A DNA stretch of 64,000 nt from Flexivirga endophytica (GTDB lineage Bacteria; Actinomycetota; Actinomycetes; Actinomycetales; Dermatophilaceae), in assembly GCF_014640635.1 (NCBI RefSeq), contig NZ_BMHI01000002.1, forward strand, positions 310,001-374,000, read 5' to 3'. A model generated the notes under the pieces. The model made no database searches, was not told the DNA's origin, and saw only the letters and a program-made list of their open reading frames with translations. Each line of letters opens with the position of its first letter. The stretch's first letter is position 1. Both the position numbers and the translations under genes were made by a program. Below are positions 1 through 64,000 of the stretch, piece by piece.

Positions 1-212
1 ACGCCGGCTGGACCGCGCTGTTCTTCCGGGGCCACCGACCCTGGCCGGCGGCCGTCGAATGCGCTGTCCTCACTGCCAGTTCGGCCGACCTGGCCCGCCG
101 GGCGGGCGCCACGGGCCGGGGAAAGGCAGCCGGCATCGGGCTGTATGCCGGGTGGTGCCTCTTCGCCACCGCGCTGACCGGGTCGATCGCGCGACGAAAT
201 GGCCGGCGGTGA
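1..212 (+). CDS. TspO/MBR family protein, C-terminal part (5' end outside window)
   Basis: The reading frame entering the window (first full codon at 3) ends at TGA 210-212. It encodes about 69 residues beginning AGWTALFFRGHRPW and ending with GLYAGWCLFATALTGSIARRN-like sequence. These resemble the fourth and fifth helices of TspO/MBR (tryptophan-rich sensory) membrane proteins, which bind tetrapyrroles and act in oxidative-stress signalling. The W-x-x-LFF and W-x-x-FAT-x-L patterns are the visible family marks. The protein is cut by the window edge, so its start and operon are unknown. The assignment rests on short motifs only. Confidence 0.6.
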   Translation, partial: AGWTALFFRGHRPWPAAVECAVLTASSADLARRAGATGRGKAAGIGLYAGWCLFATALTGSIARRNGRR

Positions 213-530
213 TTGTGCGGTACGAACCGGTCGGCGCGCTCGCCGATGCCTCCGCTGTGCGCGTCACGAACCGGCACAGATCGTCAAACTCTCGTCGTAC
301 ACCGCGACGAGCACGACCATCTCCTGCTGCTCGTCCCGGGCGACTGAAGGAGCTGCCGTCCGATCCCGCGCGAACACCTCGGCCTGACAAGGCTGTCGAC
401 CTCGGACGCCGCGATGCCACCGCGTTTGAGCGTGTCACCATCACACCGTTCTGCTGTGGCTTCGCGGCTCAGGCGGATCGAAAAATTTACGGCGGGCGCA
501 GGCTGTGTTGGTCCGGCATACGATGCGGGT
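213..530. other. Intergenic stretch without a recognised gene
   Basis: About 320 bases lie between the TspO-like stop and the OsmC start. Short open frames run through it on both strands, but none has a family motif or convincing start. Two GTATGNCG octamer copies lie just before the OsmC gene (about 514 and 529, the second overlapping its ATG). I see no clear promoter or terminator. Confidence 0.4.
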
Positions 531-1016
531 ATGGCGGAGAACCATTCGTACCCCGTGGCTTTGAGCTGGCAAGGCTCCACCGGTGAGGGGTATGACGCCT
601 ACTCCCGTGAGCACCGGGTCGGACCTGCAGGACTGGCCGGGATGAAGTTGTCCGCGGACCCGCACTTCGGCGGTGATCCAGCCGTGGCCAACCCCGAGCA
701 CCTGCTCGTGATGGCGGCGAGCAGTTGTCAGTTGCTGTCGTTCCTCGCGGTCGCAGCGCGGGCCCGGCTGGATGTCATCGACTACGTCGATGCGGCGGAA
801 GGGACCATGCCGGAAGGGAATTCGCCGATGTCGATCACGGATGTCGCGCTGCACCCAGTGGTGACACTCGCTCCGGGTAGTCGTCTGGATCAGCTCGAGC
901 GGCTGACGCGCATCGCGCACCAGGAGTGCTTCATCGCCAACTCGCTGCGCTCGCGGATCTCGATCGTGGCGCGCTTTGTGATCGACGGCGACGACGTGGC
1001 AACCGTCAGGCTCTGA
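531..1016 (+). CDS. OsmC family protein
   Basis: This 161-residue protein has the OsmC/Ohr fold pattern. An N-terminal beta-rich part is followed by the family segment with NPEHLLVMAASSCQLLSFLAVAARARL, where the Cys of ASSC is the first redox cysteine. The second is in the HQECFIANSLR segment near the C-terminus. OsmC proteins reduce organic hydroperoxides with these two cysteines, and both are present. The ATG at 531 was chosen over the longer open frame from 414 because homology begins there and the extension is unlike the family. The 3' end overlaps the convergent rhodanese gene by 11 bases. Confidence 0.85.
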   Translation: MAENHSYPVALSWQGSTGEGYDAYSREHRVGPAGLAGMKLSADPHFGGDPAVANPEHLLVMAASSCQLLSFLAVAARARLDVIDYVDAAEGTMPEGNSPMSITDVALHPVVTLAPGSRLDQLERLTRIAHQECFIANSLRSRISIVARFVIDGDDVATVRL

Positions 1017-1395
1017 CCGGCAGGCCGAGCGACCGCCACGCGTCGAAACCGCCGATGACAGCGGTCGTACGGTGAACACCCAGGCCCGCCAAGGCATCTG
1101 CGGCAAGAGACGAGGCGTGACCGTCCTGGCACAGCAGGATCAGGCGTAGGCCGGGGTTCGCGATCCCTTCGCTGTGCAGCGTCTGCGCGATCCCTCCCTC
1201 GATCGCGCGCTGATCCGGAGGGCGGATATCGACCAAGTGCGCTCGCTCGAACAACAACTCCTGGAAGGCGGCGCGCGGGCTGAGCCGCTGCCGCCCCTCG
1301 GCCACGGACCTGTCCTCCATGACTGCCGCGAACGAAGTGCTGCTGGCGAAAAGCTCTGACTGCCAGGTCATTTCGGGTTGGTGGGTGGTGATCAT
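1006..1395 (-). CDS. Rhodanese-like domain protein
   Basis: This 129-residue single-domain protein has the rhodanese signature. LVDIRPPDQR lies near the domain start, and the active-site loop CQDGHASSLAA carries the catalytic Cys that takes up sulphane sulphur. GGFDAWRSLGLPV is the usual C-terminal motif. Such proteins move sulphur between thiols and acceptors in the cytoplasm. Start codon ATG at 1395 was chosen because the upstream frame has no domain content. A short Cys-Cys leader ORF lies 40 bases upstream (1436-1510), suggesting control by cysteine supply. The gene is convergent with the OsmC gene and divergent from the Zwf-like gene. Confidence 0.85.
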   Translation of the reverse strand: MITTHQPEMTWQSELFASSTSFAAVMEDRSVAEGRQRLSPRAAFQELLFERAHLVDIRPPDQRAIEGGIAQTLHSEGIANPGLRLILLCQDGHASSLAADALAGLGVHRTTAVIGGFDAWRSLGLPVRA

Positions 1396-1435
1396 CAAGC
1401 ATCCTTGTGCGGTCTGTCGAGAGTTGTGCGGGGAG

Positions 1436-1510
1436 TCAGGTCGACAGACGGCAACAGGTGATCGCGCGACGCATGGAGCGTCGTGAATCACCAGCGATGA
1501 TGCTTTGCAT
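1436..1510 (-). CDS. Candidate cysteine-rich leader peptide (sORF) upstream of rhodanese
   Basis: This 24-residue ORF (ATG 1510, TGA 1436-1438) ends in MRRAITCCRLST, with tandem Cys codons close to the stop, and precedes the rhodanese start by 40 bases. Cys-rich short ORFs of this type are known in actinobacteria as cysteine-responsive attenuators of sulphur genes. A TAACTT hexamer lies 6 bases upstream of the ATG, which fits a leaderless transcript starting at the initiation codon. The internal ATG at residue 13 is an alternative start. The function is inferred from position and composition only. Confidence 0.5.
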   Translation of the reverse strand: MQSIIAGDSRRSMRRAITCCRLST

Positions 1511-1630
1511 AACGTTAAGTTACACAAGGTCCCGCTCCGTGACAACCCGCCACCGGATCCGCACTGGAAGAGGCGCGCAGAAGGGGCAGTCATCGCGAAC
1601 AAGCCGGCCGGCCATGCCATGCTCGGGGCC

Positions 1631-3022
1631 ATGGCTGCTGAGACTCCCGTGACCTTGCTCATCCTCGGCGCCGGTGGTGACCTCACCCACCGGTTGTTGC
1701 TGCCCGGTGTCGGCAGCCTGCTCAAGATCGAGCCATCCCGGAAGGTGCAGATCGTCGGTGCCGATCGCGCGGACCTGACTGCGACGCAATGGAAGAAACG
1801 GGTCGAGGAGTCGTTCGCCACTGTCCCCGTGCCTGCTCGCCCCGCGCGTTCCGCGCTCGCCAAGACCCGTTACCAGCAGACCGACCTGCTCGACACCGAG
1901 CAGCTGGCCGACCTGCTGGCCGGCTGCTCCGGACCACTGGTCATCTACTTCGCGCTACCGCCGGCCGTGTCGATGAAGGTGTGCAGACTGCTGGAGGACA
2001 TCGACCTTCCCGACGACACTCGGCTGGCACTGGAGAAGCCATTCGGTGGTGACGAGAAGTCGGCGCGCACGTTCAACGCGCAGTTGCACAAGCTGGTCCC
2101 GGAGGATCACATCTTCCGCGTCGACCACTTCCTGGGTCGCTCCACCGTGCTCAATCTCATCGGGTTGCGCTTCGCGAACCGCATCCTGCAACCGATCTGG
2201 AGCGCCGAGCACATCGAGCGCGTCGAGATCATCTACGACGAGGACCTCGCCCTCGAAGGACGCGCCGGCTACTACGATCGGGCCGGAGCCCTGCGCGACA
2301 TGTTGCAGTCACACCTGTTGCAGATCCTCGGCGTCTTCGCGATGGAGTCGATCGCCGACCTGTCCGCCCAGGAGGTGCAGGACCAGAAGGCCCAGGTGCT
2401 GCGCTCCACCTACCTGTGGGGCGGCAGCCCGAAGAGGTCCAGCAAGCGTGCCCGCTACACCGCCGGACAGATCGGCCGTCGCAAGATCCCGGCGTACACG
2501 CGGGAGAAGGGTGTCGACCCCTCGCGCGAGACCGAGACGCTCGCGCAGGTGCAGGTAGAGGTGCGCAACAACCGGTGGGCGGGCATCCCGTTCACGTTGC
2601 GCAGCGGCAAGGCGCTCGGCACCCCGCGCAAGCAGGTGATCGCCTACTTCCGGCCGGTTCCGCACCTGCCCAACGGTTTCGACAACACGGCAGCACCCGA
2701 CAAGCTGATCATCGACCTCAAGCCGGGCGCCGTGTCGTTCGTGCTGACGATGAATGCCGAAGGCAGCCCGATGGACCTGGAGCAGAAGGAGCTGCGCGCC
2801 GAACTCGCACCCGGCTGGATGCTCCCGTACGGCGAGGTGCTGCGCGAGGTCCTGGACGGGGACAACCTGCTGTCCGTCCGCGGCGACGCAGCCGAATCCT
2901 GTTGGCGCATCATGGATCCGGTGCTCAAGGCATGGAAGGCCGGCCGCGTGCCGATGGAGGCGTACCCCGCCGGCTCGACCGGCCCGAAGGGTTGGTTGCC
3001 CGACGACTCCCTCGTCCGTTAG
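1631..3022 (+). CDS. Glucose-6-phosphate dehydrogenase paralogue (Zwf family)
   Basis: This 463-residue protein has the Zwf architecture. The nucleotide-binding motif GAGGDLTHRLLLP is at the N-terminus (usual form GASGDLxxRKLxP). EKPFGGD and the active-site segment RVDHFLGR lie near one third of the length, followed by the C-terminal G6PD domain with IPFTLRSGKAL. The family oxidises glucose 6-phosphate with NADP+ in the pentose phosphate pathway. The substrate-binding Lys of the usual DHYLGK is Arg here, and there is no tal/tkt/gnd neighbour. This may therefore be a specialised paralogue rather than the housekeeping enzyme. ATG 1631 is preferred; ATG 1619 is possible. It overlaps the next, convergent gene by 4 bases. 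Confidence 0.85.
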   Translation: MAAETPVTLLILGAGGDLTHRLLLPGVGSLLKIEPSRKVQIVGADRADLTATQWKKRVEESFATVPVPARPARSALAKTRYQQTDLLDTEQLADLLAGCSGPLVIYFALPPAVSMKVCRLLEDIDLPDDTRLALEKPFGGDEKSARTFNAQLHKLVPEDHIFRVDHFLGRSTVLNLIGLRFANRILQPIWSAEHIERVEIIYDEDLALEGRAGYYDRAGALRDMLQSHLLQILGVFAMESIADLSAQEVQDQKAQVLRSTYLWGGSPKRSSKRARYTAGQIGRRKIPAYTREKGVDPSRETETLAQVQVEVRNNRWAGIPFTLRSGKALGTPRKQVIAYFRPVPHLPNGFDNTAAPDKLIIDLKPGAVSFVLTMNAEGSPMDLEQKELRAELAPGWMLPYGEVLREVLDGDNLLSVRGDAAESCWRIMDPVLKAWKAGRVPMEAYPAGSTGPKGWLPDDSLVR

Positions 3023-3723
3023 GACGACACGGCGAGCCAGGTGAGCAGCGTCGAGGCGAGCGTGTAGCGCTCGCCGCCGCGCTCCTCTTCGACCTCGGCC
3101 GGGTGCAGCTGGCTGTCGGCGACGGTGAAGTCGACGAAGACGTCGTCGAGCAGCCGGCGTGCGGTGTCGATCGACAGGTCGCTCTCCAGCAACGCCGGGC
3201 GCCGGGTGCCGTCGGCGCGGATTTCGAAACGATCGGCGATGATCCCCAGCGCCACGACGCCGCCCGGCCGGGTCGCAATCCTGGTTCGCTGCAACAGGTT
3301 TCGTACCGCCTCCGGTCGCGGCAGGTGCTCGATCGCGGAGAACGCGAAGACCAGGTCGGCAGGGGCCGCGAAATCGAAGTCGTCGAGATCTGCCGTGACC
3401 GTGTGCAACACCGTCGAGACGCCGGCGGGCACCTCGGTCTCGAGTTGCGCGAGCGCGGACGGCAACAGGTCTACGGCATACACCGTGGAGCCGGCGGGCA
3501 GTCGCTCCAGCATCGGCATCGTATGGCGCCCGATGCCGGCGCCCAGGTCGTAGGCGGTCACCGCCCGGTCGGAGGGCAGCAGCGCGAGAGCCGCGGTCAG
3601 CAGCGGGTGCGGATTGGCCAGCCAGGTCCCGGCATCGCCGAGGTCGGCCGAGGCGTAGAGCTCCTCGTGATAGCGGACCGTCTCGTCACGGGCACGCTCG
3701 AAATCGTCGGGCTGGTCGGTCAT
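3019..3723 (-). CDS. Class I SAM-dependent methyltransferase
   Basis: This 234-residue protein contains the SAM-binding Rossmann motifs. Motif I is AYDLGAGIGRHTMPML around residues 55-70. The acidic end of beta 2 is VYAVDLLPSAL, motif III is DLVFAFSAIEHLPRP, and the post-motif is RPGGVVALGI. It looks like a small-molecule methyltransferase of the UbiE/Methyltransf_25 type, but nothing shows the substrate. ATG at 3723 starts the homologous part; an upstream in-frame extension (to 3777) has no support. The gene is convergent with the Zwf paralogue and divergent from the DUF4190 gene. Confidence 0.8.
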   Translation of the reverse strand: MTDQPDDFERARDETVRYHEELYASADLGDAGTWLANPHPLLTAALALLPSDRAVTAYDLGAGIGRHTMPMLERLPAGSTVYAVDLLPSALAQLETEVPAGVSTVLHTVTADLDDFDFAAPADLVFAFSAIEHLPRPEAVRNLLQRTRIATRPGGVVALGIIADRFEIRADGTRRPALLESDLSIDTARRLLDDVFVDFTVADSQLHPAEVEEERGGERYTLASTLLTWLAVSS

Positions 3724-3790
3724 CCCTCGATTGAAGCGCACCGCCGCCGACGATTCGTGGAGACGGCACACCCGCACCTACCATGGCCGC

Positions 3791-3877
3791 ATGTCTGATC
3801 CGTATGGCGCCTACGGCTCCCGGGACCGGAGCTTCCACGAGCGAGCGCAGCTAGGACCGAAGGGGTCAGGCGAATGA
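3791..3877 (+). CDS. Short ORF translationally coupled to the DUF4190 gene, or displaced N-terminus
   Basis: This 28-codon ORF begins MSDPYGAYGS and stops at TGA 3875-3877, overlapping the next ATG in an ATGA junction. MSDPYG-type starts are common for Pro/Tyr/Gly-rich DUF4190 proteins. This may therefore be the ancestral N-terminus put out of frame by a small indel, or a real coupled micro-ORF. The short length prevents a decision from sequence alone. Confidence 0.35.
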   Translation: MSDPYGAYGSRDRSFHERAQLGPKGSGE

Positions 3878-4401
3878 CGGGGCACGACGCAGGAGTGCCA
3901 CGTCATGACCAAGAGACGACCGCTCATCCGGCGGTCGATCCCTACGCCCAGCCCGGACAGCGGGACAAGGCTTCCCAGGAGCAGCAGTACGGGCAGCCGC
4001 AGTACGGGCAGCCTCCCTACGGCTACGGTCAGCAGCCCTATCCCCAGCAGGGCTATCAGCGGCCATACGGTTATCAGCAGCCCTACGGCCAGCAGCCGTA
4101 CGGCGGCTACGGGATGCCGGCCGCGCCATACAGCACCTATCAACCGACCCCGACCAACGGGCTCGCGCTGGCCTCGATGATCACCAGCATCGCCGGGATC
4201 TTCGTGTTCTGTGGGTTCTCCGGCATCGTCGCCATCATCCTCGGAGTCATGGGCCTCAAGCGCTCGCGGGAGATCCAGGACATCGGGCGCGGTCAGGCGA
4301 TCGCCGGCATCGTCATCGGCGCCATCCAGTTCGTGCTGGTCATACTCGTCATCGCCGGTGTGATCATCGCCGGCCTGAACGAGCCCTCGACCGGGACCTG
4401 A
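3874..4401 (+). CDS. DUF4190 domain-containing membrane protein
   Basis: This 175-residue protein has an N-terminal half (residues about 20-90) rich in Gln, Tyr, Gly and Pro with repeated QYGQP / PYGYGQQPY units. Two hydrophobic helices follow (ALASMITSIAGIFVFCGF and QFVLVILVIAGVIIAGL), separated by a short loop containing MGLKRSREI and GRGQAIAGI, the DUF4190 pattern. It is probably a small inner-membrane protein with a disordered cytoplasmic tail. Function is unknown in the family. Its start overlaps a short upstream ORF that itself begins MSDPYG, so the true N-terminus is uncertain. Confidence 0.75.
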   Translation: MTGHDAGVPRHDQETTAHPAVDPYAQPGQRDKASQEQQYGQPQYGQPPYGYGQQPYPQQGYQRPYGYQQPYGQQPYGGYGMPAAPYSTYQPTPTNGLALASMITSIAGIFVFCGFSGIVAIILGVMGLKRSREIQDIGRGQAIAGIVIGAIQFVLVILVIAGVIIAGLNEPSTGT

Positions 4402-4402
4402 C

Positions 4403-5560
4403 TCACCAGCGGTTCATCGCTGCCAGGCCGACCCGCACGACGCGGTGGCGTCCGGCCACCCGGCCCAACGTGGTGTCGCCGCGGGTGATCCGGGTGAAGA
4501 CCCGCCACCCCGGCGAGGTACGCAGCATCGTGTGGAACGCGCGCGGGTGTCGCTCGAACGCCCGCAGCGTCTGCTGCCCGACCCTCATCTCGGTGCCGAG
4601 CTCGCGCTCCACGTCGCGGGTGTATGACGCCAGGCCCTCCTCCGGCGAGTCGCTCGCGAGGCCGACCCGCGCCGCGGCCGCTCCGGCGAACGTGCCCGAC
4701 CGGACGGCATACGAGATGCCCTCGCGGGTCCAGGGCTCGAGCAACCCCGCGGCGTCCCCGGCGACCAGCACCCGGCCGCGCCCGAGGGGTGAGTCCGCGG
4801 TCCGGCAGCGCGTCAGGTGGCCGGAGTCGCGCACCACGGGTAGCGACGAAAGCCCTTGCTGCGCCACGAAATCGGCCAGGTAACGCTTCGTCTCGGCCGG
4901 TTTGCCCTTGGCCATGATGACCCCGACGGTCAGCACGTCCTGCTTGGGGAAGACCCAGGCGTAGGAGCCGGGCACGGGACCCCAGTCGAGGTGCACCCGG
5001 CCGGACCATGCCGTGCGGGCGGCGGCGTCCGGGGTCAGCTCGACCTCCAGACCGAGATCGACCTGGCGCAGTTCCACGCCCGCATACCGGCCGACCCGGC
5101 TCGCCGACCCGTCGGCGCCCACCACGGCCCGGGCGCGCACCTCGCCGTCCGAGGTCGTGATCGTGACCAGGTCAGCCGCTTCCTGCACGCCGGTCACGGC
5201 GACGCCGGTCTGCAACTCCGCACCGGCAGCGGTCGCGGACGTGACCAGCGCAGTGTCGAACTCGGCCCGGTTCACCAGGCTCAGCAGTCGGTCCTCGGCC
5301 CGCTTCTCCACATGGGACCGGCCGTGAATCGTGAACGATGCCCGGGTGATCCGCTGCTGGACCGGCACCTCGACGTCCGGCGGAAGCGACGCCAGCGTCG
5401 GCCCGATCAGACCACCGCCGCAGGTCTTGTAGCGCGGGAACTCCGCCCGGTCCAGCAGGAGGGTCCTCGCGCCGGCCCGCGCCGCGGCATACGCCGCCCG
5501 ACTCCCGGCCGGTCCGGCCCCCACGACCACCACGTCATACGCCTGATCCCGCAATGTCAC
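4403..5560 (-). CDS. Geranylgeranyl reductase family FAD-dependent oxidoreductase
   Basis: This 385-residue flavoprotein has the FAD-binding motif VVVGAGPAGSRAAYAAARAG near the N-terminus. It also has the KTCGGGLIG segment typical of the geranylgeranyl-reductase/GGR family and the second FAD motif VLVAGDAAGLLEPWTREGI near residue 285. GGR-type enzymes reduce isoprenoid double bonds (menaquinone side chains, polyprenyl lipids) at the membrane. The start is GTG at 5560. The gene ends one base after the DUF4190 stop (convergent). The actual substrate is not evident. Confidence 0.85.
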   Translation of the reverse strand: MTLRDQAYDVVVVGAGPAGSRAAYAAARAGARTLLLDRAEFPRYKTCGGGLIGPTLASLPPDVEVPVQQRITRASFTIHGRSHVEKRAEDRLLSLVNRAEFDTALVTSATAAGAELQTGVAVTGVQEAADLVTITTSDGEVRARAVVGADGSASRVGRYAGVELRQVDLGLEVELTPDAAARTAWSGRVHLDWGPVPGSYAWVFPKQDVLTVGVIMAKGKPAETKRYLADFVAQQGLSSLPVVRDSGHLTRCRTADSPLGRGRVLVAGDAAGLLEPWTREGISYAVRSGTFAGAAAARVGLASDSPEEGLASYTRDVERELGTEMRVGQQTLRAFERHPRAFHTMLRTSPGWRVFTRITRGDTTLGRVAGRHRVVRVGLAAMNRW

Positions 5561-5614
5561 GGTCGCAGATGCTAACCGAGGGTTCGGTCGCGCGGTGTCC
5601 TCGAGCGGCGCGGG

Positions 5615-6343
5615 TCAGCCGCCGGCGTCCGCGTGCAGGCTCGTCATTCGCGCGTACGCCGACCGGATGTGCTCCTCGATGAGCGCGACCGCGGCCTCGG
5701 TCTCGTGGGCGGTGATGGCGGCGACGATCCCGTGGTGCTGGGCTCGCAGGATGTCGCGAGTGCTGATCCAGTCCGGGAGGGCATCGAGACCGGCGAGGAT
5801 CGGCAGCCGCATCGACTCCCGGATCGCGATCGTGAGGTCGCTGGCCAGCCGGTTGCCGGCTGCTTCGGCGATCGCCACATGCAGGCCGGTGTCGTGGTTG
5901 TTGAACTCCGCCATCGTCAGGCCGTCGTCGTCCATGACCTCGAGCAGGTCCCGCATCCGCGCCAGGTCCGCGTCAGTCGCCCGGGTGCTGGCGAGCCTCG
6001 TCGACAGCCGCTCGAGCGCGACCCGGACCTCGGTGACGTCGGGGGTCGGGAAGTTCGCGAGTGCCACGTGCAGGCGCAGCAGCCGGGTCAGGGCCTGATG
6101 CGGCACCCCGGAGATGGTCGTACCGCCGGTCGCGCCGGCTCCGACGGCGGATTGCAGGACGCCGTTCGCCTGCAGGGTGCGCACCGCCTCGCGCACCGCC
6201 GGACGGCTCACCCCGACGCGCTGGGCGAGGTCCCGCTCGGCCGGCAGGTGGGAACCGACCGCGAACTCACCGCTGAGGATGCGTTGCTCGATCCAGTCGA
6301 CGACCAGCTGCCAGGCCTTCTTCGGCGCAACGTCATCGGACAC
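5615..6343 (-). CDS. lldR: FadR/GntR-type regulator of the lactate operon (LldR-like)
   Basis: The product has an N-terminal winged helix-turn-helix (LPAERDLAQRVGVSRPAVREAVRTL) and a C-terminal all-helical FCD ligand domain with the metal-binding Asp/His pattern (NNHDTGLHVAIAEAAGN and AQHHG). It is divergent from lactate permease and lutABC, and a perfect LldR-type palindrome lies between them. It is therefore very likely the lactate-responsive repressor. GTG 6343 (VSDDVAPKKAWQ) is preferred because the domain starts just after it. A longer frame reaches GTG 6412, almost abutting the operator. Confidence 0.85.
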   Translation of the reverse strand: MSDDVAPKKAWQLVVDWIEQRILSGEFAVGSHLPAERDLAQRVGVSRPAVREAVRTLQANGVLQSAVGAGATGGTTISGVPHQALTRLLRLHVALANFPTPDVTEVRVALERLSTRLASTRATDADLARMRDLLEVMDDDGLTMAEFNNHDTGLHVAIAEAAGNRLASDLTIAIRESMRLPILAGLDALPDWISTRDILRAQHHGIVAAITAHETEAAVALIEEHIRSAYARMTSLHADAGG

Positions 6344-6374
6344 GTCCGCGAGCCTACGTCTTGCGGTCAGGGGC

Positions 6375-6403
6375 TTACGCAACGGCGGATCGGCTGGTAT
6401 GTT
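6375..6403 (+). promoter_or_regulatory. Probable promoter of the lactate permease-lutABC operon
   Basis: TTACGC (6375-6380) and TATGTT (6398-6403) are separated by 17 bases, giving a sigma-70-like promoter. Its predicted start, near 6410, lies just upstream of the LldR-type palindrome, so a bound repressor would block initiation or early elongation. Identified by eye only. Confidence 0.45.
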
Positions 6404-6417
6404 CTGCGTCACATCTT

Positions 6418-6432
6418 AATGGTAAGACCATT
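6418..6432. promoter_or_regulatory. LldR-type operator (perfect inverted repeat)
   Basis: AATGGTAAGACCATT is a perfect palindrome around a 3-base centre. It contains TGGTAAGACCA, which fits the TNGTNNNACNA consensus reported for FadR-family lactate regulators such as corynebacterial LldR. It lies between the divergent regulator and permease genes. Confidence 0.75.
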
Positions 6433-6470
6433 ACTCCCCCTGCACCACCGCCCGTTTGGAGACCGCCACG

Positions 6471-8189
6471 ATGCCGACCTACCAACCACCGATCACGCCG
6501 GTCGCGGACAGCCTGTGGCTGTCCGCAATCATCGCGGCGCTGCCGTTGCTGAGCATCTTCCTGACCCTCGGACTGCTGCGCTGGAAGGCCCATTGGGCCG
6601 GCCTGACCGGCCTGGGGATCGCGCTCGTCGTGGCGATCGTCGCGTTCAAGATGCCGGTGGATCTCGCGCTGCTGGCAGGCACCGAAGGGGCGGCATACGG
6701 CCTGGTCCCGATCATGTGGATCGTCTTCGCGGCGATCGTGCTCTACCAGGTCACCGTCGTGAGCGGCCGGTTCGAGGACCTGCGCGCAGCCTTCCACCTG
6801 GTGTCCAACGATCCACGGGTGCAGGCGATCATCATCGCGTTCTGCTTCGGTGCGCTGCTGGAGGCACTGGCCGGTTTCGGTGCGCCCGTGGCGATCACCG
6901 GGGTCATGCTCATCGCGGTCGGCTTCTCGCCGTTGCGTGCGGCGGCCGTCGCCCTGCTGGCCAACACCGCGCCCGTCGCGTTCGGGGCCATCGGCATCCC
7001 GATCATCACCGCCGGCAACCTGACGCACATCGACTACAACATCGTCGGCGCGTATGTCGGACACCAGACCCCCGTGCTCGCACTCGTCGTCCCGCTCATG
7101 CTCGTCTTCCTGGTCGACGGTCGTCGCGGCGTTCGCCAGACCTGGCCCATCGCGCTCGTGGTCGGTGCCGCCTTCGCAGTGGCGCAGTGGGCGTCCGCGA
7201 CCTACATCTCGGTCGAGCTGACCGACGTCATCGCCTCCCTGGTCGGTCTCGCCGCCGCCGTCGTCATGCTCCGCTTCTGGCAGCCGCAGGGGCGCGAAGA
7301 GGCCAACGAGTCGATCGCCCAGGCCCGCAAGCTCGAATTCGCAACTGTCGGTGGGGGATCCGGCGATGCGGGCACCGCTGTCGCGGACGACGACATCGCG
7401 TTCACCTCGGCGGAGGAGATGGACCGTCGGGCCGAGGCGCTCACCCCCGGCCGCATCGGTATGGCGCTGTTGCCCTACCTACTGGTCATCGCGGTCTTCG
7501 CGGCGGCCAAGCTCATCGACCCGATCAAGAACGCCCTCGCCGACACCGACGTCAAGATCGGTTGGCCCGGGCTGGACGGCCACGTCCTCTCCGGGACCGG
7601 CAAGGTCAGCGCTACCACCGTCTACACGCTGCCCTGGCTGTCCTCGCCCGGCTCGCTGCTGTTGATCTGCTCGGTCATCGTCGCGCTGGTCTACAAGGTC
7701 GGACCGGCCCAGTGGGGGCGTGAGTTCGTGGAGACCGGGGTCAAGCTCCGGTTCGCGTTCCTGACCGTCGCGTCCGTGCTCGGGCTCGCCTACGTGATGA
7801 ACCTGTCCGGCCAGACCGTGACGATCGGCACCTGGATCGCCGGCACCGGCGCCGCCTTCGCGTTCCTGTCGCCCATCCTGGGCTGGCTCGGCACCGCGGT
7901 CACCGGCTCCGACACCAGCTCCAACGCGCTCTTCGCGACGCTGCAGCAGACCGCCGGGCACAAGGCCGGCATCGATCCGACCCTGCTGGTCGCGGGCAAC
8001 TCCGCGGGTGGTGTGGTCGGAAAGATGATCAGCCCGCAGAACCTCACGATCGCCGCCGTCGCGGTCGGCCTCGTCGGGCGGGAGTCGGACATCTTCCGCA
8101 AGGTCATCCTCTGGTCCATCGGACTGCTGGCGATCGTCTGCCTGCTGGTCGGCCTGCAGTCGACGGTCCTGTCCTGGATGCTGCCGTGA
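6471..8189 (+). CDS. lctP: L-lactate permease (LctP family)
   Basis: This 572-residue polytopic membrane protein has about a dozen hydrophobic helices and family segments such as GALLEALAGFGAPVAITG and the C-terminal TGSDTSSNALF and SAGGVVGKMISPQNL. These are characteristic of the lactate/glycolate:proton symporters of TC 2.A.14. A soluble loop around residues 275-320 is rich in acidic and Ala residues. ATG 6471 was chosen because GGAG at 6458-6461 serves it. A TTG at 6456 is in frame but would leave no ribosome site. Its stop overlaps the GTG of lutA, so transporter and oxidase are coupled. Confidence 0.92.
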   Translation: MPTYQPPITPVADSLWLSAIIAALPLLSIFLTLGLLRWKAHWAGLTGLGIALVVAIVAFKMPVDLALLAGTEGAAYGLVPIMWIVFAAIVLYQVTVVSGRFEDLRAAFHLVSNDPRVQAIIIAFCFGALLEALAGFGAPVAITGVMLIAVGFSPLRAAAVALLANTAPVAFGAIGIPIITAGNLTHIDYNIVGAYVGHQTPVLALVVPLMLVFLVDGRRGVRQTWPIALVVGAAFAVAQWASATYISVELTDVIASLVGLAAAVVMLRFWQPQGREEANESIAQARKLEFATVGGGSGDAGTAVADDDIAFTSAEEMDRRAEALTPGRIGMALLPYLLVIAVFAAAKLIDPIKNALADTDVKIGWPGLDGHVLSGTGKVSATTVYTLPWLSSPGSLLLICSVIVALVYKVGPAQWGREFVETGVKLRFAFLTVASVLGLAYVMNLSGQTVTIGTWIAGTGAAFAFLSPILGWLGTAVTGSDTSSNALFATLQQTAGHKAGIDPTLLVAGNSAGGVVGKMISPQNLTIAAVAVGLVGRESDIFRKVILWSIGLLAIVCLLVGLQSTVLSWMLP

Positions 8190-8938
8190 CCGCCGCGCCA
8201 CGGGTCGCGCTCTTCGCCACCTGCTTCAACGACACGATGTGGCCGGACACGCCACGTGCGACCGTGAGCCTGCTGGAGCGGCTCGGCGTCACCGTCGAGT
8301 TCCCGATGGCGCAGACCTGCTGTGGTCAGATGTTCACCAACACCGGGTATGTCGACGAGGCGGTGCCGCTGGTCCGGGCGTTCGTCGACGTGTTCGGTTC
8401 GTATGACGCCGTCGTCGCGCCCTCCGGGTCGTGCACCGGGTCGGTCCGCGAGCAGCACCAGTGGATCGCCGAGCGGTCGGGTGACAGCGGCCTGGCCCGG
8501 GAGGTCGAGCAGCTCACGCCACGTGTCCACGAACTGTCGGAATATCTCGTCGACGTGCTCGGGGTCGTCGACGTCGGCGCCTACTTCCCGCACCGGGTGA
8601 CCTATCACCCGACCTGTCACTCGCTGCGCATGCTGCGTGTCGGTGACCGGCCGCAACAGTTGCTGCGCGCGGTCCGCGGCATCGACCTCGTCGAGCTGCC
8701 GAGCGCGACCGAGTGCTGCGGGTTCGGTGGGACCTTCGCGATGAAGAACGCCGACATCTCCGTCGCGATGGGTTCGGACAAGGCCCGGCACATCCGGGAG
8801 ACCGGTGCCGAGGTCGTCGTGGCCGGTGACAACTCGTGCCTGGCCCACATCGGCGGTCTGCTGGACCGCCAGCGGGCCGGCGTGCGGTCCCTGCACCTGG
8901 CCCAGATCCTGGCATCGACCGAGGAGGATCCCGCATGA
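8186..8938 (+). CDS. lutA: LutA, lactate oxidase complex (Fe-S)-binding subunit
   Basis: This 250-residue protein has two CCG domains. The cysteine motifs are TCCGQMFTNTG near residue 46 and ECCGFGGTFAMKN near residue 178, each with an upstream partner Cys (CFNDTMWP and the YHPTCHSLR segment). This is the LutA/YkgE architecture. LutA, LutB and LutC together oxidise L-lactate to pyruvate, passing electrons to the respiratory chain. GTG start at 8186 overlaps the permease stop (GTGA) and the 3' end overlaps lutB (ATGA). Confidence 0.92.
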   Translation: MTAAPRVALFATCFNDTMWPDTPRATVSLLERLGVTVEFPMAQTCCGQMFTNTGYVDEAVPLVRAFVDVFGSYDAVVAPSGSCTGSVREQHQWIAERSGDSGLAREVEQLTPRVHELSEYLVDVLGVVDVGAYFPHRVTYHPTCHSLRMLRVGDRPQQLLRAVRGIDLVELPSATECCGFGGTFAMKNADISVAMGSDKARHIRETGAEVVVAGDNSCLAHIGGLLDRQRAGVRSLHLAQILASTEEDPA

Positions 8939-10491
8939 AGAAAGCTGCCCGTTCCACGGCACCCGAGCGAAACCCCGTCGGCATCACCACACCGACATAC
9001 CTCGGCATGCCAAAGTTCCCGAAGCTGGCCGCACCCGAGCTGCGCAACCCGGTGCTGCGGCACAACCTGCAAATGGCGACGCACACCATCCGGGACAAGC
9101 GCGCCCAGGTCGTCGGCGAGGTCGACGACTGGGAGGCGCTGCGGGTCGACGGTGCGCGCAGCAAGGACGCGGCGCTGAACAACCTCGACGAGCACCTGGA
9201 GGAGTTGGAACGCAACCTGCAGAAGGCCGGTGCGACCGTGCACTGGGCGCGCGACGCCGAGGAGGCCTGCTCCATCGTTGTCGAACTTGTCCAGGAATCC
9301 CTCGGGGCCCCCGCGAAGTATTCGGAGGAGCGCAGCGGGGGAGAAACTTCGTGGGGTGGGGGTGAGGTCGTGAAGGTCAAGTCGATGGCCACCCAGGAGA
9401 TCGAGCTCAACGAGGCACTCGAGGCGGCGGGCATCAGCGCCTGGGAGACCGACCTCGCGGAGCTCATCGTGCAGCTCGGCCACGATCGGCCCTCGCACAT
9501 CCTGGTGCCAGCAATTCACCGCAACCGCAGTCAGATTCGCGAGATCTTCGACCGCGAGATGGGCAAGGTGGGCCGGCCGGCGCCGGACGGTATGACGGAC
9601 GAGCCGGCACAGTTGGCCGAGGCGGCCCGGCAGCACCTGCGGGAGAAGTTCCTGCGCGCCAGGGTCGCGATCTCCGGCGCGAACTTCGCGGTGGCCGATA
9701 CCGGAACGCTGGTCGTGCTGGAGTCGGAGGGCAACGGCCGGATGTGCCTGACCCTGCCCGAGACCCTGATCAGTGTCGTCGGCATCGAGAAGGTCGTGCC
9801 CACCTGGGACGACCTGGGCACCTTCATGCAGTTGCTGCCACGGTCCAGCACGGGGGAGCGGATGAACCCCTACACGACGATGTGGACCGGCGCCACGCCC
9901 GACGACGGCCCGCAGGACGTGCACGTCGTGTTGTTGGACAACGGCCGCACCCGGGTGTTGGAGGACGAACTCGGCAGGCAGGCGCTGCGCTGCATCCGGT
10001 GCTCGGCGTGCCTGAACGTCTGCCCGGTCTACGAGCGCGCGGGAGGGCACGCCTACGGCTCGGTCTACCCAGGACCGATCGGCGCGGTGCTCACCCCGCA
10101 GCTGCGGGGCACCGCGAGCCCCATCGACGAGTCGCTGCCCTATGCCTCCAGCCTGTGCGGCGCCTGCTTCGACGCGTGCCCGGTGCGGATCGACATACCG
10201 CGGATGCTGGTCGAGCTGCGCAGCCAGGTCGTCGACCAGCACCGCGGCGGCGTGCCGTCGGCCGAGGCGGCCGGCATGCGCGCCGCGTCCTGGGTCTTCG
10301 GCAACCACAAGCGGCTGGAGGGCGTGCAGGCCGGCGCCGCAGCCGCGAGCCGGCTGTTCGGCAAGCGGACGTCGATCAGCCAGCTGCCCTGGCCCGCATC
10401 CGCCTGGACCCAGGCACGCAACGCACCCACACCCCCGAAGGAGTCGTTCCGGTCATGGTGGCGACGGACCCACGAGGAACCACGGTCATGA
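8935..10491 (+). CDS. lutB: LutB, lactate oxidase complex iron-sulphur subunit, with an extra in-frame segment
   Basis: This 518-residue protein has the LutB/YkgF architecture: an N-terminal LUD domain and a C-terminal ferredoxin-like domain with CIRCSACLNVCPVY and CGACFDACPVRI for two 4Fe-4S clusters. The family sequence that normally runs directly into the VKSKSM-type motif is interrupted at residues about 124-144. There, a Gly/Glu/Ser-rich stretch is encoded by a palindromic repeat also found at 61636. The reading frame is kept and both cluster motifs are intact, so the protein is probably functional. ATG 8935 overlaps the lutA stop. Confidence 0.9.
   Translation: MKKAARSTAPERNPVGITTPTYLGMPKFPKLAAPELRNPVLRHNLQMATHTIRDKRAQVVGEVDDWEALRVDGARSKDAALNNLDEHLEELERNLQKAGATVHWARDAEEACSIVVELVQESLGAPAKYSEERSGGETSWGGGEVVKVKSMATQEIELNEALEAAGISAWETDLAELIVQLGHDRPSHILVPAIHRNRSQIREIFDREMGKVGRPAPDGMTDEPAQLAEAARQHLREKFLRARVAISGANFAVADTGTLVVLESEGNGRMCLTLPETLISVVGIEKVVPTWDDLGTFMQLLPRSSTGERMNPYTTMWTGATPDDGPQDVHVVLLDNGRTRVLEDELGRQALRCIRCSACLNVCPVYERAGGHAYGSVYPGPIGAVLTPQLRGTASPIDESLPYASSLCGACFDACPVRIDIPRMLVELRSQVVDQHRGGVPSAEAAGMRAASWVFGNHKRLEGVQAGAAAASRLFGKRTSISQLPWPASAWTQARNAPTPPKESFRSWWRRTHEEPRS
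9309..9366. repeat. Palindromic repeat inserted in frame in lutB
   Basis: The arm CCCCGCGAAGT (9309-9319) pairs with ACTTCGTGGGG (9346-9356) through a purine-rich spacer, with one G-T wobble. A second copy sharing CCCCGCGAAGTAT and the following GGAGCG/AGCGG/GGGTG blocks lies in the intergenic region at 61636-61692. The copy in lutB is translated as about 21 extra residues at a position where family members have none. Confidence 0.6.
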
Positions 10492-11144
10492 GCACGGCAC
10501 GCGAGGAGATCCTGGGTCGGATCCGGCACGCCCTCGACGGATCCGGCGCACGCACCGCCGACACGGCCGCCGGCCCGGTCGGTATGACGGGCGCGCCGAC
10601 CCCGGGCAGCACGGCGCACGACGCGATGGTCGAGCGTTTCGTCGAGGTGACGGCGGACTACCGCGCCGTCGTGCAGCGGTGCGGCCCGGAGCAGCTCGCC
10701 GCCCACGTCGCCGCGGCACTGCAGGCGTATGGCGCAGGTCGTGTCGTCATACCGCCCGGTCTGGAGCAGGACTGGCTCAGCGCGTCCGAGGCCGAGTTCG
10801 TCATCGACGACGATGTCAGCACCGAAGGTCTCGACCGCTGCGACGCGGTGGTCACGGCGGCATCGGTCGGCATCGCCGAGACCGGCACGATCGTGCTCGA
10901 CCACACCGCCGACCAGGGGCGACGGGCGCTGACCCTGGTGCCGGACGTGCACGTGTGTGTGATCCGCGAGAGCCAGGTGACCCCGGACGTCCCGGGCGCC
11001 ATCCGGCTGCTGCGGCCGGCGATCGAGGCGCACCGCGCGCTGACCTGGATCAGCGGTCCCAGTGCCACGAGCGACATCGAGCTCAATCGCATCGAGGGGG
11101 TGCACGGTCCGCGGCACCTGCACGTGATCGTCGTGGCCGGCTGA
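10488..11144 (+). CDS. lutC: LutC, LUD-domain subunit of the lactate oxidase complex
   Basis: This 218-residue LUD-domain protein has the family segments AVVTAASVGIAETGTIVLDH and ALTLVPDVHVCVI, followed by GPSATSDIELNRIEGVHGPRHLHVI, the hallmark C-terminal region of LutC/YkgG. It completes the lactate utilisation complex with LutA and LutB. ATG 10488 overlaps the lutB stop (ATGA). It is the last gene of the lactate module; the next gene begins 120 bases downstream. Confidence 0.9.
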   Translation: MSTAREEILGRIRHALDGSGARTADTAAGPVGMTGAPTPGSTAHDAMVERFVEVTADYRAVVQRCGPEQLAAHVAAALQAYGAGRVVIPPGLEQDWLSASEAEFVIDDDVSTEGLDRCDAVVTAASVGIAETGTIVLDHTADQGRRALTLVPDVHVCVIRESQVTPDVPGAIRLLRPAIEAHRALTWISGPSATSDIELNRIEGVHGPRHLHVIVVAG

Positions 11145-11264
11145 GTCGGCACCCGGCGCAGTCGGGGTCGACCCGAAACCCGGCAGTGGCCGATCTGGCG
11201 TGCCATGTGACCGGCGGGTAACTTGGATCTCCGACCATCCCGATCGGCGAGCCGAGGAGTCACG

Positions 11265-12769
<1,505 letters not shown>

Positions 12770-12773
<4 letters not shown>

Positions 12774-14050
12774 AGATCGCGCTCGCGTCATACAGGAGCA
12801 AGGAGCACTCCGGCGGCCAGGGCGTCTACGTGCGCAACCTCTCCCGCGAGCTCGTGGCGCTCGGCCACGACGTCGAGGTCTTCAGCGGGCAGCCCTACCC
12901 GCGGCTGGACGCCGGCGTGCGACTGACGCCGGTGCCGAGTCTCGACCTCTATCGCGCGGATGACCCGTTCCGTCGGCCCGCACTGCGTGAATTCCGCTCT
13001 GCGGTCGATGTTTTCGAGTTCGCGACGATGTGCACAGCGGGCTTCCCCGAGCCGCGGACGTTCGGCATGCGCCTGTCCCGGCTGCTGTGGGACCGGGTGG
13101 GCGACTTCGACATCCTGCACGACAACCAGACCCTCGCGCCGGGCGTGCTGGCGCTCGAGCGTCGTGGGCTGCCGTTGCTGACGACCATCCATCACCCGAT
13201 CAGTCGCGACCGACGGCTGGAGCTGGAGGCGGCCACCGGCTGGGACCGCGTCACCAAGCGCCGGTGGTACGGCTTCGTGCAGATGCAGCGACGGGTCGCC
13301 CGGCGCAGCAAGCACATCCTGACCGTGTCCCGGGTGTCCGCACGGGACATCGCGGCCGACTTCGGGGTGCTGCGTGACCGGATGCGCGTCGTGCCGGTCG
13401 GTGTCGACGTCGATCGCTTCCGGCCACGCGAGACACCGCGCGTGCCGGGCCGGATCGTGTCGATCATCAGCGCCGACGTGCCGTTGAAGGGTATGTCGGT
13501 GCTGGTCGACGCACTGGCCGCGCTGCCCCGCGAGGCGTGGAGTGAGCTGATCGTCGTCGGTACGCCGAGCGAGGCGACCGGCAAGCGGTTGGCCGATGCC
13601 GGTCTGGTCGACCGGGTGACGTTCCGCAGCGGACTGACCGACGAGGAACTCGCGCAACTGGTGGCGTCGGCGTCGCTGCAAGTGATTCCGTCGCGGTACG
13701 AAGGGTTCTCGATCCCCGCGATCGAGGCGATGGCGTGTGGCACACCGGTGGTCGCGTCCGACGTCGGCGCGCTGCCGGACCTGCTCGCCGACGGTGTCGG
13801 TCGCCTGGTGCCGGTAGGTGACATCGCTGCCCTGGGCGCTGCGATCGCCTCGGTGCTGGCGTCCCCGGCCGAGGCCGCGCAGATGGGTGCGGCCGGTCGG
13901 GAGCGTGCGGTCGCCACTTACAGTTGGCGCGCGGTTGCCAGGGCGACCGCGGATGTCTACGCCGAGGTGATCGCCGCGAGCGGGCGCACGGCGCCCACCC
14001 GTGAGCCTGCGATGGCCGAGGTACGAAACCTTGAGGAGCAACAACGATGA
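12770..14050 (+). CDS. Glycosyltransferase family 4 (GT-B)
   Basis: This 426-residue protein has the GT-B fold. The N-terminal acceptor domain starts with MKIALASYRSKEHSGGQGVYVRNL. The donor-binding domain contains RVVPVGVDVDRF and the retaining-GT4 signature RYEGFSIPAIEAMACGTPVVAS with the E-x7-E motif. Members transfer sugars from nucleotide donors to lipids or small molecules. GTG 12770 overlaps the monooxygenase stop and ATGA couples it to the next methyltransferase. The acceptor is unknown. Confidence 0.85.
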
Positions 14051-14772
14051 TCACGATGGACTTCGACTCGGCGTTCCCGGTCTCACCCGGCATGAGCGTC
14101 CTGGACGTCGGCGCCGGACAGGGTCGTCACTCCTTCGAGGTGCTGCGCCGCGGTGCCGTCGTGACCGCCTTCGACCAGTCCGAATCGGACCTGGCCGACA
14201 TCAAGACGATGTTCGGCGCGATGGAGCTCGAGGGCGAGGTGCCCGAGGGTGCATCAGGGACCGTCCTGCACGGTGACGCGCGGTCGATGCCGTTTCCGGA
14301 CAACAGTTTCGACCGGGTCATCGCCTCGGAGATCCTCGAGCACGTGCACGAGGACGACGAGGTCATCGCCGAGCTCTTCCGGGTCGTGAAACCGGGCGGA
14401 CTGGTCGCCGTGTCGGTGCCGCGCAGCTGGCCGGAGAAGGTCTGCTGGAAGCTGTCGGACAGCTACCACGAGGTGGAGGGCGGTCACATCCGCATCTACC
14501 GGGCGTCCGATCTCGTCGCCAAACTGCGACGGTCGGGCCTGGCGCCATACAAGCAACATCACGCGCATGCACTGCACGCGCCCTACTGGTGGCTGAAGTG
14601 CGCGGTCGGTCCGGACAACAACGACAACCCCGCGGTGAAGGCCTATCACCGGCTGTTGGTGTGGGACATGATGCAGGCGCCGTTCGTCACGCGTGCGGCC
14701 GAGAACGCTCTCAACCCGGTCGCGGGCAAGAGTTTCGTGGTGTATGCCGCCAAGCCGGAGATCAGCGCCTGA
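14047..14772 (+). CDS. Class I SAM-dependent methyltransferase (cluster gene)
   Basis: This 241-residue protein has motif I VLDVGAGQGRHSFEVL at residues about 19-34, VTAFDQSESDL, and FPDNSFDRVIASEILEHVHEDD, which is typical of Methyltransf_11. RVVKPGGLVAVSVPRSW follows. Its start overlaps the GT4 stop (ATGA), and its own stop overlaps the start of the next gene (TGATG). Such tight coupling suggests that GT4, methyltransferase, terpene-cyclase-like protein and second methyltransferase work on one metabolite or lipid. Confidence 0.85.
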   Translation: MITMDFDSAFPVSPGMSVLDVGAGQGRHSFEVLRRGAVVTAFDQSESDLADIKTMFGAMELEGEVPEGASGTVLHGDARSMPFPDNSFDRVIASEILEHVHEDDEVIAELFRVVKPGGLVAVSVPRSWPEKVCWKLSDSYHEVEGGHIRIYRASDLVAKLRRSGLAPYKQHHAHALHAPYWWLKCAVGPDNNDNPAVKAYHRLLVWDMMQAPFVTRAAENALNPVAGKSFVVYAAKPEISA

Positions 14773-15872
14773 TGGTGGTGCAGCGACCCGTCGGGCGACT
14801 CGGCGCGCTGGCGGTGCCCAACGTGCTGACCGCCGGACAGTGTGCTGCGACAGCGCAATTCATCTTGCGGCAGCAGCGCTCCAACGGCTCGATCCCCTGG
14901 TATGACGGCAGTCATCTCGACCCCTGGGACCACGTCGAGGCGGCCATGGGGCTGACCGTCGCCGGTCACTGGTCCGCCGCGTGGCGCGCGCTGGAGTGGT
15001 CGGCGTCGACCCAGCGCCGGGACGGGTCCTGGCCGATGGTGGTGCGGGACGACGAGGTCGAGGACGCGGGAGCCGACACCAACCAGTGCGCCTACATCGC
15101 GGTCGGCGTGTGGCACTACTACCTGGTGACCGGTCGGACCGACGGGCTCGCCCGCCTGTGGCCGACCGTCGAGGCGGCGATCAATTTCGTCATACGCGCT
15201 CAGCACCCGGGTGGCGAGCTCGGCTGGGCCGTCGGCGCCGACGGCGGCGTCGCCGACTTCGCACTGCTGACCGGCAGTGCCAGCGCGCTGCAGTCGCTGG
15301 AGTGCGCGTGCCTGATCGCGGCGACGCTCGGGCACGACCGCCCGCGGTGGCGTTGGGCGGGCAATCGGCTGGCCGCGGCACTGCGTGAGCGGCCGCAGTC
15401 CTTCGCCGACCGATCCCGCTTCTCGATGGACTGGTACTACCCGGTGCTCGCCGGTGCGGTTCGTGGCCGGGCGGCGACCGATCGCATCGAGAAGGGCTGG
15501 GACGACTACGTCCGCTCGGGGCACGGCGCCCAGTGCGTCAACGACCAACCGTGGGTCACCTCGGCCGAGTCGGCCGAGCTGGTCGCCGCACTCGACGCGA
15601 TGGGCGACACCGACCGGGCGCTGATGGTGCTGGCTGATCTGCAGACCCTCCGTGACGAGGAGACCGGCGGTTACTGGACCGGTCGGAACCTGCCGGACAT
15701 GGTGCTCTGGCCGCGGGAGCAGACCTCCTGGACCGCCGCTGCAGTGCTGCTGGCCGCCGACGCGGTGACGCAGACGACCGCCGGCTCGGCACTGTGGCGA
15801 GACGCCGGCTGGCCGGGGGACGAGTCCGTCGAGTCGGCCACTTCCCTTGCGCGTGACGAGGCGGTCGGCTGA
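14772..15872 (+). CDS. Prenyltransferase/squalene-cyclase-like alpha/alpha-toroid protein
   Basis: This 366-residue protein has repeated helix-pair segments with QW-like motifs, for example QQRSNGSIPW near residue 33 and QRRDGSWPM near residue 80. TNQCAYIAVGVWHYYL and CVNDQPWVTSAESAELVAAL are other typical toroid segments. It resembles the prenyltransferase/squalene-oxidase repeat superfamily, but I see no DxDD cyclase motif, so the catalytic role is open. It lies between two methyltransferase genes with one-base stop/start overlaps on both sides. ATG 14772 replaces the longer open frame that overlaps the preceding gene. Confidence 0.7.
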   Translation: MVVQRPVGRLGALAVPNVLTAGQCAATAQFILRQQRSNGSIPWYDGSHLDPWDHVEAAMGLTVAGHWSAAWRALEWSASTQRRDGSWPMVVRDDEVEDAGADTNQCAYIAVGVWHYYLVTGRTDGLARLWPTVEAAINFVIRAQHPGGELGWAVGADGGVADFALLTGSASALQSLECACLIAATLGHDRPRWRWAGNRLAAALRERPQSFADRSRFSMDWYYPVLAGAVRGRAATDRIEKGWDDYVRSGHGAQCVNDQPWVTSAESAELVAALDAMGDTDRALMVLADLQTLRDEETGGYWTGRNLPDMVLWPREQTSWTAAAVLLAADAVTQTTAGSALWRDAGWPGDESVESATSLARDEAVG

Positions 15873-16489
15873 TGCCGATCCCACCGGAGCTCGCCGAAAC
15901 CGTCGCGGCCACAACGGGTTTCATGCCGGTCGACGAGGGCGAGGCGTTGTATGACGTCGCGCTCCGCGCGCGCCCCGGCGCCTGGCTGGAGATCGGCACC
16001 TACTGCGGCAAGTCGACGCTCCTGCTCGGCTCGGCAGCCCGCGCCCGCGGTGCACGCCTGGTGACGGTCGATCACCATCACGGCTCGGAGGAGAACCAGC
16101 CGGGCTGGGAGTGGCACGACCGGGCGTTGGTCGACCCGCGGTCGGGGCTGCTGGACACACTCCCGCACTTCCGACCGGTGCTCGACGCGCTCGCCGATGT
16201 CTGCTCGGCCGTTGTCGCACGCACCGAAGTCGTTGCGGGCTGGTGGAATTCGCCGATCGAGCTGCTCTTCCTGGACGGCAATCACACCGAGAAGACGGCG
16301 CAGCACGACTACCGTGCCTTCGCCCGGCACCTCGTGCCCGGCGGAGTGCTGCTGGTCCACGACGTCTTCCCGGACCCCGCCGACGGCGGCCAGGCTCCCT
16401 GGCACGTGGTGCAGTCGGCGCTCGCGGACGGCTTCGTCGAGGTCGAGCAGCATGGTTCGCTGCGTGTGCTCTCGGTGCCGGTCGAGTAG
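15872..16489 (+). CDS. Class I SAM-dependent methyltransferase (Methyltransf_24 type)
   Basis: This 205-residue protein has WLEIGTYCGKSTLLLGSAA as SAM motif I, LVTVDHHHGSEENQPGWEW, IELLFLDGNHTEKTAQHDY and LVPGGVLLVHDVFP. This pattern is typical of the Methyltransf_24/class I group often found in polysaccharide or secondary metabolite clusters. It is the last gene of the five-gene coupled cluster and is convergent with the PaaX regulator gene 32 bases away. The substrate is unknown. Confidence 0.8.
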   Translation: MPIPPELAETVAATTGFMPVDEGEALYDVALRARPGAWLEIGTYCGKSTLLLGSAARARGARLVTVDHHHGSEENQPGWEWHDRALVDPRSGLLDTLPHFRPVLDALADVCSAVVARTEVVAGWWNSPIELLFLDGNHTEKTAQHDYRAFARHLVPGGVLLVHDVFPDPADGGQAPWHVVQSALADGFVEVEQHGSLRVLSVPVE

Positions 16490-16521
16490 GCGCGTAGCCG
16501 CAGCGAGCGACCGCCCCGCGG

Positions 16522-17436
16522 TCAGGCCATCGTGTTTGCGTCGAGGTAGCGGGCTCGATCCGCGGCTTCAGCGTCGAACAGGCTGACGATCTGCCGCACG
16601 CGCACCTCGGCCAACGGGCCGAGAGCGTCGTATGCCGCGATGAACGCCGCGCGGGCACGTGCGCGCGGCCATCCGTCCGGCATCTCGTCATCCGGTAGAC
16701 CGGGGTCGTCGGCCGGGAAGCGGCGGTAGTCGTCCATCAGTCGGGTGCGGATGACCAACGCCTCCGCCGGGTGAACACGTCCGTCACGCAAGCGGTGGCA
16801 GATCTGCTCGGCGCGATCAGTGAACTCGTCGTAGGTGCGCCGAAGGTCGAGGAGATCCCACGCGGCGAGTGGATGACGGCTGTCAGCGCCGCCCACCGTC
16901 GTCGCGGTGAACACGGTGGCAGAGGTCACTGCGAGATCGGCCAGCACCTGGTTCGCCGTGTCGGCATCAGCACTCGGTGACACCCATACCGCGTCGTACA
17001 GCGGGGCGAAGCCGAACCATCGCAGCCGAGAGCGCAGTAGGTGCCGGCTGTCGCGCTTGTCCTCCGGGACCGAGAACACCACGACGCACCAGCGACGGTC
17101 CCACTCGGAGTGCTGTCCGAACCGGATGATGCGTCGCCCGCCTTCGCGGATCCGGGTCGCTGAGTCGTCGGAGAGCCGGTAGTACGTCTTACGGCCGGTC
17201 TTGCGCACGTCGACCTGACCGCGTCGCAGCAGACGATTCAGTGCTGCTCGCGCGCTGGCCGAACTCACCCCGAACTCCCCGAGGAGCGCGACCAGCGCGG
17301 CCGACGGAAGATCGCCCTCCTGGTCCATCCAGTAGTCGCCGAGCAAGGTGACCAGGACATGCTGCGGGGACGAGCGCTCGTGCACGGGTGCCATCTGATC
17401 GTCGAGCCACCGTGGTGTGGCCGGCGTTCCGGTCAT
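16522..17436 (-). CDS. PaaX family transcriptional regulator (upstream copy)
   Basis: This 304-residue protein starts with a winged-helix domain (VLVTLLGDYWMDQ...VSSASARAALNRLLRRGQVDV). It continues with the PaaX central domain (WDRRWCVVVFSVPEDKRDSRHLLRSRLRWFGFAPLYDAVWVSP) and the PaaX C-terminal domain. Family members repress catabolic operons and respond to acyl-CoA thioesters such as phenylacetyl-CoA. It is divergent from the ABC-transporter/CoA-transferase operon, and a second homologue closes that operon at 30166-31176. AGGAGG precedes its ATG. Confidence 0.88.
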   Translation of the reverse strand: MTGTPATPRWLDDQMAPVHERSSPQHVLVTLLGDYWMDQEGDLPSAALVALLGEFGVSSASARAALNRLLRRGQVDVRKTGRKTYYRLSDDSATRIREGGRRIIRFGQHSEWDRRWCVVVFSVPEDKRDSRHLLRSRLRWFGFAPLYDAVWVSPSADADTANQVLADLAVTSATVFTATTVGGADSRHPLAAWDLLDLRRTYDEFTDRAEQICHRLRDGRVHPAEALVIRTRLMDDYRRFPADDPGLPDDEMPDGWPRARARAAFIAAYDALGPLAEVRVRQIVSLFDAEAADRARYLDANTMA

Positions 17437-17455
17437 GAGGTCCTCCTATGCATTC

Positions 17456-17495
17456 AAGGTACTGAATGGTAACGAACGGTACAAAAAGTGGTACC
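17456..17495 (-). promoter_or_regulatory. Probable promoter and operator repeats of the upstream paaX gene
   Basis: On the minus strand, TTGTAC (17484-17479) and TACCTT (17461-17456) are 17 bases apart. The region carries three GGTAC elements (17458, 17478 and 17490), one inside each promoter box. This suggests operator sites for PaaX-type autorepression, but the site consensus is not proven here. Confidence 0.45.
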
Positions 17496-17576
17496 TGATT
17501 GGGCCACGAACCGGGCGTGGCACTGGATCAACTATTGCGGGGCAGTGCTGATTTCAGAGTATATGTAACTCAAACA

Positions 17577-17626
17577 TTGACGGACGACATACATATGGCT
17601 ACATTTCTCGACGAGTGAGGCTCGTC
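17577..17626 (+). promoter_or_regulatory. Probable promoter and inverted repeat of the ABC transporter operon
   Basis: TTGACG (17577-17582) and TACATT (17600-17605) are separated by 17 bases, close to the sigma-70 consensus. Immediately downstream, GACGAG (17610-17615) and CTCGTC (17621-17626) form a perfect 6-bp inverted repeat around TGAGG, at the expected transcription start. The ribosome site GAGGAG at 17631-17636 precedes the first gene. Confidence 0.55.
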
Positions 17627-17640
17627 ACAGAGGAGAAACC

Positions 17641-19230
17641 ATGGGCTCGACAGCAACCCGTTCCGTCGTGCGTAGAACGACTGCAGTCCTCGCCGCGTCG
17701 GCCATCTCGGCCGTAGGTCTCGCGGCATGCACGAACGGCGGCGGCGCCGCCGGTGGTAGTGGCGGTGGTGGTGCGTCCGATTCGCTGACCATGCAGTTCG
17801 CGGGGCCGCCGGTGAGTATGGACCCGGCGAAGGCGGGCAACGGTGGCTCGGCGGCCTTCGTCTCGCTGGCCTACGATCCGCTGATCTATCAGACCGGCGA
17901 GGGCAAGTTGGTGCCGGACCTCGCGACGAAGTGGCAGTACGTCGGGACCGGCAACAAGGTCTTCGAGTTCGACCTGCGCCACGGGGTCACCTTCACCGAC
18001 GGCGCGAAGCTGGACGCCGCCGCGGTCGTGGCCTCGATGCGGTACTTCCTCAAGGCAGGAGGTGGGCTGGTCGGCAACGTCGGGTCGATCGACGCCGTGA
18101 CCGCCGTCGACGACGACACGGTCCGCATCACCTACAAGCAGCCGTACCCGATCGCTCCGGAGAGCCTGACCCAGTTCTTCGGGATCGGGAACATCATCGG
18201 CCCGAAGGGGCTGGCCGACCCCAAGTCGCTGCTGACCTCGAGCGACGGCACCGGACAGTACGTGTATGACGGTGCCAAGTCGGTCTCCGGCAACCGCTAC
18301 GCGTACAAGCGCAACCCGAAGTACTTCGCACCGTCGGCGCAACATTTCAAGAACGTGTCGATCCGGATCATCGGTGACCCGAACGCAGTCCTCTCGGCGG
18401 CCCGGACCGGTCAGGTGCAGTTCGCCTCCGGTGACCCGCAGACCGCCGCCGCGGCCAAGAAGGCCGGCCTGACGGTCCAGACAGCGCCGTTCTTCAACTG
18501 GTCCCTGATGCTGGCCGATCGCAAGGGCACCGTGCTCAAACCGCTCGCCGACTCGCGGGTGCGGCAGGCGATCTCTCTCGCCTTCGACCGCAAGACCCTC
18601 GCCTCCGCGCTGGGTGGTCGATTCGCATCACCCAGCGGGCAGCTCGTCCTGCCCGGGATCCCCGGTTATGTCAAGGGCGGCGGCTACGACTACGACGTGG
18701 CCAAGGCGAAGAAGTTGCTCGCAGCAGCCGGCTACCCGCACGGCTTCAAGATGACGGTGCTGACCCAGTCGCTCATCGACCCGAATACGAAGTACTCCCA
18801 GGCATTCGCAAACGCCCTGAACGCGATCGGCATCGACGTGAAGCTCAAGGTCGAGTCGACCGGCATCGCTCAGTTCGCTGCGGACTCCCAGTCGAAGAAG
18901 TATCCGGCTGTCATCTTCCCCACGGCCGGGTCGACGCTCTATGCAACCTCCGCGCAGATTTCGTCTGGCCTCTTCAACCCGTTCAAGAGTGCGGACACGC
19001 AGGTGGACCACATCCTGGCGACGGCGAACGCCGCGACCGGCACCAAACAGGAGCAGCTCTACGAACAGGCGAATTCGCGCTACGCCGACCTCGCCTGGGT
19101 GGTCCCGATCATGTCAACGCTCAACATCCACTACCTCGCCTCGGACCTGAAGAACGTGACGTCCTCGACGATCAACCCCAACCCGATTCCGACGGGACCG
19201 ACGTCGGAGCTGTCATGGGCTCGCAAGTGA
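17641..19230 (+). CDS. ABC transporter substrate-binding lipoprotein, peptide/nickel family (SBP_bac_5)
   Basis: This 529-residue protein has a lipoprotein signal (positively charged start, hydrophobic stretch, lipobox VGLAAC with Cys near residue 30) and a Gly/Ser linker. The type-5 solute-binding fold follows, with DPAKAGNGGSAAFVSLAYDPLIY, FDLRHGVTFTDGAKL and VRQAISLAFDRKTL. Members bind oligopeptides, amides or other extended solutes outside the membrane. It is the first gene of the operon and precedes matching permeases and ATPases. The ligand cannot be read from sequence, but downstream hydrolases and CoA enzymes suggest a catabolic substrate. Confidence 0.9.
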   Translation: MGSTATRSVVRRTTAVLAASAISAVGLAACTNGGGAAGGSGGGGASDSLTMQFAGPPVSMDPAKAGNGGSAAFVSLAYDPLIYQTGEGKLVPDLATKWQYVGTGNKVFEFDLRHGVTFTDGAKLDAAAVVASMRYFLKAGGGLVGNVGSIDAVTAVDDDTVRITYKQPYPIAPESLTQFFGIGNIIGPKGLADPKSLLTSSDGTGQYVYDGAKSVSGNRYAYKRNPKYFAPSAQHFKNVSIRIIGDPNAVLSAARTGQVQFASGDPQTAAAAKKAGLTVQTAPFFNWSLMLADRKGTVLKPLADSRVRQAISLAFDRKTLASALGGRFASPSGQLVLPGIPGYVKGGGYDYDVAKAKKLLAAAGYPHGFKMTVLTQSLIDPNTKYSQAFANALNAIGIDVKLKVESTGIAQFAADSQSKKYPAVIFPTAGSTLYATSAQISSGLFNPFKSADTQVDHILATANAATGTKQEQLYEQANSRYADLAWVVPIMSTLNIHYLASDLKNVTSSTINPNPIPTGPTSELSWARK

Positions 19231-19267
19231 CCGCTGCCAGCCCCCGTCGCAGTGGAGAAGAGTCGCC

Positions 19268-20209
19268 GTGCTGCGAGTGATCGGTCACCGACTCCTCGTC
19301 TCGATCCCGCTGCTGTTCATCGTCACCTTCGCGGTGTTCGGACTCGAGTCGCTGATCCCCGGCAATGCCGCCCAGACGATTCTCGGTGAGAACGCCACAC
19401 CCGCCGCGGTGGCCCAACTGAACACGCAGATGGGCCTCAACGACCCGTTCTTCGAGCGGTATGCCCACTGGGTCGGCCATGCCGTGACCGGCAACTTCGG
19501 GTCGTCGGTCATCAGCGGAGCGCCGGTGTGGACGAGCGTGGTCACTCGCCTCGGCGTCACCATGTCGCTGTTGATCCCGAGCCTGGTCCTGGCGGCCGTG
19601 GCAGGGGTTGTCCTCGGTATGGCGAGCGCCGTGCGGGGTGGCTGGTTGGCCCGGCTCATCGACGTCGTGTCGCTGCTCGGGTTCGCGCTGCCGAGCTTCT
19701 GGGTCGGCCTCATCCTGGTGTCGATCTTCGCCGTCAAGCTCGGTGTGCTCCCGGCGACCGGCTATACACCGCTGGGGACCTCCCCGTCGGAGTGGATCGC
19801 CTCGATCACGCTGCCCGTCGTCGCGTTGAGCCTCTACGGCATCACCGCGATCGCCAAGCAGACGCGTGACTCGGCATCCGAGGTGCTCGACAGCGACTAC
19901 ATCCGGTTCCTGCGGGCGAACGGCGTCCCGGAGCGCAGCGTCCTGCTCAAGCACGTGCTGCGCAACTCATCCATTCCGGTGGCGACCTCACTCGGCTTGA
20001 TCTCGATCGGTGCCCTCGGCGGAACGGTGTTCATCGAGAACGTCTTCGTGCTGCCGGGGCTCGGTTCACTGGCGACCCAGGCGACCCTTGACCACGACAT
20101 ACCGGTGATCCTCGGTGTGGCGCTCTGCTTCACGCTCGCGGTCATCGCGATCAACCTCGTCATCGACCTGATCTACGGTCTGTTGAACCCGAAGGTGCGT
20201 GTCTCATGA
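19268..20209 (+). CDS. ABC transporter permease, DppB-like
   Basis: This 313-residue protein has about six transmembrane helices. The N-terminal FVTFAVFGLESLIPG segment and the EAA-loop-like DYIRFLRANGVPERSVLLKHVLRNSSIP are typical of the DppB/OppB permease subunit. It pairs with the DppC domain of the next gene. The start codon is GTG at 19268 with a GGAG upstream (GTGGAGAAGAG). It overlaps the downstream gene by 4 bases. Confidence 0.9.
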   Translation: MLRVIGHRLLVSIPLLFIVTFAVFGLESLIPGNAAQTILGENATPAAVAQLNTQMGLNDPFFERYAHWVGHAVTGNFGSSVISGAPVWTSVVTRLGVTMSLLIPSLVLAAVAGVVLGMASAVRGGWLARLIDVVSLLGFALPSFWVGLILVSIFAVKLGVLPATGYTPLGTSPSEWIASITLPVVALSLYGITAIAKQTRDSASEVLDSDYIRFLRANGVPERSVLLKHVLRNSSIPVATSLGLISIGALGGTVFIENVFVLPGLGSLATQATLDHDIPVILGVALCFTLAVIAINLVIDLIYGLLNPKVRVS

Positions 20210-22140
20210 CTGCCGGCGTGGACACCACCCAGACGCACGACGGACCGGCCGCGCCGGCGGACCCGGCACGGCAGAGCATCGTCCGTTCGCTGCTGCGCAC
20301 CCCGCGCGGCCTGCTCACCGTCGGCTTCCTGGTCGTGCTGTTCGTCGCCAGTCTGCTGGCGCCGGTCGTCGCACCGCACGACCCGCTCCACCAGGAGCTC
20401 AAGCACGCGCTGGAGGGGCCGAGCGGACAGTACTGGTTGGGGACCGACGGGCTCGGCCGCGATGTGCTGAGTCGCCTGTTGTACGGCGGCCGCTCCTCGC
20501 TCCTCGGGGTGCTCGAGGGCGTCGTCGCCCACGTGATCGTCGCGGTTCCGCTCGGCATCGCCGCCGGCTACCTCGGCGGGTGGACCGACCGGATCATCAC
20601 CCGGGTCGTGGACATCGTCATGTCCGTGCCGACCATCGTGATCCTGCTGGCATTGTTGACGATGTTCGATCGGAACATCAGCGCCGCGATGATCACCCTC
20701 GGTGCGCTGAGCGCCGCCGGGACGACCCGCATGATCCGCGCGGCAGCCCTGTCGGTACGCGGCGAGCTGTTCGTTTCGGCAGCAGAACTGCTCGGCCTCT
20801 CGCGGCCACAGATCCTCTTCCGGCACATCCTGCCCCGGTGTCGCGGCGTGATCATCGTGCAGGTCTCCCTCTTCGCAGCCGTCGCCCTCGGCATACAGAC
20901 CGGTTTGACCTACCTCTCGTTGGGCCCGCCGCCGCCGGCACCGACCTGGGGCGGCATGGTCGCCGACGCGGCATCATCGGTGAGCAACGATCCGTGGCTG
21001 CTCGTGCCCGCCGGTGGCCTGATCGGGATCACCGTCCTGTGTTTCGGCATCCTCGGCGACACGGTTCGCGACATCACCGCGCAGAGTTCGACGGCCTCGG
21101 CCGGCCTGCGCGCTCCGCGTCGTCGACCGGAGCCCGCCACTGGTGCGCCCGAAGAAGGAGCACTGTTGAGTGTGCGTGAGCTGTCGGTGACCTTCCGCAC
21201 CCCTTCCGGGGACCGCGACGTGCTCACGAGTGTGAGCTTCGACGTGCAGCCCGGCGAGACCCTCGGACTGGTCGGCGAGTCCGGCAGCGGCAAGACGGTG
21301 ACCGCGCGTGCTGTCCTCGGCCTGCTGGAGAACAACGGCGCCGTCGCTCACGGCAGCGCCCGCTTCGACGGCGTCGACTTGCTCGCCCTGCCGCGAAAAC
21401 GGTGGGCAGCGTTGCGTGGCAAGCGGATCGCGCTGATCTCCCAGGAGCCGATGGTTGCGCTCGACCCGTCGTTCACGGTCGGGGCGCAGTTGCGCGAAGT
21501 GGTCCGCGCACATGACCACAGCGGTCGAGCGGAAGCACATGAGCGGGTGCTCGAGCTCCTCCGACTGGTGGAGTTGCCCGACCCGGAGGAGATCGTCAAG
21601 CAGTACCCGTTCCAGATCTCCGGCGGTATGGCGCAGCGCGTCGCGATCGCGCTGGCGCTCGCGGGCCGCCCGGACCTCCTGGTGGCGGACGAGCCGACGA
21701 CCGCACTGGACGTGACGGTCCAGGCGGAGATCCTCGATCTGCTGCGCCGGCTGCAGCAGGAGACCGGCATGGCCATCGTCCTGGTGACGCACGACTGGGG
21801 CGTCGTCGCCGACAGCTGCAGTCGCGTCGCGGTCATGTACGCCGGCCAGGTCGTCGAACGGGCCGACGTCGAGGACGTGTTCCGTCACCCGTCACATCCG
21901 TACACCCGCGCACTCATGGCGACCAGTCCCGAGCACGCCGAACGCGGCCGGCCGATCGCGGCGATCGCCGGCCAGGTACCGGCGCCGGGCACCTGGCCCA
22001 CCGGCTGCCGGTTCGCGGCGCGCTGCCCACTCATGACGGAGGCGTGTCGCCGCGAGCCCGTCGCGATGGTCGACCTGGGCGAGGGACGCGACAGCCGATG
22101 CCTGATGGCCACGAGCATTCTCGAAGGGACCAGCGCATGA
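20206..22140 (+). CDS. Fused ABC permease (DppC-like) and ATPase (DppD-like)
   Basis: This 644-residue protein has two parts. Residues 1-300 form a DppC-type permease (LGTDGLGRDVLSRLLYGGRSSL; EAA loop with AAELLGLSRPQILFRHILPR). Residues about 325-640 form an ABC ATPase with Walker A GESGSGKTV, signature ISGGMAQR, Walker B LLVADEPTTALD and the C-terminal oligopeptide-type TGCRFAARCPL motif. Such fusions are known in peptide importers. Fusing one permease to one ATPase fixes their stoichiometry. ATGA overlap links it to the next ATPase gene. Confidence 0.92.
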   Translation: MTAGVDTTQTHDGPAAPADPARQSIVRSLLRTPRGLLTVGFLVVLFVASLLAPVVAPHDPLHQELKHALEGPSGQYWLGTDGLGRDVLSRLLYGGRSSLLGVLEGVVAHVIVAVPLGIAAGYLGGWTDRIITRVVDIVMSVPTIVILLALLTMFDRNISAAMITLGALSAAGTTRMIRAAALSVRGELFVSAAELLGLSRPQILFRHILPRCRGVIIVQVSLFAAVALGIQTGLTYLSLGPPPPAPTWGGMVADAASSVSNDPWLLVPAGGLIGITVLCFGILGDTVRDITAQSSTASAGLRAPRRRPEPATGAPEEGALLSVRELSVTFRTPSGDRDVLTSVSFDVQPGETLGLVGESGSGKTVTARAVLGLLENNGAVAHGSARFDGVDLLALPRKRWAALRGKRIALISQEPMVALDPSFTVGAQLREVVRAHDHSGRAEAHERVLELLRLVELPDPEEIVKQYPFQISGGMAQRVAIALALAGRPDLLVADEPTTALDVTVQAEILDLLRRLQQETGMAIVLVTHDWGVVADSCSRVAVMYAGQVVERADVEDVFRHPSHPYTRALMATSPEHAERGRPIAAIAGQVPAPGTWPTGCRFAARCPLMTEACRREPVAMVDLGEGRDSRCLMATSILEGTSA

Positions 22141-23171
22141 CTGCACAGCACGTGAAGGGACCCGGTGACGCCGCCGCGTTGCACGTCCAGGACCTGGTCG
22201 TCGACTACCCGCTCGGTCGCCGCCGCACGCGACGGGCTGTCGACGGGGTGTCCCTCACCGTCCCCGCGGGTTCGACGCTCGGCGTCGTCGGGGAGTCCGG
22301 TTCCGGCAAGTCGACGATCGCCAAGGCGGTCCTGGGCATGGCACCGGTGACTTCCGGATCGATCACGTATGGCGATCGAGGGCTCCTCGGGTTGCCGTCC
22401 GGCCGCCGGCCGCAGGAGATCCAGGTCGTGTTCCAGGACCCGTACAGCTCGCTGAACCCGACCAAGACCATCGGCTACACACTCGAAGAGCCGCTGCGTG
22501 CGCAGGAACATCGCACGGGCGTGGCGCTCGGGCGGGCCGGTAGGCAGGCCCGGGTGCACGAGATGCTGGAGCGGGTCGGCCTGCCGGCGAGCACCGCCGG
22601 GCGGTATCCGTCGCAGTTCTCCGGAGGACAGCGCCAGCGGATCTCCATCGCCCGAGCCCTGATGCTCGACCCGGAGCTGGTGATCTGCGACGAAGCAGTG
22701 AGCGCACTCGACCTCTCGATCCAGGCGCAGATCCTCAACCTCCTGCTGGAGTTGCAGCACGACCTCGGTGTCAGTCTGCTGTTCATCAGCCATGACCTCG
22801 GCGTCGTCGACCACATCGCCCAGCAGGTGTTGGTGCTCTATCGGGGCCGCGTGATGGAGACCGGTGATTCCGCGGCCATTCACGCTCGTCCGGCACATCC
22901 GTACACACGCGCGCTGGTGATGTCCGCGCCGGTCCAGGATCCCGGGCGGCAGCGGGAGCGTCGGGAGCGACGTCGCGCCGAGACACCGGTGGCAGGGATG
23001 CGTGCTCCGCTCGGCGACTCGTGCCCGTTCGCTCATCGCTGCGCCCTCGCCACCGAGCTGTGCTCGCGCGAACGCCCGCAGCTGCGGACCCTCGCGGACG
23101 GACGCGCGGTCGCGTGCCACCACGCCGAGCTCGAGCCCGCCGAGACCTTGCTGACCAAGGAGACCCGATGA
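22137..23171 (+). CDS. ABC transporter ATP-binding protein, DppF-like
   Basis: This 344-residue protein has Walker A GESGSGKST, Q-loop VFQDPYSSLNP, signature QFSGGQRQRISIARAL, Walker B LVICDEAVSALD and the C-terminal SCPFAHRCALATELC motif typical of peptide importer ATPases. The usual DEP of Walker B is DEA, a common variant. With the fused ATPase it forms the heterodimeric motor of the importer. ATG 22137 overlaps the preceding stop, and its 3' end overlaps the hydrolase gene by 4 bases. Confidence 0.92.
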   Translation: MTAQHVKGPGDAAALHVQDLVVDYPLGRRRTRRAVDGVSLTVPAGSTLGVVGESGSGKSTIAKAVLGMAPVTSGSITYGDRGLLGLPSGRRPQEIQVVFQDPYSSLNPTKTIGYTLEEPLRAQEHRTGVALGRAGRQARVHEMLERVGLPASTAGRYPSQFSGGQRQRISIARALMLDPELVICDEAVSALDLSIQAQILNLLLELQHDLGVSLLFISHDLGVVDHIAQQVLVLYRGRVMETGDSAAIHARPAHPYTRALVMSAPVQDPGRQRERRERRRAETPVAGMRAPLGDSCPFAHRCALATELCSRERPQLRTLADGRAVACHHAELEPAETLLTKETR

Positions 23172-24622
23172 CGCTGACCGACCTGGAGCCGATCGACGGC
23201 CGCCCCGGAGTTCCGCTGGGCACGAGCTTCCTGCCGGAGGGGTCACGCGGAGTGAAGCTCGAGCCCGCCGGGTATGTCGAGCAGGAGTTCCTCGTCACCG
23301 GCGATGCCCGCGACTGGCAGGACGACGACGGAGCAGCCGTGCCGGCAGGGCAGGCGGGGCGGTTCGTGACGCGAGTCCTCGTGCGTCGCCCGGCGGATCC
23401 CGCTCGGTTCAACGGAACGGTCCACGTCGAACCGTTGCACCCCGACTACGACCAGGCACTCACCTGGCGGACGGTTCACCAGCACGTGCTGCGGACCGGC
23501 GCCGCCTGGGTCGGTGTCACCCAGGATCACCGGATGGTGCCTGTTCTCGCCGAGCACTTCGACCCGCTCCGCTACGCAGGCCTGCGCATCGACTCCTTCG
23601 GCCACCGGTTCGACATCGTCGGCTCCGTCGTCGCAGGACTGCGCGGCGAAGCGACCAGTGTGCTGACCGAGCTGGCTCCTGTGGTGCAGCGCGTTCTCCT
23701 GTCCGGCTGGTCCTACACCGGCAGCTTCTGCCGGGTCTTCCTGGCGGACGGGTTCCACGACCGGTGCCGGCTCCCCGGCGGCCGCCCCGCCGTCGACGGC
23801 TATCTGATCGGCATTTCCTCCGGCGCAGCCGGCGAGTCCGGTTACCCGCCCCTGACCGCTGACGCAGCACGGGTCGCGTCCGACGACCCGCGGCGCACCA
23901 TCGGCGGGCACGACGTTCCGGTCATCGAGCTGCTCAGCGAGTTCGAGAGCGAGACGCACGCGTCGGCGGCGCGGGCCGACAGCGACGCCGCTGGTGATCG
24001 TTATCGGCTCTATCAGGTGGCCGGCACCTCGCACGACAGCCCCGCCTCATGGGGACTGCTCACCAACCACGAGCAGTGCCGCGCCCGGGGACTCGCCGTC
24101 CCGCGGTGCCGCATCGTGGAGCAGCCCAGCCGTGCCCGGATGGACGTCGTCGGGCGAGGCGCGTATGCCGCGCTCGAGCGCTGGGTCCGCGACGACGAAC
24201 CGCCGCTGCGCGGTGGGCGTCTCGAATTCACCGGCCGTCCCGAGAACGAGCTGGCCCGGGATGCCGACGGGAATGTCCTCGGCGGCATTCGTCCGCCGTG
24301 GATCACGGCGCCCGCCGCGACCTATTCGCCGCACAGCACACCGGCCACGGGTTTCTGTGAGCCGTCGCCGTGGGCGCCGATGGGCACCCCCGAAATGGTC
24401 GCCGGACTGATCGCGAACCAACGTCCGTTCCGGCCGCACCGCCTCGCCGAGCTGTATGGCGACGCGGCGGGCTACCTCGCGGCATACGACCGAGAAGTGA
24501 CGGCATTCGCCGACGACTGGCACCTCGCCGACGCCGACCGACAACTGCTCACCGACCTCGCCGAGCGCGAGGCCGCCACGTGGCGGACCACCGCCCACAC
24601 CGAAAGGAACATCAGTGCCTGA
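23168..24622 (+). CDS. Alpha/beta hydrolase domain-containing protein (Abhydrolase_10 type)
   Basis: This 484-residue protein resembles the large alpha/beta-hydrolase-domain proteins of the Abhydrolase_10 group. The likely nucleophile elbow is SGWSYTGSF near residue 182, and the catalytic His is in YQVAGTSHDSP near residue 287. No signal peptide is visible, so it is probably cytoplasmic. It sits between the importer and a second hydrolase and may split an ester, lactone or amide in the imported substrate. The specificity is unknown. ATG 23168 overlaps the ATPase stop. Confidence 0.75.
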   Translation: MTLTDLEPIDGRPGVPLGTSFLPEGSRGVKLEPAGYVEQEFLVTGDARDWQDDDGAAVPAGQAGRFVTRVLVRRPADPARFNGTVHVEPLHPDYDQALTWRTVHQHVLRTGAAWVGVTQDHRMVPVLAEHFDPLRYAGLRIDSFGHRFDIVGSVVAGLRGEATSVLTELAPVVQRVLLSGWSYTGSFCRVFLADGFHDRCRLPGGRPAVDGYLIGISSGAAGESGYPPLTADAARVASDDPRRTIGGHDVPVIELLSEFESETHASAARADSDAAGDRYRLYQVAGTSHDSPASWGLLTNHEQCRARGLAVPRCRIVEQPSRARMDVVGRGAYAALERWVRDDEPPLRGGRLEFTGRPENELARDADGNVLGGIRPPWITAPAATYSPHSTPATGFCEPSPWAPMGTPEMVAGLIANQRPFRPHRLAELYGDAAGYLAAYDREVTAFADDWHLADADRQLLTDLAEREAATWRTTAHTERNISA

Positions 24623-25466
24623 CATGCAGGTCGACAACGCACACGTCCGGGTCGAGGACCACGGTGCCGGCGACACGGTGGTCGTGTCGTCGGCGTCGGA
24701 CTTCGGTGCCTATCCGGCAGTGCTCGCCGACGAGATCCCCGGGGTGCGGGTCGTGACGATCCAGGCACGCGGCTTCGGCAGATCGACGCATCTGGCCGAA
24801 CCACCGGAGCAGGGTTGGCTGGACCAGTGGGGCGACGACGTGCTGTCCGTCGTGAGGCAGCTGGGCATCGAGTCCTTCATCTACACCGGCATCTCACACG
24901 GCGGCGGCATCGGCTGGCACCTGGCCCGGCGCCGGCCGGCTGGGCTGCGTGCCTTGGTGTCGGTCGTCGGCACGCCGCACGACCGCCGTGGTGACACGAC
25001 GTCCTCGGAGGGGCGCCGGAAGATGGTCGCCGGGCGCAAGGACCCGAAGGTCGTCGAGGAGCAGTTCCGGCTGATCGGCGGGCGGACCGATGGCGCCATA
25101 CGAAAAGCGTTGCGGGACAAGGTCATCGCGCAACTCGTGGATCGGACCCTCGCCTACTCCGACGAGGAGGGCCGGGTCAATCAGGGGATGCCGTTCCCCG
25201 AGGCCACCACCAACGACGAACTCGCCGCGATCCTGTCCACCATCGACCTGCCGGTCCTTGCGATCGGTGGCTCGAGGGACGGTGTGATCTCGGCCGAGTC
25301 CACCCTGCGGGTGGCACAGTGCGTGCGCCGCGCCAAAGTCGTGCTCTTCGAGGACGAAGGACACTTCGTCGCCGCGGAGCGACCCGAGCGGGTCGTGCGT
25401 GAGTTCCGGACCTTCCTGGCGGAGTTGCCCGAGCTCGAAGCGACCTGGGCGGAGGGCCGCCGGTGA
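24615..25466 (+). CDS. Alpha/beta hydrolase
   Basis: This 283-residue protein is a compact alpha/beta hydrolase. The oxyanion-strand region VVTIQARGFGRST is followed by the nucleophile elbow YTGISHGGGIGWHLA (Ser near residue 94). The acid is in PVLAIGGSRDGVIS and the His in EDEGHFVAAERPE, so the triad appears complete. The GTG start at 24615 overlaps the previous gene by 8 bases. It is likely a C-C, ester or amide hydrolase acting in the same pathway as its neighbours; the substrate is unknown. Confidence 0.8.
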   Translation: MPDMQVDNAHVRVEDHGAGDTVVVSSASDFGAYPAVLADEIPGVRVVTIQARGFGRSTHLAEPPEQGWLDQWGDDVLSVVRQLGIESFIYTGISHGGGIGWHLARRRPAGLRALVSVVGTPHDRRGDTTSSEGRRKMVAGRKDPKVVEEQFRLIGGRTDGAIRKALRDKVIAQLVDRTLAYSDEEGRVNQGMPFPEATTNDELAAILSTIDLPVLAIGGSRDGVISAESTLRVAQCVRRAKVVLFEDEGHFVAAERPERVVREFRTFLAELPELEATWAEGRR

Positions 25467-26596
25467 TGCGCGTGTATGCCGTCGGCGATCTCGTCCTCGA
25501 CGAACCGCACCCGGACTCGTTCTTCGAGAAGTCCCGCTCCGTCCTGCACACCGGTGACGTCGTGGTGGGACATGTCGAGGTCCCGCACTCGACGACCACG
25601 ACCCAGAGCAGCACCGACGTACCGGCTCCGCCCGCCGACCCGGACGCGCTCCAAGCGCTGGGTCGGGCCGGCTTCCACGTCGCGACGCTCGCCGGAAATC
25701 ACGTCGCGGACGCCGGACCGGAGGGCGTGCTCGACACCGTGCGCCACGCCCGGGCCGCTGGACTTGCCACGGCCGGCTCCGGCGCGACCCTCGCCGAGGC
25801 GCGGACGCCGGCGGTCGTCGAGAGAGACGGTCGGACGGTCGCCGTCCTCAGTTACAACTGCGTGGGTCCGCGGGAGAGCTGGGCGACCTCGAAGAAGCCC
25901 GGCTGCGCCTACGTCCACGTGCTCACCCATTACGAGCTCGACCATGCCTCGCCGGGTGGCCCGCCGCGGATCTACACCTTCGCCGAACCCGACAGCCTCG
26001 CCGCGATGGCCGACGACGTGGCCGCAGCGCAGGCGTCATACGACCACGTGATCGTCGCGTTGCACAAAGGCATCGGCCACACCCCCGCGCAGCTGGCGAT
26101 GTACGAGAGCCCGGTCGCGCGTGCCGCCATCGACGCGGGTGCGGACGCAGTGGTCGCGCACCACGCGCACATCACGCGCGGCGTCGAGATGCACCGTGGA
26201 CGCCCGATCTTCCACGGCCTGGGCAACTTCGTGACCGTGACCCGCGCGCTGAGCCCGACAGGTGGTGACAGCGAGGAACGACGGGCATGGGCGCGGCGGC
26301 GCACCGAGCTCTACGGCTTCGCGCCTGATCCCGCGATGCCCACGTATCCCTTCCACCCGGAGAGTCGGAACACCATGATCGCCACCCTGCAACTCACCGA
26401 CGGCGGAGTCGAGGCCGGACTGATCCCGTGCTGGATCGACGACGACGCGTCGCCGCGCCCGCTCACCCGCGACGCGGGCGGGGAGAAGGTTCTCGACTAC
26501 GTGCGCGACATCACCGCGCGCGCCGGATTCAGCACCGGTTTCGAGTGGATCGACGAGCAGCACGTCGGCATCCGTCCGACGGGAGGTGCGCTGTGA
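25463..26596 (+). CDS. CapA family protein (PGA_cap metallophosphoesterase fold)
   Basis: This 377-residue protein resembles CapA/PgsA-type proteins: an N-terminal AVGDLVLDEP, VGHVEVPHS, the motif TLAGNHVADAGPEGVLDTV and HHAHITRGVEMHRGRPIFHGLGNFV. These metal-binding Asp/Asn/His motifs are those of the calcineurin-like fold. Known members support poly-gamma-glutamate synthesis, but the group is wide and includes cytoplasmic enzymes. No signal peptide is visible, and the catabolic surroundings argue for an amide or phosphoester role rather than capsule making. GTG 25463 or the adjoining ATG 25466 starts it. Confidence 0.75.
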   Translation: MMRVYAVGDLVLDEPHPDSFFEKSRSVLHTGDVVVGHVEVPHSTTTTQSSTDVPAPPADPDALQALGRAGFHVATLAGNHVADAGPEGVLDTVRHARAAGLATAGSGATLAEARTPAVVERDGRTVAVLSYNCVGPRESWATSKKPGCAYVHVLTHYELDHASPGGPPRIYTFAEPDSLAAMADDVAAAQASYDHVIVALHKGIGHTPAQLAMYESPVARAAIDAGADAVVAHHAHITRGVEMHRGRPIFHGLGNFVTVTRALSPTGGDSEERRAWARRRTELYGFAPDPAMPTYPFHPESRNTMIATLQLTDGGVEAGLIPCWIDDDASPRPLTRDAGGEKVLDYVRDITARAGFSTGFEWIDEQHVGIRPTGGAL

Positions 26597-27834
26597 AAGC
26601 CACGGAGAACACTCGCCCGCTGGAGGGGAAGGTCGTCCTGGACCTGACCACTGCCCTCGCCGGCCCCTACGCGACGCTGCTGCTCGCCGGACTCGGCGCG
26701 ACGGTGATCAAGGTCGAGAACCCGGCGGTCGGCGGTGACAGCTCCCGCAACAACGCACCGTATGTCGGCGCCGACGGGCCACAGCTGACTCGATCGGACG
26801 AGGACGACATGTCGATCTCGTTCCTGGGACGTGCCCGCAACAAGCAGAGCATCACCCTCAATCTCAAGGACCCGCGTGGCCGGGCACTCTTCCTGGAGCT
26901 CGCGCGCGACGCCGACGTCGTGGTGGAGAACTACGCGGCCGGGACCGCCGACCGGCTCGGCATCGGGTATGACGACGTCCGAGCAGTCAATGCAGACGTC
27001 ATCTACACCTCGATCAGCGGTTTCGGCGCACAAGGTGGGACGGCGAAGGCGATGGACTCCATCGTGCAGGCGCTCAGCGGAGTCATGTTCACCGCCGGTG
27101 AGCCGGACAGTGCACCGGTCAGGTTCGGGTTGCCGGTCGGCGACCTGCTGGCACCGCTGTTCGCGGTGATCGGCACGCTCGCCGCAGTGCTCGAGGTCGA
27201 GCGCGGTGGCCCGGGACAGCAGGTCGACGTCTCGATGCTCGGTGCCCTCACGTCCTTGCTGTCGATCGAACCGTTCGACGCCTACGAGCAGGTCGGTATG
27301 GCGACCCGCACCGGGAACGAGGTGCCGCGTCTGGCGCCCTTCGGGATCTTTCGCGCCCGCGACGGCTGGGTCTCGGTCAGTGCACCGACCGACCGGTTCA
27401 CGGCCGGCGTCTTCGCCGCGATCGGGCGCCCCGAGTTGGGGGAGGACCCGCGCTTCGCGGACCGCGACGGACGCGTGCGCAATGCCGACCAGCTGCACCG
27501 GATCCTCGAGGAGTGGACCTGTGCGCGCTCCCGGCGGGAGGCCGTCGACGTGCTTACGTCCTGCGGTGCGCCCGCCGCCGAGGTCCGCGAGCCCGCCGAC
27601 GCCATACGGGATCCCGGGGTCCGTGGACGCGGGGAGGTCGTCGAGCTGATGCACCCCTCGCTCGGCCCGACCGGCGTGGCCGGTCCGGGCGTCCCGATCA
27701 GCTTCTCTGCGATGGACGCATCCCTGGACCGTCCGGCGCCCCGGCTCGGCGAGCACACTGAGCAGATCCTGCTCGAGCGCACGGGTCTCACGACCGAGGA
27801 CATCGAGAAGCTGCGCGCGGACGGTGTCGTGTGA
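26593..27834 (+). CDS. Class III CoA-transferase (CaiB/BaiF family)
   Basis: This 413-residue protein has the family N-terminus LEGKVVLDLTTALAGPYATLLLAGLGATVIKVE, the segment NKQSITLNLKDPRGRALFLELARDADVVVENY, and the active-site region AMDSIVQALSGVMF, in which the Asp carries the acyl intermediate. It would move CoA from one acyl-CoA to the free acid of the pathway. It lies directly before the dehydratase-like pair, a usual order in hydroxyacyl-CoA and aromatic-acid pathways. The GTG start at 26593 overlaps the CapA-like gene. Confidence 0.88.
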   Translation: MKATENTRPLEGKVVLDLTTALAGPYATLLLAGLGATVIKVENPAVGGDSSRNNAPYVGADGPQLTRSDEDDMSISFLGRARNKQSITLNLKDPRGRALFLELARDADVVVENYAAGTADRLGIGYDDVRAVNADVIYTSISGFGAQGGTAKAMDSIVQALSGVMFTAGEPDSAPVRFGLPVGDLLAPLFAVIGTLAAVLEVERGGPGQQVDVSMLGALTSLLSIEPFDAYEQVGMATRTGNEVPRLAPFGIFRARDGWVSVSAPTDRFTAGVFAAIGRPELGEDPRFADRDGRVRNADQLHRILEEWTCARSRREAVDVLTSCGAPAAEVREPADAIRDPGVRGRGEVVELMHPSLGPTGVAGPGVPISFSAMDASLDRPAPRLGEHTEQILLERTGLTTEDIEKLRADGVV

Positions 27835-28916
27835 GCAGCCCCGCGGACGCGCACCGCACGCTGTGTGAAGCCGTCGACGACCCCTACCGATTCGCGCGGC
27901 GCTGGCAGGACGACGGTGGGGTGTTGGTCGGCTACGTCGGCGACGACCTGCCGCTGGAGCTGGTCGACGCGGTCGGCGCCCTGCCGGTACGGCTGGTGGC
28001 CCGGCCCGAGACGAACCGGCGTGAAGCGGGCGAGCTGCTCTCCGGGGCGGTGGACCCGGCGGCGGTCGCAGTCCTCGGCGATCTCCTGGATGGCGTGATC
28101 GCTCCGGACCTGGTGCTGATCAGCCACGAGTCGGACGCGTCCCTCCAGCTGTTTTACACGCTGCGCGAGCTGGGCCGCATCGGGCGGAAACCGGCCGGCG
28201 TCGAGATCGCGCTCGTCGATGTGCTGCACGCACGGCGACGCACCACCACGGCATACGTGACCGAGCAGGTGCGGATGCTGACCGGTCGGCTCGAGGTGCT
28301 GGCCTCGACCACTGTCACGCCTGAGCGGCTGGCAGTGACGATCGCGGATCGACACCGACTACGCGACGAACTCGCGCTGGTCGCCGACCGGCAGCGAGCC
28401 GGGCGGCTCGCCGGGGTGACGGCGCTGCGCTATCGCCTCGCAGCGGCCGCGCTACCGGCGGCGACAGCCGTCGAACTCCTCCGGGATGCACGCGCGGCCG
28501 CTCCGTACGAACCGTCGGGAGCGCCATTGCTGCTGACCGGGAGCGGCCACGACACGCCGCACCTGTATGACGAGCTGGCCGACCGCGGTTGGAACGTGAC
28601 CGTCGACGAGGCATCCTCCGCGGCCGGTGCACCGGCAGCGAGCGTCGCGGCGCTCGCGCTGCACTGCCAGGTCGAACGCGGCGGCCCGAACGCCGCCCCG
28701 GTCGACGAGCGGGTCCAACGCCTGGCCGCCGGCGCATCGGGTGCGGGCGTCGCTGCCCACCTGGCCTACGTGCGTCGCGGTGACGACGGCCTGCGCTGGG
28801 ACGTACCCGTGTTGGCATCCACCCTGTCCGTTCCGACCGCGCTCGTCCACGGTCAGGACCTCGGTGGACTCCGCCTGGACGACCGGGCCCGAGACCTGCT
28901 GGAGATGCACGTATGA
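27831..28916 (+). CDS. 2-hydroxyacyl-CoA dehydratase subunit D-like protein lacking cluster cysteines
   Basis: This 361-residue protein resembles the smaller HgdB/BcrB-type subunits. GYVGDDLPLELVDAVGALPVRL is the usual opening of the first Rossmann-like domain, and LVLISHESDASLQLFYTLRELGRIG replaces the stretch where family members have cluster-binding Cys. Only two Cys are present (LCEAV near the start and ALHCQVE near residue 283), neither at a usual ligand position. In the known family a 4Fe-4S cluster bound by such Cys receives the activating electron. It is coupled to both neighbours by ATGA/GTGA overlaps. It is a divergent member, and its reaction is unknown. Confidence 0.65.
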   Translation: MSSPADAHRTLCEAVDDPYRFARRWQDDGGVLVGYVGDDLPLELVDAVGALPVRLVARPETNRREAGELLSGAVDPAAVAVLGDLLDGVIAPDLVLISHESDASLQLFYTLRELGRIGRKPAGVEIALVDVLHARRRTTTAYVTEQVRMLTGRLEVLASTTVTPERLAVTIADRHRLRDELALVADRQRAGRLAGVTALRYRLAAAALPAATAVELLRDARAAAPYEPSGAPLLLTGSGHDTPHLYDELADRGWNVTVDEASSAAGAPAASVAALALHCQVERGGPNAAPVDERVQRLAAGASGAGVAAHLAYVRRGDDGLRWDVPVLASTLSVPTALVHGQDLGGLRLDDRARDLLEMHV

Positions 28917-30148
28917 CTGACCGACTGGAATCCGCACGAGTGGCGCTGGACCACCAGAAGGAATGGTTCGCCGGGCTGCGTGACCAGGTCGCCGGTGGCG
29001 CCCCGCTGGCGCTGGTGAACGCCGATGCCCCCCAGGAACTCTTCCGGGCCGCCGAGGTGCCGTATGTCGTGAACCAGTGGTGGGCCTCGATCATCTCGGC
29101 GAAGCGGTTGTCCGGCCGCTACCTCGGTGCGCTGCGCGACCGCGGGCTCCCGGACGACGACCAGCAGTACAACGCGCTTCCCCTGGCAGAGGCGCTGACC
29201 GGTGGTGACGACCGCCCGTGGGGCGGTCTGCCGCAGCCGTCACTCGTGCTCGTCGAACGCACCGGCGACAGCCTGCACCGGATGTTCCAGCTGTGGCAGT
29301 CCGAGCTCGGGGTGCCGGTGCACGTCCTGGAGAGTGCCGCTGCCGAACAGGTCCCGATCAACTGGTGGGATCTGATGTCGTGGCAGTGGGAACAAGCTGT
29401 CGGCGCCGACCGGCTCGACCTGTTGGAGCGCGAACTGGGGATGGTGGCCGACCTGATCGAGACCGTCACCGGCCGGCCGGTGTCCCTCGAGGCGCTCGCG
29501 ACCGTGATGCGGTTGTCCAACGAGCAGGCTGAGTGGAACCGGCGGACCCGGAACCTCATCGCGACGGCACCGCGCTGCCCCGTGCGTGTCAGCGACACGA
29601 TCCCCGCGGTGATGATCCCGCAGTGGCACCGCGGCACCCAATGGGCGGTCGACGCCGCGCACCGTCTGCACGACGAGGTGCGGGACCTGGTCGAGACGGG
29701 CACTGCGGTCGTCCCGGACGAGCGACGGCGGTTGATGTGGATCGGGCGCGGACTGTGGTTCGACATGGACTTCTACCGGCGATTCGAGGAGAGCCACGGC
29801 GCGGTCTTCGTCTGGTCCATGTATCTGGCGCTGGCGGCTGATGCCTACGCCCGGTACGGCGGTCGGCCGATGCGGGCGCTCGCCGCGCGCTTCGCTGCGT
29901 TCCGGGACCAGATGTACACACCGCCGTGGTCGGTCGAGTGGTATGTCGACCAAGCCCGCCGCCATCGTGTGGACGGAGTCGTGCACCTGGTGAGCGCCGA
30001 CAGTCGGTCGTCCTGGTTCACCACGCACGCCCTGCGTCGAGCCGGCGTGCCGGTGTTCGAGATCCATGCGGACAACGCCGACAGCAGGTCACTCGACGCC
30101 GAGGAGTTACGCCGCCGGATCGGCACCTGGATCGACGACGATCTCTGA
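28913..30148 (+). CDS. 2-hydroxyacyl-CoA dehydratase-like protein (larger subunit), Cys-poor
   Basis: This 411-residue protein resembles the alpha/beta subunits of 2-hydroxyacyl-CoA dehydratases and benzoyl-CoA reductases. Supporting segments are PYVVNQWWASIISAKRLSGRY and RLMWIGRGLWFDMDFYRRFEESHGAVFVWSMY, with the C-terminal VDGVVHLVSADSRSSWFTTHALRRAGVPVFEIHADNADSR. The last segment is where family members carry RSCK-type cluster Cys before the E/D-x-D turn; here it reads RSSW. Its only Cys (APRCPVRV) is not at a ligand position. No activase (HgdC) gene follows. Probably the partner of the preceding gene, with a different or absent cofactor. Confidence 0.7.
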   Translation: MTDRLESARVALDHQKEWFAGLRDQVAGGAPLALVNADAPQELFRAAEVPYVVNQWWASIISAKRLSGRYLGALRDRGLPDDDQQYNALPLAEALTGGDDRPWGGLPQPSLVLVERTGDSLHRMFQLWQSELGVPVHVLESAAAEQVPINWWDLMSWQWEQAVGADRLDLLERELGMVADLIETVTGRPVSLEALATVMRLSNEQAEWNRRTRNLIATAPRCPVRVSDTIPAVMIPQWHRGTQWAVDAAHRLHDEVRDLVETGTAVVPDERRRLMWIGRGLWFDMDFYRRFEESHGAVFVWSMYLALAADAYARYGGRPMRALAARFAAFRDQMYTPPWSVEWYVDQARRHRVDGVVHLVSADSRSSWFTTHALRRAGVPVFEIHADNADSRSLDAEELRRRIGTWIDDDL

Positions 30149-30165
30149 TGCCTCGCCCGCTTCGG

Positions 30166-31176
30166 TCAGTTGTCGTCGCGGCCGGGGCGGCGTAGCGCCC
30201 GCGCATTGCGGTCGCGCGTCGCCCGCTCATGGGCAGTCTCCTCTGCGCGCGGAGGTACGCCGTCCGCTGGAAGGTCCCGCACCGACAGGAACGTGTGGAA
30301 GGTGGCCAGTTCGGCGAGGCCGGTATCGGTCTCGGCGACCACTTGCCGGAATCGTCCTGCTGCCAGCGGGCCGAGGGTGTCGTAGATGTCGACGAAGCAA
30401 TCCCTTGCCGCATCACGGGGCCAGGCCGCGGGCGCGAGCTCGCGGGGGAGCCGGGGATCGACGAGTTCCGCCTGGCGCCAGCGGGCGGACATCTCGGTGC
30501 GCACACGCAGAGCCTCCCGCGGAGCGATCTCGCCCCCGTGCATCCGCTGCCGGATCGGCTCATAGATCTCGATGAAGCGCCGATAGCGATGCTCGGCCGG
30601 CGCCAGGTCGAACGCCCGGGCGACGATGTCCTCTCCCGGCATACCCTCGATCTCGGTGTGAAACACACCCGACGTGGACACGTGGTGCCGGTCGAGGACC
30701 GCGGCTGCTTCCCGTCGGCGGTCCCGGGCGTGCACCCACAGCGCGTCGAACACCGGCCCGAAACCCAACAACCGCAGGTCATCCCGCAGATTGCGTCGTG
30801 AGTCGCGGTCATCCTCGGGGACTGAGAACGCGACACCGGTCCATCGCCGGTCCCAGGGCTCCTCGTCGTCGGCGGCGAAGAGTTCCTTGAGCCGCGTGAC
30901 GATCTCCTCGGTCGATCGTGTCGGTGCCCCATAGGACGTCGTCCGGCCGATCTGGGTGCGGCGCACCAGTCCGCGTTCGGCGAGTCGCCGCAGCGCTGCC
31001 CGAGCGCTCACGGTGGTGATCTCGAATTCGGCCAGCAGCGCGACCAGTGCCCGGGACGGCAGAGGTTCGGGTCGCCAATACCAGTAGTCGCCGAGCAGGA
31101 TGGTCAGCAGTCGTTGCGGCTCGGGGCCGCGCCGAGGGCGCGGGAAACTGGCGGATTCGGGTTCGGTCCCCGCCAC
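30166..31176 (-). CDS. PaaX family transcriptional regulator (downstream copy)
   Basis: This 336-residue protein has a winged-helix start (RLLTILLGDYWYWRPEPLPSRALVALLAEFEITTVSARAALRRLAERGLV). The PaaX central domain (WDRRWTGVAFSVPEDDRDSRRNLRDDLRLLGFGPVFDALWVHA) and the PaaX C-terminal domain (HRYRRFIEIYEPIRQRMHGGEIAPREALRVR) follow. It is convergent with the end of the dehydratase-like operon and is the second such regulator bracketing it. GTG 31176 was chosen because GGGAGGTGG lies just upstream; the open frame extends to 31356 without domain content. The tail of about 40 residues is Arg-rich. Confidence 0.87.
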   Translation of the reverse strand: MAGTEPESASFPRPRRGPEPQRLLTILLGDYWYWRPEPLPSRALVALLAEFEITTVSARAALRRLAERGLVRRTQIGRTTSYGAPTRSTEEIVTRLKELFAADDEEPWDRRWTGVAFSVPEDDRDSRRNLRDDLRLLGFGPVFDALWVHARDRRREAAAVLDRHHVSTSGVFHTEIEGMPGEDIVARAFDLAPAEHRYRRFIEIYEPIRQRMHGGEIAPREALRVRTEMSARWRQAELVDPRLPRELAPAAWPRDAARDCFVDIYDTLGPLAAGRFRQVVAETDTGLAELATFHTFLSVRDLPADGVPPRAEETAHERATRDRNARALRRPGRDDN

Positions 31177-31530
31177 CGATCCACCTCCCGCTTCGTCGAC
31201 CAATCGCCCGGCCGATCCGGTCGGCCCCGGCCACCGAAGTTTAGAGGCCGATGTATGGCGACGGGGCGGCGCGCCGCCGGCAGCCTGCCACACGGACGTC
31301 GGCGTGAAGTACCGGGCTCCACACCCGGTCGTTGCGTCGGCGTCTTCGCCCGACAAGGCACAGGAAAGATCCAGCTTTCGACCAGTGAATGGTGTGGAAG
31401 CGTTAAAGGTTTGACCGGCTTACGGTCATGATTTCGCCAGCGCACTGGCACGGCGTCACGCCGTGCCGCGAAAGTTCTCCCGCAGTGCTCGCCACCACCC
31501 CGTGCGAGCACCCTTCTCAAGGAGAACCCC
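31177..31530. promoter_or_regulatory. Intergenic region upstream of the M4 protease with a 9-bp hairpin
   Basis: This 354-base region separates the divergent paaX and protease genes. It holds a perfect inverted repeat GGCACGGCG/CGCCGTGCC (31447-31467, 3-base loop) about 65 bases before the protease start. One GTATGNCG copy lies at about 31251, and AAGGAG precedes the GTG. TTGACC at about 31421 is a possible -35 box, but I find no convincing -10. No gene is recognised. Confidence 0.4.
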
Positions 31531-33600
31531 GTGAAGAAGTCCGTCACCAGTGGTGCGCTGGGCGCCGCCCTCGTCACCGCAGTCTGCATGAGTATGCCGC
31601 CCGCGCTCGCGAGCAACCCTTCCGCCATACAGCACGCAACCACGGCGAAGGCGTCGATCAACGCCGACCATGACGCGTTGGGTCTGGGCAGCGACGAGAA
31701 GCTCGTCCTGCGCAACGTCGTCACAGACAAGAACGGCAGCACGCACGTCCACTACGAGCGCACCTACAAGGGTCTGCAGGTCGTCGGCGGTGACTTGATC
31801 GTCACCAAGAGCAAGAGCGGTCACGTCGGCAAGATCCGCAAGAACGCCTCCGGCAAGGTCGCGGTCACCTCCGTGACACCGACCTACTCGCAGACGGAGG
31901 CGAAGGCGACCGGCAGGCGCCATACGGACGCGGTCAAGACATCGAAGAAGGACTCCACCCTGGTGATCTTCGCCGGAAAGGGTGCACCTCGCCTGGCCTA
32001 CGACGTGTATGTCGAGGGCGTCCGCGCCGACAAGGTGCCCACCCGGACGCACACTTACGTCGACGCTCACAACGGCAAGGTCCTCGCCGTGGACGACGAG
32101 ATCGAGACCGGCACCGGCCGCAGCATCTACGTCGGCGACGTGACCATCGGGACCAAGGCACACAGTGGCGGCGGTTACGAAATGACAGACGCCGCAGGCA
32201 ATTACACGACCGACGTGCACAACCAGGGTGACCCCAACACCGGCACCGGGCCTGCCGGTGACCTCTTCCTGGACAGTGACGACGCGTGGGGCAACGGCAG
32301 CAACTCCGACCGCGCGAGCGCCGCGGTCGACGCGCAGTACGGCGCGGAGAAGACGTTCGACTACTACAAGAACGTGCTTGGCCGGAACGGCATCTGGAAC
32401 GACGGCCGCGGTTCGCGCTCGCGGGTGCACTTCGCCGACGGGATGGCGAACGCCTTCTGGGACGGCCAGCAGATGAGCTACGGCGACGGCACCAACAACG
32501 CCCATCCGGTGCTCGCGCTGGATGTCGCCGGACACGAGATGAGCCACGGTGTCACCGAGAACACCGCCGGGCTGGTCTATTACGGCGATGCCGGCGGTCT
32601 GAACGAGGCGAACTCGGACATCTTCGGCACCGCGGTCGAGTGGTACGCGAACAACACCGCGGACACCCCCGACTACCTGATCGGGGAGAAGGTCGACCTC
32701 TTCGGCAACGGCGCGCCGCTGCGTTACATGGACAAGCCGAGCAAGGACGGCGCAAGCAAGGACTGCTGGAGCAGCACGCTGGGCAACCTGGACCCGCACT
32801 ACTCCTCCGGGCCCCTGAACCACTGGTACTACTTGGCATCCGAGGGCTCGGGAGCCAAGACGATCAACGGCGTCAGCTACAACAGCCCGACCTGCAACAG
32901 CAGCACCGTGACCGGCATCGGACACGACAAGGCGGAGAAGATCTGGTTCCGGACCCTCACCACCAAGCTGACGAGCAACTCCAACTACAAGGCGGCACGC
33001 GAGGGCGCGATCACCTCCGCCATCGAGCTGTATGGCGCCTCCAGCGCGGAGTGCAAGACGGTCGAGGCATCCTTCAACGCCATTGCCGTGCCGGCCGGTT
33101 CGGCCTCGTGCGAAGGCGGCAGCGACCCGAACCCGCCCACCGGGGACAACCTGCTGAAGAACCCCGGGTTCGAGTCCGGTGCGGTGGACTGGACCGGCAC
33201 GGCGGGCCCGATCACCAACAACAGCGGGCGTGCCGCGCACACTGGTTCCTGGAAGATGTGGCTCGGTGGCAACGGCCAGACCGCATCCGAGAACGAGTCG
33301 CAGACCGTGTCGATCCCGGCCGGATCCAGCGCGACGTTGTCCTACTGGGTGCGGATCGACTCCAGCGAGTCCTCCCGTTCCTACGCCTACGACAAGATGC
33401 AGGTCCAGGCTGTGAGTGGAGGCACCACCACGGTGCTGAAGTCCTACAGCAACGTCAATGCGGACAACACGTGGCACCAGGTGTCGGTCGACCTGTCGGC
33501 ATACGCCGGCAAATCGGTGACGCTGAAGTTCGTGATGAACGAGGACTCCTACCTGCAGACGTCCTTCGTCGTGGACGACACCTCGATCACCGCGAAGTGA
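31531..33600 (+). CDS. Secreted M4 family (thermolysin-like) metalloprotease
   Basis: This 689-residue precursor has a Sec signal (MKKSVTSGALGAALVTAVCMSMPPALA). A propeptide of about 150 residues follows with FTP and PepSY-like parts (HVHYERTYKGLQVVGGDLIV). The M4 catalytic domain has the zinc motif GHEMSHGVTENTAGLVY and downstream GGLNEANSD supplying the third ligand Glu, and LNHWYYLASEG carries the active-site His. A C-terminal domain of about 150 residues (NLLKNPGFESGAVDWTG) is carbohydrate-binding/MAM-like and may anchor or target the enzyme. All catalytic residues are present. GTG 31531 follows AAGGAG. Confidence 0.93.
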   Translation: MKKSVTSGALGAALVTAVCMSMPPALASNPSAIQHATTAKASINADHDALGLGSDEKLVLRNVVTDKNGSTHVHYERTYKGLQVVGGDLIVTKSKSGHVGKIRKNASGKVAVTSVTPTYSQTEAKATGRRHTDAVKTSKKDSTLVIFAGKGAPRLAYDVYVEGVRADKVPTRTHTYVDAHNGKVLAVDDEIETGTGRSIYVGDVTIGTKAHSGGGYEMTDAAGNYTTDVHNQGDPNTGTGPAGDLFLDSDDAWGNGSNSDRASAAVDAQYGAEKTFDYYKNVLGRNGIWNDGRGSRSRVHFADGMANAFWDGQQMSYGDGTNNAHPVLALDVAGHEMSHGVTENTAGLVYYGDAGGLNEANSDIFGTAVEWYANNTADTPDYLIGEKVDLFGNGAPLRYMDKPSKDGASKDCWSSTLGNLDPHYSSGPLNHWYYLASEGSGAKTINGVSYNSPTCNSSTVTGIGHDKAEKIWFRTLTTKLTSNSNYKAAREGAITSAIELYGASSAECKTVEASFNAIAVPAGSASCEGGSDPNPPTGDNLLKNPGFESGAVDWTGTAGPITNNSGRAAHTGSWKMWLGGNGQTASENESQTVSIPAGSSATLSYWVRIDSSESSRSYAYDKMQVQAVSGGTTTVLKSYSNVNADNTWHQVSVDLSAYAGKSVTLKFVMNEDSYLQTSFVVDDTSITAK

Positions 33601-33621
33601 CGCCGCTCGAGTGACGCAACG

Positions 33622-33660
33622 AGCACCGAGTGACGCACCTGCAGTGCGTCACTCGGTGCT
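33622..33660. repeat. Perfect 17-bp inverted repeat (GAGTGACG module)
   Basis: Arms 33622-33638 and 33644-33660 are perfect complements around a CTGCA loop; the arm core is CACCGAGTGACGCAC. It lies 21 bases after the protease stop. A further GAGTGACG half-unit sits just upstream (33610-33617) and CGGCGAGA just downstream. No T-run follows, so a simple terminator is less likely than a REP-like repeat. It is related in core sequence to the hairpins at 34192, 38923 and 60725. Confidence 0.7.
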
Positions 33661-33688
33661 TCGAGCGTCAGTCGGCGAGAATGCCGGT

Positions 33689-34174
33689 GTGCACTACGTC
33701 CGCGTCGGTATGACGATCCTGTTGCTCGGCGTCGTCGCCGGGTGCGGGAGTGACGCCGAACCGACCCGGTCGTCGGCTGCCGCGCCGCGAGTCATGACGT
33801 CGGCCGCGGCATCATCGTCCACGAAACCCGTTGTGCCGCCGAGTAGTTCGACGACCAACGCGACGCCCCCGCCATACATCGCCAGGGTGGTGTGGGTCAG
33901 TCTGCCGAGCGGTCGCAGCCTGCAGGTCTATCCCACCGCGAACGGCCGCGTGGCGACCGCGGACGACGCGGGCGCCGAGGCGTGGCGCGAGGTGCTGCGC
34001 AAGGCGCCCGATGCCGGAAGCCGAGGCATGCGAGCGCAATTCGACTGCCACTGGGCGTTCGCGCGACTGGCGGCACCCAACAAGCCCAGTTGGAACCTCG
34101 AGCCGTGGCGACCGGTCGTGTCCGGGCAGCAGATGTACGACACCCGCTGCAACCCCGGCGGCCCCGAAGTCTGA
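33689..34174 (+). CDS. Lipoprotein with DUF2599 domain
   Basis: This 161-residue protein has a lipoprotein signal (VHYVRVGMTILLLGVVAGC, lipobox VVAGC), a Ser/Thr/Pro-rich linker of about 40 residues and a DUF2599-like domain. That domain includes MRAQFDCHWAFARLAAPNKPSWNLEPWRPVV and a terminal RCNPGG; the KPSWNLEPWRP segment is the family hallmark. It is probably anchored on the outer face of the membrane; function is unknown. GTG 33689 was chosen because the open frame from 33611 begins inside the palindromic repeat. Confidence 0.7.
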   Translation: MHYVRVGMTILLLGVVAGCGSDAEPTRSSAAAPRVMTSAAASSSTKPVVPPSSSTTNATPPPYIARVVWVSLPSGRSLQVYPTANGRVATADDAGAEAWREVLRKAPDAGSRGMRAQFDCHWAFARLAAPNKPSWNLEPWRPVVSGQQMYDTRCNPGGPEV

Positions 34175-34191
34175 CCCCAAACCTGCCGAAT

Positions 34192-34250
34192 GACGGCCTC
34201 TCTCGCCGAGTGACGGTCCAATTCGACCGTCACTCGGCGAGAGAGCCGTC
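34192..34250. repeat. Long inverted repeat (GAGTGACG module), 20-bp arms plus outer stem
   Basis: Arms 34199-34218 and 34225-34244 are perfect complements (core CGCCGAGTGACGG) around CAATTC. An outer 6-bp stem GACGGC/GCCGTC (34192-34197 and 34245-34250) extends it past one bulged base. It lies between the convergent DUF2599 and thioredoxin genes. It shares CCGAGTGACG with the hairpin at 33622. No poly-T tract is seen. Confidence 0.7.
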
Positions 34251-34266
34251 ACTCGCGATGGGAGCG

Positions 34267-34683
34267 CTACTGCCTGTCCGGGTGCTCGCCCTGCTGCTCG
34301 CCCGGCTCGGCGCCCGTTTGCTTGGCCTCTTCCTCGGCTATCTGCGCGCGGATCTCGTCCATCGGCAACTTGCGTGCCTGGTCGATCAGCGAGGTGAGCT
34401 CGGGTCCGGGCAGCGCGCCGGCCTGGGCGAAGACTCGGATGCCGTCGCGGAAGATCATCAGCGTCGGGATCGAGGTGATCTGCAGTGCCTGGCCGAGGGC
34501 CGGCTCGGCGTCAGTGTCGACCTTGCCGAAGGTCAGGTCCGGGTGCTTCTCCGAGGCATCCTCGAAGATCGGCGCGAACATCTTGCACGGACCGCACCAG
34601 TCGGCCCAGAAGTCGACCAGCACGATGCCGTCGGACTGGACCTCCTGGGTGAAGGTGTCGGTCGTGAGGGTCTTGGTGGCCAT
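34267..34683 (-). CDS. Thioredoxin with charged C-terminal tail
   Basis: This 138-residue protein has the thioredoxin fold with active site DFWADWCGPCKMFAPIFED and the cis-Pro segment TSIPTLMIFRDG. It reduces protein disulphides in the cytoplasm with thioredoxin reductase. It is longer than the usual 105-110 residues: the last 30 (EIRAQIAEEEAKQTGAEPGEQ...) form an acidic, probably disordered tail. ATG 34683 (MATKTLTTD) has GGAG upstream; the longer frame to 34746 is unsupported. It is divergent from the cysteine dioxygenase leader region. Confidence 0.92.
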   Translation of the reverse strand: MATKTLTTDTFTQEVQSDGIVLVDFWADWCGPCKMFAPIFEDASEKHPDLTFGKVDTDAEPALGQALQITSIPTLMIFRDGIRVFAQAGALPGPELTSLIDQARKLPMDEIRAQIAEEEAKQTGAEPGEQQGEHPDRQ

Positions 34684-34885
34684 CGTTCTCGCTCCTTGGT
34701 CGACGGTGGCGGTCGGCGGCCAGTCGGTCGCCGTCAGTTGCCACAACGAACGCGGGCCGTGGATCCTTCCATGCCCCGGACGGCGCTTTGCAGCCGTGTG
34801 TCCAAAATGTGAAAAGTGATCTCGTCATACAAGACTGCGGGAATTGTGTTTGGCAAACCCGCTCACCTCATGTTGTCCTTGTGGC

Positions 34886-34963
34886 ATGTCTTCGCACGTC
34901 ACGCTCCGCATGCGCCTCGCCGACCGGCGACGCATTGCGACGTGGCATGTCTGCCGCTATTGA
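34886..34963 (+). CDS. Candidate leader peptide upstream of cysteine dioxygenase
   Basis: This 25-residue ORF (ATG 34886, TGA 34961-34963) ends MRLADRRRIATWHVCRY, with an Arg-rich core and one Cys codon three residues before the stop. It matches the general form of actinobacterial leader ORFs found upstream of sulphur genes (basic core, hydrophobic residue, Val-Cys near the end). It precedes the cysteine dioxygenase start by 76 bases, so ribosome stalling at the Cys codon could report cysteine level. An internal ATG at residue 9 is an alternative start. Confidence 0.5.
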   Translation: MSSHVTLRMRLADRRRIATWHVCRY

Positions 34964-35039
34964 GCCGACCTTCGCTCAGCTCGCCGCAGACCACAGCGCC
35001 CCACTGAGGCGCGTCCTTCATTCCTTCACGGAGACTTCG

Positions 35040-35498
35040 ATGACAACTGCTTCACCCGGCGTCCGGGACTTCACCAGCGATCAACTCGCCCGTATGGCAA
35101 AGCTTTTCGCGCGTGAAGGCGCCGCCGTCAGTGCGGTCAAGCCGGACGGCACGGAGCGTCAGCGGCACCAGCTCACGAAGACTCCACACCTCGAGGTCTG
35201 GGTGGTCAACTGGCCGCCCGGCGCCAGCACCGGCTGGCACGACCACGGTGCGGCCGCAGGGGCGATGGTCGTCGTCGAGGGTGACCTGATCGAGCGACAG
35301 TGGAAGGGCGGCTCCGAGCAGTGGCGTGAGCTGCGCGCAGAGGACGAGACGACCATCACACCGCAGACGGCGCACGAGGTCACCAACGTCGGGGACGGCT
35401 TCGCCGTGACCGTCCATGCCTACTCGCCGGGCCTGACCGAGATGACGCCATACGCCTGGGAGAACAACGCGCCGGTCGCGATCGACGCCGCCTCCTAG
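35040..35498 (+). CDS. Cysteine dioxygenase family protein (cupin)
   Basis: This 152-residue cupin has the iron-binding motif GWHDHGAAAGAMVVVEGDL (two His) and TAHEVTNVGDGFAVTVHAYSP supplying the third His, as in bacterial thiol dioxygenases. It would oxidise cysteine to cysteine sulphinate. ATG 35040 is preceded by CACGGAGA; the longer open frame from 34788 runs through the leader region and lacks family content. A candidate cysteine-sensing leader ORF lies upstream and thioredoxin is divergent. Confidence 0.85.
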   Translation: MTTASPGVRDFTSDQLARMAKLFAREGAAVSAVKPDGTERQRHQLTKTPHLEVWVVNWPPGASTGWHDHGAAAGAMVVVEGDLIERQWKGGSEQWRELRAEDETTITPQTAHEVTNVGDGFAVTVHAYSPGLTEMTPYAWENNAPVAIDAAS

Positions 35499-35523
35499 GG
35501 CCGCATCCTGTCAGGATGCCTGC

Positions 35524-36792
35524 ATGACCAGTACTCCGTCGCCGTCCGGGTTCCGTCGTCGACTCACCCCGATGCGAGGTCGAGACCCGCGCGAGGGTGA
35601 GCGGGCGTCCACTCCACTGGAGTTGCTCTTCGACCTGATCTTCGTGGTGGCCGTCGGCACCTCGGCGTCGCGCTTCGCCGAGATGACTGCGGAGGGGCAC
35701 ATCGGCAAGGGTGTTCTGGCGTTCCTCTTCGCGATGTTCGCGATCTGTGTGGCCTGGATCAGCTTCACCTGGTTCGCGTCGTCCTTCGACACCGACGACT
35801 GGCTCTATCGCATCCTCACCATGCTCACCATGGTCGGCGTCGTCGTGTTCGCGCTCGGGCTGGCGCCGATGTTCCACTCGATCGACGAGGGTCACCACGT
35901 CGACACCCGGCTGATGGTCATCGGGTATGTCGTGATGCGCATCCCGCTGGCCGCGCAGTGGTGGCGGGCGTCACGACAGTCACCGGACTACCGACTCGTC
36001 GCGCTGCGCAACATCCGTTGGATGCTCATCGTGCAAGCGGGTTGGGTGGTCTTCGGGTTCGTTCCGATGCCGTTGGTGGTGACGGCCGTCATCGGTGTGT
36101 GCCTCGGAGCGGCGGAGCTGCTGATCCCGGTCCTGGCGCAGGGCGGCGCCAACGCGACGCCCTGGCACCCCGACCACATCGCCGAGCGCTACAGCCTGCT
36201 GGCGATCATCACGCTGGGCGAAGGCATCGTCGGCACCATCGGGTCCTCCCAGGGGCTGCTCGGTGGCGAGGCCGGCGACAACTGGAGCTGGAACGCCGTC
36301 GCGGTGGTGATCGCCGGCATCGGGCTGACCTTCGGCATGTGGTGGGTCTATTTCATGATGCCGTTCGGGACGTTCCTGAAGCATCGGCCGACCTACGGCT
36401 ACTTCTTCGGGTACGGCCACATCCTGGTCTTCGTCGCGATCGCCGCGGTGGGCGCGGGACTGCACATCCTCGGTCTCTTCCTCGAGGGCGACACGCACCT
36501 GGGGGAGACGGCGGCGGTCGTGCTGCTGACCGTTCCTGTCGCGATCTACCTCGCCGGGGTCTACGCCCTGCACGACGCATTCATCGGCCGCGTCGATCCG
36601 CTGCACCTGATCAACGCGGGCGTCACCGCGGCGCTGCTGGTCGCCGCGATCGTGCTGGCCGCGGTCGGCGCCCCGATCTCGATCAGTCTCCTGCTGACGA
36701 TGGCGGCGCCGTTCGTGACGATCGTGGCCTACGAGGCGGGCGCGCACCGCTGGCAAGCGGAACAACTGGAACGTCTCGCGGCGGGTTCGTGA
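35524..36792 (+). CDS. Low temperature requirement protein A (LtrA) family membrane protein
   Basis: This 422-residue membrane protein has about 11 hydrophobic helices and the LtrA signature STPLELLFDLIFVVAVGTSASRFAEM near the N-terminus. HPDHIAERYSLLAIITLGEGIVGTIG follows in the middle. LtrA was first linked to growth of Listeria in the cold, but its biochemical function is not known. It starts at ATG 35524, 25 bases after the cysteine dioxygenase stop, and might be co-transcribed. Confidence 0.88.
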   Translation: MTSTPSPSGFRRRLTPMRGRDPREGERASTPLELLFDLIFVVAVGTSASRFAEMTAEGHIGKGVLAFLFAMFAICVAWISFTWFASSFDTDDWLYRILTMLTMVGVVVFALGLAPMFHSIDEGHHVDTRLMVIGYVVMRIPLAAQWWRASRQSPDYRLVALRNIRWMLIVQAGWVVFGFVPMPLVVTAVIGVCLGAAELLIPVLAQGGANATPWHPDHIAERYSLLAIITLGEGIVGTIGSSQGLLGGEAGDNWSWNAVAVVIAGIGLTFGMWWVYFMMPFGTFLKHRPTYGYFFGYGHILVFVAIAAVGAGLHILGLFLEGDTHLGETAAVVLLTVPVAIYLAGVYALHDAFIGRVDPLHLINAGVTAALLVAAIVLAAVGAPISISLLLTMAAPFVTIVAYEAGAHRWQAEQLERLAAGS

Positions 36793-36813
36793 TCACACGA
36801 CTACGCTCTACTC

Positions 36814-37605
36814 ATGAGTAACATCGATGTCACCGTCGCGGGCGGAATCGCCGACGTCCGACTGGACCGGCCGGACAAGCTGAACGGCCTAACCCTGCCG
36901 ATGCTCCGCGATCTCGCCGCCGCCGCGCGAAAACTGCGTGGTGACAAGCAGATCCGGGCCGTCATACTGTCCGGCACCGGTGACTCGTTCTGCGCCGGGC
37001 TCGACTTCAAGACGGTGACCGCCGACCCCAAGCAACTGCCGTTGGGCATGCTGCCGCGACCGTGGCGGGGGACCAACGTCTTCCAGGAGGCGTGCTGGGC
37101 GTGGCGCCGGGTGCCGGTGCCGGTCGTCGCCGCCGTCCACGGGCACTGCTACGGCGGCGGGTTGCAGATCGCGCTCGGAGCGGACCTGCGGGTGACCGCC
37201 CCGGATGCGAAATGGTCTGTCCTGGAAGGCAAGTGGGGTCTCATCCCCGACATGACGGGCGTGCGCGCGCTGTCGGAGCTGGTCGGCATCGAGACGGCCA
37301 AGCGGCTCACCATGACGGCCGAGATCATCAGCGGCGAGGAGGCTGCGCGGCTCGGCCTGGTCGGTCAGGTGCACGCCGAGCCGTATGACGCCGCTCGCGC
37401 GCTCGCCGAGTCCCTGACCGACCGTTCGCCGGATGCGCTGGTGGCGGCCAAGCGGCTCTTCGACAAGACCTGGCGGTCGTCCCCGCGCCGGACCTTCGCG
37501 CGCGAGCGTTGGGAGCAGACGATGCTGCTGCTCGGCAAGAACTCCAAGATCGCGCGCACCGCCGGCCTGAAGCGGGAGGACCCGGTCTTCGAGCACCGCC
37601 GCTGA
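36814..37605 (+). CDS. Crotonase/enoyl-CoA hydratase family protein
   Basis: This 263-residue crotonase-fold protein has the oxyanion-hole segments AVILSGTGDSFCAGLDFKTV and HGHCYGGGLQIALGADLRVTAPDAKWS. The residue matching Glu144 of rat enoyl-CoA hydratase appears to be the Glu in SVLEGKWGLIPD. The position of Glu164 seems to be Arg in ETAKRL, so simple hydratase activity is doubtful and isomerase or other acyl-CoA chemistry is possible. It is a single gene between LtrA and an SQR-like flavoprotein. Confidence 0.85.
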   Translation: MSNIDVTVAGGIADVRLDRPDKLNGLTLPMLRDLAAAARKLRGDKQIRAVILSGTGDSFCAGLDFKTVTADPKQLPLGMLPRPWRGTNVFQEACWAWRRVPVPVVAAVHGHCYGGGLQIALGADLRVTAPDAKWSVLEGKWGLIPDMTGVRALSELVGIETAKRLTMTAEIISGEEAARLGLVGQVHAEPYDAARALAESLTDRSPDALVAAKRLFDKTWRSSPRRTFARERWEQTMLLLGKNSKIARTAGLKREDPVFEHRR

Positions 37606-37760
37606 GCCCCTTCGCCGAGAGGCTCACCCACTGTCGAGAGTCCGGATCGTCGGAATATCGGACCGCTGCTGACCGCCGCACGGTTACGGTGGGGCGACTC
37701 ACGACGTTGCGCCGGACTCGACCGTCACGCCGGCCTCCTACCGACCGGGGAGAGGGAGCT

Positions 37761-38903
37761 ATGCGAGTTCTGGTGCTGGGTGCAGGTTTTGGTGGGTTGG
37801 AGTTGACGACCCGCCTGTCGGAGGAGCTTGGTGACGACGCTGACGTCGTGCTGATCGACAAGGCCGACGACTTCGTCATGGGCTTCTCGAAGTTGGATGT
37901 GATGTTCGGCCGCACGACGGCTGATGCGGTGCGCCACCCGTACGCCGACGTCGTCATGCCGGGAGTTCGCTTCGTAAAGGCCGATATTCGCGCCATCGAC
38001 CCCGGCGGACGGAGTGTCGAGACCGATGCGGGCCGCTTCGACGCCGACGTGCTGGTCGTCGCGCTAGGGGCCGATCTGGACCCGGCGGCAACGCCTGGAC
38101 TGCTTGAGGCAGGCCACGAGTTCTACACGCCCGCAGGTGCTTTCGCGGCCGCTGAGGTGCTGGACTCCTTCACTGGCGGCCGGGTGATCGTCGGCGTGAC
38201 GTCGACGCCGTTCAAGTGCCCACCCGCGCCGAGCGAGACCGTGCTGATGCTGCACGACTTCCTGGTCGAGCGCGGTCTGCGGGACAAGAGCGACATCTCG
38301 CTGGTCATGCCGCTCGGCAGCCCGATACCCCCGTCGCCAGGAGCGTCCGAGGCATTGCTCACGGCTTTCGGAGAACGTGGCATCACCTGGTCACCGGACT
38401 CGCTGGTGCGCACTCTGGACCCGGAACGCCGCGTCGCCGTGTTGGCGGACGGGCGTGAGCTGCCCTTCGACCTCTTCCTGGGCGTGCCGAGGCACCGGGT
38501 TCCTGCGGTGGTGGCGGAGTCAGGGATGTGCGTGGATGGCTGGATCCCGGTCGACCCGCTGACGCTGGAGACGAAGTTCCCCGACGTGTATGCCGTGGGG
38601 GACGTGACCAGTGTCGGCACGCCGAAGGCCGGTGTCTTCTCCGAACGCCAGGCCAGAGCGGTCGCGGATCGGTTGATAGCGCGTCATCGCAGGGTGGCCC
38701 CGGAAGCGACATACGACGGAACAGGCTTGTGTTTCGTCGAGTTCGGCGACGACCGCATCGGCAGGGTCGAGGTCACGTTCCGCAGTGGCGAGACCCCGGT
38801 GGGGACCTTCGACGCGCCCTCGCAGGAGATGCGCGAACGCAAGGCGCACTTCGGAGCCAGCCGTGCGAAGCGGTGGTTCGGGACGGACTGGACCAACCAC
38901 TGA
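37761..38903 (+). CDS. FAD/NAD(P)-binding oxidoreductase, sulphide:quinone reductase-like
   Basis: This 380-residue protein has the FAD motif RVLVLGAGFGGLELTTRLSEEL at the N-terminus, a central segment TSTPFKCPPAPSETVLMLHDFL and the second FAD motif FPDVYAVGDVTSVG. It resembles the FCC/SQR-like group of pyridine nucleotide-disulphide oxidoreductases. The Cys in FKCPP corresponds to a redox Cys of that group; only a second Cys (SGMCVDG) is in a candidate pairing position. It may act on sulphide, polysulphide or quinone. ATG 37761 has GGGAGAGGGAG upstream. Confidence 0.8.
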   Translation: MRVLVLGAGFGGLELTTRLSEELGDDADVVLIDKADDFVMGFSKLDVMFGRTTADAVRHPYADVVMPGVRFVKADIRAIDPGGRSVETDAGRFDADVLVVALGADLDPAATPGLLEAGHEFYTPAGAFAAAEVLDSFTGGRVIVGVTSTPFKCPPAPSETVLMLHDFLVERGLRDKSDISLVMPLGSPIPPSPGASEALLTAFGERGITWSPDSLVRTLDPERRVAVLADGRELPFDLFLGVPRHRVPAVVAESGMCVDGWIPVDPLTLETKFPDVYAVGDVTSVGTPKAGVFSERQARAVADRLIARHRRVAPEATYDGTGLCFVEFGDDRIGRVEVTFRSGETPVGTFDAPSQEMRERKAHFGASRAKRWFGTDWTNH

Positions 38904-38922
38904 TTGCCGACAGGACAGGCAA

Positions 38923-39005
38923 GTACCGAGAGGACAGGCGATTCCGGCCGTTGAGGCCGGAATCGCCTGTCCTCTCGGTACGTCGCCTGTCCTCTCGGCG
39001 AGAGG
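38923..39005. repeat. Perfect 27-bp inverted repeat plus extra half-site (GAGAGGACAG module)
   Basis: Arms 38923-38949 and 38955-38981 are perfect complements with a GTTGA loop. The outer part is CCGAGAGGACAGGCG and the inner part a GATTCCGGCC extension. A third copy of the half-site (CGCCTGTCCTCTCGG) follows at about 38984-38998 and ends in CTCGGCGAGAG. It lies between the convergent SQR-like and hydrolase genes. The same module recurs at 60725 with a different core. Confidence 0.75.
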
Positions 39006-39009
39006 GGGC

Positions 39010-39828
39010 TCAGCGAGTGCGGAGGATGCGGGTGACCTCCGGCCAGGCGAGCCGGCCCAGCTCGCGGTTGGTGTCGTCGGTGCCGCCGCGACGCATGGAC
39101 ATCCCTGCGGTGACGGGTGTTTCGCCGGGCAACAGGGTCCGATGACCCGCATCGGGCGTCGTCACACTCGTGGTCTCGAGGCCGTGCTCCCTCCGACGAC
39201 TGACGATCCGCTCGGCGAACTCGACCGACGGCCACACCTGGTCGTCGCCGCCGGCAACCACCAGCAGGTCATCGACGTGTTCGACCGCGATCGTCGCGTT
39301 GGCAACGGTTTCCGGGTCCGCCACCCGCATGCTTTGCCGATAAATGCCCACGTATGCCGGGGGCTCGCTGTCGGGCTCCCAGGTCGTGTCGAACGGGACA
39401 CTTGGGACCGGGCGCCCGCCGTGCGTCCAGTGCGACACCTGTGAGCCGTCCGGGTCGAGGAAGCTCCACGCGACCGGGCTGGGCGCGAATCCGATGCAGC
39501 CGTCGACTCTTTCGTCATACGAGGCGACGAGCAGGGCAGCTTCGGCGCCGAACGACAGTCCGGAGATGACCAGCCGGTCGCACTCGGGCGCCAGCCGAGC
39601 GAGTGCCTCGGTGAACGTCTCCAACGGCACCAGTCGTGGTCCACTCGGTTGTCCCGGTCCGCCGAACCACCGGATCGACATCGCCAGCGCTCCGTGCGAC
39701 GCGAGCAGGCGGGCGCGGTCGGCGTTGATGCGTCCACTGGATCCGCCGATGGTGAGCACGCCTGTCCCGCAATGCTTCTCAGGTATGACGAGCAGACCTT
39801 CCGGGTCGGTCAGCGTTTCCTCCCGCAT
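39010..39828 (-). CDS. Acyl-CoA thioester hydrolase/BAAT-like alpha/beta hydrolase
   Basis: This 272-residue protein has GTGVLTIGGSSGRINADRARLLASHGALAMSIRWFG at the N-terminus and the nucleophile elbow VISGLSFGAEAALLVASYDERVDG (Ser near residue 98). VVAGGDDQVWPS supplies the likely acid and PDAGHRTLLPGE the His. This is the arrangement of BAAT C-terminal-type thioesterases. ATG 39828 starts the homologous part. It lies 10 bases downstream of the MFS gene on the same strand and is likely co-transcribed with it. Confidence 0.75.
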   Translation of the reverse strand: MREETLTDPEGLLVIPEKHCGTGVLTIGGSSGRINADRARLLASHGALAMSIRWFGGPGQPSGPRLVPLETFTEALARLAPECDRLVISGLSFGAEAALLVASYDERVDGCIGFAPSPVAWSFLDPDGSQVSHWTHGGRPVPSVPFDTTWEPDSEPPAYVGIYRQSMRVADPETVANATIAVEHVDDLLVVAGGDDQVWPSVEFAERIVSRRREHGLETTSVTTPDAGHRTLLPGETPVTAGMSMRRGGTDDTNRELGRLAWPEVTRILRTR

Positions 39829-39838
39829 GCGAAACACC

Positions 39839-41026
39839 CTAGACGGTCGCGGGACGCGCAGCCCGTTGCGCGAGCACGCCGGCGCCGAGGCTGAGGACGG
39901 CAACGACGGCGAGGCCGAGTAGCACGTCGGTCTCCGGCCAACGGTCGACGAGCACCGACACTGCTGTCGGCACGGCGAATCCGACGTAGGTGAGCGAGTA
40001 GAAGACCGCATTCGTCATCGCGAGTTCGCCTGCCGGGGCGATGTGTTCGACCCGGCTCAGGCCGCCCACCAGGTTCAGTCCGTAACCCGCGCCGAGCACG
40101 ACGGAGGCCACGATCACGAGCGTCACCGAGCCGTGGCCGACCGTCAGGGCGGTCAGCAGCACGCCGAGCAGTGTGCTGGCCATGCCGAGCACCGTCACCA
40201 GGCCGGGGTGCAGCGACTCCAACCTGCGCGCCGGCTGCTGGACGAGGACACCGGTGCCGAGCGTGAGGCCACAGAGCAGACCGGTGAATGCGACTGCGGC
40301 GCCGGAGATCTCGTCCTTGATCAACGTCGGCAGGATGACCATGCTCATCGCCGGGCACGCGAAGACCCACGGCGCCATCGGCCCGATCCGCGACCAGAAG
40401 TGGCCGCTCAGGGCGTAATGACGACCGTCCCGCTGCGTCGGATTCCCCGCCCGGGTCCGGACCGCAGCAGCGCGCTCGGGCACCGGCGCGTTCCAGACCA
40501 AGACCGCCGCGACGACGGTGAGCGCGATGTGCACGACATACGGCAACACCTTCGGCGCCGGCAGCCACTGCGCCATGAACCCGACCAGGAACGCGCCACC
40601 GCCGAAGCCCGCGGACAGCGCGATCGCGGCCCGGCGGGCGCCGGTCCCGACCGGGGCATCGGCGGACAGTTCCTTCACCCAGGTCGTACCCGGTGCCATC
40701 GCGGCGCCGGTGCAGACGCCGTACAGGACCCGCCCGATGAACAGGGGAGCGGGCGAATGGTCGCCGATCGCCAGTAGCAGCGACGCGAGGATCGTCAGCA
40801 CCATCACCGGTCGGAGCACCTTGCGATGCCCGAAGCGGCCGCCGAGCTCGGCGGCGATCAGCAGCGCCGGCACCAGGCCGAGCACGTATGCCGCGAACAT
40901 CGACGTGACCAGCGTCTGGGAGTAGTGATCGGTCGCGCGATAAACCAGCAGCAGCGGGGTGAACTGGTTGGCGCCCCAACCGACGACGAACATCGCGAAC
41001 GCGACTCGGAGCCAACCGGGGATGCG
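39839..41026 (-). CDS. MFS transporter
   Basis: This 395-residue protein has about 12 transmembrane helices and MFS loop motifs, for example AAELGGRFGHRKVLRP between helices 2 and 3 and a similar QPARRLESLHPG half-way. It resembles drug/metabolite exporters of the major facilitator superfamily; the substrate is unknown. ATG 41026 (MRIPGWLRVAFAMF) starts at the first helix. The open frame runs on far upstream across the opposite strand of nadE but has no membrane or family content there. It is divergent from nadE. Confidence 0.85.
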   Translation of the reverse strand, partial: RIPGWLRVAFAMFVVGWGANQFTPLLLVYRATDHYSQTLVTSMFAAYVLGLVPALLIAAELGGRFGHRKVLRPVMVLTILASLLLAIGDHSPAPLFIGRVLYGVCTGAAMAPGTTWVKELSADAPVGTGARRAAIALSAGFGGGAFLVGFMAQWLPAPKVLPYVVHIALTVVAAVLVWNAPVPERAAAVRTRAGNPTQRDGRHYALSGHFWSRIGPMAPWVFACPAMSMVILPTLIKDEISGAAVAFTGLLCGLTLGTGVLVQQPARRLESLHPGLVTVLGMASTLLGVLLTALTVGHGSVTLVIVASVVLGAGYGLNLVGGLSRVEHIAPAGELAMTNAVFYSLTYVGFAVPTAVSVLVDRWPETDVLLGLAVVAVLSLGAGVLAQRAARPATV

Positions 41027-41119
41027 CATTCGTTCAGCATGACAGCGTGCCGAGGCGAGAGAAGCGCCACGTCGTGAGGATCCGGTCACACCGGTATGGC
41101 GTGCTGCCAGACTGCAGGT

Positions 41120-43159
41120 ATGAACTTCTACTCGGCATACGACCAGGGCTTCGCGCGCATCGCTGCGTGCACGGTCCCGACCGCGATAGCCGACCCGGAC
41201 ACCAACGCCGCGACGATCATCGAGCAGATCCACGGGTGCGACGCGGATTCTGTTGCGGTCGCTGCGTTCCCGGAGATGAGTCTGACCGGTTACGCGATCG
41301 ACGACCTCGTGCTGCAGGATGCGGTGCTGGAGGATGTCGAGCGCGCGATCGGTCGGATCGCCGCTGCCACAACCGATCTGCTGCCGCTGGTGATCGTCGG
41401 CGCGCCGGTGCGGAAGGGTCTGCGTCTCTACAACTGCGCGGTCGCGATCCATCGCGGCCGCGTGCTCGGGGTGGCGCCGAAGAGCTACCTGCCCAACTAC
41501 CGAGAGTTCTACGACAAGCGCTATTTCGCACCCGGGGACGACCAGCGTGGGGAGTCGATCGCGATCGCCGGGGGCACCGTGCCGTTCGGCCCTGATCTGC
41601 TCTTCGCGGCCGAGGACCTGCCCTCGCTGGCGCTGCACGTCGAGGTCTGCGAGGACATGTGGGTGCCGATCCCGCCGTCGTCGGTCGCGGCCCTCGCCGG
41701 TGCGAACGTGCTGGTCAACATCTCCGGAAGCCCGATCACCGTAGGCCGCGCCGCCGAACGCCGCGCGCTGGCGGCCGCGCAGAGTTCGCGATGCCTGGCG
41801 GCATACGTCTATGCCGCCTCGGGCGTCGGTGAGTCGACGACGGACCTGTCCTGGGACGGCATGACGATGATCCACGAGTGCGGTGGAGTGTTGGCACAGG
41901 GTGAGCGGTTCCCGCAGGAAGCGACCCGAACGGTTGCTGACGTCGACCTGGACCGGATCCGGCAGGAGCGGTTGCGTGACGGTTCCATCGCCGACAACGC
42001 ACGAACTCATCGTGAGGCCAGTGGTTTTCGGACGGTTACGTTCCGGCTCGATCCGCCGCGGGACGACATCGGCCTGCAGCGCAAGATCCAGCGTTTCCCG
42101 TTCGTCCCCGACGACCTCGCGCACCTCGCGCAGGACTGCTACGAGGCCTACACGATCCAGGTGACCGCGCTGAAGCAGCGGCTCACCGCGATCGGTGGAC
42201 CGAAGATCGTCATCGGGGTCTCCGGTGGTCTCGACTCGACGCACGCGCTGCTGGTGGCGTCGCGGGCGATGGACGAGCTCGGGCGGCCACGGACCGACAT
42301 ACTCGCCTACACGATGCCCGGCTTCGCGACCGGCAGCGCGAGCAAGACCGCGGCGACCGACCTCGCACAGGCGATGGGAGTTTCGTTCCAGGAGCTGGAC
42401 ATTCGGCCCGCGGCCACGCAGATGTTGCGCGACATGGGGCATCCGGCGGGCGATGGAGAGCCGGTCTACGACGTGACGTTCGAGAACGTCCAGGCCGGCC
42501 TGCGCTACGACTACCTCTTCCGGATCGCCAACAAGGAGGGCGGCATCGTGCTCGGCACGGGCGACCTGTCCGAGCTGGCGCTCGGCTGGTGCACGTATGG
42601 CGTCGGCGACCAGATGTCCCACTACAACGTCAACGCCGGCGTCCCGAAGACGATGATCCAGCACCTGATCCGTTGGGTCATCGGTGCCGGACACTTTGAC
42701 GAGGCGGCCAGCGCCACGCTGCAGACGATCGTGGATGCCGAGATCAGCCCCGAGCTGGTGCCGGCCGGCGAGGACGAGAAGCCGCAGTCGACCGAGGACG
42801 CCATCGGGCCCTACGCGCTGCAGGACTTCAACCTCTTCCACACGCTGCGGCACGGCATGCGGCCGAGCCGGATCGCGTTCATGTCCTGGCACGCGTGGCA
42901 CGACGCCGGGGCGGGGGAGTGGCCGCCGGACTACCCGGAAGATCGCCGCACGTCATACGACCTGCCGGAGATCAGGTCGTGGCTGGAGCTGTTCCTCAAG
43001 CGTTTCGCGTTGAACCAGTTCAAGCGGTCCGCGCTGCCCAACGGCCCGAAGGTAGTCGCCGGTGGTGCGCTCTCACCGCGCGGCGACTGGCGTGCCCCCA
43101 GCGACGGCAACGCGGCGGCGTGGCTGCGGGACCTCGAGGCCAACGTCCCGAACGGCTGA
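41120..43159 (+). CDS. nadE: Glutamine-dependent NAD+ synthetase
   Basis: This 679-residue enzyme has the length of the mycobacterial NadE. The N-terminal nitrilase-like glutaminase domain shows the triad Glu in [14 protein letters not shown], Lys in [15 protein letters not shown] and Cys in EVCEDMWVP. The C-terminal synthetase has the ATP-pyrophosphatase loop [13 protein letters not shown] and [15 protein letters not shown]. It makes NAD+ from nicotinic acid adenine dinucleotide, ATP and glutamine. ATG 41120 gives the family N-terminus [16 protein letters not shown]. It is a single gene followed by a tandem-repeat region. Confidence 0.95.
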
Positions 43160-43230
43160 GTGGCGCGCTCGTGTCATACACATCGCGCGGTATGGCGCGC
43201 GGCTCGTCTGGCCGAAGGCCCGACCGGATC

Positions 43231-43424
43231 GGGGCGTGCACTGGTCTCCCCGGTGTCGAGGTGTGGCCGGGTATGGCGTGCCGGGGTGTGCACGGGCCTC
43301 CCCGGTGTCGAGGTGTGGCCGGGTATGGCGTGCCGGGGTGTGCACGGGTCTCCCCGGTGTCGAGGTGTGGCCGGGTATGGCGTGCCGGGGTGTGCACGGG
43401 TCTCCCCGGTGTCGAGGTGTGGCC
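43231..43424. repeat. Tandem repeat, 52-bp period, about 3.7 copies
   Basis: Nearly identical 52-bp units start at 43269, 43321 and 43373, preceded by a degenerate partial unit from 43231. Each contains GTATGGCGTGCCGGG, GTGCACGGG and CCCCGGTGTCGAGG. One C/T difference distinguishes the first full unit. Because 52 is not a multiple of 3, the repeat opens long frames on both strands (His/Pro/Arg-rich on the minus strand); I regard these as non-coding. It lies between nadE and a minus-strand gene. The surrounding 43160-43499 holds no recognised gene. Confidence 0.85.
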
Positions 43425-43499
43425 GGATCGGCGCCGCGGAGCGTGCGCGAGCTGACACTGGGTCGGGTTATTACCGGGCTGCGAGGAGTCGAGCCAGAG

Positions 43500-43979
43500 T
43501 TATCCCTTGCCCCAGTCCAGGATCCGCCAGCGCTCGGAACCGGTGTTGCGGACCAAGTAGTAGGTCCAGCGCTCGTGATCCGGCTTGTTCGCGTTGGTGA
43601 CGCCCTTCACGTGCTTGAAGGTCGCTTCGGTGCGGACCTGGACGCACTTCTTCCACGCCACCGCGGCCTCGCTGCCGCACTGGGCTCCGGTGGTGACCGC
43701 GCCGGTCTTGAGGATCTGTAGGTCCTCAACACGTGGACCGTGCAGATCCCACCATTTGGAATCGACGCCGACCCGGTCGCCGATGACGAGGTCCTTCGCG
43801 GCGGAGAAGTCGCGATCGTTGAGTGCCTGCGCGAACGTCTGGACCACGTGCGACGGGGCGGACGATGCGGGCGGCACCGCCACCGTGCTGCGGGGTTTGC
43901 CCCACAACCACAGCCCGAACACCCCGCACAGGACAACGATCACCAGGCCGAGTCCGACGATGTTCTGTGCCCTGCGCAT
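43500..43979 (-). CDS. Membrane-anchored hypothetical protein (NTF2-like ectodomain possible)
   Basis: This 159-residue protein has a short basic start (MRRAQN), one hydrophobic helix (IVGLGLVIVVLCGVFGLWLWG) and an outside domain beginning SAPSHVVQTFAQALNDRDFSAAKDLVIG. It ends with KPDHERWTYYLVRNTGSERWRILDWGKG. The composition and the final W-x-I-x-D-W pattern suggest an NTF2/SnoaL-like or Tim44-like domain as in many actinobacterial secreted conserved proteins, but I do not recognise the family with certainty. ATG 43979 is at the predicted signal anchor. Confidence 0.65.
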   Translation of the reverse strand: MRRAQNIVGLGLVIVVLCGVFGLWLWGKPRSTVAVPPASSAPSHVVQTFAQALNDRDFSAAKDLVIGDRVGVDSKWWDLHGPRVEDLQILKTGAVTTGAQCGSEAAVAWKKCVQVRTEATFKHVKGVTNANKPDHERWTYYLVRNTGSERWRILDWGKG

Positions 43980-44227
43980 GTGTCGAGTATCGGTGCGGGG
44001 ACCGCTGCGGTGAAGGGCACCACCTACTTTGCTGCCGAAACGCCGATGCGTGCGCCGGTCCGAGGAGAGTCCGTCCACATCCCCGAGGGCGCGGTTCCGC
44101 CATACACAACGCGCTCAATGGGTGTCGCGACTGTCAGCCGTGGCGGCTACCGTCGGATCGTGATCAACCCGTCCGAGTTGCAGTTGCGCGGCCGAAGGCC
44201 GGCAATCAGATTCAGGGAGCTGCGCCG

Positions 44228-47200
44228 ATGACGAGGGGCGAGTCGCCGGTGCAGCTGCGCGGCGCTGAATGGGTGCGCCGGGTGGGGCCGGAGCAGCTTG
44301 CCGCACGGCTGGGCGAGCTGACCCTCGCGCGTGCCGAGCTGTATGTCGACTCCGAGCGCGTGCAGTCGATCAACACCGGTGATCAGGGCCGGCTGCTCCT
44401 CGCCACGGTCGAGGGCAACCGCACCCGCCCCTACACCGTGATGATCACCCGCGTGGAGGACCACGACGGGCTGCCCGACTGGCATTCGCGCTGCTCGTGC
44501 CCCGTCGCGACCGAGTGCAAACACGTCGCCGCGACCCTGCTGACCGCGCGTGACCACCTCGGTGGCGCGGTGCAGCAGCTGCCGGCCTGGCGCCGCTTCG
44601 TCCAGGAGCAGCTGGAGGACCCGCCGGTCGACCACGCGGACGACGGCGTCCGGCTCGGGCTGCGCCTCGAAGCCACCAAGGAGTTGCGCGGCCGGCGCCG
44701 GGTGACCCGGCTGGCGATCCGCCCCGCCCACGTCACCAAGACCACCAATTGGTCCAAGACCTCGTCGTGGGACGAGATCGCGCTCAACCGGGTCCGACGG
44801 CGCTTCAACCTCGCGCAGGCAGATGCCGTCTCGGCGCTGCGGGACCTGATCACCGGCCGCACCCACCAGTTCGCCCTGGCGCCGGCACAGCTCTACCTCG
44901 ACGACTGCACCGCCGGGATCTGGTCGGCGCTGCGCGACTGCACTGCGGCGGGTGTCGAGCTGTTGCCGGCATACAACCGCCGTGACGAGGTGCGGCTGCT
45001 GCCCGACCCGCTGCAGGTGTCGGCCGACTTCGGCGAGCAACCCGACGGTTCGCTGCTCGGCAGCGCGGGTGTCGTCGGTCTCGCCGACGTGCCGGGCGAG
45101 ACCGTGGTGCTCGGCGATCCGGGGCACGGCATCGCGGTCGTCGGCCACGACGGCAGCATCACGCTGGCGCAGCTGGAGACGTCGCTGAGCTCGGCGACCA
45201 GAGCGCTGCTGCTGGACGGTCCGCTGGAAGTGCCGGCCGAGGACGCCGAGGAGTTCCGCGACCTCTACTACCCGCGCCTGACCCGCCAGCTGCGCCTGGT
45301 CGCCAGCGACGGTCTGACGGTCCCCGATCCGCTGCGACTCCGCCTCGTGGTCAGCGCGCCCGAGCCGCAGGCGGTCCACATCACCGCGTCGATGCTGTAT
45401 GCCGGCAAGCATCCCAAGCCGGTCGCGCTCGACGTCTACGACCGCACACGAGACCGGGTGGCCGAGCACGAGCTGGTCGGCCGGGTCGATCCGGCGCTGC
45501 GTGAGCTGGGCCTGATGGAGCTGATCGGCGGCCTCGGGTGGTGGCCGGTGTCGGACAGCCTGCTGCGCGGCTGGCCGGCGGTCCGCTTCGTCGAGGGCCT
45601 GGAGGAGCTGTCCGACTCCGACGACCTCGAGGTGGTCGTCGATGGCGAGTTGCCGACGTTCGAGGAGAGCACGGTCGCACCGCAGATCACCATCGGCGCC
45701 ACCGACTCGGACGAGAGCGACTGGCTCGATCTGCACGTGACGGTCACCATCGATGGCGAGGAGGTGTCCTTCGCCGAGCTCTTCGCCGCGCTCGCGCGAG
45801 AGGACGAGGCGATGCTGCTGGCGTCCGGCACGTGGTTCTCGCTCGACCGGCCTGAGCTCTATCAGCTGGAGCGGCTCATCGCCGAGGCCCGGGAGATCTC
45901 CGACAAGGAGCGAGAAGGCCTGGCGATCAACCGTTTTCACGTCGGCCTGTGGGAGGAGCTCGAGCAGCTCGGGGTCGTCGACCAGCAGAGCGAGCGGTGG
46001 ACCCGGCAGCTGGAGCGGGTGCGCGGGCTGGACCGTTTCGCCGCTCCCGCCATACCCGACTCCCTGCACGCGACGCTGCGCTCCTACCAGGTCGAGGGCT
46101 TCACCTGGCTGGCCGCATTGTGGGACTGCGCGCTCGGCGGGGTGTTGGCCGACGACATGGGCCTGGGCAAGACCTTGCAGACCCTCGCCCTGCTCGCCCG
46201 CGCCCGTGAGGAGGGTGAGCTCGACGTGCCGGTGCTCGTCGTCGCGCCCAGCTCGGTGGTCGGCACCTGGGTCGGTGAAGCCGCGCGCTTCACGCCGGAC
46301 CTGCGGGTGGTCGCACTGTCCGAGACGAGCAAACGCCGTGGCACGACCGTGGCCGAGGCCATCGGTGACGCGCAGGTCGTCGTCACGTCATACGCGGTGC
46401 TGCGATTGGACGCCGAGCAGTTCGCCGCAACCTCCTGGAACGGCCTGGTGCTCGACGAGGCCCAGTCGGTCAAGAACCACACGTCCAAGACCTTCCAGGC
46501 CGCCAAACGCATCGGCGCACCGTTCACGCTCGCGGTCACCGGCACGCCGCTGGAGAACTCACTGATGGACCTGTGGTCGATGCTGGCGCTCGCCGCTCCG
46601 GGCCTCTATCCGCGGCCGGACGCCTTCAAGCAGCGCTACCGCAAGCCGATCGAGCGCGGCGAGGCTCCCGAGCTGCTCGACCAGTTGCGCCGCCGGATCC
46701 GCCCGCTGATGCTGCGACGCACCAAGGAGCAGGTGGCGAGCGACCTGCCGCCCAAGCAGGTGCAGGTGCAGGCGGTCGAGCTGAGCGCCAAGCACCGGCA
46801 GACCTACGACCGGCACCTGCAGCGCGAGCGGCAGCGGGTGCTCGGGCTGCTGGACGACCCGGACGGCAACCGTGTCGCGATCCTGGCCGCGCTCACCACG
46901 CTGCGGCAGCTCGCGCTCGACCCGCGGTTGGTCGATGACACGGCCGCTCGTGCCGACGACTCGGCGAAGATCACCCTGCTCGTCGAGCAGATCGCCGAGC
47001 TCGCGGCCGAGGGCCACCGGGCGCTGGTCTTCAGCCAGTTCACCTCGTTCCTGCAGCTCGCGCGCGATGCTCTCGCCAAGGCGGGCCTGTCCAGCTCCTA
47101 CCTCGACGGCCGGACCCGCAACCGGCAGAAGGTCATCGATGGGTTCAAGGCCGGCGACGACCCGGCGTTCCTGATCTCGCTCAAGGCCGGTGGCGTGGGG

Positions 47201-47464
47201 CTCACCCTCACCGAGGCCGACTACGTCTTCGTGCTCGACCCGTGGTGGAACCCCGCGACGGAGGCGCAGGCGATCGACCGCGCGCACCGCATCGGGCAGG
47301 ACAAGCCGGTGATGGTCTATCGACTGGTCAGCGCCGGCACCATCGAGGAGAAGGTCGTGGCCCTGCAGGAGCGCAAGCGCGAGCTCTTCGAGAAGGTCGT
47401 CGACGGTGACGGCGGTGCCGGCGGCGCGATCACGCCGGACGACATCCGCGCTTTGTTGGAGTGA
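44228..47464 (+). CDS. SWI2/SNF2-type DEAD/DEAH ATPase with N-terminal SWIM zinc finger
   Basis: This 1078-residue protein has an N-terminal SWIM finger (CSCPVATECKHVAATLL, CxCx-CxH) near residue 95 and a long middle region of SNF2-associated type. A Snf2 helicase core follows: Walker A DDMGLGKTLQTLALL, box LVLDEAQSVKN (DEAQ), TGTPLENSLMDLWS, LMLRRTKEQV, LVFSQFTSFLQLA, and final motif WWNPATEAQAIDRAHRIGQ. It is an ATP-driven DNA or protein-DNA remodelling translocase, related to bacterial RapA/HepA-like proteins. GGGAG precedes ATG 44228; the frame is open much further upstream without domain content. Confidence 0.9.
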   Translation: MTRGESPVQLRGAEWVRRVGPEQLAARLGELTLARAELYVDSERVQSINTGDQGRLLLATVEGNRTRPYTVMITRVEDHDGLPDWHSRCSCPVATECKHVAATLLTARDHLGGAVQQLPAWRRFVQEQLEDPPVDHADDGVRLGLRLEATKELRGRRRVTRLAIRPAHVTKTTNWSKTSSWDEIALNRVRRRFNLAQADAVSALRDLITGRTHQFALAPAQLYLDDCTAGIWSALRDCTAAGVELLPAYNRRDEVRLLPDPLQVSADFGEQPDGSLLGSAGVVGLADVPGETVVLGDPGHGIAVVGHDGSITLAQLETSLSSATRALLLDGPLEVPAEDAEEFRDLYYPRLTRQLRLVASDGLTVPDPLRLRLVVSAPEPQAVHITASMLYAGKHPKPVALDVYDRTRDRVAEHELVGRVDPALRELGLMELIGGLGWWPVSDSLLRGWPAVRFVEGLEELSDSDDLEVVVDGELPTFEESTVAPQITIGATDSDESDWLDLHVTVTIDGEEVSFAELFAALAREDEAMLLASGTWFSLDRPELYQLERLIAEAREISDKEREGLAINRFHVGLWEELEQLGVVDQQSERWTRQLERVRGLDRFAAPAIPDSLHATLRSYQVEGFTWLAALWDCALGGVLADDMGLGKTLQTLALLARAREEGELDVPVLVVAPSSVVGTWVGEAARFTPDLRVVALSETSKRRGTTVAEAIGDAQVVVTSYAVLRLDAEQFAATSWNGLVLDEAQSVKNHTSKTFQAAKRIGAPFTLAVTGTPLENSLMDLWSMLALAAPGLYPRPDAFKQRYRKPIERGEAPELLDQLRRRIRPLMLRRTKEQVASDLPPKQVQVQAVELSAKHRQTYDRHLQRERQRVLGLLDDPDGNRVAILAALTTLRQLALDPRLVDDTAARADDSAKITLLVEQIAELAAEGHRALVFSQFTSFLQLARDALAKAGLSSSYLDGRTRNRQKVIDGFKAGDDPAFLISLKAGGVGLTLTEADYVFVLDPWWNPATEAQAIDRAHRIGQDKPVMVYRLVSAGTIEEKVVALQERKRELFEKVVDGDGGAGGAITPDDIRALLE

Positions 47465-47503
47465 TCCACCTACCGGCCGGTAGCCATGTCTAGGGTGACA
47501 GGT

Positions 47504-48391
47504 ATGCGAATCCATTCCTCCCCGCTGACCAGACGGCCAACCCGGTCGTATGCCGCCGCCCGCTGCCTCGTCACCGGCGGTTGCTCCGGACTCGGTCAGG
47601 CGTTGGTCAAACTCCTGGTCGCCGACGGTGCCCGGGTCCTGGTCGGCGACGTGCACGAGGTCGCACCGGAAGGCTCGCTGCCGTCCGGTGTCGACTACGT
47701 GAAGCTCGATGTGTCCCGTGACGAGGACTGGGCGGGCGCCCGCAACTGGGTCGAGCAGACGTATGGCGGACTCGACCTGCTGGTCAACAACGCCGGCATC
47801 GCCGCCGGAGGGCGCATCGATGTCGCGGACATGGACGAATGGCGCCGCATCACCGACATCAACCTGCTCGGTGTCGCACGCGGCTGCCACACCTTCGTGC
47901 CGATGATGAAGCAGCAAGGGAGCGGCCAGATCGTCAACACTGCATCACTCGCCGGACTGGTCCATGCGCCGGCGATGGCGTCATACAACGCGGTGAAGGC
48001 GGGCGTGGTCGCGATCAGCGAGACGCTGAAGTCGGAGCTTGCGCCATACAACATCTCGGTGTCGGTCATCTGCCCGTCGTTCTTCCGCACCAACCTGGCG
48101 TCGTCGTTCGGTGGCAAGGACGTCGACATGGAGGCCAGTGGTGTCGACATGATCAACAAGGCGCCGCGATCGGCGGATCAGGTTGCCGCCGTTGCGTTTG
48201 CCGGTATGAAGGCGGGCAAGCACATCATCCTGACCGATCGTGACGGGCACATCGCGTATGCCGCCAAGCGCTACGCGCGCCCCGTCTACGATCGAGCCAT
48301 GAAGGCGGCGGGCAAGCAGGTCGGCACCGGCAGGACGCCGACACCGAAGATCGTCGAGAAGCTGCAGGCACTCGGCGCGAAGAAGAAATGA
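47504..48391 (+). CDS. SDR family NAD(P)-dependent oxidoreductase
   Basis: This 295-residue short-chain dehydrogenase has the cofactor motif CLVTGGCSGLGQALVKLL, NNAG in LDLLVNNAGIAAGG, catalytic Ser in VNTASLAGLV and YxxxK in ASYNAVKAGVV. The complete triad suggests an active oxidoreductase. The substrate is unknown. ATG 47504 is chosen; ATG 47486 is a six-codon longer choice. Its stop overlaps the ATG of the next gene. Confidence 0.88.
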   Translation: MRIHSSPLTRRPTRSYAAARCLVTGGCSGLGQALVKLLVADGARVLVGDVHEVAPEGSLPSGVDYVKLDVSRDEDWAGARNWVEQTYGGLDLLVNNAGIAAGGRIDVADMDEWRRITDINLLGVARGCHTFVPMMKQQGSGQIVNTASLAGLVHAPAMASYNAVKAGVVAISETLKSELAPYNISVSVICPSFFRTNLASSFGGKDVDMEASGVDMINKAPRSADQVAAVAFAGMKAGKHIILTDRDGHIAYAAKRYARPVYDRAMKAAGKQVGTGRTPTPKIVEKLQALGAKKK

Positions 48392-49062
48392 GCATCGATA
48401 TGGGTTCGATCGCCATCATTGGCGGACACGGCAAGATCGCTCTGCTGCTCGCGAAACAGCTTGCCGCGCAAGGACATCAGGTCCGATCACTCTTCCGCAA
48501 CGAGGACCACGCACCCGAGGTCGCCGCCACCGGGGCGACACCGATCGTCGCAGACGTCGAGCAACTCGACGTCCCAGCACTCTCGGAGCTGCTCAAGGGC
48601 GTCGACACGGTCGTCTGGTCCGCGGGTGCCGGCGGCGGGAACCCGGCACGCACCTACTCCGTCGACCGGGATGCCGCGATCCGCAGCATGAACGCGACCG
48701 CTGAGCTCGGCATCGAGCGCTACATCATGGTCTCCTACTTCGGTGCATCCACGGATCACGGTGTGCCCGAAGACAACTCGTTCTTCGCATATGCCGAGGC
48801 GAAGGCGGCCGCCGACCAATACCTGCGCGGCACCGGCCTGAAGTGGACCATCGCCGCGCCGAGCAGCCTGACCGATGGCGAGCCGACCGGCCGCATCGAG
48901 ATCAGGGGGCCGCAGGGCGACGACCTGGAGTCGGCATCCGTCTCACGTGCGGACGTGGCTGCCGTCGTCGCAGCGCTCATCCCGGCCGACAACACGATCG
49001 GTGCGATGGTGCAGTTCAACAACGGCGAGACCCCGATAGCCGACGCCGTCGCCGAGGTGTAG
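48388..49062 (+). CDS. NAD(P)-binding (atypical SDR, NmrA/YwnB-like) protein
   Basis: This 224-residue protein has the Rossmann motif IAIIGGHGKIALLLAKQL at the N-terminus, VVWSAGAGGGNPARTYSVDRDAAIRS and RYIMVSYFGAS. The usual YxxxK appears as AYAEAKAAAD. It resembles the SDR_a5-like NAD(P)-binding proteins. It is translationally coupled to the preceding SDR gene (ATGA). Its stop codon lies within a hairpin shared with the convergent gene. Confidence 0.82.
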   Translation: MSIDMGSIAIIGGHGKIALLLAKQLAAQGHQVRSLFRNEDHAPEVAATGATPIVADVEQLDVPALSELLKGVDTVVWSAGAGGGNPARTYSVDRDAAIRSMNATAELGIERYIMVSYFGASTDHGVPEDNSFFAYAEAKAAADQYLRGTGLKWTIAAPSSLTDGEPTGRIEIRGPQGDDLESASVSRADVAAVVAALIPADNTIGAMVQFNNGETPIADAVAEV

Positions 49063-49076
49063 CCGGGCTACACCTC
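49054..49076. terminator. Hairpin spanning two convergent stop codons, possible bidirectional terminator
   Basis: GAGGTGTAGC (49054-49063) and GCTACACCTC (49067-49076) form a perfect 10-bp stem with a CGG loop. The stop codon of the plus gene (TAG 49060-49062) lies in one arm and that of the minus gene in the other. No T-run follows on either side, so termination efficiency is uncertain. Confidence 0.5.
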
Positions 49077-49964
49077 GAAGTACGCGCCGGCCTTGATGTC
49101 CTCCAGCAGTGTCGGGCCGGTGGGTTCCCAGCCCAGCAGTGCCCGGGTCTTGTCGGACGAGGTGGCCCCCTCCATCCCGAAGAATCGGCCGATGAAGCCG
49201 AAGTGTGAGATCGCGTGGTCCGGATCGATCGAGACCACAGGCAGATCCAGGCCCGTCCCGATGGCTTCAGCGATGGCTTTCGTGTCGACCCCGATCTCGG
49301 CGACTGCGTGCAGCCGCGCTCCTGCCGGTGCTCGTTCCAGCCCGAGTCGCACCAAGCGTGCGGCATCTCGCACGTGCACTGCGGCCCACCTGTTGGTGCC
49401 GTCGCCCACATAGCCGGACACGCCGGTCTTGCGGGCGGCCGCGACGATATAGGAGATGAAGCCGTGGTCGCCGGTGCCGTGCACGGTCGGTGCGAAGCGA
49501 GCCGCAACCGCCTTCACTCCGTGATCGACGAAGTCGAAGGCGCGGTTCTCGGCGCCGCCGCGCATCGAGTCGGGCCCGATGTGCGGGCTGGCGTCGTCCT
49601 CGGTGGCTGGACGGCCTTGCACCAGGCCGGCGACGCCCGACGCGAAGACGAAGGCACGGTCGCTGCCCGACAGTGCCTCGCCGATGGTCTCCACCGCGGA
49701 GCGCTCAGCGGCAGCGGAGGCCGCAGGGTTGGCCCAATCATGTTTGTTGGCAAGGTGAATGACGCCCTCGGCTGCGTCCGCGCCCTTGCGGATGGAGTCC
49801 AGGTCGTCGAGGTCGCCGCGCAATACCGTCACGCCCTTGGCTTCGAGTCGTGCGGCGGAAGTGTCGGAACCCGCCAGACCGGTCACGTCATGTCCGGCGT
49901 CCAGCAGATCGTCGACGGTTGCGGAGCCGATCCAGCCGGATGCCCCGGTGACGAATACGCGCAT
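49068..49964 (-). CDS. SDR family oxidoreductase (extended/epimerase type)
   Basis: This 298-residue extended SDR has MRVFVTGASGWIGSATVDDLLDAGHDVTGL as cofactor motif and GVIHLANKHDW. It also has RFAPTVHGTGDHGFISYIV and NRWAAVHVRDAARLVRLGLERAPAG, the pattern of NAD-dependent epimerase/dehydratase-like proteins regulated by TetR genes. The usual YxxxK is not evident (ENRAFD lies at the expected position), so catalysis is uncertain. It is divergent from a TetR gene with two operator-like repeats between them. Confidence 0.85.
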   Translation of the reverse strand: MRVFVTGASGWIGSATVDDLLDAGHDVTGLAGSDTSAARLEAKGVTVLRGDLDDLDSIRKGADAAEGVIHLANKHDWANPAASAAAERSAVETIGEALSGSDRAFVFASGVAGLVQGRPATEDDASPHIGPDSMRGGAENRAFDFVDHGVKAVAARFAPTVHGTGDHGFISYIVAAARKTGVSGYVGDGTNRWAAVHVRDAARLVRLGLERAPAGARLHAVAEIGVDTKAIAEAIGTGLDLPVVSIDPDHAISHFGFIGRFFGMEGATSSDKTRALLGWEPTGPTLLEDIKAGAYFEV

Positions 49965-50009
49965 GGGTGGGTCCTCCCTGAGGATGAGCGACTCGCCGAG
50001 CCGGCGAGT

Positions 50010-50063
50010 GATGTCATTAACTGACATCACCAACTGTACACCTGGGTGTCAGTGACTGTCATC
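50010..50063. promoter_or_regulatory. Twin TetR-type operators between divergent genes
   Basis: GATGTCATTAACTGACATC (50010-50028) is a perfect palindrome with 7-bp arms around TTAAC. A second, imperfect copy (50045-50063) has GGTGTCA and TGTCATC-type arms around the same spacing, 35 bases downstream. They lie between the SDR gene and the TetR gene, the second only 16 bases before the TetR start. They are likely sites for autorepression and control of the SDR gene. Confidence 0.65.
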
Positions 50064-50078
50064 AGTAAGATCGCACGT

Positions 50079-50645
50079 ATGGCGAGATGGCAACCCGGAG
50101 CACGAGAGCGACTGCAGGCGACCGCCCTGCAGTTGTTCGCCGATCACGGTTTCGAGCAGACCACCGTCGCGCAGATCGCACATGCCGCCGAGTTGACCGA
50201 GCGCACCTTCTTCCGGCACTTCGCCGACAAGCGCGAGGTGCTCTTCGCCGGACAGGAGGACTTCCTGGATCTGTTCACCGATCCGATCGACGAGGCGCCG
50301 GCAGGCACTCCGGCATACGAGCTCATCCGGCGATCGCTGGACGGAGCCGGTGGGTTCTTCCCGGACGAGCGCCGCCCGTTCGCTCGGGTGCGGGCGTCGA
50401 TCATCGGCACCGAGCCGGCGCTCCAGGAGCGGGAGCTGGCCAAGCTCGCGGCGCTGAAGGTACGTCTCGGGGAGCTGTTCCGCGAGCGGGCGATCGAGGA
50501 GCCGGCTGCAACCCTCGCGGCCGAGGCCGGCGTGACGATCTTCCACCTGTCGTTCCAGCAGTGGATCGCCGAAGGTGAGCAGCGCAGCATGTCCGAGATC
50601 GCGCGAGAGCGGCTCGACGCGATGGCCGCGCTCGTCTCCGCCTGA
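50079..50645 (+). CDS. TetR/AcrR family transcriptional regulator
   Basis: This 188-residue protein has a TetR helix-turn-helix (RLQATALQLFADHGFEQTTVAQIAHAAELTERTFFRHFADKREVLF) at the N-terminus. A variable helical ligand domain resembling the TetR C-terminal domain of actinobacterial MftR-like proteins follows. It is divergent from the SDR gene at 49068-49964, with two palindromes between. It probably represses that gene and itself. The inducer is unknown. Confidence 0.88.
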   Translation: MARWQPGARERLQATALQLFADHGFEQTTVAQIAHAAELTERTFFRHFADKREVLFAGQEDFLDLFTDPIDEAPAGTPAYELIRRSLDGAGGFFPDERRPFARVRASIIGTEPALQERELAKLAALKVRLGELFRERAIEEPAATLAAEAGVTIFHLSFQQWIAEGEQRSMSEIARERLDAMAALVSA

Positions 50646-51002
50646 TCAGTTCGGCGCGCCGGGCGCTTGCTGACCGCTGCCCTGACCGCTGCCCTTACCA
50701 GGGGGAGCCATGCCGCCTTGTTGCTGCTGCGTCCCGTTCCCACCGTCCGTGTTTCCGGGGGCCTCGAAACTGCGGGCGTTGCCGATGCCGCCACCGCCCA
50801 TGCGTCCACCCACGCCGCCGCCGGAGCCGCTGGCGACTGTCGCGGAGGCGGTGATCGCGCCGGCCGAGGAGAGCCCGATCGCGAGCGCGGCCACCACAGC
50901 CGTCTTCTTCCCGGACCAGCGTGGTTGCCGTAACACCGGTGCGGTTGCGTCGCCGGCGTCGCCGTCGGCCGGCATGGGCTGATCGGGGTGCTCCTGCGTC
51001 AT
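50646..51002 (-). CDS. Small Gly-rich membrane-anchored or secreted protein
   Basis: This 118-residue protein has a polar N-terminus of about 30 residues (MTQEHPDQPMPADGD...) and one hydrophobic stretch (KKTAVVAALAIGLSSAGAITASATVA). The outside tail is rich in Gly, Gln, Pro and Asn (GGGVGGRMGGGGIGNARSF ... QGSGQQAPGAPN). It starts at ATG 51002, divergent from the GT39 gene, which also has Gly-rich GGMGG regions. No known domain. It may be a substrate or partner of the glycosyltransferases; this is inference from position. Confidence 0.6.
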   Translation of the reverse strand: MTQEHPDQPMPADGDAGDATAPVLRQPRWSGKKTAVVAALAIGLSSAGAITASATVASGSGGGVGGRMGGGGIGNARSFEAPGNTDGGNGTQQQQGGMAPPGKGSGQGSGQQAPGAPN

Positions 51003-51152
51003 ACTGCGTCCTTCCCTGTGAAGTCTGAGATCCGTTGTCGCAGAGAACGATTCCGATGATGGCTGTGGGCTGTCTTTGAGTCCAGGCTGGGACACCTGGC
51101 AAGTCTGCGTACTTCCTGAACGCTCACGGGCCGCCCAGGTGACGCCCACAGC

Positions 51153-53243
51153 ATGGCCATAAGCACGATCGCCACGGTTCATCTCATGGATTCAGCGACC
51201 GCACACTTGCGGACCTCAGATCAGGCTGTCCGCAGGGAAGGCCCGGGCGATGCCATGCGCTCGGGTGCGTCTGCGGGCCATGGCCGGCTCACTCGTCTGT
51301 GGCGCGGCCACCCGGACGACCCGTCCTGGGCGAGGCCCTCGATGTGCGGGGTCCTCGCCGCGACGGCGGTGATCTACTTCTACAACCTCACGGCCAGCGG
51401 TTGGGCGAATTCCTTCTATTCCGCTGCGGCACAAGCGGGTTCGGTGAACTGGGAGGCGTTCTTCTTCGGCTCGTCCGACGCCGCCAACTCGATCACCGTC
51501 GACAAGCCCCCGGCAGCACTGTGGGTGATGGCCCTGTCGGTCCGGGCGTTCGGACTCAACTCCTTCGCGATCCTGCTGCCGGAAGTGCTGATGGGCCTCG
51601 CAACCGTCGGGATCGTCTACTCGATGGTCCGCCGCCACTTCGGCGCAGCGGCCGGTCTCCTGTCGGGCGCGGTGCTCGCGCTGACTCCGGTGGCAGCGTT
51701 GATGTTCCGCTTCAACAACCCGGACGCGCTGCTCGTGCTGCTGATGACGCTCGGAGCCTGGGGGACGATGCGGGCAGTCGAGAAGGGCTCGATCAAGTGG
51801 ATGGCGCTGGTGGGCATCTTCCTCGGCTTCGGGTTCTTGACCAAGACGTTCCAGGTCTTCCTCGTCATCCCCTTCGTCGGGATCGCCTATCTCGTCGCGG
51901 CCCGGACGACGCTGAAGCGTCGGCTGCTCGGGCTGGGCGTAGGCCTCGGCGCGATGATTCTCGCGGGTGGCTGGTGGGTGCTCATCGTGCAGCTCGTGCC
52001 GGCCAGTGCTCGGCCGTACATCGGTGGGAGTCAGGACAATTCGTTCTGGAACCTCACATTCGGTTACAACGGCTTCGGCCGGCTGAGCGGCAACGAGACC
52101 GGCTCAGTCGGCGGCGGCGGTGGACCTGGTGGTGGAAGCGGCGGCGGTATGTGGGGCGTCACCGGCATCACCCGCATGTTCGGATCCGAGGTCGGCAGTC
52201 AGGTCTCCTGGTTGCTGCCCAGTGCACTGATCCTGCTCGGTGCCGGGATCGCGTTCCGCGGCAGGAGTCCTCGCACCGACCTGCGTCGAGCGGCATACCT
52301 CGTCTGGGGTGGCTGGCTGCTCGTGACCGCCCTGACGTTCTCCTTCATGGCCGGCATCTTCCACCAGTACTACACGGTGGCCCTCGCGCCCGCGATCGCC
52401 GCGGTCGTCGGCATGGGTGCCACGGAGGCCTGGGAGCGCCGGCACCACGCCGTCGGCTCGATCACCCTGTCCGTCGCGACGGCGGCAGCCGCGACCTGGT
52501 CTTTCATCCTGCTCACCCGGGTGACTGCGTACGGTGACTGGCTGCGGGCCTCCGTCCTGGCGATCGGTATGGCGGCGGCGTTCCTCCTCCTCGCCCTGAA
52601 CTGGTTGCACCACAAGGCGATTCCGCTGGTGCTGGCCGGCGCCATCGCAGCAGGACTGGCCGGGCCGGCGGCATACACCTGGAGCACGGTGAACTCCACG
52701 CACACCGGATCCATCCCCGCCGCCGGACCCGGCGGGATGGGTGGCATGGGCGGCGGTGGTGGCGCTCCCGGCGGCGGTCGAGGCAACGTTCCGGCTGTAC
52801 GCGACGGAGCAGCACCGGGGGGTGCCACGCGTGGTGCGGGCGGCGGTATGGGTGGTCTCCTCGACGCGAGCACACCGAGCACTGCGGTCGTCAGCGCGCT
52901 GGAATCCGGCGCCGGTGACTACACCTGGGTCGCTGCGGCGATCGGCAGCAACAACGCGGCCGGCCTGCAGCTGGCGACCGGCAAACCGGTGATGGCGGTC
53001 GGAGGTTTCAACGGCAGCGACCCGTCGCCGACCCTCGCGCAGTTTCAGAGCTATGTGAAGGCGGGCAAGATCCACTACTTCGTCGCAGGCGGGGTTGGTG
53101 GCGGCGGTGGCCGGTCGAGCGGCTCCGGCTCGCAGATCTCCTCGTGGGTGACCGCGCACTACAAGAAGGTGACGATCGGGGGATCGACCTTCTATGACCT
53201 CACCCAGCCGACCAGCTCCTCGAGCTCGTCATCGGCCAGCTGA
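51153..53243 (+). CDS. Glycosyltransferase family 39 (ArnT/PMT-like) membrane protein
   Basis: This protein of up to 696 residues has a GT39/ArnT-like membrane core. YNLTASGWANSFYSAAAQAGSVNWEAFFFGSSDAANSITVDKPPAALWVMALSVRAFG is the typical first loop with the conserved acidic site. About 11-12 helices follow, then a C-terminal soluble domain of about 170 residues with Gly-rich stretches (GGMGGMGGGGGAPGGGRG, GGVGGGGG) and a Ser-rich tail. Such enzymes use polyprenyl-phosphate sugars on the outer face of the membrane. The start is uncertain (ATG 51153, 51186 or 51255). The next gene makes a likely polyprenyl-phosphate sugar donor. Confidence 0.88.
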   Translation: MAISTIATVHLMDSATAHLRTSDQAVRREGPGDAMRSGASAGHGRLTRLWRGHPDDPSWARPSMCGVLAATAVIYFYNLTASGWANSFYSAAAQAGSVNWEAFFFGSSDAANSITVDKPPAALWVMALSVRAFGLNSFAILLPEVLMGLATVGIVYSMVRRHFGAAAGLLSGAVLALTPVAALMFRFNNPDALLVLLMTLGAWGTMRAVEKGSIKWMALVGIFLGFGFLTKTFQVFLVIPFVGIAYLVAARTTLKRRLLGLGVGLGAMILAGGWWVLIVQLVPASARPYIGGSQDNSFWNLTFGYNGFGRLSGNETGSVGGGGGPGGGSGGGMWGVTGITRMFGSEVGSQVSWLLPSALILLGAGIAFRGRSPRTDLRRAAYLVWGGWLLVTALTFSFMAGIFHQYYTVALAPAIAAVVGMGATEAWERRHHAVGSITLSVATAAAATWSFILLTRVTAYGDWLRASVLAIGMAAAFLLLALNWLHHKAIPLVLAGAIAAGLAGPAAYTWSTVNSTHTGSIPAAGPGGMGGMGGGGGAPGGGRGNVPAVRDGAAPGGATRGAGGGMGGLLDASTPSTAVVSALESGAGDYTWVAAAIGSNNAAGLQLATGKPVMAVGGFNGSDPSPTLAQFQSYVKAGKIHYFVAGGVGGGGGRSSGSGSQISSWVTAHYKKVTIGGSTFYDLTQPTSSSSSSSAS

Positions 53244-53257
53244 CACGGAGCCGAGCA

Positions 53258-54142
53258 ATGAAAAGTATTCAGACACAACAGACTCCGGGTGAGTACGCAG
53301 CCGGTCAGATCGTGCTGGAGATGGTCATTCCGGTGCACAACGAGCAGCACGTTCTGGAGGCGAGCGTCGAGACCGTATGGCGGAGGTTGCGCGACGAGTT
53401 CCCCTACCCGTTCCGCATCACCATCGCCGACAGTGCCTCGACGGACGGCACCCTGCTGGTCGCGCGCCGTCTCGCCTCCACCCGGCCCGAGGTCCGGGTG
53501 CGCACGATGGATCGCAAGGGGCGGGGTCTCGCACTCAAGCATGCGTGGCTGGGCTCGGACGCACTCGTGCTGGCATACATGGACGTCGACCTGTCCACCG
53601 ATCTCGGTGCGCTCTTCCCCTTGGTGGCGCCGTTGTTGTCGGGGCACTCCGACGTGGCGATCGGCTCCCGGCTTGCACACGGGTCTCACGTGGTGCGCGG
53701 GTTGAAGCGCGAATTCATCTCTCGCAGCTACAACTTCATCCTGCATTGGTCGCTGCGGACCGGGTTCACCGATGCGCAGTGCGGGTTCAAGGCGATCCGC
53801 AGCGACGTCGCCCGTGAGCTGCTGCCCCTGGTCGAGGACGAGACGTGGTTCTTCGACACCGAGGTGCTGGTGCTCGCGGAGCGGTGCCGACTGCGGATCC
53901 ACGAGGTGCCGGTCGATTGGTATGACGACCCCGACAGCCGAGTGCACATCACCAGCACGGCCCGTGACGACCTGCGTGGCGTATGGCGGCTGAGCCGCTC
54001 GCGTCGAGAGCGGGACCCGGAGATCCGGAACCTTCGAAAGGCACTGGGAAGGCTCGGGATCGAAGACTCGGCACGTTCCGATCAGGCACTCGGTCAGGCG
54101 GCCGAGCAGCCGGTCCCGGAGGCGGTACAGCTGGCCGAGTGA
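53258..54142 (+). CDS. Glycosyltransferase family 2, dolichyl/polyprenyl-phosphate sugar synthase-like
   Basis: This 294-residue GT2 has LEMVIPVHNEQHVLEASVETVW at the start, the donor site TIADSASTDGT, the DxD-like YMDVDLSTDLGALFPLV and FTDAQCGFKAIR. This is the pattern of polyprenyl-phosphate glucosyl/mannosyl transferases. It lacks obvious C-terminal membrane helices; the tail is charged. The product would serve as donor for the GT39 protein encoded 14 bases upstream, so the two form a likely glycan-transfer pair. Confidence 0.87.
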   Translation: MKSIQTQQTPGEYAAGQIVLEMVIPVHNEQHVLEASVETVWRRLRDEFPYPFRITIADSASTDGTLLVARRLASTRPEVRVRTMDRKGRGLALKHAWLGSDALVLAYMDVDLSTDLGALFPLVAPLLSGHSDVAIGSRLAHGSHVVRGLKREFISRSYNFILHWSLRTGFTDAQCGFKAIRSDVARELLPLVEDETWFFDTEVLVLAERCRLRIHEVPVDWYDDPDSRVHITSTARDDLRGVWRLSRSRRERDPEIRNLRKALGRLGIEDSARSDQALGQAAEQPVPEAVQLAE

Positions 54143-54200
54143 CGGCGTGGCGGGTCGGGTAGCTCGGGGGAGTCCGGCCCGCCATCGTCGTTGGGCGTGG

Positions 54201-55172
54201 TCAGGTGTCCTCGGGCTCGGGAGGCTCTTCGGCTCCCTCGCGTTCGTCTCGCTCCGCCCACTCCAACAACGTGTCGAGCCGGAACGCCTCGTCGTCGATG
54301 CCTTCGGTGAGGTCGCCGCGCTCGGCATACCGCGGCGGGACGGTGGCGATGGTGCACTCCTGCGGCTCGATGTCGTCGAGCTCGCCCCAGGTGAACGGCG
54401 TCGACACGGTACCCGCAGGGTTGCCTCGCACGGAATAGGCGGCGGCGATCGTGTGGTCACGAGTGTTCTGGTTGTAGTCGACGAAGACCATGCTCGGGTC
54501 GCGGTCCTTGCGCCACCAGGTGGTCGTGACATCGTCCGGCATACGCCGCTCGACCTCCCGGGCGAACGCCAGCGCCGCCCGACGGACGTCCTGGAAGCCC
54601 CACTCCGGCTCGATCCGCACGTAGACGTGCAGGCCGGATCCGCCGGAGGTCTTCGGGTAGCCGGTGATGCCGAGTTCGTCGAGCAACTCGTGTGTGACGT
54701 GCGCGGTGCGTCGCACCCGGTCGAAGCCCGCATCAGGCATCGGGTCGAGGTCGATCCGCCACTCGTCCGGCCGCTCGACGTCGAAGCGCCGGGAGTTCCA
54801 CGGATGGAACTCCACGGTCGACATCTGCACCGCCCAGATCACCGCGCCGATCTCGGTCACGCACAACTCGTCCGCCGTGCGGTTCCACCGAGGGAAGTGG
54901 ATATTGACTGTTTCCAACCAATCCGGCGCACCTCGGGGGACTCGCTTCTGGTGCACCTTCTCCCCGCCGATGCCGGTCGGGTAGCGGTGCAACATGGTCG
55001 GCCGGTCACGCAGTGCCCGGACGATGCCGTCCGCGACCGACAGGTAGTAGTGCGCCAGGTCGAGCTTGGTCTCGCCGCGCTCGGGGAAATAGACGCGGTC
55101 CGGGTTCGAGATGCGGATCGTGTGTTCGCCGGCTGCTACCTCGGCGGCGGGTTTGCTGCCCTTGGCTGCCAT
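54201..55172 (-). CDS. LigD-type DNA polymerase/primase domain protein (stand-alone)
   Basis: This 323-residue protein is the polymerase (PolDom) module of bacterial NHEJ LigD. The segments are ISNPDRVYFPERGETKLDLAHYYLSVADG, EWRIDLDPMPDAGFD with the two metal-binding Asp, and KTSGGSGLHVYVRIEP and MVFVDYNQNTRDHTIAAAYS. There is no ligase or nuclease domain, and no Ku gene in the window. Such stand-alone PolDom proteins occur in actinobacteria beside separate ligases and can add ribonucleotides in gap filling. It is convergent with the GT2 gene. Its N-terminus is at ATG 55172. Confidence 0.9.
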   Translation of the reverse strand: MAAKGSKPAAEVAAGEHTIRISNPDRVYFPERGETKLDLAHYYLSVADGIVRALRDRPTMLHRYPTGIGGEKVHQKRVPRGAPDWLETVNIHFPRWNRTADELCVTEIGAVIWAVQMSTVEFHPWNSRRFDVERPDEWRIDLDPMPDAGFDRVRRTAHVTHELLDELGITGYPKTSGGSGLHVYVRIEPEWGFQDVRRAALAFAREVERRMPDDVTTTWWRKDRDPSMVFVDYNQNTRDHTIAAAYSVRGNPAGTVSTPFTWGELDDIEPQECTIATVPPRYAERGDLTEGIDDEAFRLDTLLEWAERDEREGAEEPPEPEDT

Positions 55173-55277
55173 GCCGCCAACCTACTGCCCGTCGTCGCCT
55201 TCCGCTGCTGCTCCGAGCGCAACGCCATCTTGTGCAACCCATCGGTTGCACAAGGTCTCGTCTGCTCTGGTGGAGGC

Positions 55278-55799
55278 TCAGTCCACGACCTCACCCGCAG
55301 CGTGTATGCCGGCCAGGTCGACATACGCCGCGCCATTCAGCTCGATGCCGCCACGCTCCTCGTCGGCCAGCTCGCGGCGGACCTTGGCCGGCACTCCGGC
55401 CACCAGTGATCCGGCCGGAACCTGCATCCCCTCGGGCACGACCGCGCCGGCAGCGATCAACGAACCCGCCCCGATGACAGCGCCGTTGAGCACCCGCGAT
55501 CCCATGCCGATCAGGACGTCGTCCCCGACCGTGCAGCCGTGCAAGGTGGCGTTGTGCCCGACAGACACGCGCTCGCCGACGCGCAGCGGGCTGCCCGGAT
55601 CGGCGTGCAGCGAGCAGTTGTCCTGGATGTTGCTGCGCGCCCCGACGCTGATCGACTCGATGTCGCCGCGGACGACGGCGCCATACCAAATGCCGACCTC
55701 GGCGCCGAGCGTCACGTCACCGACCACGGTGGCGTTGGGGGCTACCCATGCCGACTCGTCGACCGTGGGCGTCATGTCCTGGATGCGGATGATCGTCAT
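55278..55799 (-). CDS. Gamma carbonic anhydrase family protein (left-handed beta-helix)
   Basis: This 173-residue protein has hexapeptide repeats (SAWVAPNATVVGDVTLGAEVGIWYGAVVRGD). The three metal-binding His of the gamma-CA/PaaY group are present, in NCSLHADPG and VSVGHNATLHGC. The trimeric fold may act as carbonic anhydrase or, like PaaY, as a CoA-ester hydrolase. Activity is uncertain because several members are inactive as anhydrases. It starts at ATG 55799; it is near, but not coupled to, the LigD-type gene. Confidence 0.88.
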   Translation of the reverse strand: MTIIRIQDMTPTVDESAWVAPNATVVGDVTLGAEVGIWYGAVVRGDIESISVGARSNIQDNCSLHADPGSPLRVGERVSVGHNATLHGCTVGDDVLIGMGSRVLNGAVIGAGSLIAAGAVVPEGMQVPAGSLVAGVPAKVRRELADEERGGIELNGAAYVDLAGIHAAGEVVD

Positions 55800-55849
55800 C
55801 GCGCCAACGTATCCGCTCCCGGTGAGATCCCCGGCGCGACGAGAGCGGC

Positions 55850-56560
55850 TCAGTCCTCCGTCTTCGAAGCCGGGTCTGTCGTGACGGTGGTCCCGTCACC
55901 GTCGCGCCATGCGTCGAGGCGGTGATGATCGGGCCTGAACCCGTGGGCGATGCCCCAGAGGACCGCCTTCGTCCGACTGGTCACGTCGATCTTGCGGTAG
56001 AGGCTGCGGATGTACGACTTGATCGTGTTCGGGCTCAGATAGGTCAGCGACGCGATGTCGGCATTGCTTCGCCCCTGGGTGATCAGGGCGAGGATCTCCG
56101 ACTCACGATCGGTCAGGCCCTCGAGACGTCCCGGCCAGTCGAGTCCCGGGTCGCTGTGGACGAGTGGCGGCGGGTCACTGATCACGACCTTCCCGGCGTG
56201 CACCGCCTCGAGCGCGTCGACGAGTTCAGCTGCCGGAAGGGTCTTCGACAGGTAGCCGTCCACGCCGCGCCTGCGTGCCGACGCGATCAACTCGGGATGA
56301 AAACTCCACGTATAGACGACCACGCGCCGTGCCCGCGGGCTGTCCACGAGCAGGTCGATCTGGCCGGTGTCGGCCTCGCCCTGGGCGAACGAGTCGTAGA
56401 GGGCGATGTCGACGTCCTCGACGAGGGGTCGGTTGGTGTCGATCTCGGTGATGACGACCCGGTCGCGGTAGTCGTCGAGCATGTGCGCCAGGCCACCGAG
56501 GACGATGTCGTAGTCGTCGATCAGGGCGAGCCGGATGGGCTCGGTCACGCGTGGAGGCAT
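55850..56560 (-). CDS. NarL/FixJ-type response regulator (LuxR HTH)
   Basis: This 236-residue protein has a receiver domain starting IRLALIDDYDIVLGGLAHML. Acidic residues are in ALIDDYD, the likely phosphoacceptor Asp is in DIALYDSFAQ near residue 54, and Lys is in GYLSKTLPAAELV. A C-terminal LuxR HTH follows (LTDRESEILALITQGRSNADIASLTYLSPNTIKSYIRSLYRKI). No partner histidine kinase is adjacent, so it is an orphan in this window. ATG 56560 is preferred; a GTG at 56593 would add 11 residues. It is divergent from the GlsB/YeaQ gene. Confidence 0.85.
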   Translation of the reverse strand: MPPRVTEPIRLALIDDYDIVLGGLAHMLDDYRDRVVITEIDTNRPLVEDVDIALYDSFAQGEADTGQIDLLVDSPRARRVVVYTWSFHPELIASARRRGVDGYLSKTLPAAELVDALEAVHAGKVVISDPPPLVHSDPGLDWPGRLEGLTDRESEILALITQGRSNADIASLTYLSPNTIKSYIRSLYRKIDVTSRTKAVLWGIAHGFRPDHHRLDAWRDGDGTTVTTDPASKTED

Positions 56561-56710
56561 TGCCGGAGAGTAACCGCCTTTGGGGTGTGCCACACCACCA
56601 TTGACGGTGAAAACCTTGTCCGTCGGGCCAACTCGGCCCGGCGGGGGTCTTCAACACAGTGGACTGCGTCACCACGGGGTCCGCTCACACCTGGAAAGCG
56701 AAATCTCACC

Positions 56711-56986
56711 ATGCTCGGTCTCATCATCAGTCTGATCGTCATCGGCCTCATCGCCGGTGCGGTCGCCCGACTGCTCGTGCCCGGACGCCAGAACATCGGC
56801 ATCCTCGCGACGATCGTCTTGGGCATCGTCGGTTCCTTCATCGGCGGTTTCCTCGGCTACCTGATCTTCCACAAGGACTCCCAGAGCGGCTTCTTCCAGC
56901 CGTCCGGCATCATCGGCTCGGTCATCGGCGCGATCATCGCGTTGCTGATCTACCTGCGCATGGGCAGCCGCCGGACCGTGCGATGA
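56711..56986 (+). CDS. GlsB/YeaQ/YmgE family stress-response membrane protein
   Basis: This 91-residue protein has three hydrophobic stretches. LGLIISLIVIGLIAGAVARLLVPGRQNIG is the family start, ILATIVLGIVGSFIGGFLGYLIF the second and SGIIGSVIGAIIALLIYLRM the third. This transglycosylase-associated/YeaQ type is induced by stress in several bacteria, but its role is unknown. It is followed by a strong hairpin terminator at 57018-57060. The ORF upstream to 55922 is a shadow of the response regulator. Confidence 0.88.
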   Translation: MLGLIISLIVIGLIAGAVARLLVPGRQNIGILATIVLGIVGSFIGGFLGYLIFHKDSQSGFFQPSGIIGSVIGAIIALLIYLRMGSRRTVR

Positions 56987-57017
56987 CGGACGACGTCTGA
57001 CACGACACGGACCCGGT

Positions 57018-57060
57018 CACGAGCCGACCACCGCATCAGGGGTGTGGTGGTCGGCTCGTG
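57018..57060. terminator. Strong 15-bp hairpin between convergent genes
   Basis: CACGAGCCGACCACC (57018-57032) and its exact complement (57046-57060) form a perfect 15-bp stem with a 13-base loop. It lies between the GlsB/YeaQ stop and the end of the convergent ABC-F gene, so it may end transcription from both sides. It lacks a T-run, as is common in high-GC actinobacteria. Confidence 0.7.
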
Positions 57061-57077
57061 TCATGCGGCGGCACGAC

Positions 57078-58655
<1,578 letters not shown>

Positions 58656-58866
58656 GAGAGTTCCGTTCCACGATGTGTGGGAACACTCGCGGGGCAGTTG
58701 CCACGGGCGCGAGCGATGGCGGATTCAGCTCTTCATGGTCCGGATACTCTGACACGGGTCGCAGCGACGGACAACCGGATTAATCCTGGCGGACAGACGA
58801 ACGCGCGGTTACTCGTGGGTATCGTGGAGCCGACCGGAGCCGAGGGAACAGCTACAAGGAGTCCGA

Positions 58867-60660
58867 ATGAGTGCACAGACCCGGCAGCGCGTCAGCCTGC
58901 TCGACCTTGGTAAGGGGGCGCTCGGCATCCTGCCGGACTTCCCGTTGCTCGCCAGGGAGGCTCCCGGTCTGCTGCTGCGCAAGCCCACGGCCAAGAACTC
59001 CCTCGGGCTGATCTTCCAGAAGAACGCCGCGCGTCACCCGGAGCGGCCGTTCGTCAAGGGTGAGGGCGACGACGGGAACATCCGCACCCTCACCTATGGC
59101 GAGGCCAACTCGATCGTCAACCGCTACGCGCACGTGCTGCAGTCGCGCGGCGTCCATCGCGGCGACGTTGTCGGCCTGATGGCGCACAACGGCATCGACA
59201 ACCTCCTGGTCATGCTGGCGACGGTCAAGCTCGGTGCGATCTCCGGTCTGCTCAACTACAACCAGCGCTCCGATGTGCTGGCGCACAGCCTGGGCATTCT
59301 CGGCGCTCGCGTGGTCGTCGTAGAGGACTCGTGCACCGACGGCTTCGCGACCGCGGGCGACACCGCCCGCTCGCAACAGCTCCTCACGTTCACCGAGTTG
59401 CGGGAGGCAGCCGCCTCGCAGGCCGACGACAACCCGGCCGCGTGTGAGCAGATCGTCGCGCACGAGAAGGCGTTCTACATCTTCACCTCCGGCACCACCG
59501 GAATGCCGAAGGCGTCGGTGATGAGCCACTTCCGCTGGCTGAAGTCCTACAGCGGTCTCGGCGCCCTCGGCGTCCGCCTGAAGTCGACCGACACGATGTA
59601 CTGCCCGCTGCCGCTCTACCACAACAACGCGGTCACGGTCGCGCTCGGCGCGGTGCTGGTCAGCGGCGCCTCGATGGCGATCGCGCCGAAGTTCACCGCC
59701 ACCCGTTTCTGGGACGAGTGCATCCGGTATGACGCCACGGCCTTCGTCTACATCGGCGAGCTGTGCCGTTACCTCCTCGCCCAGCCGGAGAAGCCGGTCG
59801 ACCGGCAGCACAAGGTGCGCGTCATCGTCGGCAACGGGCTGCGCCCGGACATCTGGGACGACTTCCAGGGCCGCTTCGACATCGAGCGGATCGCCGAGTT
59901 CTACGGCGCCAGCGAGTGCAACATCGCGTTCATCAACGCCTACAACCTCGATCAGACCGCCGGCACCTGTCCGCTGCCCTACAAGGTCGTCGCCTACGAC
60001 ATCGAGACCGGCGCCGCGGTGCGCAACGGCAAGGGCCGGTTGACCAAGGTGAAGAAGGGCGAGGTCGGGTTGCTGCTGGCCAAGGTCACCGACCGGGCGC
60101 CGTTCGACGGCTACACCGACGACGATGCGACCGAGGCCAAGCTGCTGCGGGGCGGTTTCAAGGACGGCGACGTCTGGTTCAACACCGGTGACCTGGTACG
60201 CGATCAGGGCTTCACCCACGTCGCGTTCGTCGATCGGCTCGGCGACACCTTCCGCTGGAAGGGCGAGAACGTCGCCACCACCGAGGTGGAGGGCGCGATC
60301 GACGAGTTGCCCAGCGTGGACGACGTCACCGTCTACGGCGTCGCGGTGCCCGGCACGGACGGCAAGGCCGGTATGGCGGCAGTCGTCCTCCGCGAGGGTG
60401 CATCCTTCGACGGCCCAGCAGTTTTCGAGCACCTCGCGACATCCCTGCCGTCATACGCGATGCCGTTGTTCATCCGGATCACCGACTCCCTGGAGCACAC
60501 GTCGACCTTCAAGAGTCGCAAGATCGAGCTGCGCAACCAGAGCTTCGAGCGACCCGGCGAGGACACCGTCTACGCGCTGACCGACGCCGCCGGCGGCTAC
60601 GTCCCCTACTACGAGGGCTACGCCCAGGACGTCGTCTCCGGCAAGTACCCCCGCGTCTGA
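58867..60660 (+). CDS. Long-chain acyl-CoA synthetase (FadD6-like)
   Basis: This 597-residue adenylate-forming enzyme has the AMP-binding P-loop FYIFTSGTTGMPKASVMSH. EFYGASECNIAFIN, WFNTGDLVRDQGFTHVAFVDRLGDTFRWKGENVATTEV and SLEHTSTFKSRKIEL follow, the last region holding the catalytic Lys segment. The FLGLIF-type N-terminus with NRYAHVLQSRGVHRGDVVGLM resembles mycobacterial FadD6 and FATP-type very-long-chain synthetases. It activates fatty acids to acyl-CoA at the membrane. AAGGAG precedes ATG 58867. A palindromic repeat cluster follows its stop. Confidence 0.9.
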   Translation: MSAQTRQRVSLLDLGKGALGILPDFPLLAREAPGLLLRKPTAKNSLGLIFQKNAARHPERPFVKGEGDDGNIRTLTYGEANSIVNRYAHVLQSRGVHRGDVVGLMAHNGIDNLLVMLATVKLGAISGLLNYNQRSDVLAHSLGILGARVVVVEDSCTDGFATAGDTARSQQLLTFTELREAAASQADDNPAACEQIVAHEKAFYIFTSGTTGMPKASVMSHFRWLKSYSGLGALGVRLKSTDTMYCPLPLYHNNAVTVALGAVLVSGASMAIAPKFTATRFWDECIRYDATAFVYIGELCRYLLAQPEKPVDRQHKVRVIVGNGLRPDIWDDFQGRFDIERIAEFYGASECNIAFINAYNLDQTAGTCPLPYKVVAYDIETGAAVRNGKGRLTKVKKGEVGLLLAKVTDRAPFDGYTDDDATEAKLLRGGFKDGDVWFNTGDLVRDQGFTHVAFVDRLGDTFRWKGENVATTEVEGAIDELPSVDDVTVYGVAVPGTDGKAGMAAVVLREGASFDGPAVFEHLATSLPSYAMPLFIRITDSLEHTSTFKSRKIELRNQSFERPGEDTVYALTDAAGGYVPYYEGYAQDVVSGKYPRV

Positions 60661-60682
60661 CCGCACTCGACTGATCTCGTAG

Positions 60683-60710
60683 CAACGAGCAACGAGCAAC
60701 GAGCAACGAG
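60683..60710. repeat. Four tandem copies of CAACGAG
   Basis: Four exact 7-bp units in direct repeat lie 22 bases after the acyl-CoA synthetase stop and just before the large palindromic repeat. The length suggests replication slippage and possible copy-number variation between strains. No coding role is seen. Confidence 0.85.
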
Positions 60711-60724
60711 CCGCGTGCCCAGAT

Positions 60725-60866
60725 CGCCGAGAGGACAGGAAACACACTGAGAGGACATGGAATTCGGCCTGAATATGGCTGAATTCCCTGTCCTCTCGGT
60801 ACATAAGCTGTCCTCTCGGCGAGACGGGGTCTGCTCGGCGGGAGGATGCCCGCTCGGCGAGAGGGA
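60725..60866. repeat. Nested inverted repeats of the GAGAGGACAG module
   Basis: The outer arms CGCCGAGAGGACAG (60725-60738) and CTGTCCTCTCGGCG (60808-60821) are perfect 14-bp complements. Inside, two further GAGAGGACA / TGTCCTCTC arms (from about 60750 and to about 60798) form a 17-bp stem with one mismatch around an AATTC-GAATT core. CTCGGCG-type half-sites continue to about 60866. It lies between convergent acyl-CoA synthetase and phosphatase genes. It shares its module with the repeat at 38923. Confidence 0.7.
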
Positions 60867-60871
60867 GCCCG

Positions 60872-61615
60872 TCAGCGGGCGGTGACGAGTTTCGCTTCCG
60901 GTAGGTGGCCGATCTCGTTGTAGGTCAACAGCTGCGGCAAGCCGTCCTTGTCGAGGACCAACCGCGTGACGCCGGAGTTGTAACCGGCCATCGACGTCGC
61001 CCGCCAGATGCTCTCGATCGCCAGGTCGTTGGTCCCCGGGCGCTCCGGGTCGCGCACGTCGCGGTCCCACGGCTCGCGGACCAGGATGCGCGCGACGATC
61101 CACGAGATGAGTCCGACGCTGGAGACAACCAGCGTCGACTCCGCCTCGTCCTCGAGCAGCGCTGACATCGCCGTGCGCACCCGCGTGTCGAAGGCGGCGA
61201 AGCTCTCGGTGTAGTCGTCGTCGTGCTCGCCGCTCGCCCACCGGGCGATCGCGTGGGTGAACATGTCCTCGAACGCCGCCCGTGGCCGCAGCGTGCGCAC
61301 CATGTCGGCCTTGAGCACCAGCATGTTCTTGTATGCCGGCTTGAACGCGTTGATGACCTGCACGTGGTCCAGCTCGTTCCAGGCCGGATCGACGTCGGTC
61401 GGCGTGACCCAGCCCGCGGCGACGCAGATGCCCGCGGCGGTCTGGCGTTGCCGGTTGAGGCTGCCGCTGACGATCCGGTCCGGCCTGAAGTCACGGGTGC
61501 TGAAGAACTGGCCGAGCAGTCGCGACTGGGTGCGCCCGAGGTCGCTCAGCTGGTCGTAGTCGCTCTTGCCGAACGACGCCTGACCGTGTCGCACCAAGAG
61601 GATCGAACGTGGCAT
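60872..61615 (-). CDS. Histidine phosphatase family protein (phosphoglycerate mutase-like)
   Basis: This 247-residue protein has the RHG signature ILLVRHGQASFGKSDYDQLSDLGRTQSRLLG at the N-terminus, with the nucleophilic His. ESTLVVSSVGLISWIVARIL stands where the second catalytic His is usually found (SHG); here it reads SSVG, so the second His is replaced. Other parts fit the family (SGSLNRQRQTAAGIC). Activity may be altered. It starts at ATG 61615 and is divergent from a small lipoprotein gene. Confidence 0.82.
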   Translation of the reverse strand: MPRSILLVRHGQASFGKSDYDQLSDLGRTQSRLLGQFFSTRDFRPDRIVSGSLNRQRQTAAGICVAAGWVTPTDVDPAWNELDHVQVINAFKPAYKNMLVLKADMVRTLRPRAAFEDMFTHAIARWASGEHDDDYTESFAAFDTRVRTAMSALLEDEAESTLVVSSVGLISWIVARILVREPWDRDVRDPERPGTNDLAIESIWRATSMAGYNSGVTRLVLDKDGLPQLLTYNEIGHLPEAKLVTAR

Positions 61616-61635
61616 GGCATCAACCTAGCTGGGGT

Positions 61636-61692
61636 CCCCGCGAAGTATCGCCGGGGGAGCGGAGCGGCGGAGGTGAACTCCGGGGGGGGTGG
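61636..61692. repeat. Second copy of the CCCCGCGAAGT palindromic repeat
   Basis: CCCCGCGAAGTAT (61636-61648) is identical to the repeat in lutB. The following GGGGGAGCGGAGCGG and CTCCGGGGGGGGTGG blocks match the other copy with scattered changes. The 3' arm is less complementary than in lutB. The predicted GTG start of the next gene lies inside it. Confidence 0.55.
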
Positions 61693-62263
61693 CACGCTGG
61701 GTACGTGTCGGTCCGTTTCGGCACACCCCGGCGGGGTAGCCGCAGCGACAATCCTGGCCATGGCTGGCTGCGGTAGTCAGGGCAACGGCGCCGCGCCGGG
61801 CTCGGCTCCGACATCGTCCTCGTCCGATCACCGAACGCCGGGCATGAGCGCACGTCTCAGCCTGCCGGAGAGTTCACTGCGCGCCGGCGGAACGGTGACC
61901 GCCCAGCTCATCGTGCAGAACAACACCGGTCACGCGCTGCATTTCATCGGGTGCGGCGCACCGTTCCAAATTCTCCTGAGTGGGCCGGATGACAAACCGA
62001 CACCCGCTTGGGCAGGGTGTGCGACGAGGATGACGGTCCGGGTCGGCACCTCGACGTATCGGGTGCCGGTCAAGGCGACATACAACGCCTGCACGTCCGA
62101 CGGTGGGAACGGAACGCCGGCCTGCGGCAGCGACGGCAAGCCGCCGCCGCTGCCTGCCGGCGATTACGTGGTCACCACGTATGCGGTCAGCACGAAGCTG
62201 CCCGTGCCGTCCGAGGCGTCGCTCACCGTCGTTCCTCAGGGCACGGATCCCGCGAGCGCTTGA
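61673..62263 (+). CDS. Hypothetical lipoprotein with Ig-like domain
   Basis: This protein of about 196 residues has a plausible lipobox (ILAMAGC near residue 34), a Ser/Thr linker and a beta-rich domain. The domain runs from ARLSLPESSLRAGGTVTAQLIVQNNTGHALHF through CGAPFQILLSG and ends PPPLPAGDYVVTTYAVSTKLPVPSEASLTVVP. Four Cys in the domain may form disulphides outside. The start is uncertain: GTG 61673 lies in the palindromic repeat, and another GTG in a different frame (MSVRFGTPRR-like) suggests a possible frame change. No family is recognised with confidence. Confidence 0.6.
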   Translation: MNSGGGGTLGTCRSVSAHPGGVAAATILAMAGCGSQGNGAAPGSAPTSSSSDHRTPGMSARLSLPESSLRAGGTVTAQLIVQNNTGHALHFIGCGAPFQILLSGPDDKPTPAWAGCATRMTVRVGTSTYRVPVKATYNACTSDGGNGTPACGSDGKPPPLPAGDYVVTTYAVSTKLPVPSEASLTVVPQGTDPASA

Positions 62264-62288
62264 CGTGCTGTGGCGCGCGAGGTCACGC

Positions 62289-62561
62289 TCAACTCGATCG
62301 AGTGAGACTGCCGTCCTCGCCGACGACGAGACGCACCGAGGCCCGCGGCTCGACCGGCAACGAAGCCGGTCCGGTCGCAGAGGCGGAGTGATGTGCCGTG
62401 GCCGCACGCGCACCGGCGGAGCCCGCGGTCGCGGCCTGCGCGGCCGGAGTCGCGCCGGCGCCGACGATCAGGATCGCGGCGCTGCCGAGCACAGCTCGGC
62501 CCGCGCGACGCAGGAATCCGGAGGAGTCGTCATTCCGCAGAAGAGCGCTGGTGGTGTTCAT
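62289..62561 (-). CDS. Small secreted hypothetical protein
   Basis: This 90-residue protein has a basic start with a twin Arg (RRAG), a hydrophobic stretch (AVLGSAAILIVGAGATPAAQA) ending in an AQA signal-peptidase-like site, and an Ala/Ser/Thr-rich mature part of about 43 residues ending RASVRLVVGEDGSLTRSS. It is probably exported. No known domain. ATG 62561 is chosen; a GTG three codons upstream is possible. It is convergent with the lipoprotein gene. Confidence 0.55.
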   Translation of the reverse strand: MNTTSALLRNDDSSGFLRRAGRAVLGSAAILIVGAGATPAAQAATAGSAGARAATAHHSASATGPASLPVEPRASVRLVVGEDGSLTRSS

Positions 62562-62642
62562 GCGGACCACTCAACCGACCGCCCGTATGGGCGACCTGTG
62601 TGAGCTCTATGCCGGCCCGATGGGGCCCGAGCGTGTCGCCGG

Positions 62643-63905
62643 TCAGGCGGTGCGGGGCGGCGGCTTCGGCAGCGCGAGGCGTGCGAGGCGGCGCTTCTCC
62701 TTGTTGGGGGAGTAGACGGCCTTGACGGTCTCCCACTTGTTCTCGTCCGGCAGCGCCAGCTGGCAGATCTTCTTCCAGGTCTGGAAGAGCTGCTTGGGCA
62801 ACGGACCCGTGGTGTAGGGCAGGCCGTACTTGCGGCATACGGCGCGCATCTTCGGAGCCACCTCGATGTAGCGGTTCGAGGGCAGGTCCGGGAAGCAGTG
62901 GTGCTCGATCTGGTGCGACAGGTTGCCGGTCAGGATGTGGAACAGCTTGGAGCCGGACAGGTTGGCCGAGCCGAGCATCTGGCGGATGTACCAGTCACCG
63001 CGCGTCTCACCGTCGATCATCTCCTCGGTGAAGACCTCGACACCGTCGGGGAAGTGCCCGCAGAAGATGACCGCGTGCGCCCACACGTTGCGGATGCAGT
63101 TGGCGGCGACGGTGCCGGCCAAACCGCGTTTGAAGGAGTTGCCGACCAGCAGGCCGGCTGCGGGAGTGGCGATGTAGTCCTTGGCGACCATCCGGATCGC
63201 CTTCTTCTTCAAGGCCGCAAGGTCGGAGTCGAACTCCTCCTTGGTCTTCAGGTTGGCCTTGACCATGTCCCACTCGAGGTCGTATGACGCGATGCCCCAC
63301 TCGAACAGCGGCGACAGCGCGGCGTTGACGATCGGGTTGAAGATGTCGCGCGGCTGCCACGGCTGGTCGTCGCTGACCCGCAGGATGTTGTAGCCGACGT
63401 CACGGTCCTTGCCCAGCACGTTGGTCCAGGTGTGGTGGATGTCGTTGTGGGTGTGCTGCCAGCCGCGGGCCGGCGCCACGAAGTCCCACTCCCAGGTGGT
63501 GGAGTGGATGTCGGGGTCGCGCATCCAGTCCCACTGACCGTGCAGCACGTTGTGCCCGATCTCCATGTTCTCCAGGACCTTGCAGAGCGCGATCGCGCCG
63601 GTGCCGATCGCCCAGCCGGTCTTGCTCTTGCTGAAGGCGAGGGTGATGCGACCGCCGGCGTCCAGGCCGCGGGCGATGCGGATCACCCGGCGGATGTATG
63701 CCGCGTCGGAGGCGCCGCGTTCGGCGATGACCTCGTCCCGGATGGCGTCCAGCTCGGCGCCGAGCTGGTGCACCTGCTCATCGGAGAGGTGCGCGGCCTC
63801 GGCGGGCCGCACCAGCGGCGCGCCGGTCGTGGGCAGCACCCCCGTGCGCTTCTTGGGCGCAGTGGTGGTCTCGATGGTCTCGGTGGTCTCAGTCGTCAGG
63901 GTCAC
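62643..63905 (-). CDS. Membrane fatty acid desaturase (DesA3-like)
   Basis: This 420-residue protein has the three His boxes of acyl-CoA/lipid desaturases: GHNVLHGQWDWM near residue 117, QHTHNDIHHTW near residue 150 and LSHQIEHHCFPDLPSNRY near residue 333. Hydrophobic segments lie between. It matches mycobacterial DesA3-like delta-9 desaturases that need a ferredoxin reductase. The end of a 2Fe-2S protein gene lies just upstream on the same strand, so the two are likely an operon. The Thr-rich N-terminus of about 25 residues is low complexity. Start GTG 63905. Confidence 0.9.
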   Translation of the reverse strand: MTLTTETTETIETTTAPKKRTGVLPTTGAPLVRPAEAAHLSDEQVHQLGAELDAIRDEVIAERGASDAAYIRRVIRIARGLDAGGRITLAFSKSKTGWAIGTGAIALCKVLENMEIGHNVLHGQWDWMRDPDIHSTTWEWDFVAPARGWQHTHNDIHHTWTNVLGKDRDVGYNILRVSDDQPWQPRDIFNPIVNAALSPLFEWGIASYDLEWDMVKANLKTKEEFDSDLAALKKKAIRMVAKDYIATPAAGLLVGNSFKRGLAGTVAANCIRNVWAHAVIFCGHFPDGVEVFTEEMIDGETRGDWYIRQMLGSANLSGSKLFHILTGNLSHQIEHHCFPDLPSNRYIEVAPKMRAVCRKYGLPYTTGPLPKQLFQTWKKICQLALPDENKWETVKAVYSPNKEKRRLARLALPKPPPRTA

Positions 63906-63923
63906 GAGCTTCAGGGTCCTTGA

Positions 63924-64000
63924 TCAGATGTCGAGGTGGCAGGTCCCGGCGGCAGCCGAGATGCAGGTCTGGATGAGGTCGCCTTCGGTGTCGTTGATCT
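63924..64000 (-). CDS. Probable ferredoxin reductase with 2Fe-2S domain, C-terminal fragment
   Basis: The last 24 codons of a minus-strand frame end at TGA 63924-63926 with INDTEGDLIQTCISAAAGTCHLDI. This resembles the end of the plant-type 2Fe-2S domain in ferredoxin reductases that serve DesA3-like desaturases (the final Cys ligand region, TCISAAAG). It lies 18 bases upstream of the desaturase start, consistent with an electron-supply operon. Cut by the window edge. Confidence 0.5.
   Translation of the reverse strand, partial: INDTEGDLIQTCISAAAGTCHLDI

Follow-up and report, generated by a model that had tools for sequence, protein, structure and literature searches.

A dispersed actinobacterial palindrome, inserted in frame in lutB, that anchors at stop codons and forms micro-ORFs at operon junctions

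The insert in lutB is, with a probability of about 0.7, one copy of a dispersed actinobacterial palindrome that spreads without stopping ribosomes. About a hundred copies are present in this genome, their hairpin structure is backed by covariation, and they lie in frame inside genes, beside stop codons and at operon junctions, where the element can be read as a complete small ORF overlapping both neighbours. The original prediction described the coding insertion and overlooked the commonest habit of the element, namely its anchoring at stop codons together with the relay ORFs formed there.

The window analyzed here is a stretch of 64,000 nucleotides (G000:C2:310001-374000) from a genome of 4.72 Mb in 13 contigs, and its features described below all lie on the forward strand. 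The insert carrier, lutB (8935..10491), encodes a LUD domain and 4Fe-4S protein (LUD_dom, 154.1 bits; TIGR00273, the LutB/LldF family, 431.7 bits, below the cut-off of 444.8) and follows an ORF for a cysteine-rich, lutA-like CCG domain protein (8186..8938; Pfam CCG, 119 bits), whose stop codon overlaps the lutB start in the ATGA read at 8935-8938. Within lutB, the covariance model R1 recognizes a 60-nt element at 9301..9360 (87.4 bits, model positions 1-60) that reads in frame as LGAPAKYSEERSGGETSWGG, residues 123-142 of LutB. The element is assembled from a short outer stem, CTC at 9301..9303 facing GGG at 9358-9360 with one G-T pair, as assigned from flank covariation at positions 2 and 3 in 74 copies; a main stem evident in the sequence, with left arm CCCCGCGAAGT at 9309..9319 and right arm ACTTCGTGGGG at 9346..9356, the latter also backed by the pairing count over copies; a bulged A at 9320; an inner stem of TTC (9321..9323) and GAA (9343-9345), the length of which varies jointly with that of its partner in other copies; and a purine-rich loop at 9324..9342. 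Both arms lie where the original prediction placed them and, as it held, leave the frame unbroken, the reading frame from 8935 to 10491 being open throughout the two of them. The predicted span of 9309-9366 is a few bases off that of the full element.

Comparison of LVQESLGAPAKYSEERSGGETSWGGGEVVKVKSM in this LutB with LVRAKGVDEVVKVKSM in typical orthologues gives a net gain of about 18 residues, so that the predicted insertion is real and its proposed size of about 21 residues is not upheld. That other LutB proteins do without it was borne out when orthologues were aligned for its presence or absence, as the insert residues occur in none of the 109 other loci compared (the set comprises 110 loci, one being the gene itself and at least two being duplicate entries of one gene). 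Likewise, the element model detects nothing in the LutB loops of loci L027-L106 and L108-L136, the sole weak match among the latter (18.5 bits, in L126) lying outside lutB. Some orthologues carry short, unrelated extensions at the same loop (e.g. L126, L127, L130 and L132), indicating that changes of length are tolerated in this loop; the same extra residues are what favours natural length variation of LutB, and not mobile insertion, as the origin of the insert. We consider that origin very improbable, and it is contradicted by the genome-wide DNA matches of the insert: the lutB element is up to 98-100% identical over 55-58 nt to many other sites in the same genome, and the loops of other LutB genes hold no copy of it. 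The exact sequence of lutB before insertion is not recoverable from its nearest orthologues, which are about 73% identical. In the structural model of LutB, built from 39 sequences with a mean pLDDT of 73.1, the insert falls in a low-confidence loop (pLDDT 47 over residues 131-140) that is preceded by a helix (108-124) and followed by a strand (144-147). It is probably a loop on the protein surface that LutB tolerates and that takes no part in catalysis.

A second copy in the window, at 61628..61690 (R1 46.8 bits, E 2.1e-8), corresponds to the relative predicted near 61636; it is real and no gene is called across it, and its right arm has decayed. Searching the window with one arm alone gave 7 matches at one mismatch or fewer against 3.2 expected, which is weak evidence, the folding energy of the lutB copy is unremarkable (z -1.07), and six single-copy folds ranged from z -0.18 to -2.12 with none strongly standing out. 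Since arm-alone matches and single-copy folding energies are weak, the case for a repeat family rests on copy number and covariation. No Rfam family matched within the window at gathering score.

Further copies, which the original prediction had called for, are plentiful. The exact two-arm pattern matched the genome 29 times in forward and 31 times in reverse orientation, corresponding to 57 two-arm places once three perfect palindromes counted on both strands are allowed for, and the reversed-pattern control gave no match. A profile search over 78 stretches around copies (446 kb) returned 137 hits that resolve to 94 sites; these sites are a subset of the copies, a further one at G000:C1:162200 lying outside the studied set. 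An alignment of 43 copies from this genome and its relatives yielded the consensus nnCGGGGTCCCCGCGAAGTATCCGGAGGAGCGnAGCGGGGGAGGAACTTCGTGGGGTGnn, with a layout of an 11-bp stem, a bulged A (A in 63 of 65 parsed copies, 9 of 74 not being parseable), an inner stem of 2-5 bp, a purine-rich loop of about 19-20 nt and a return arm. In these 43 copies, 93.6% of 720 cells are paired against 87.3% after shuffling, and 61 two-sided changes were counted against 23.7, a value reached in none of 500 shuffles. The main stem (helix 2) is paired in 97.8% of cells, a one-base shift of the partner lowers pairing to at most 50%, and the inner stem occurs among copies as TC/GA, TTC/GAA, TTTC/GAAA and TCC/GGA. The outer stem, paired in 74.4% of cells on recount in the 43 copies, is supported across 74 copies at flank position 2 (51 paired, 21.2 expected) and position 3 (40 paired, 19.2 expected), while pairing at flank positions 1 and 4-8 is not significantly above shuffles. 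Of the 68 unique copies, 61 are stop-free in all six frames, against 9.7% of shuffles; the copies share descent and are not independent, for this count as for the phase count below, and stop-freeness is no stand-alone proof. The loops, in the window (9324-9342) as in other copies, are purine-rich and nearly mirror-symmetric and fall into three classes, GGAGGAGCGnAGCGGGGGAG, GGGGGAGCGnAGCGGAGGAG and GGAGCGAGGTACGAGCGGAG.

Intragenic copies were called where the frame is open through the element and the flanks are coding-like on both sides, which holds for 14 of the 94 sites, 13 besides LutB. The carriers are IleS (three units, 42 residues), MurG, MurB, a ThrS, LutB, a QueA-like protein, an Lhr-like helicase, a Tet/OtrA-like GTPase, a trans-aconitate methyltransferase, an alpha/beta hydrolase, a PknB-type kinase, a DhaM-PtsI fusion, an IspD fusion and a maltokinase-GlgB fusion. 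All 14 match known families in an NCBIfam scan, several below the curated cut-off and the alpha/beta hydrolase with general matches only. The copy in the Tet/OtrA-like ribosomal-protection GTPase lies in L220 of this genome (gene at 1749-3551, minus strand), and that protein scores below the resistance-family cut-offs. Every frame of the element is used among the 14 carriers, three sense and three antisense. Eleven of the 14 copies lie on the strand of their gene, which alone gives p 0.057 (9 of 12 in a 12-copy set, p 0.15); set against the 10 of 48 sense copies between co-directional genes, the sense share inside genes is clearly higher (Fisher p 1.4e-4).

Aligned with between one and six relatives for each gene (G001-G005 and G036, with G022 for LutB), the orthologues of the carriers lack the insert except for MurG and MurB in G001, where it sits at the same site. 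This recurrence in a separately assembled species contradicts an assembly artefact for MurB and MurG, and an artefact, which can be proposed because repeats may mislead assembly, is the least probable of the explanations weighed here, with a negligible share of our confidence. The insertion sites in PknB, DhaM, IspD and Mak-GlgB are variable linkers, and other extra residues occur at the insert sites of IleS in G002 and G003, IspD in G002 and GlgB in G003 and G004, a few of them element-like (EERSGG). The IleS loop that holds three units in this genome carries different, partly element-like insertions in G002 and G003 (L241, L242). In the best structure match of MurB, 5jzx, the alignment gap exactly spans the insert (query 283 to 303), the IleS insert falls in an unaligned stretch, and that of MurG falls mostly in gaps. 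Among 63 further sites from relatives (15 each from G001-G004 and one each from G008, G014 and G022), four pass the in-frame test, in HrpA (G004), an acyl-CoA dehydrogenase-like protein (G002), and MurG and a WS/DGAT-like acyltransferase (G001). In the shared MurB and MurG inserts, third positions are kept at 38 of 40 identical residues, the flanks keeping 377 of 562 (Fisher p 6e-5), so these copies look constrained, or homogenized, at the DNA level.

Stop codons are where the element most often sits. With gene context taken from a simple codon-usage gene caller, the 94 sites divide into 48 between co-directional genes (38 antisense and 10 sense), 13 convergent, 9 divergent and 24 inside genes, several of these last being gene ends. 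On the antisense side, 38 of the 94 sites have the stop codon of a called gene 0-7 nt ahead of the first C of CCCCACGAAGT; this set overlaps, and differs from, the 38 antisense co-directional ones. Stops are absent at 8-18 nt (0 of 94) and occur at 19-59 nt in 8 of 94; the commonest spacing between stop and element is 3 nt (15 sites), and all three stop codons are used. The sense-side control gives a stop at 0-7 nt in 1 of 94.

Such sharp and one-sided spacing agrees with a rival in which the element serves the 3' ends of genes as a functional RNA or DNA hairpin (an mRNA stabilizer, a stalling or termination signal, or something REP-like), with relays and coding inserts as side effects of a dense genome. 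We regard this as a possible account that falls somewhat short of even odds. Besides the 38 of 94 against 1 of 94, it gains from the covarying stem, the third-position conservation of the inherited intragenic copies and the ribosome stalling reported, in the relevant passage of PMC12306157, for E. coli REPs up to 15 nt from a stop codon. Against it, folding of three copies showed an A-C mismatch, and lower stability, in the strand expected to be transcribed at stops.

The operon junctions, which bear on the same rival, have an architecture of their own. The next start codon lies exactly 2 nt past the element at ten sites, and at these an entire small ORF can be read from the antisense strand. 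In MSTPRSSSPASLLRILRGDPA, for instance, the ATG shares an ATGA with the upstream stop and the TGA shares an ATGA with the downstream start; at junctions these micro-ORFs are 20-22 residues long. When 157 sites were tested (the 94 of this genome and the 63 of relatives), a coding stop lay nearby in 68, of which 44 have no close coding start, and thus no relay, and 24 have one. Both overlaps (NTGA, RTGA) are present in 19 of these 24 junctions, and the other 5 have just one. Within these 19, the micro-ORF is in phase and its frame open in 15 (13 single copies and 2 compound) and not in the other 4, with a p of 6e-5 for phase that assumes an independence only partly true, as some insertions may be common to G003 and G004. 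The four off-phase junctions consist of two- or three-unit arrays, which give chained, ATGA-overlapping ORFs. Phase is kept at each of the stop-to-start lengths observed, 58, 61 and 64 nt. The 44 of 68 stop-adjacent sites without a close start are as expected of a 3'-end hairpin, which leaves unexplained that 13 of 13 single-copy double-overlap junctions are in phase and that the arrays are chained through ATGA.

By NCBIfam, the junction neighbours include RbfA, TruB, thymidylate synthase, dihydrofolate reductase and parts of a cystine-type ABC system; the gene preceding a response regulator matched no NCBIfam family. Several of these junctions exist elsewhere with a plain ATGA and no element, before truB (G001, G002), the response regulator (G001-G004) and the ABC ATPase (G002). 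Upstream of folA, mini-ORFs of 5, 8 and 10 residues are found in G001, G002 and G004, one of 29 including the element in G003, and one of 41 in this genome. The rbfA-truB junction of G003 and G004 (L366, L369) has a three-residue ATGA-ATGA mini-ORF and no element, so that tiny relays may exist independently of the element. The thyA-folA junction has the form ATGA-mini-ORF-ATGA, with differing lengths, in all five genomes of the genus (L360-L363 region). The thyA-folA mini-ORF of G004, MSAPQIFSPA, looks like a shortened remnant of the element.

The element reaches well beyond this species. DNA similarity gave a match in 17 of 58 genomes, this one included; G052 matches the lutB flank of the query only and G033 just 21 nt, and the better matches come from 14 relatives, all of family f1. 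A strict pattern recovered the element in 7 of 296 genomes of the class and the covariance model, under strict filters, in 24 of 197, both counts including this genome. Genus g94 of family f45 is rich in copies (G100, 16; G188, 24; G208, 8; G227, 8). Eleven genomes had an examinable locus, six of g94, three of f32, one of f27 and one of f1, and in 10 of the 11 the best copy sits at the stop codon of an open frame of at least 60 codons (offset -2 to +1), as it does in 9 of the 10 genomes from the three families other than our own. The 3'-end rival draws on this as well, as these copies too begin right at a stop codon. Since GC-rich DNA often holds long open frames, the sense-side control is important here, and it gave 0 of 11. 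A clean relay is formed by 4 of the 11 best copies. In G161, of another family, a diverged copy at about 1501-1551 of L397 makes a relay ORF, VNHPTKLLAALTTPRGPR, in a ribosomal-protein operon, flanked by an S17-like gene recognized by eye and rplN (1550-1915, 185 bits). Across genomes the stem is kept and the loops differ widely, the presence of the inserts varies among the species of one genus, and copy number is uneven.

The many near-identical copies at unrelated sites, polymorphic within a genus and unevenly numbered, are also what one would expect of purely selfish, non-autonomous DNA moved by some transposase, its positions set only by the removal of harmful insertions. We hold this to be unlikely, at rather under one chance in two. 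Purging alone does not obviously give a sharp, one-sided spacing of 0-7 nt, and inherited intragenic copies are more conserved than the silent sites flanking them. Moreover, a Y1/RAYT transposase (PF01797) was found in none of 19 genomes including this one, with control genomes positive in 5 of 14, and target site duplications were not enriched, direct flank repeats of at least 5 occurring in 10 of 74 copies against 8.9 expected. A duplication of ATGA at junctions is possible.

Under the favoured reading, a palindrome that spreads without stopping ribosomes, selection would have removed the copies that break translation, and the survivors would be in-frame loop insertions, as in LutB, or insertions at stop codons and ATGA overlaps. 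After a stop the element would be silent or regulatory, and at ATGA junctions terminating ribosomes could restart on the micro-ORF and then pass to the next gene. Weighing against this reading are the negative results for a transposase partner (PF01797) and for target duplications, the ordinary folding energies of single copies, the sense bias of intragenic copies, which falls short of significance when taken alone, and the many stop-adjacent sites that lack a close start or one of the two overlaps. A more ambitious version, in which we place slightly less than half our confidence, is that of a class-wide, translation-transparent palindrome, readable from either strand in any frame, that would colonize stops and ATGA junctions as a relay cistron and set operon coupling (rbfA-truB, thyA-folA, rpsQ-rplN), lengthening essential proteins as a by-product.

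Coding palindromes have been known mainly from Rickettsia and other Gram-negative bacteria, and relay repeats from the mycobacteria. An element that combines the two, and does so in essential genes and core operons, offers a natural experiment on the entry of repeats into proteins and on the passage of ribosomes between the genes of an operon. The polymorphism of the inserts within one genus allows filled alleles to be set directly against empty ones.

The likeness to Rickettsia palindromic elements (RPEs) proposed in the original prediction is supported as an analogy. Like RPEs and the intragenic REPs of Di Nocera 2013, the element is a small palindrome lying in frame in unrelated conserved genes, here 14 ORFs whose orthologues in the relatives compared lack the insert outside MurG and MurB of G001. 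It differs in belonging to another phylum and in having the stop codon as its commonest site, the resemblance lying in the way of working, and it encodes no conserved peptide of the RPE kind, all six frames being used. The prediction that coding insertion had not been described in actinobacteria fares well in part: Di Nocera 2013 (PMC3733652) mentions REP-like sequences in M. tuberculosis, RepRanger (PMC12306157) tabulates predicted REPs for three Actinomycetota genomes, the relevant passages of both are silent on coding insertions, and the word "actinobacteria" is absent from the main text of PMC3733652. In-frame REPs outside Rickettsia are nevertheless already published, since PMC3733652 reports them from several species, many inserts encoding 20 to 30 residues, and a passage of a MITE review (PMC10969869) calls in-frame MITE fusions not unusual and RPEs an extreme case. 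Among the matches listed by searches of open-licence PMC papers, no description of the element itself appears. From MITEs it is set apart by target site duplications at the level of expectation. With the GTAG REPs, whose ends supply stop codons in the account given by PMC3733652, it shares dispersed hairpins near gene ends, some intragenic and some supplying stop codons, and it differs in having no unpaired GTAG tag (the consensus begins nnCGGGGTCCCCGCGAAGT...) and no accompanying Y1 (RAYT) gene in 19 genomes. The CGTC repeats described in the same passages have no transposase, and have a stem of 8-9 bp and a loop of 4-5 nt in place of the 11-bp stem, bulge, inner stem and loop of about 19-20 nt seen here. 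E. coli REPs, in the passage of PMC12306157 that concerns them, likewise place a hairpin within 15 nt of the stop codon. The present element is longer, bulged, one-sided and mostly stop-free, and is thereby translatable. The MIRUs of mycobacteria, for which the 1997 work of Supply et al. reportedly gave DTGA as target, are not known to have dyad symmetry. By description, they resemble the element in forming a small ORF that overlaps the stop of one neighbour and the start of the other (here 15 of 19 junctions directly and 4 through chained arrays), and are distinguished from it by its covarying hairpin and its intragenic insertions. In the passage of a 2025 review that treats them (PMC12548453), MIRUs insert at start codons and provide a coupled ORF at -4 nt spacing. 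Sharing one trait with each of these systems and fitting none in full, the element joins coding insertion of the RPE kind to relay insertion of the MIRU kind.
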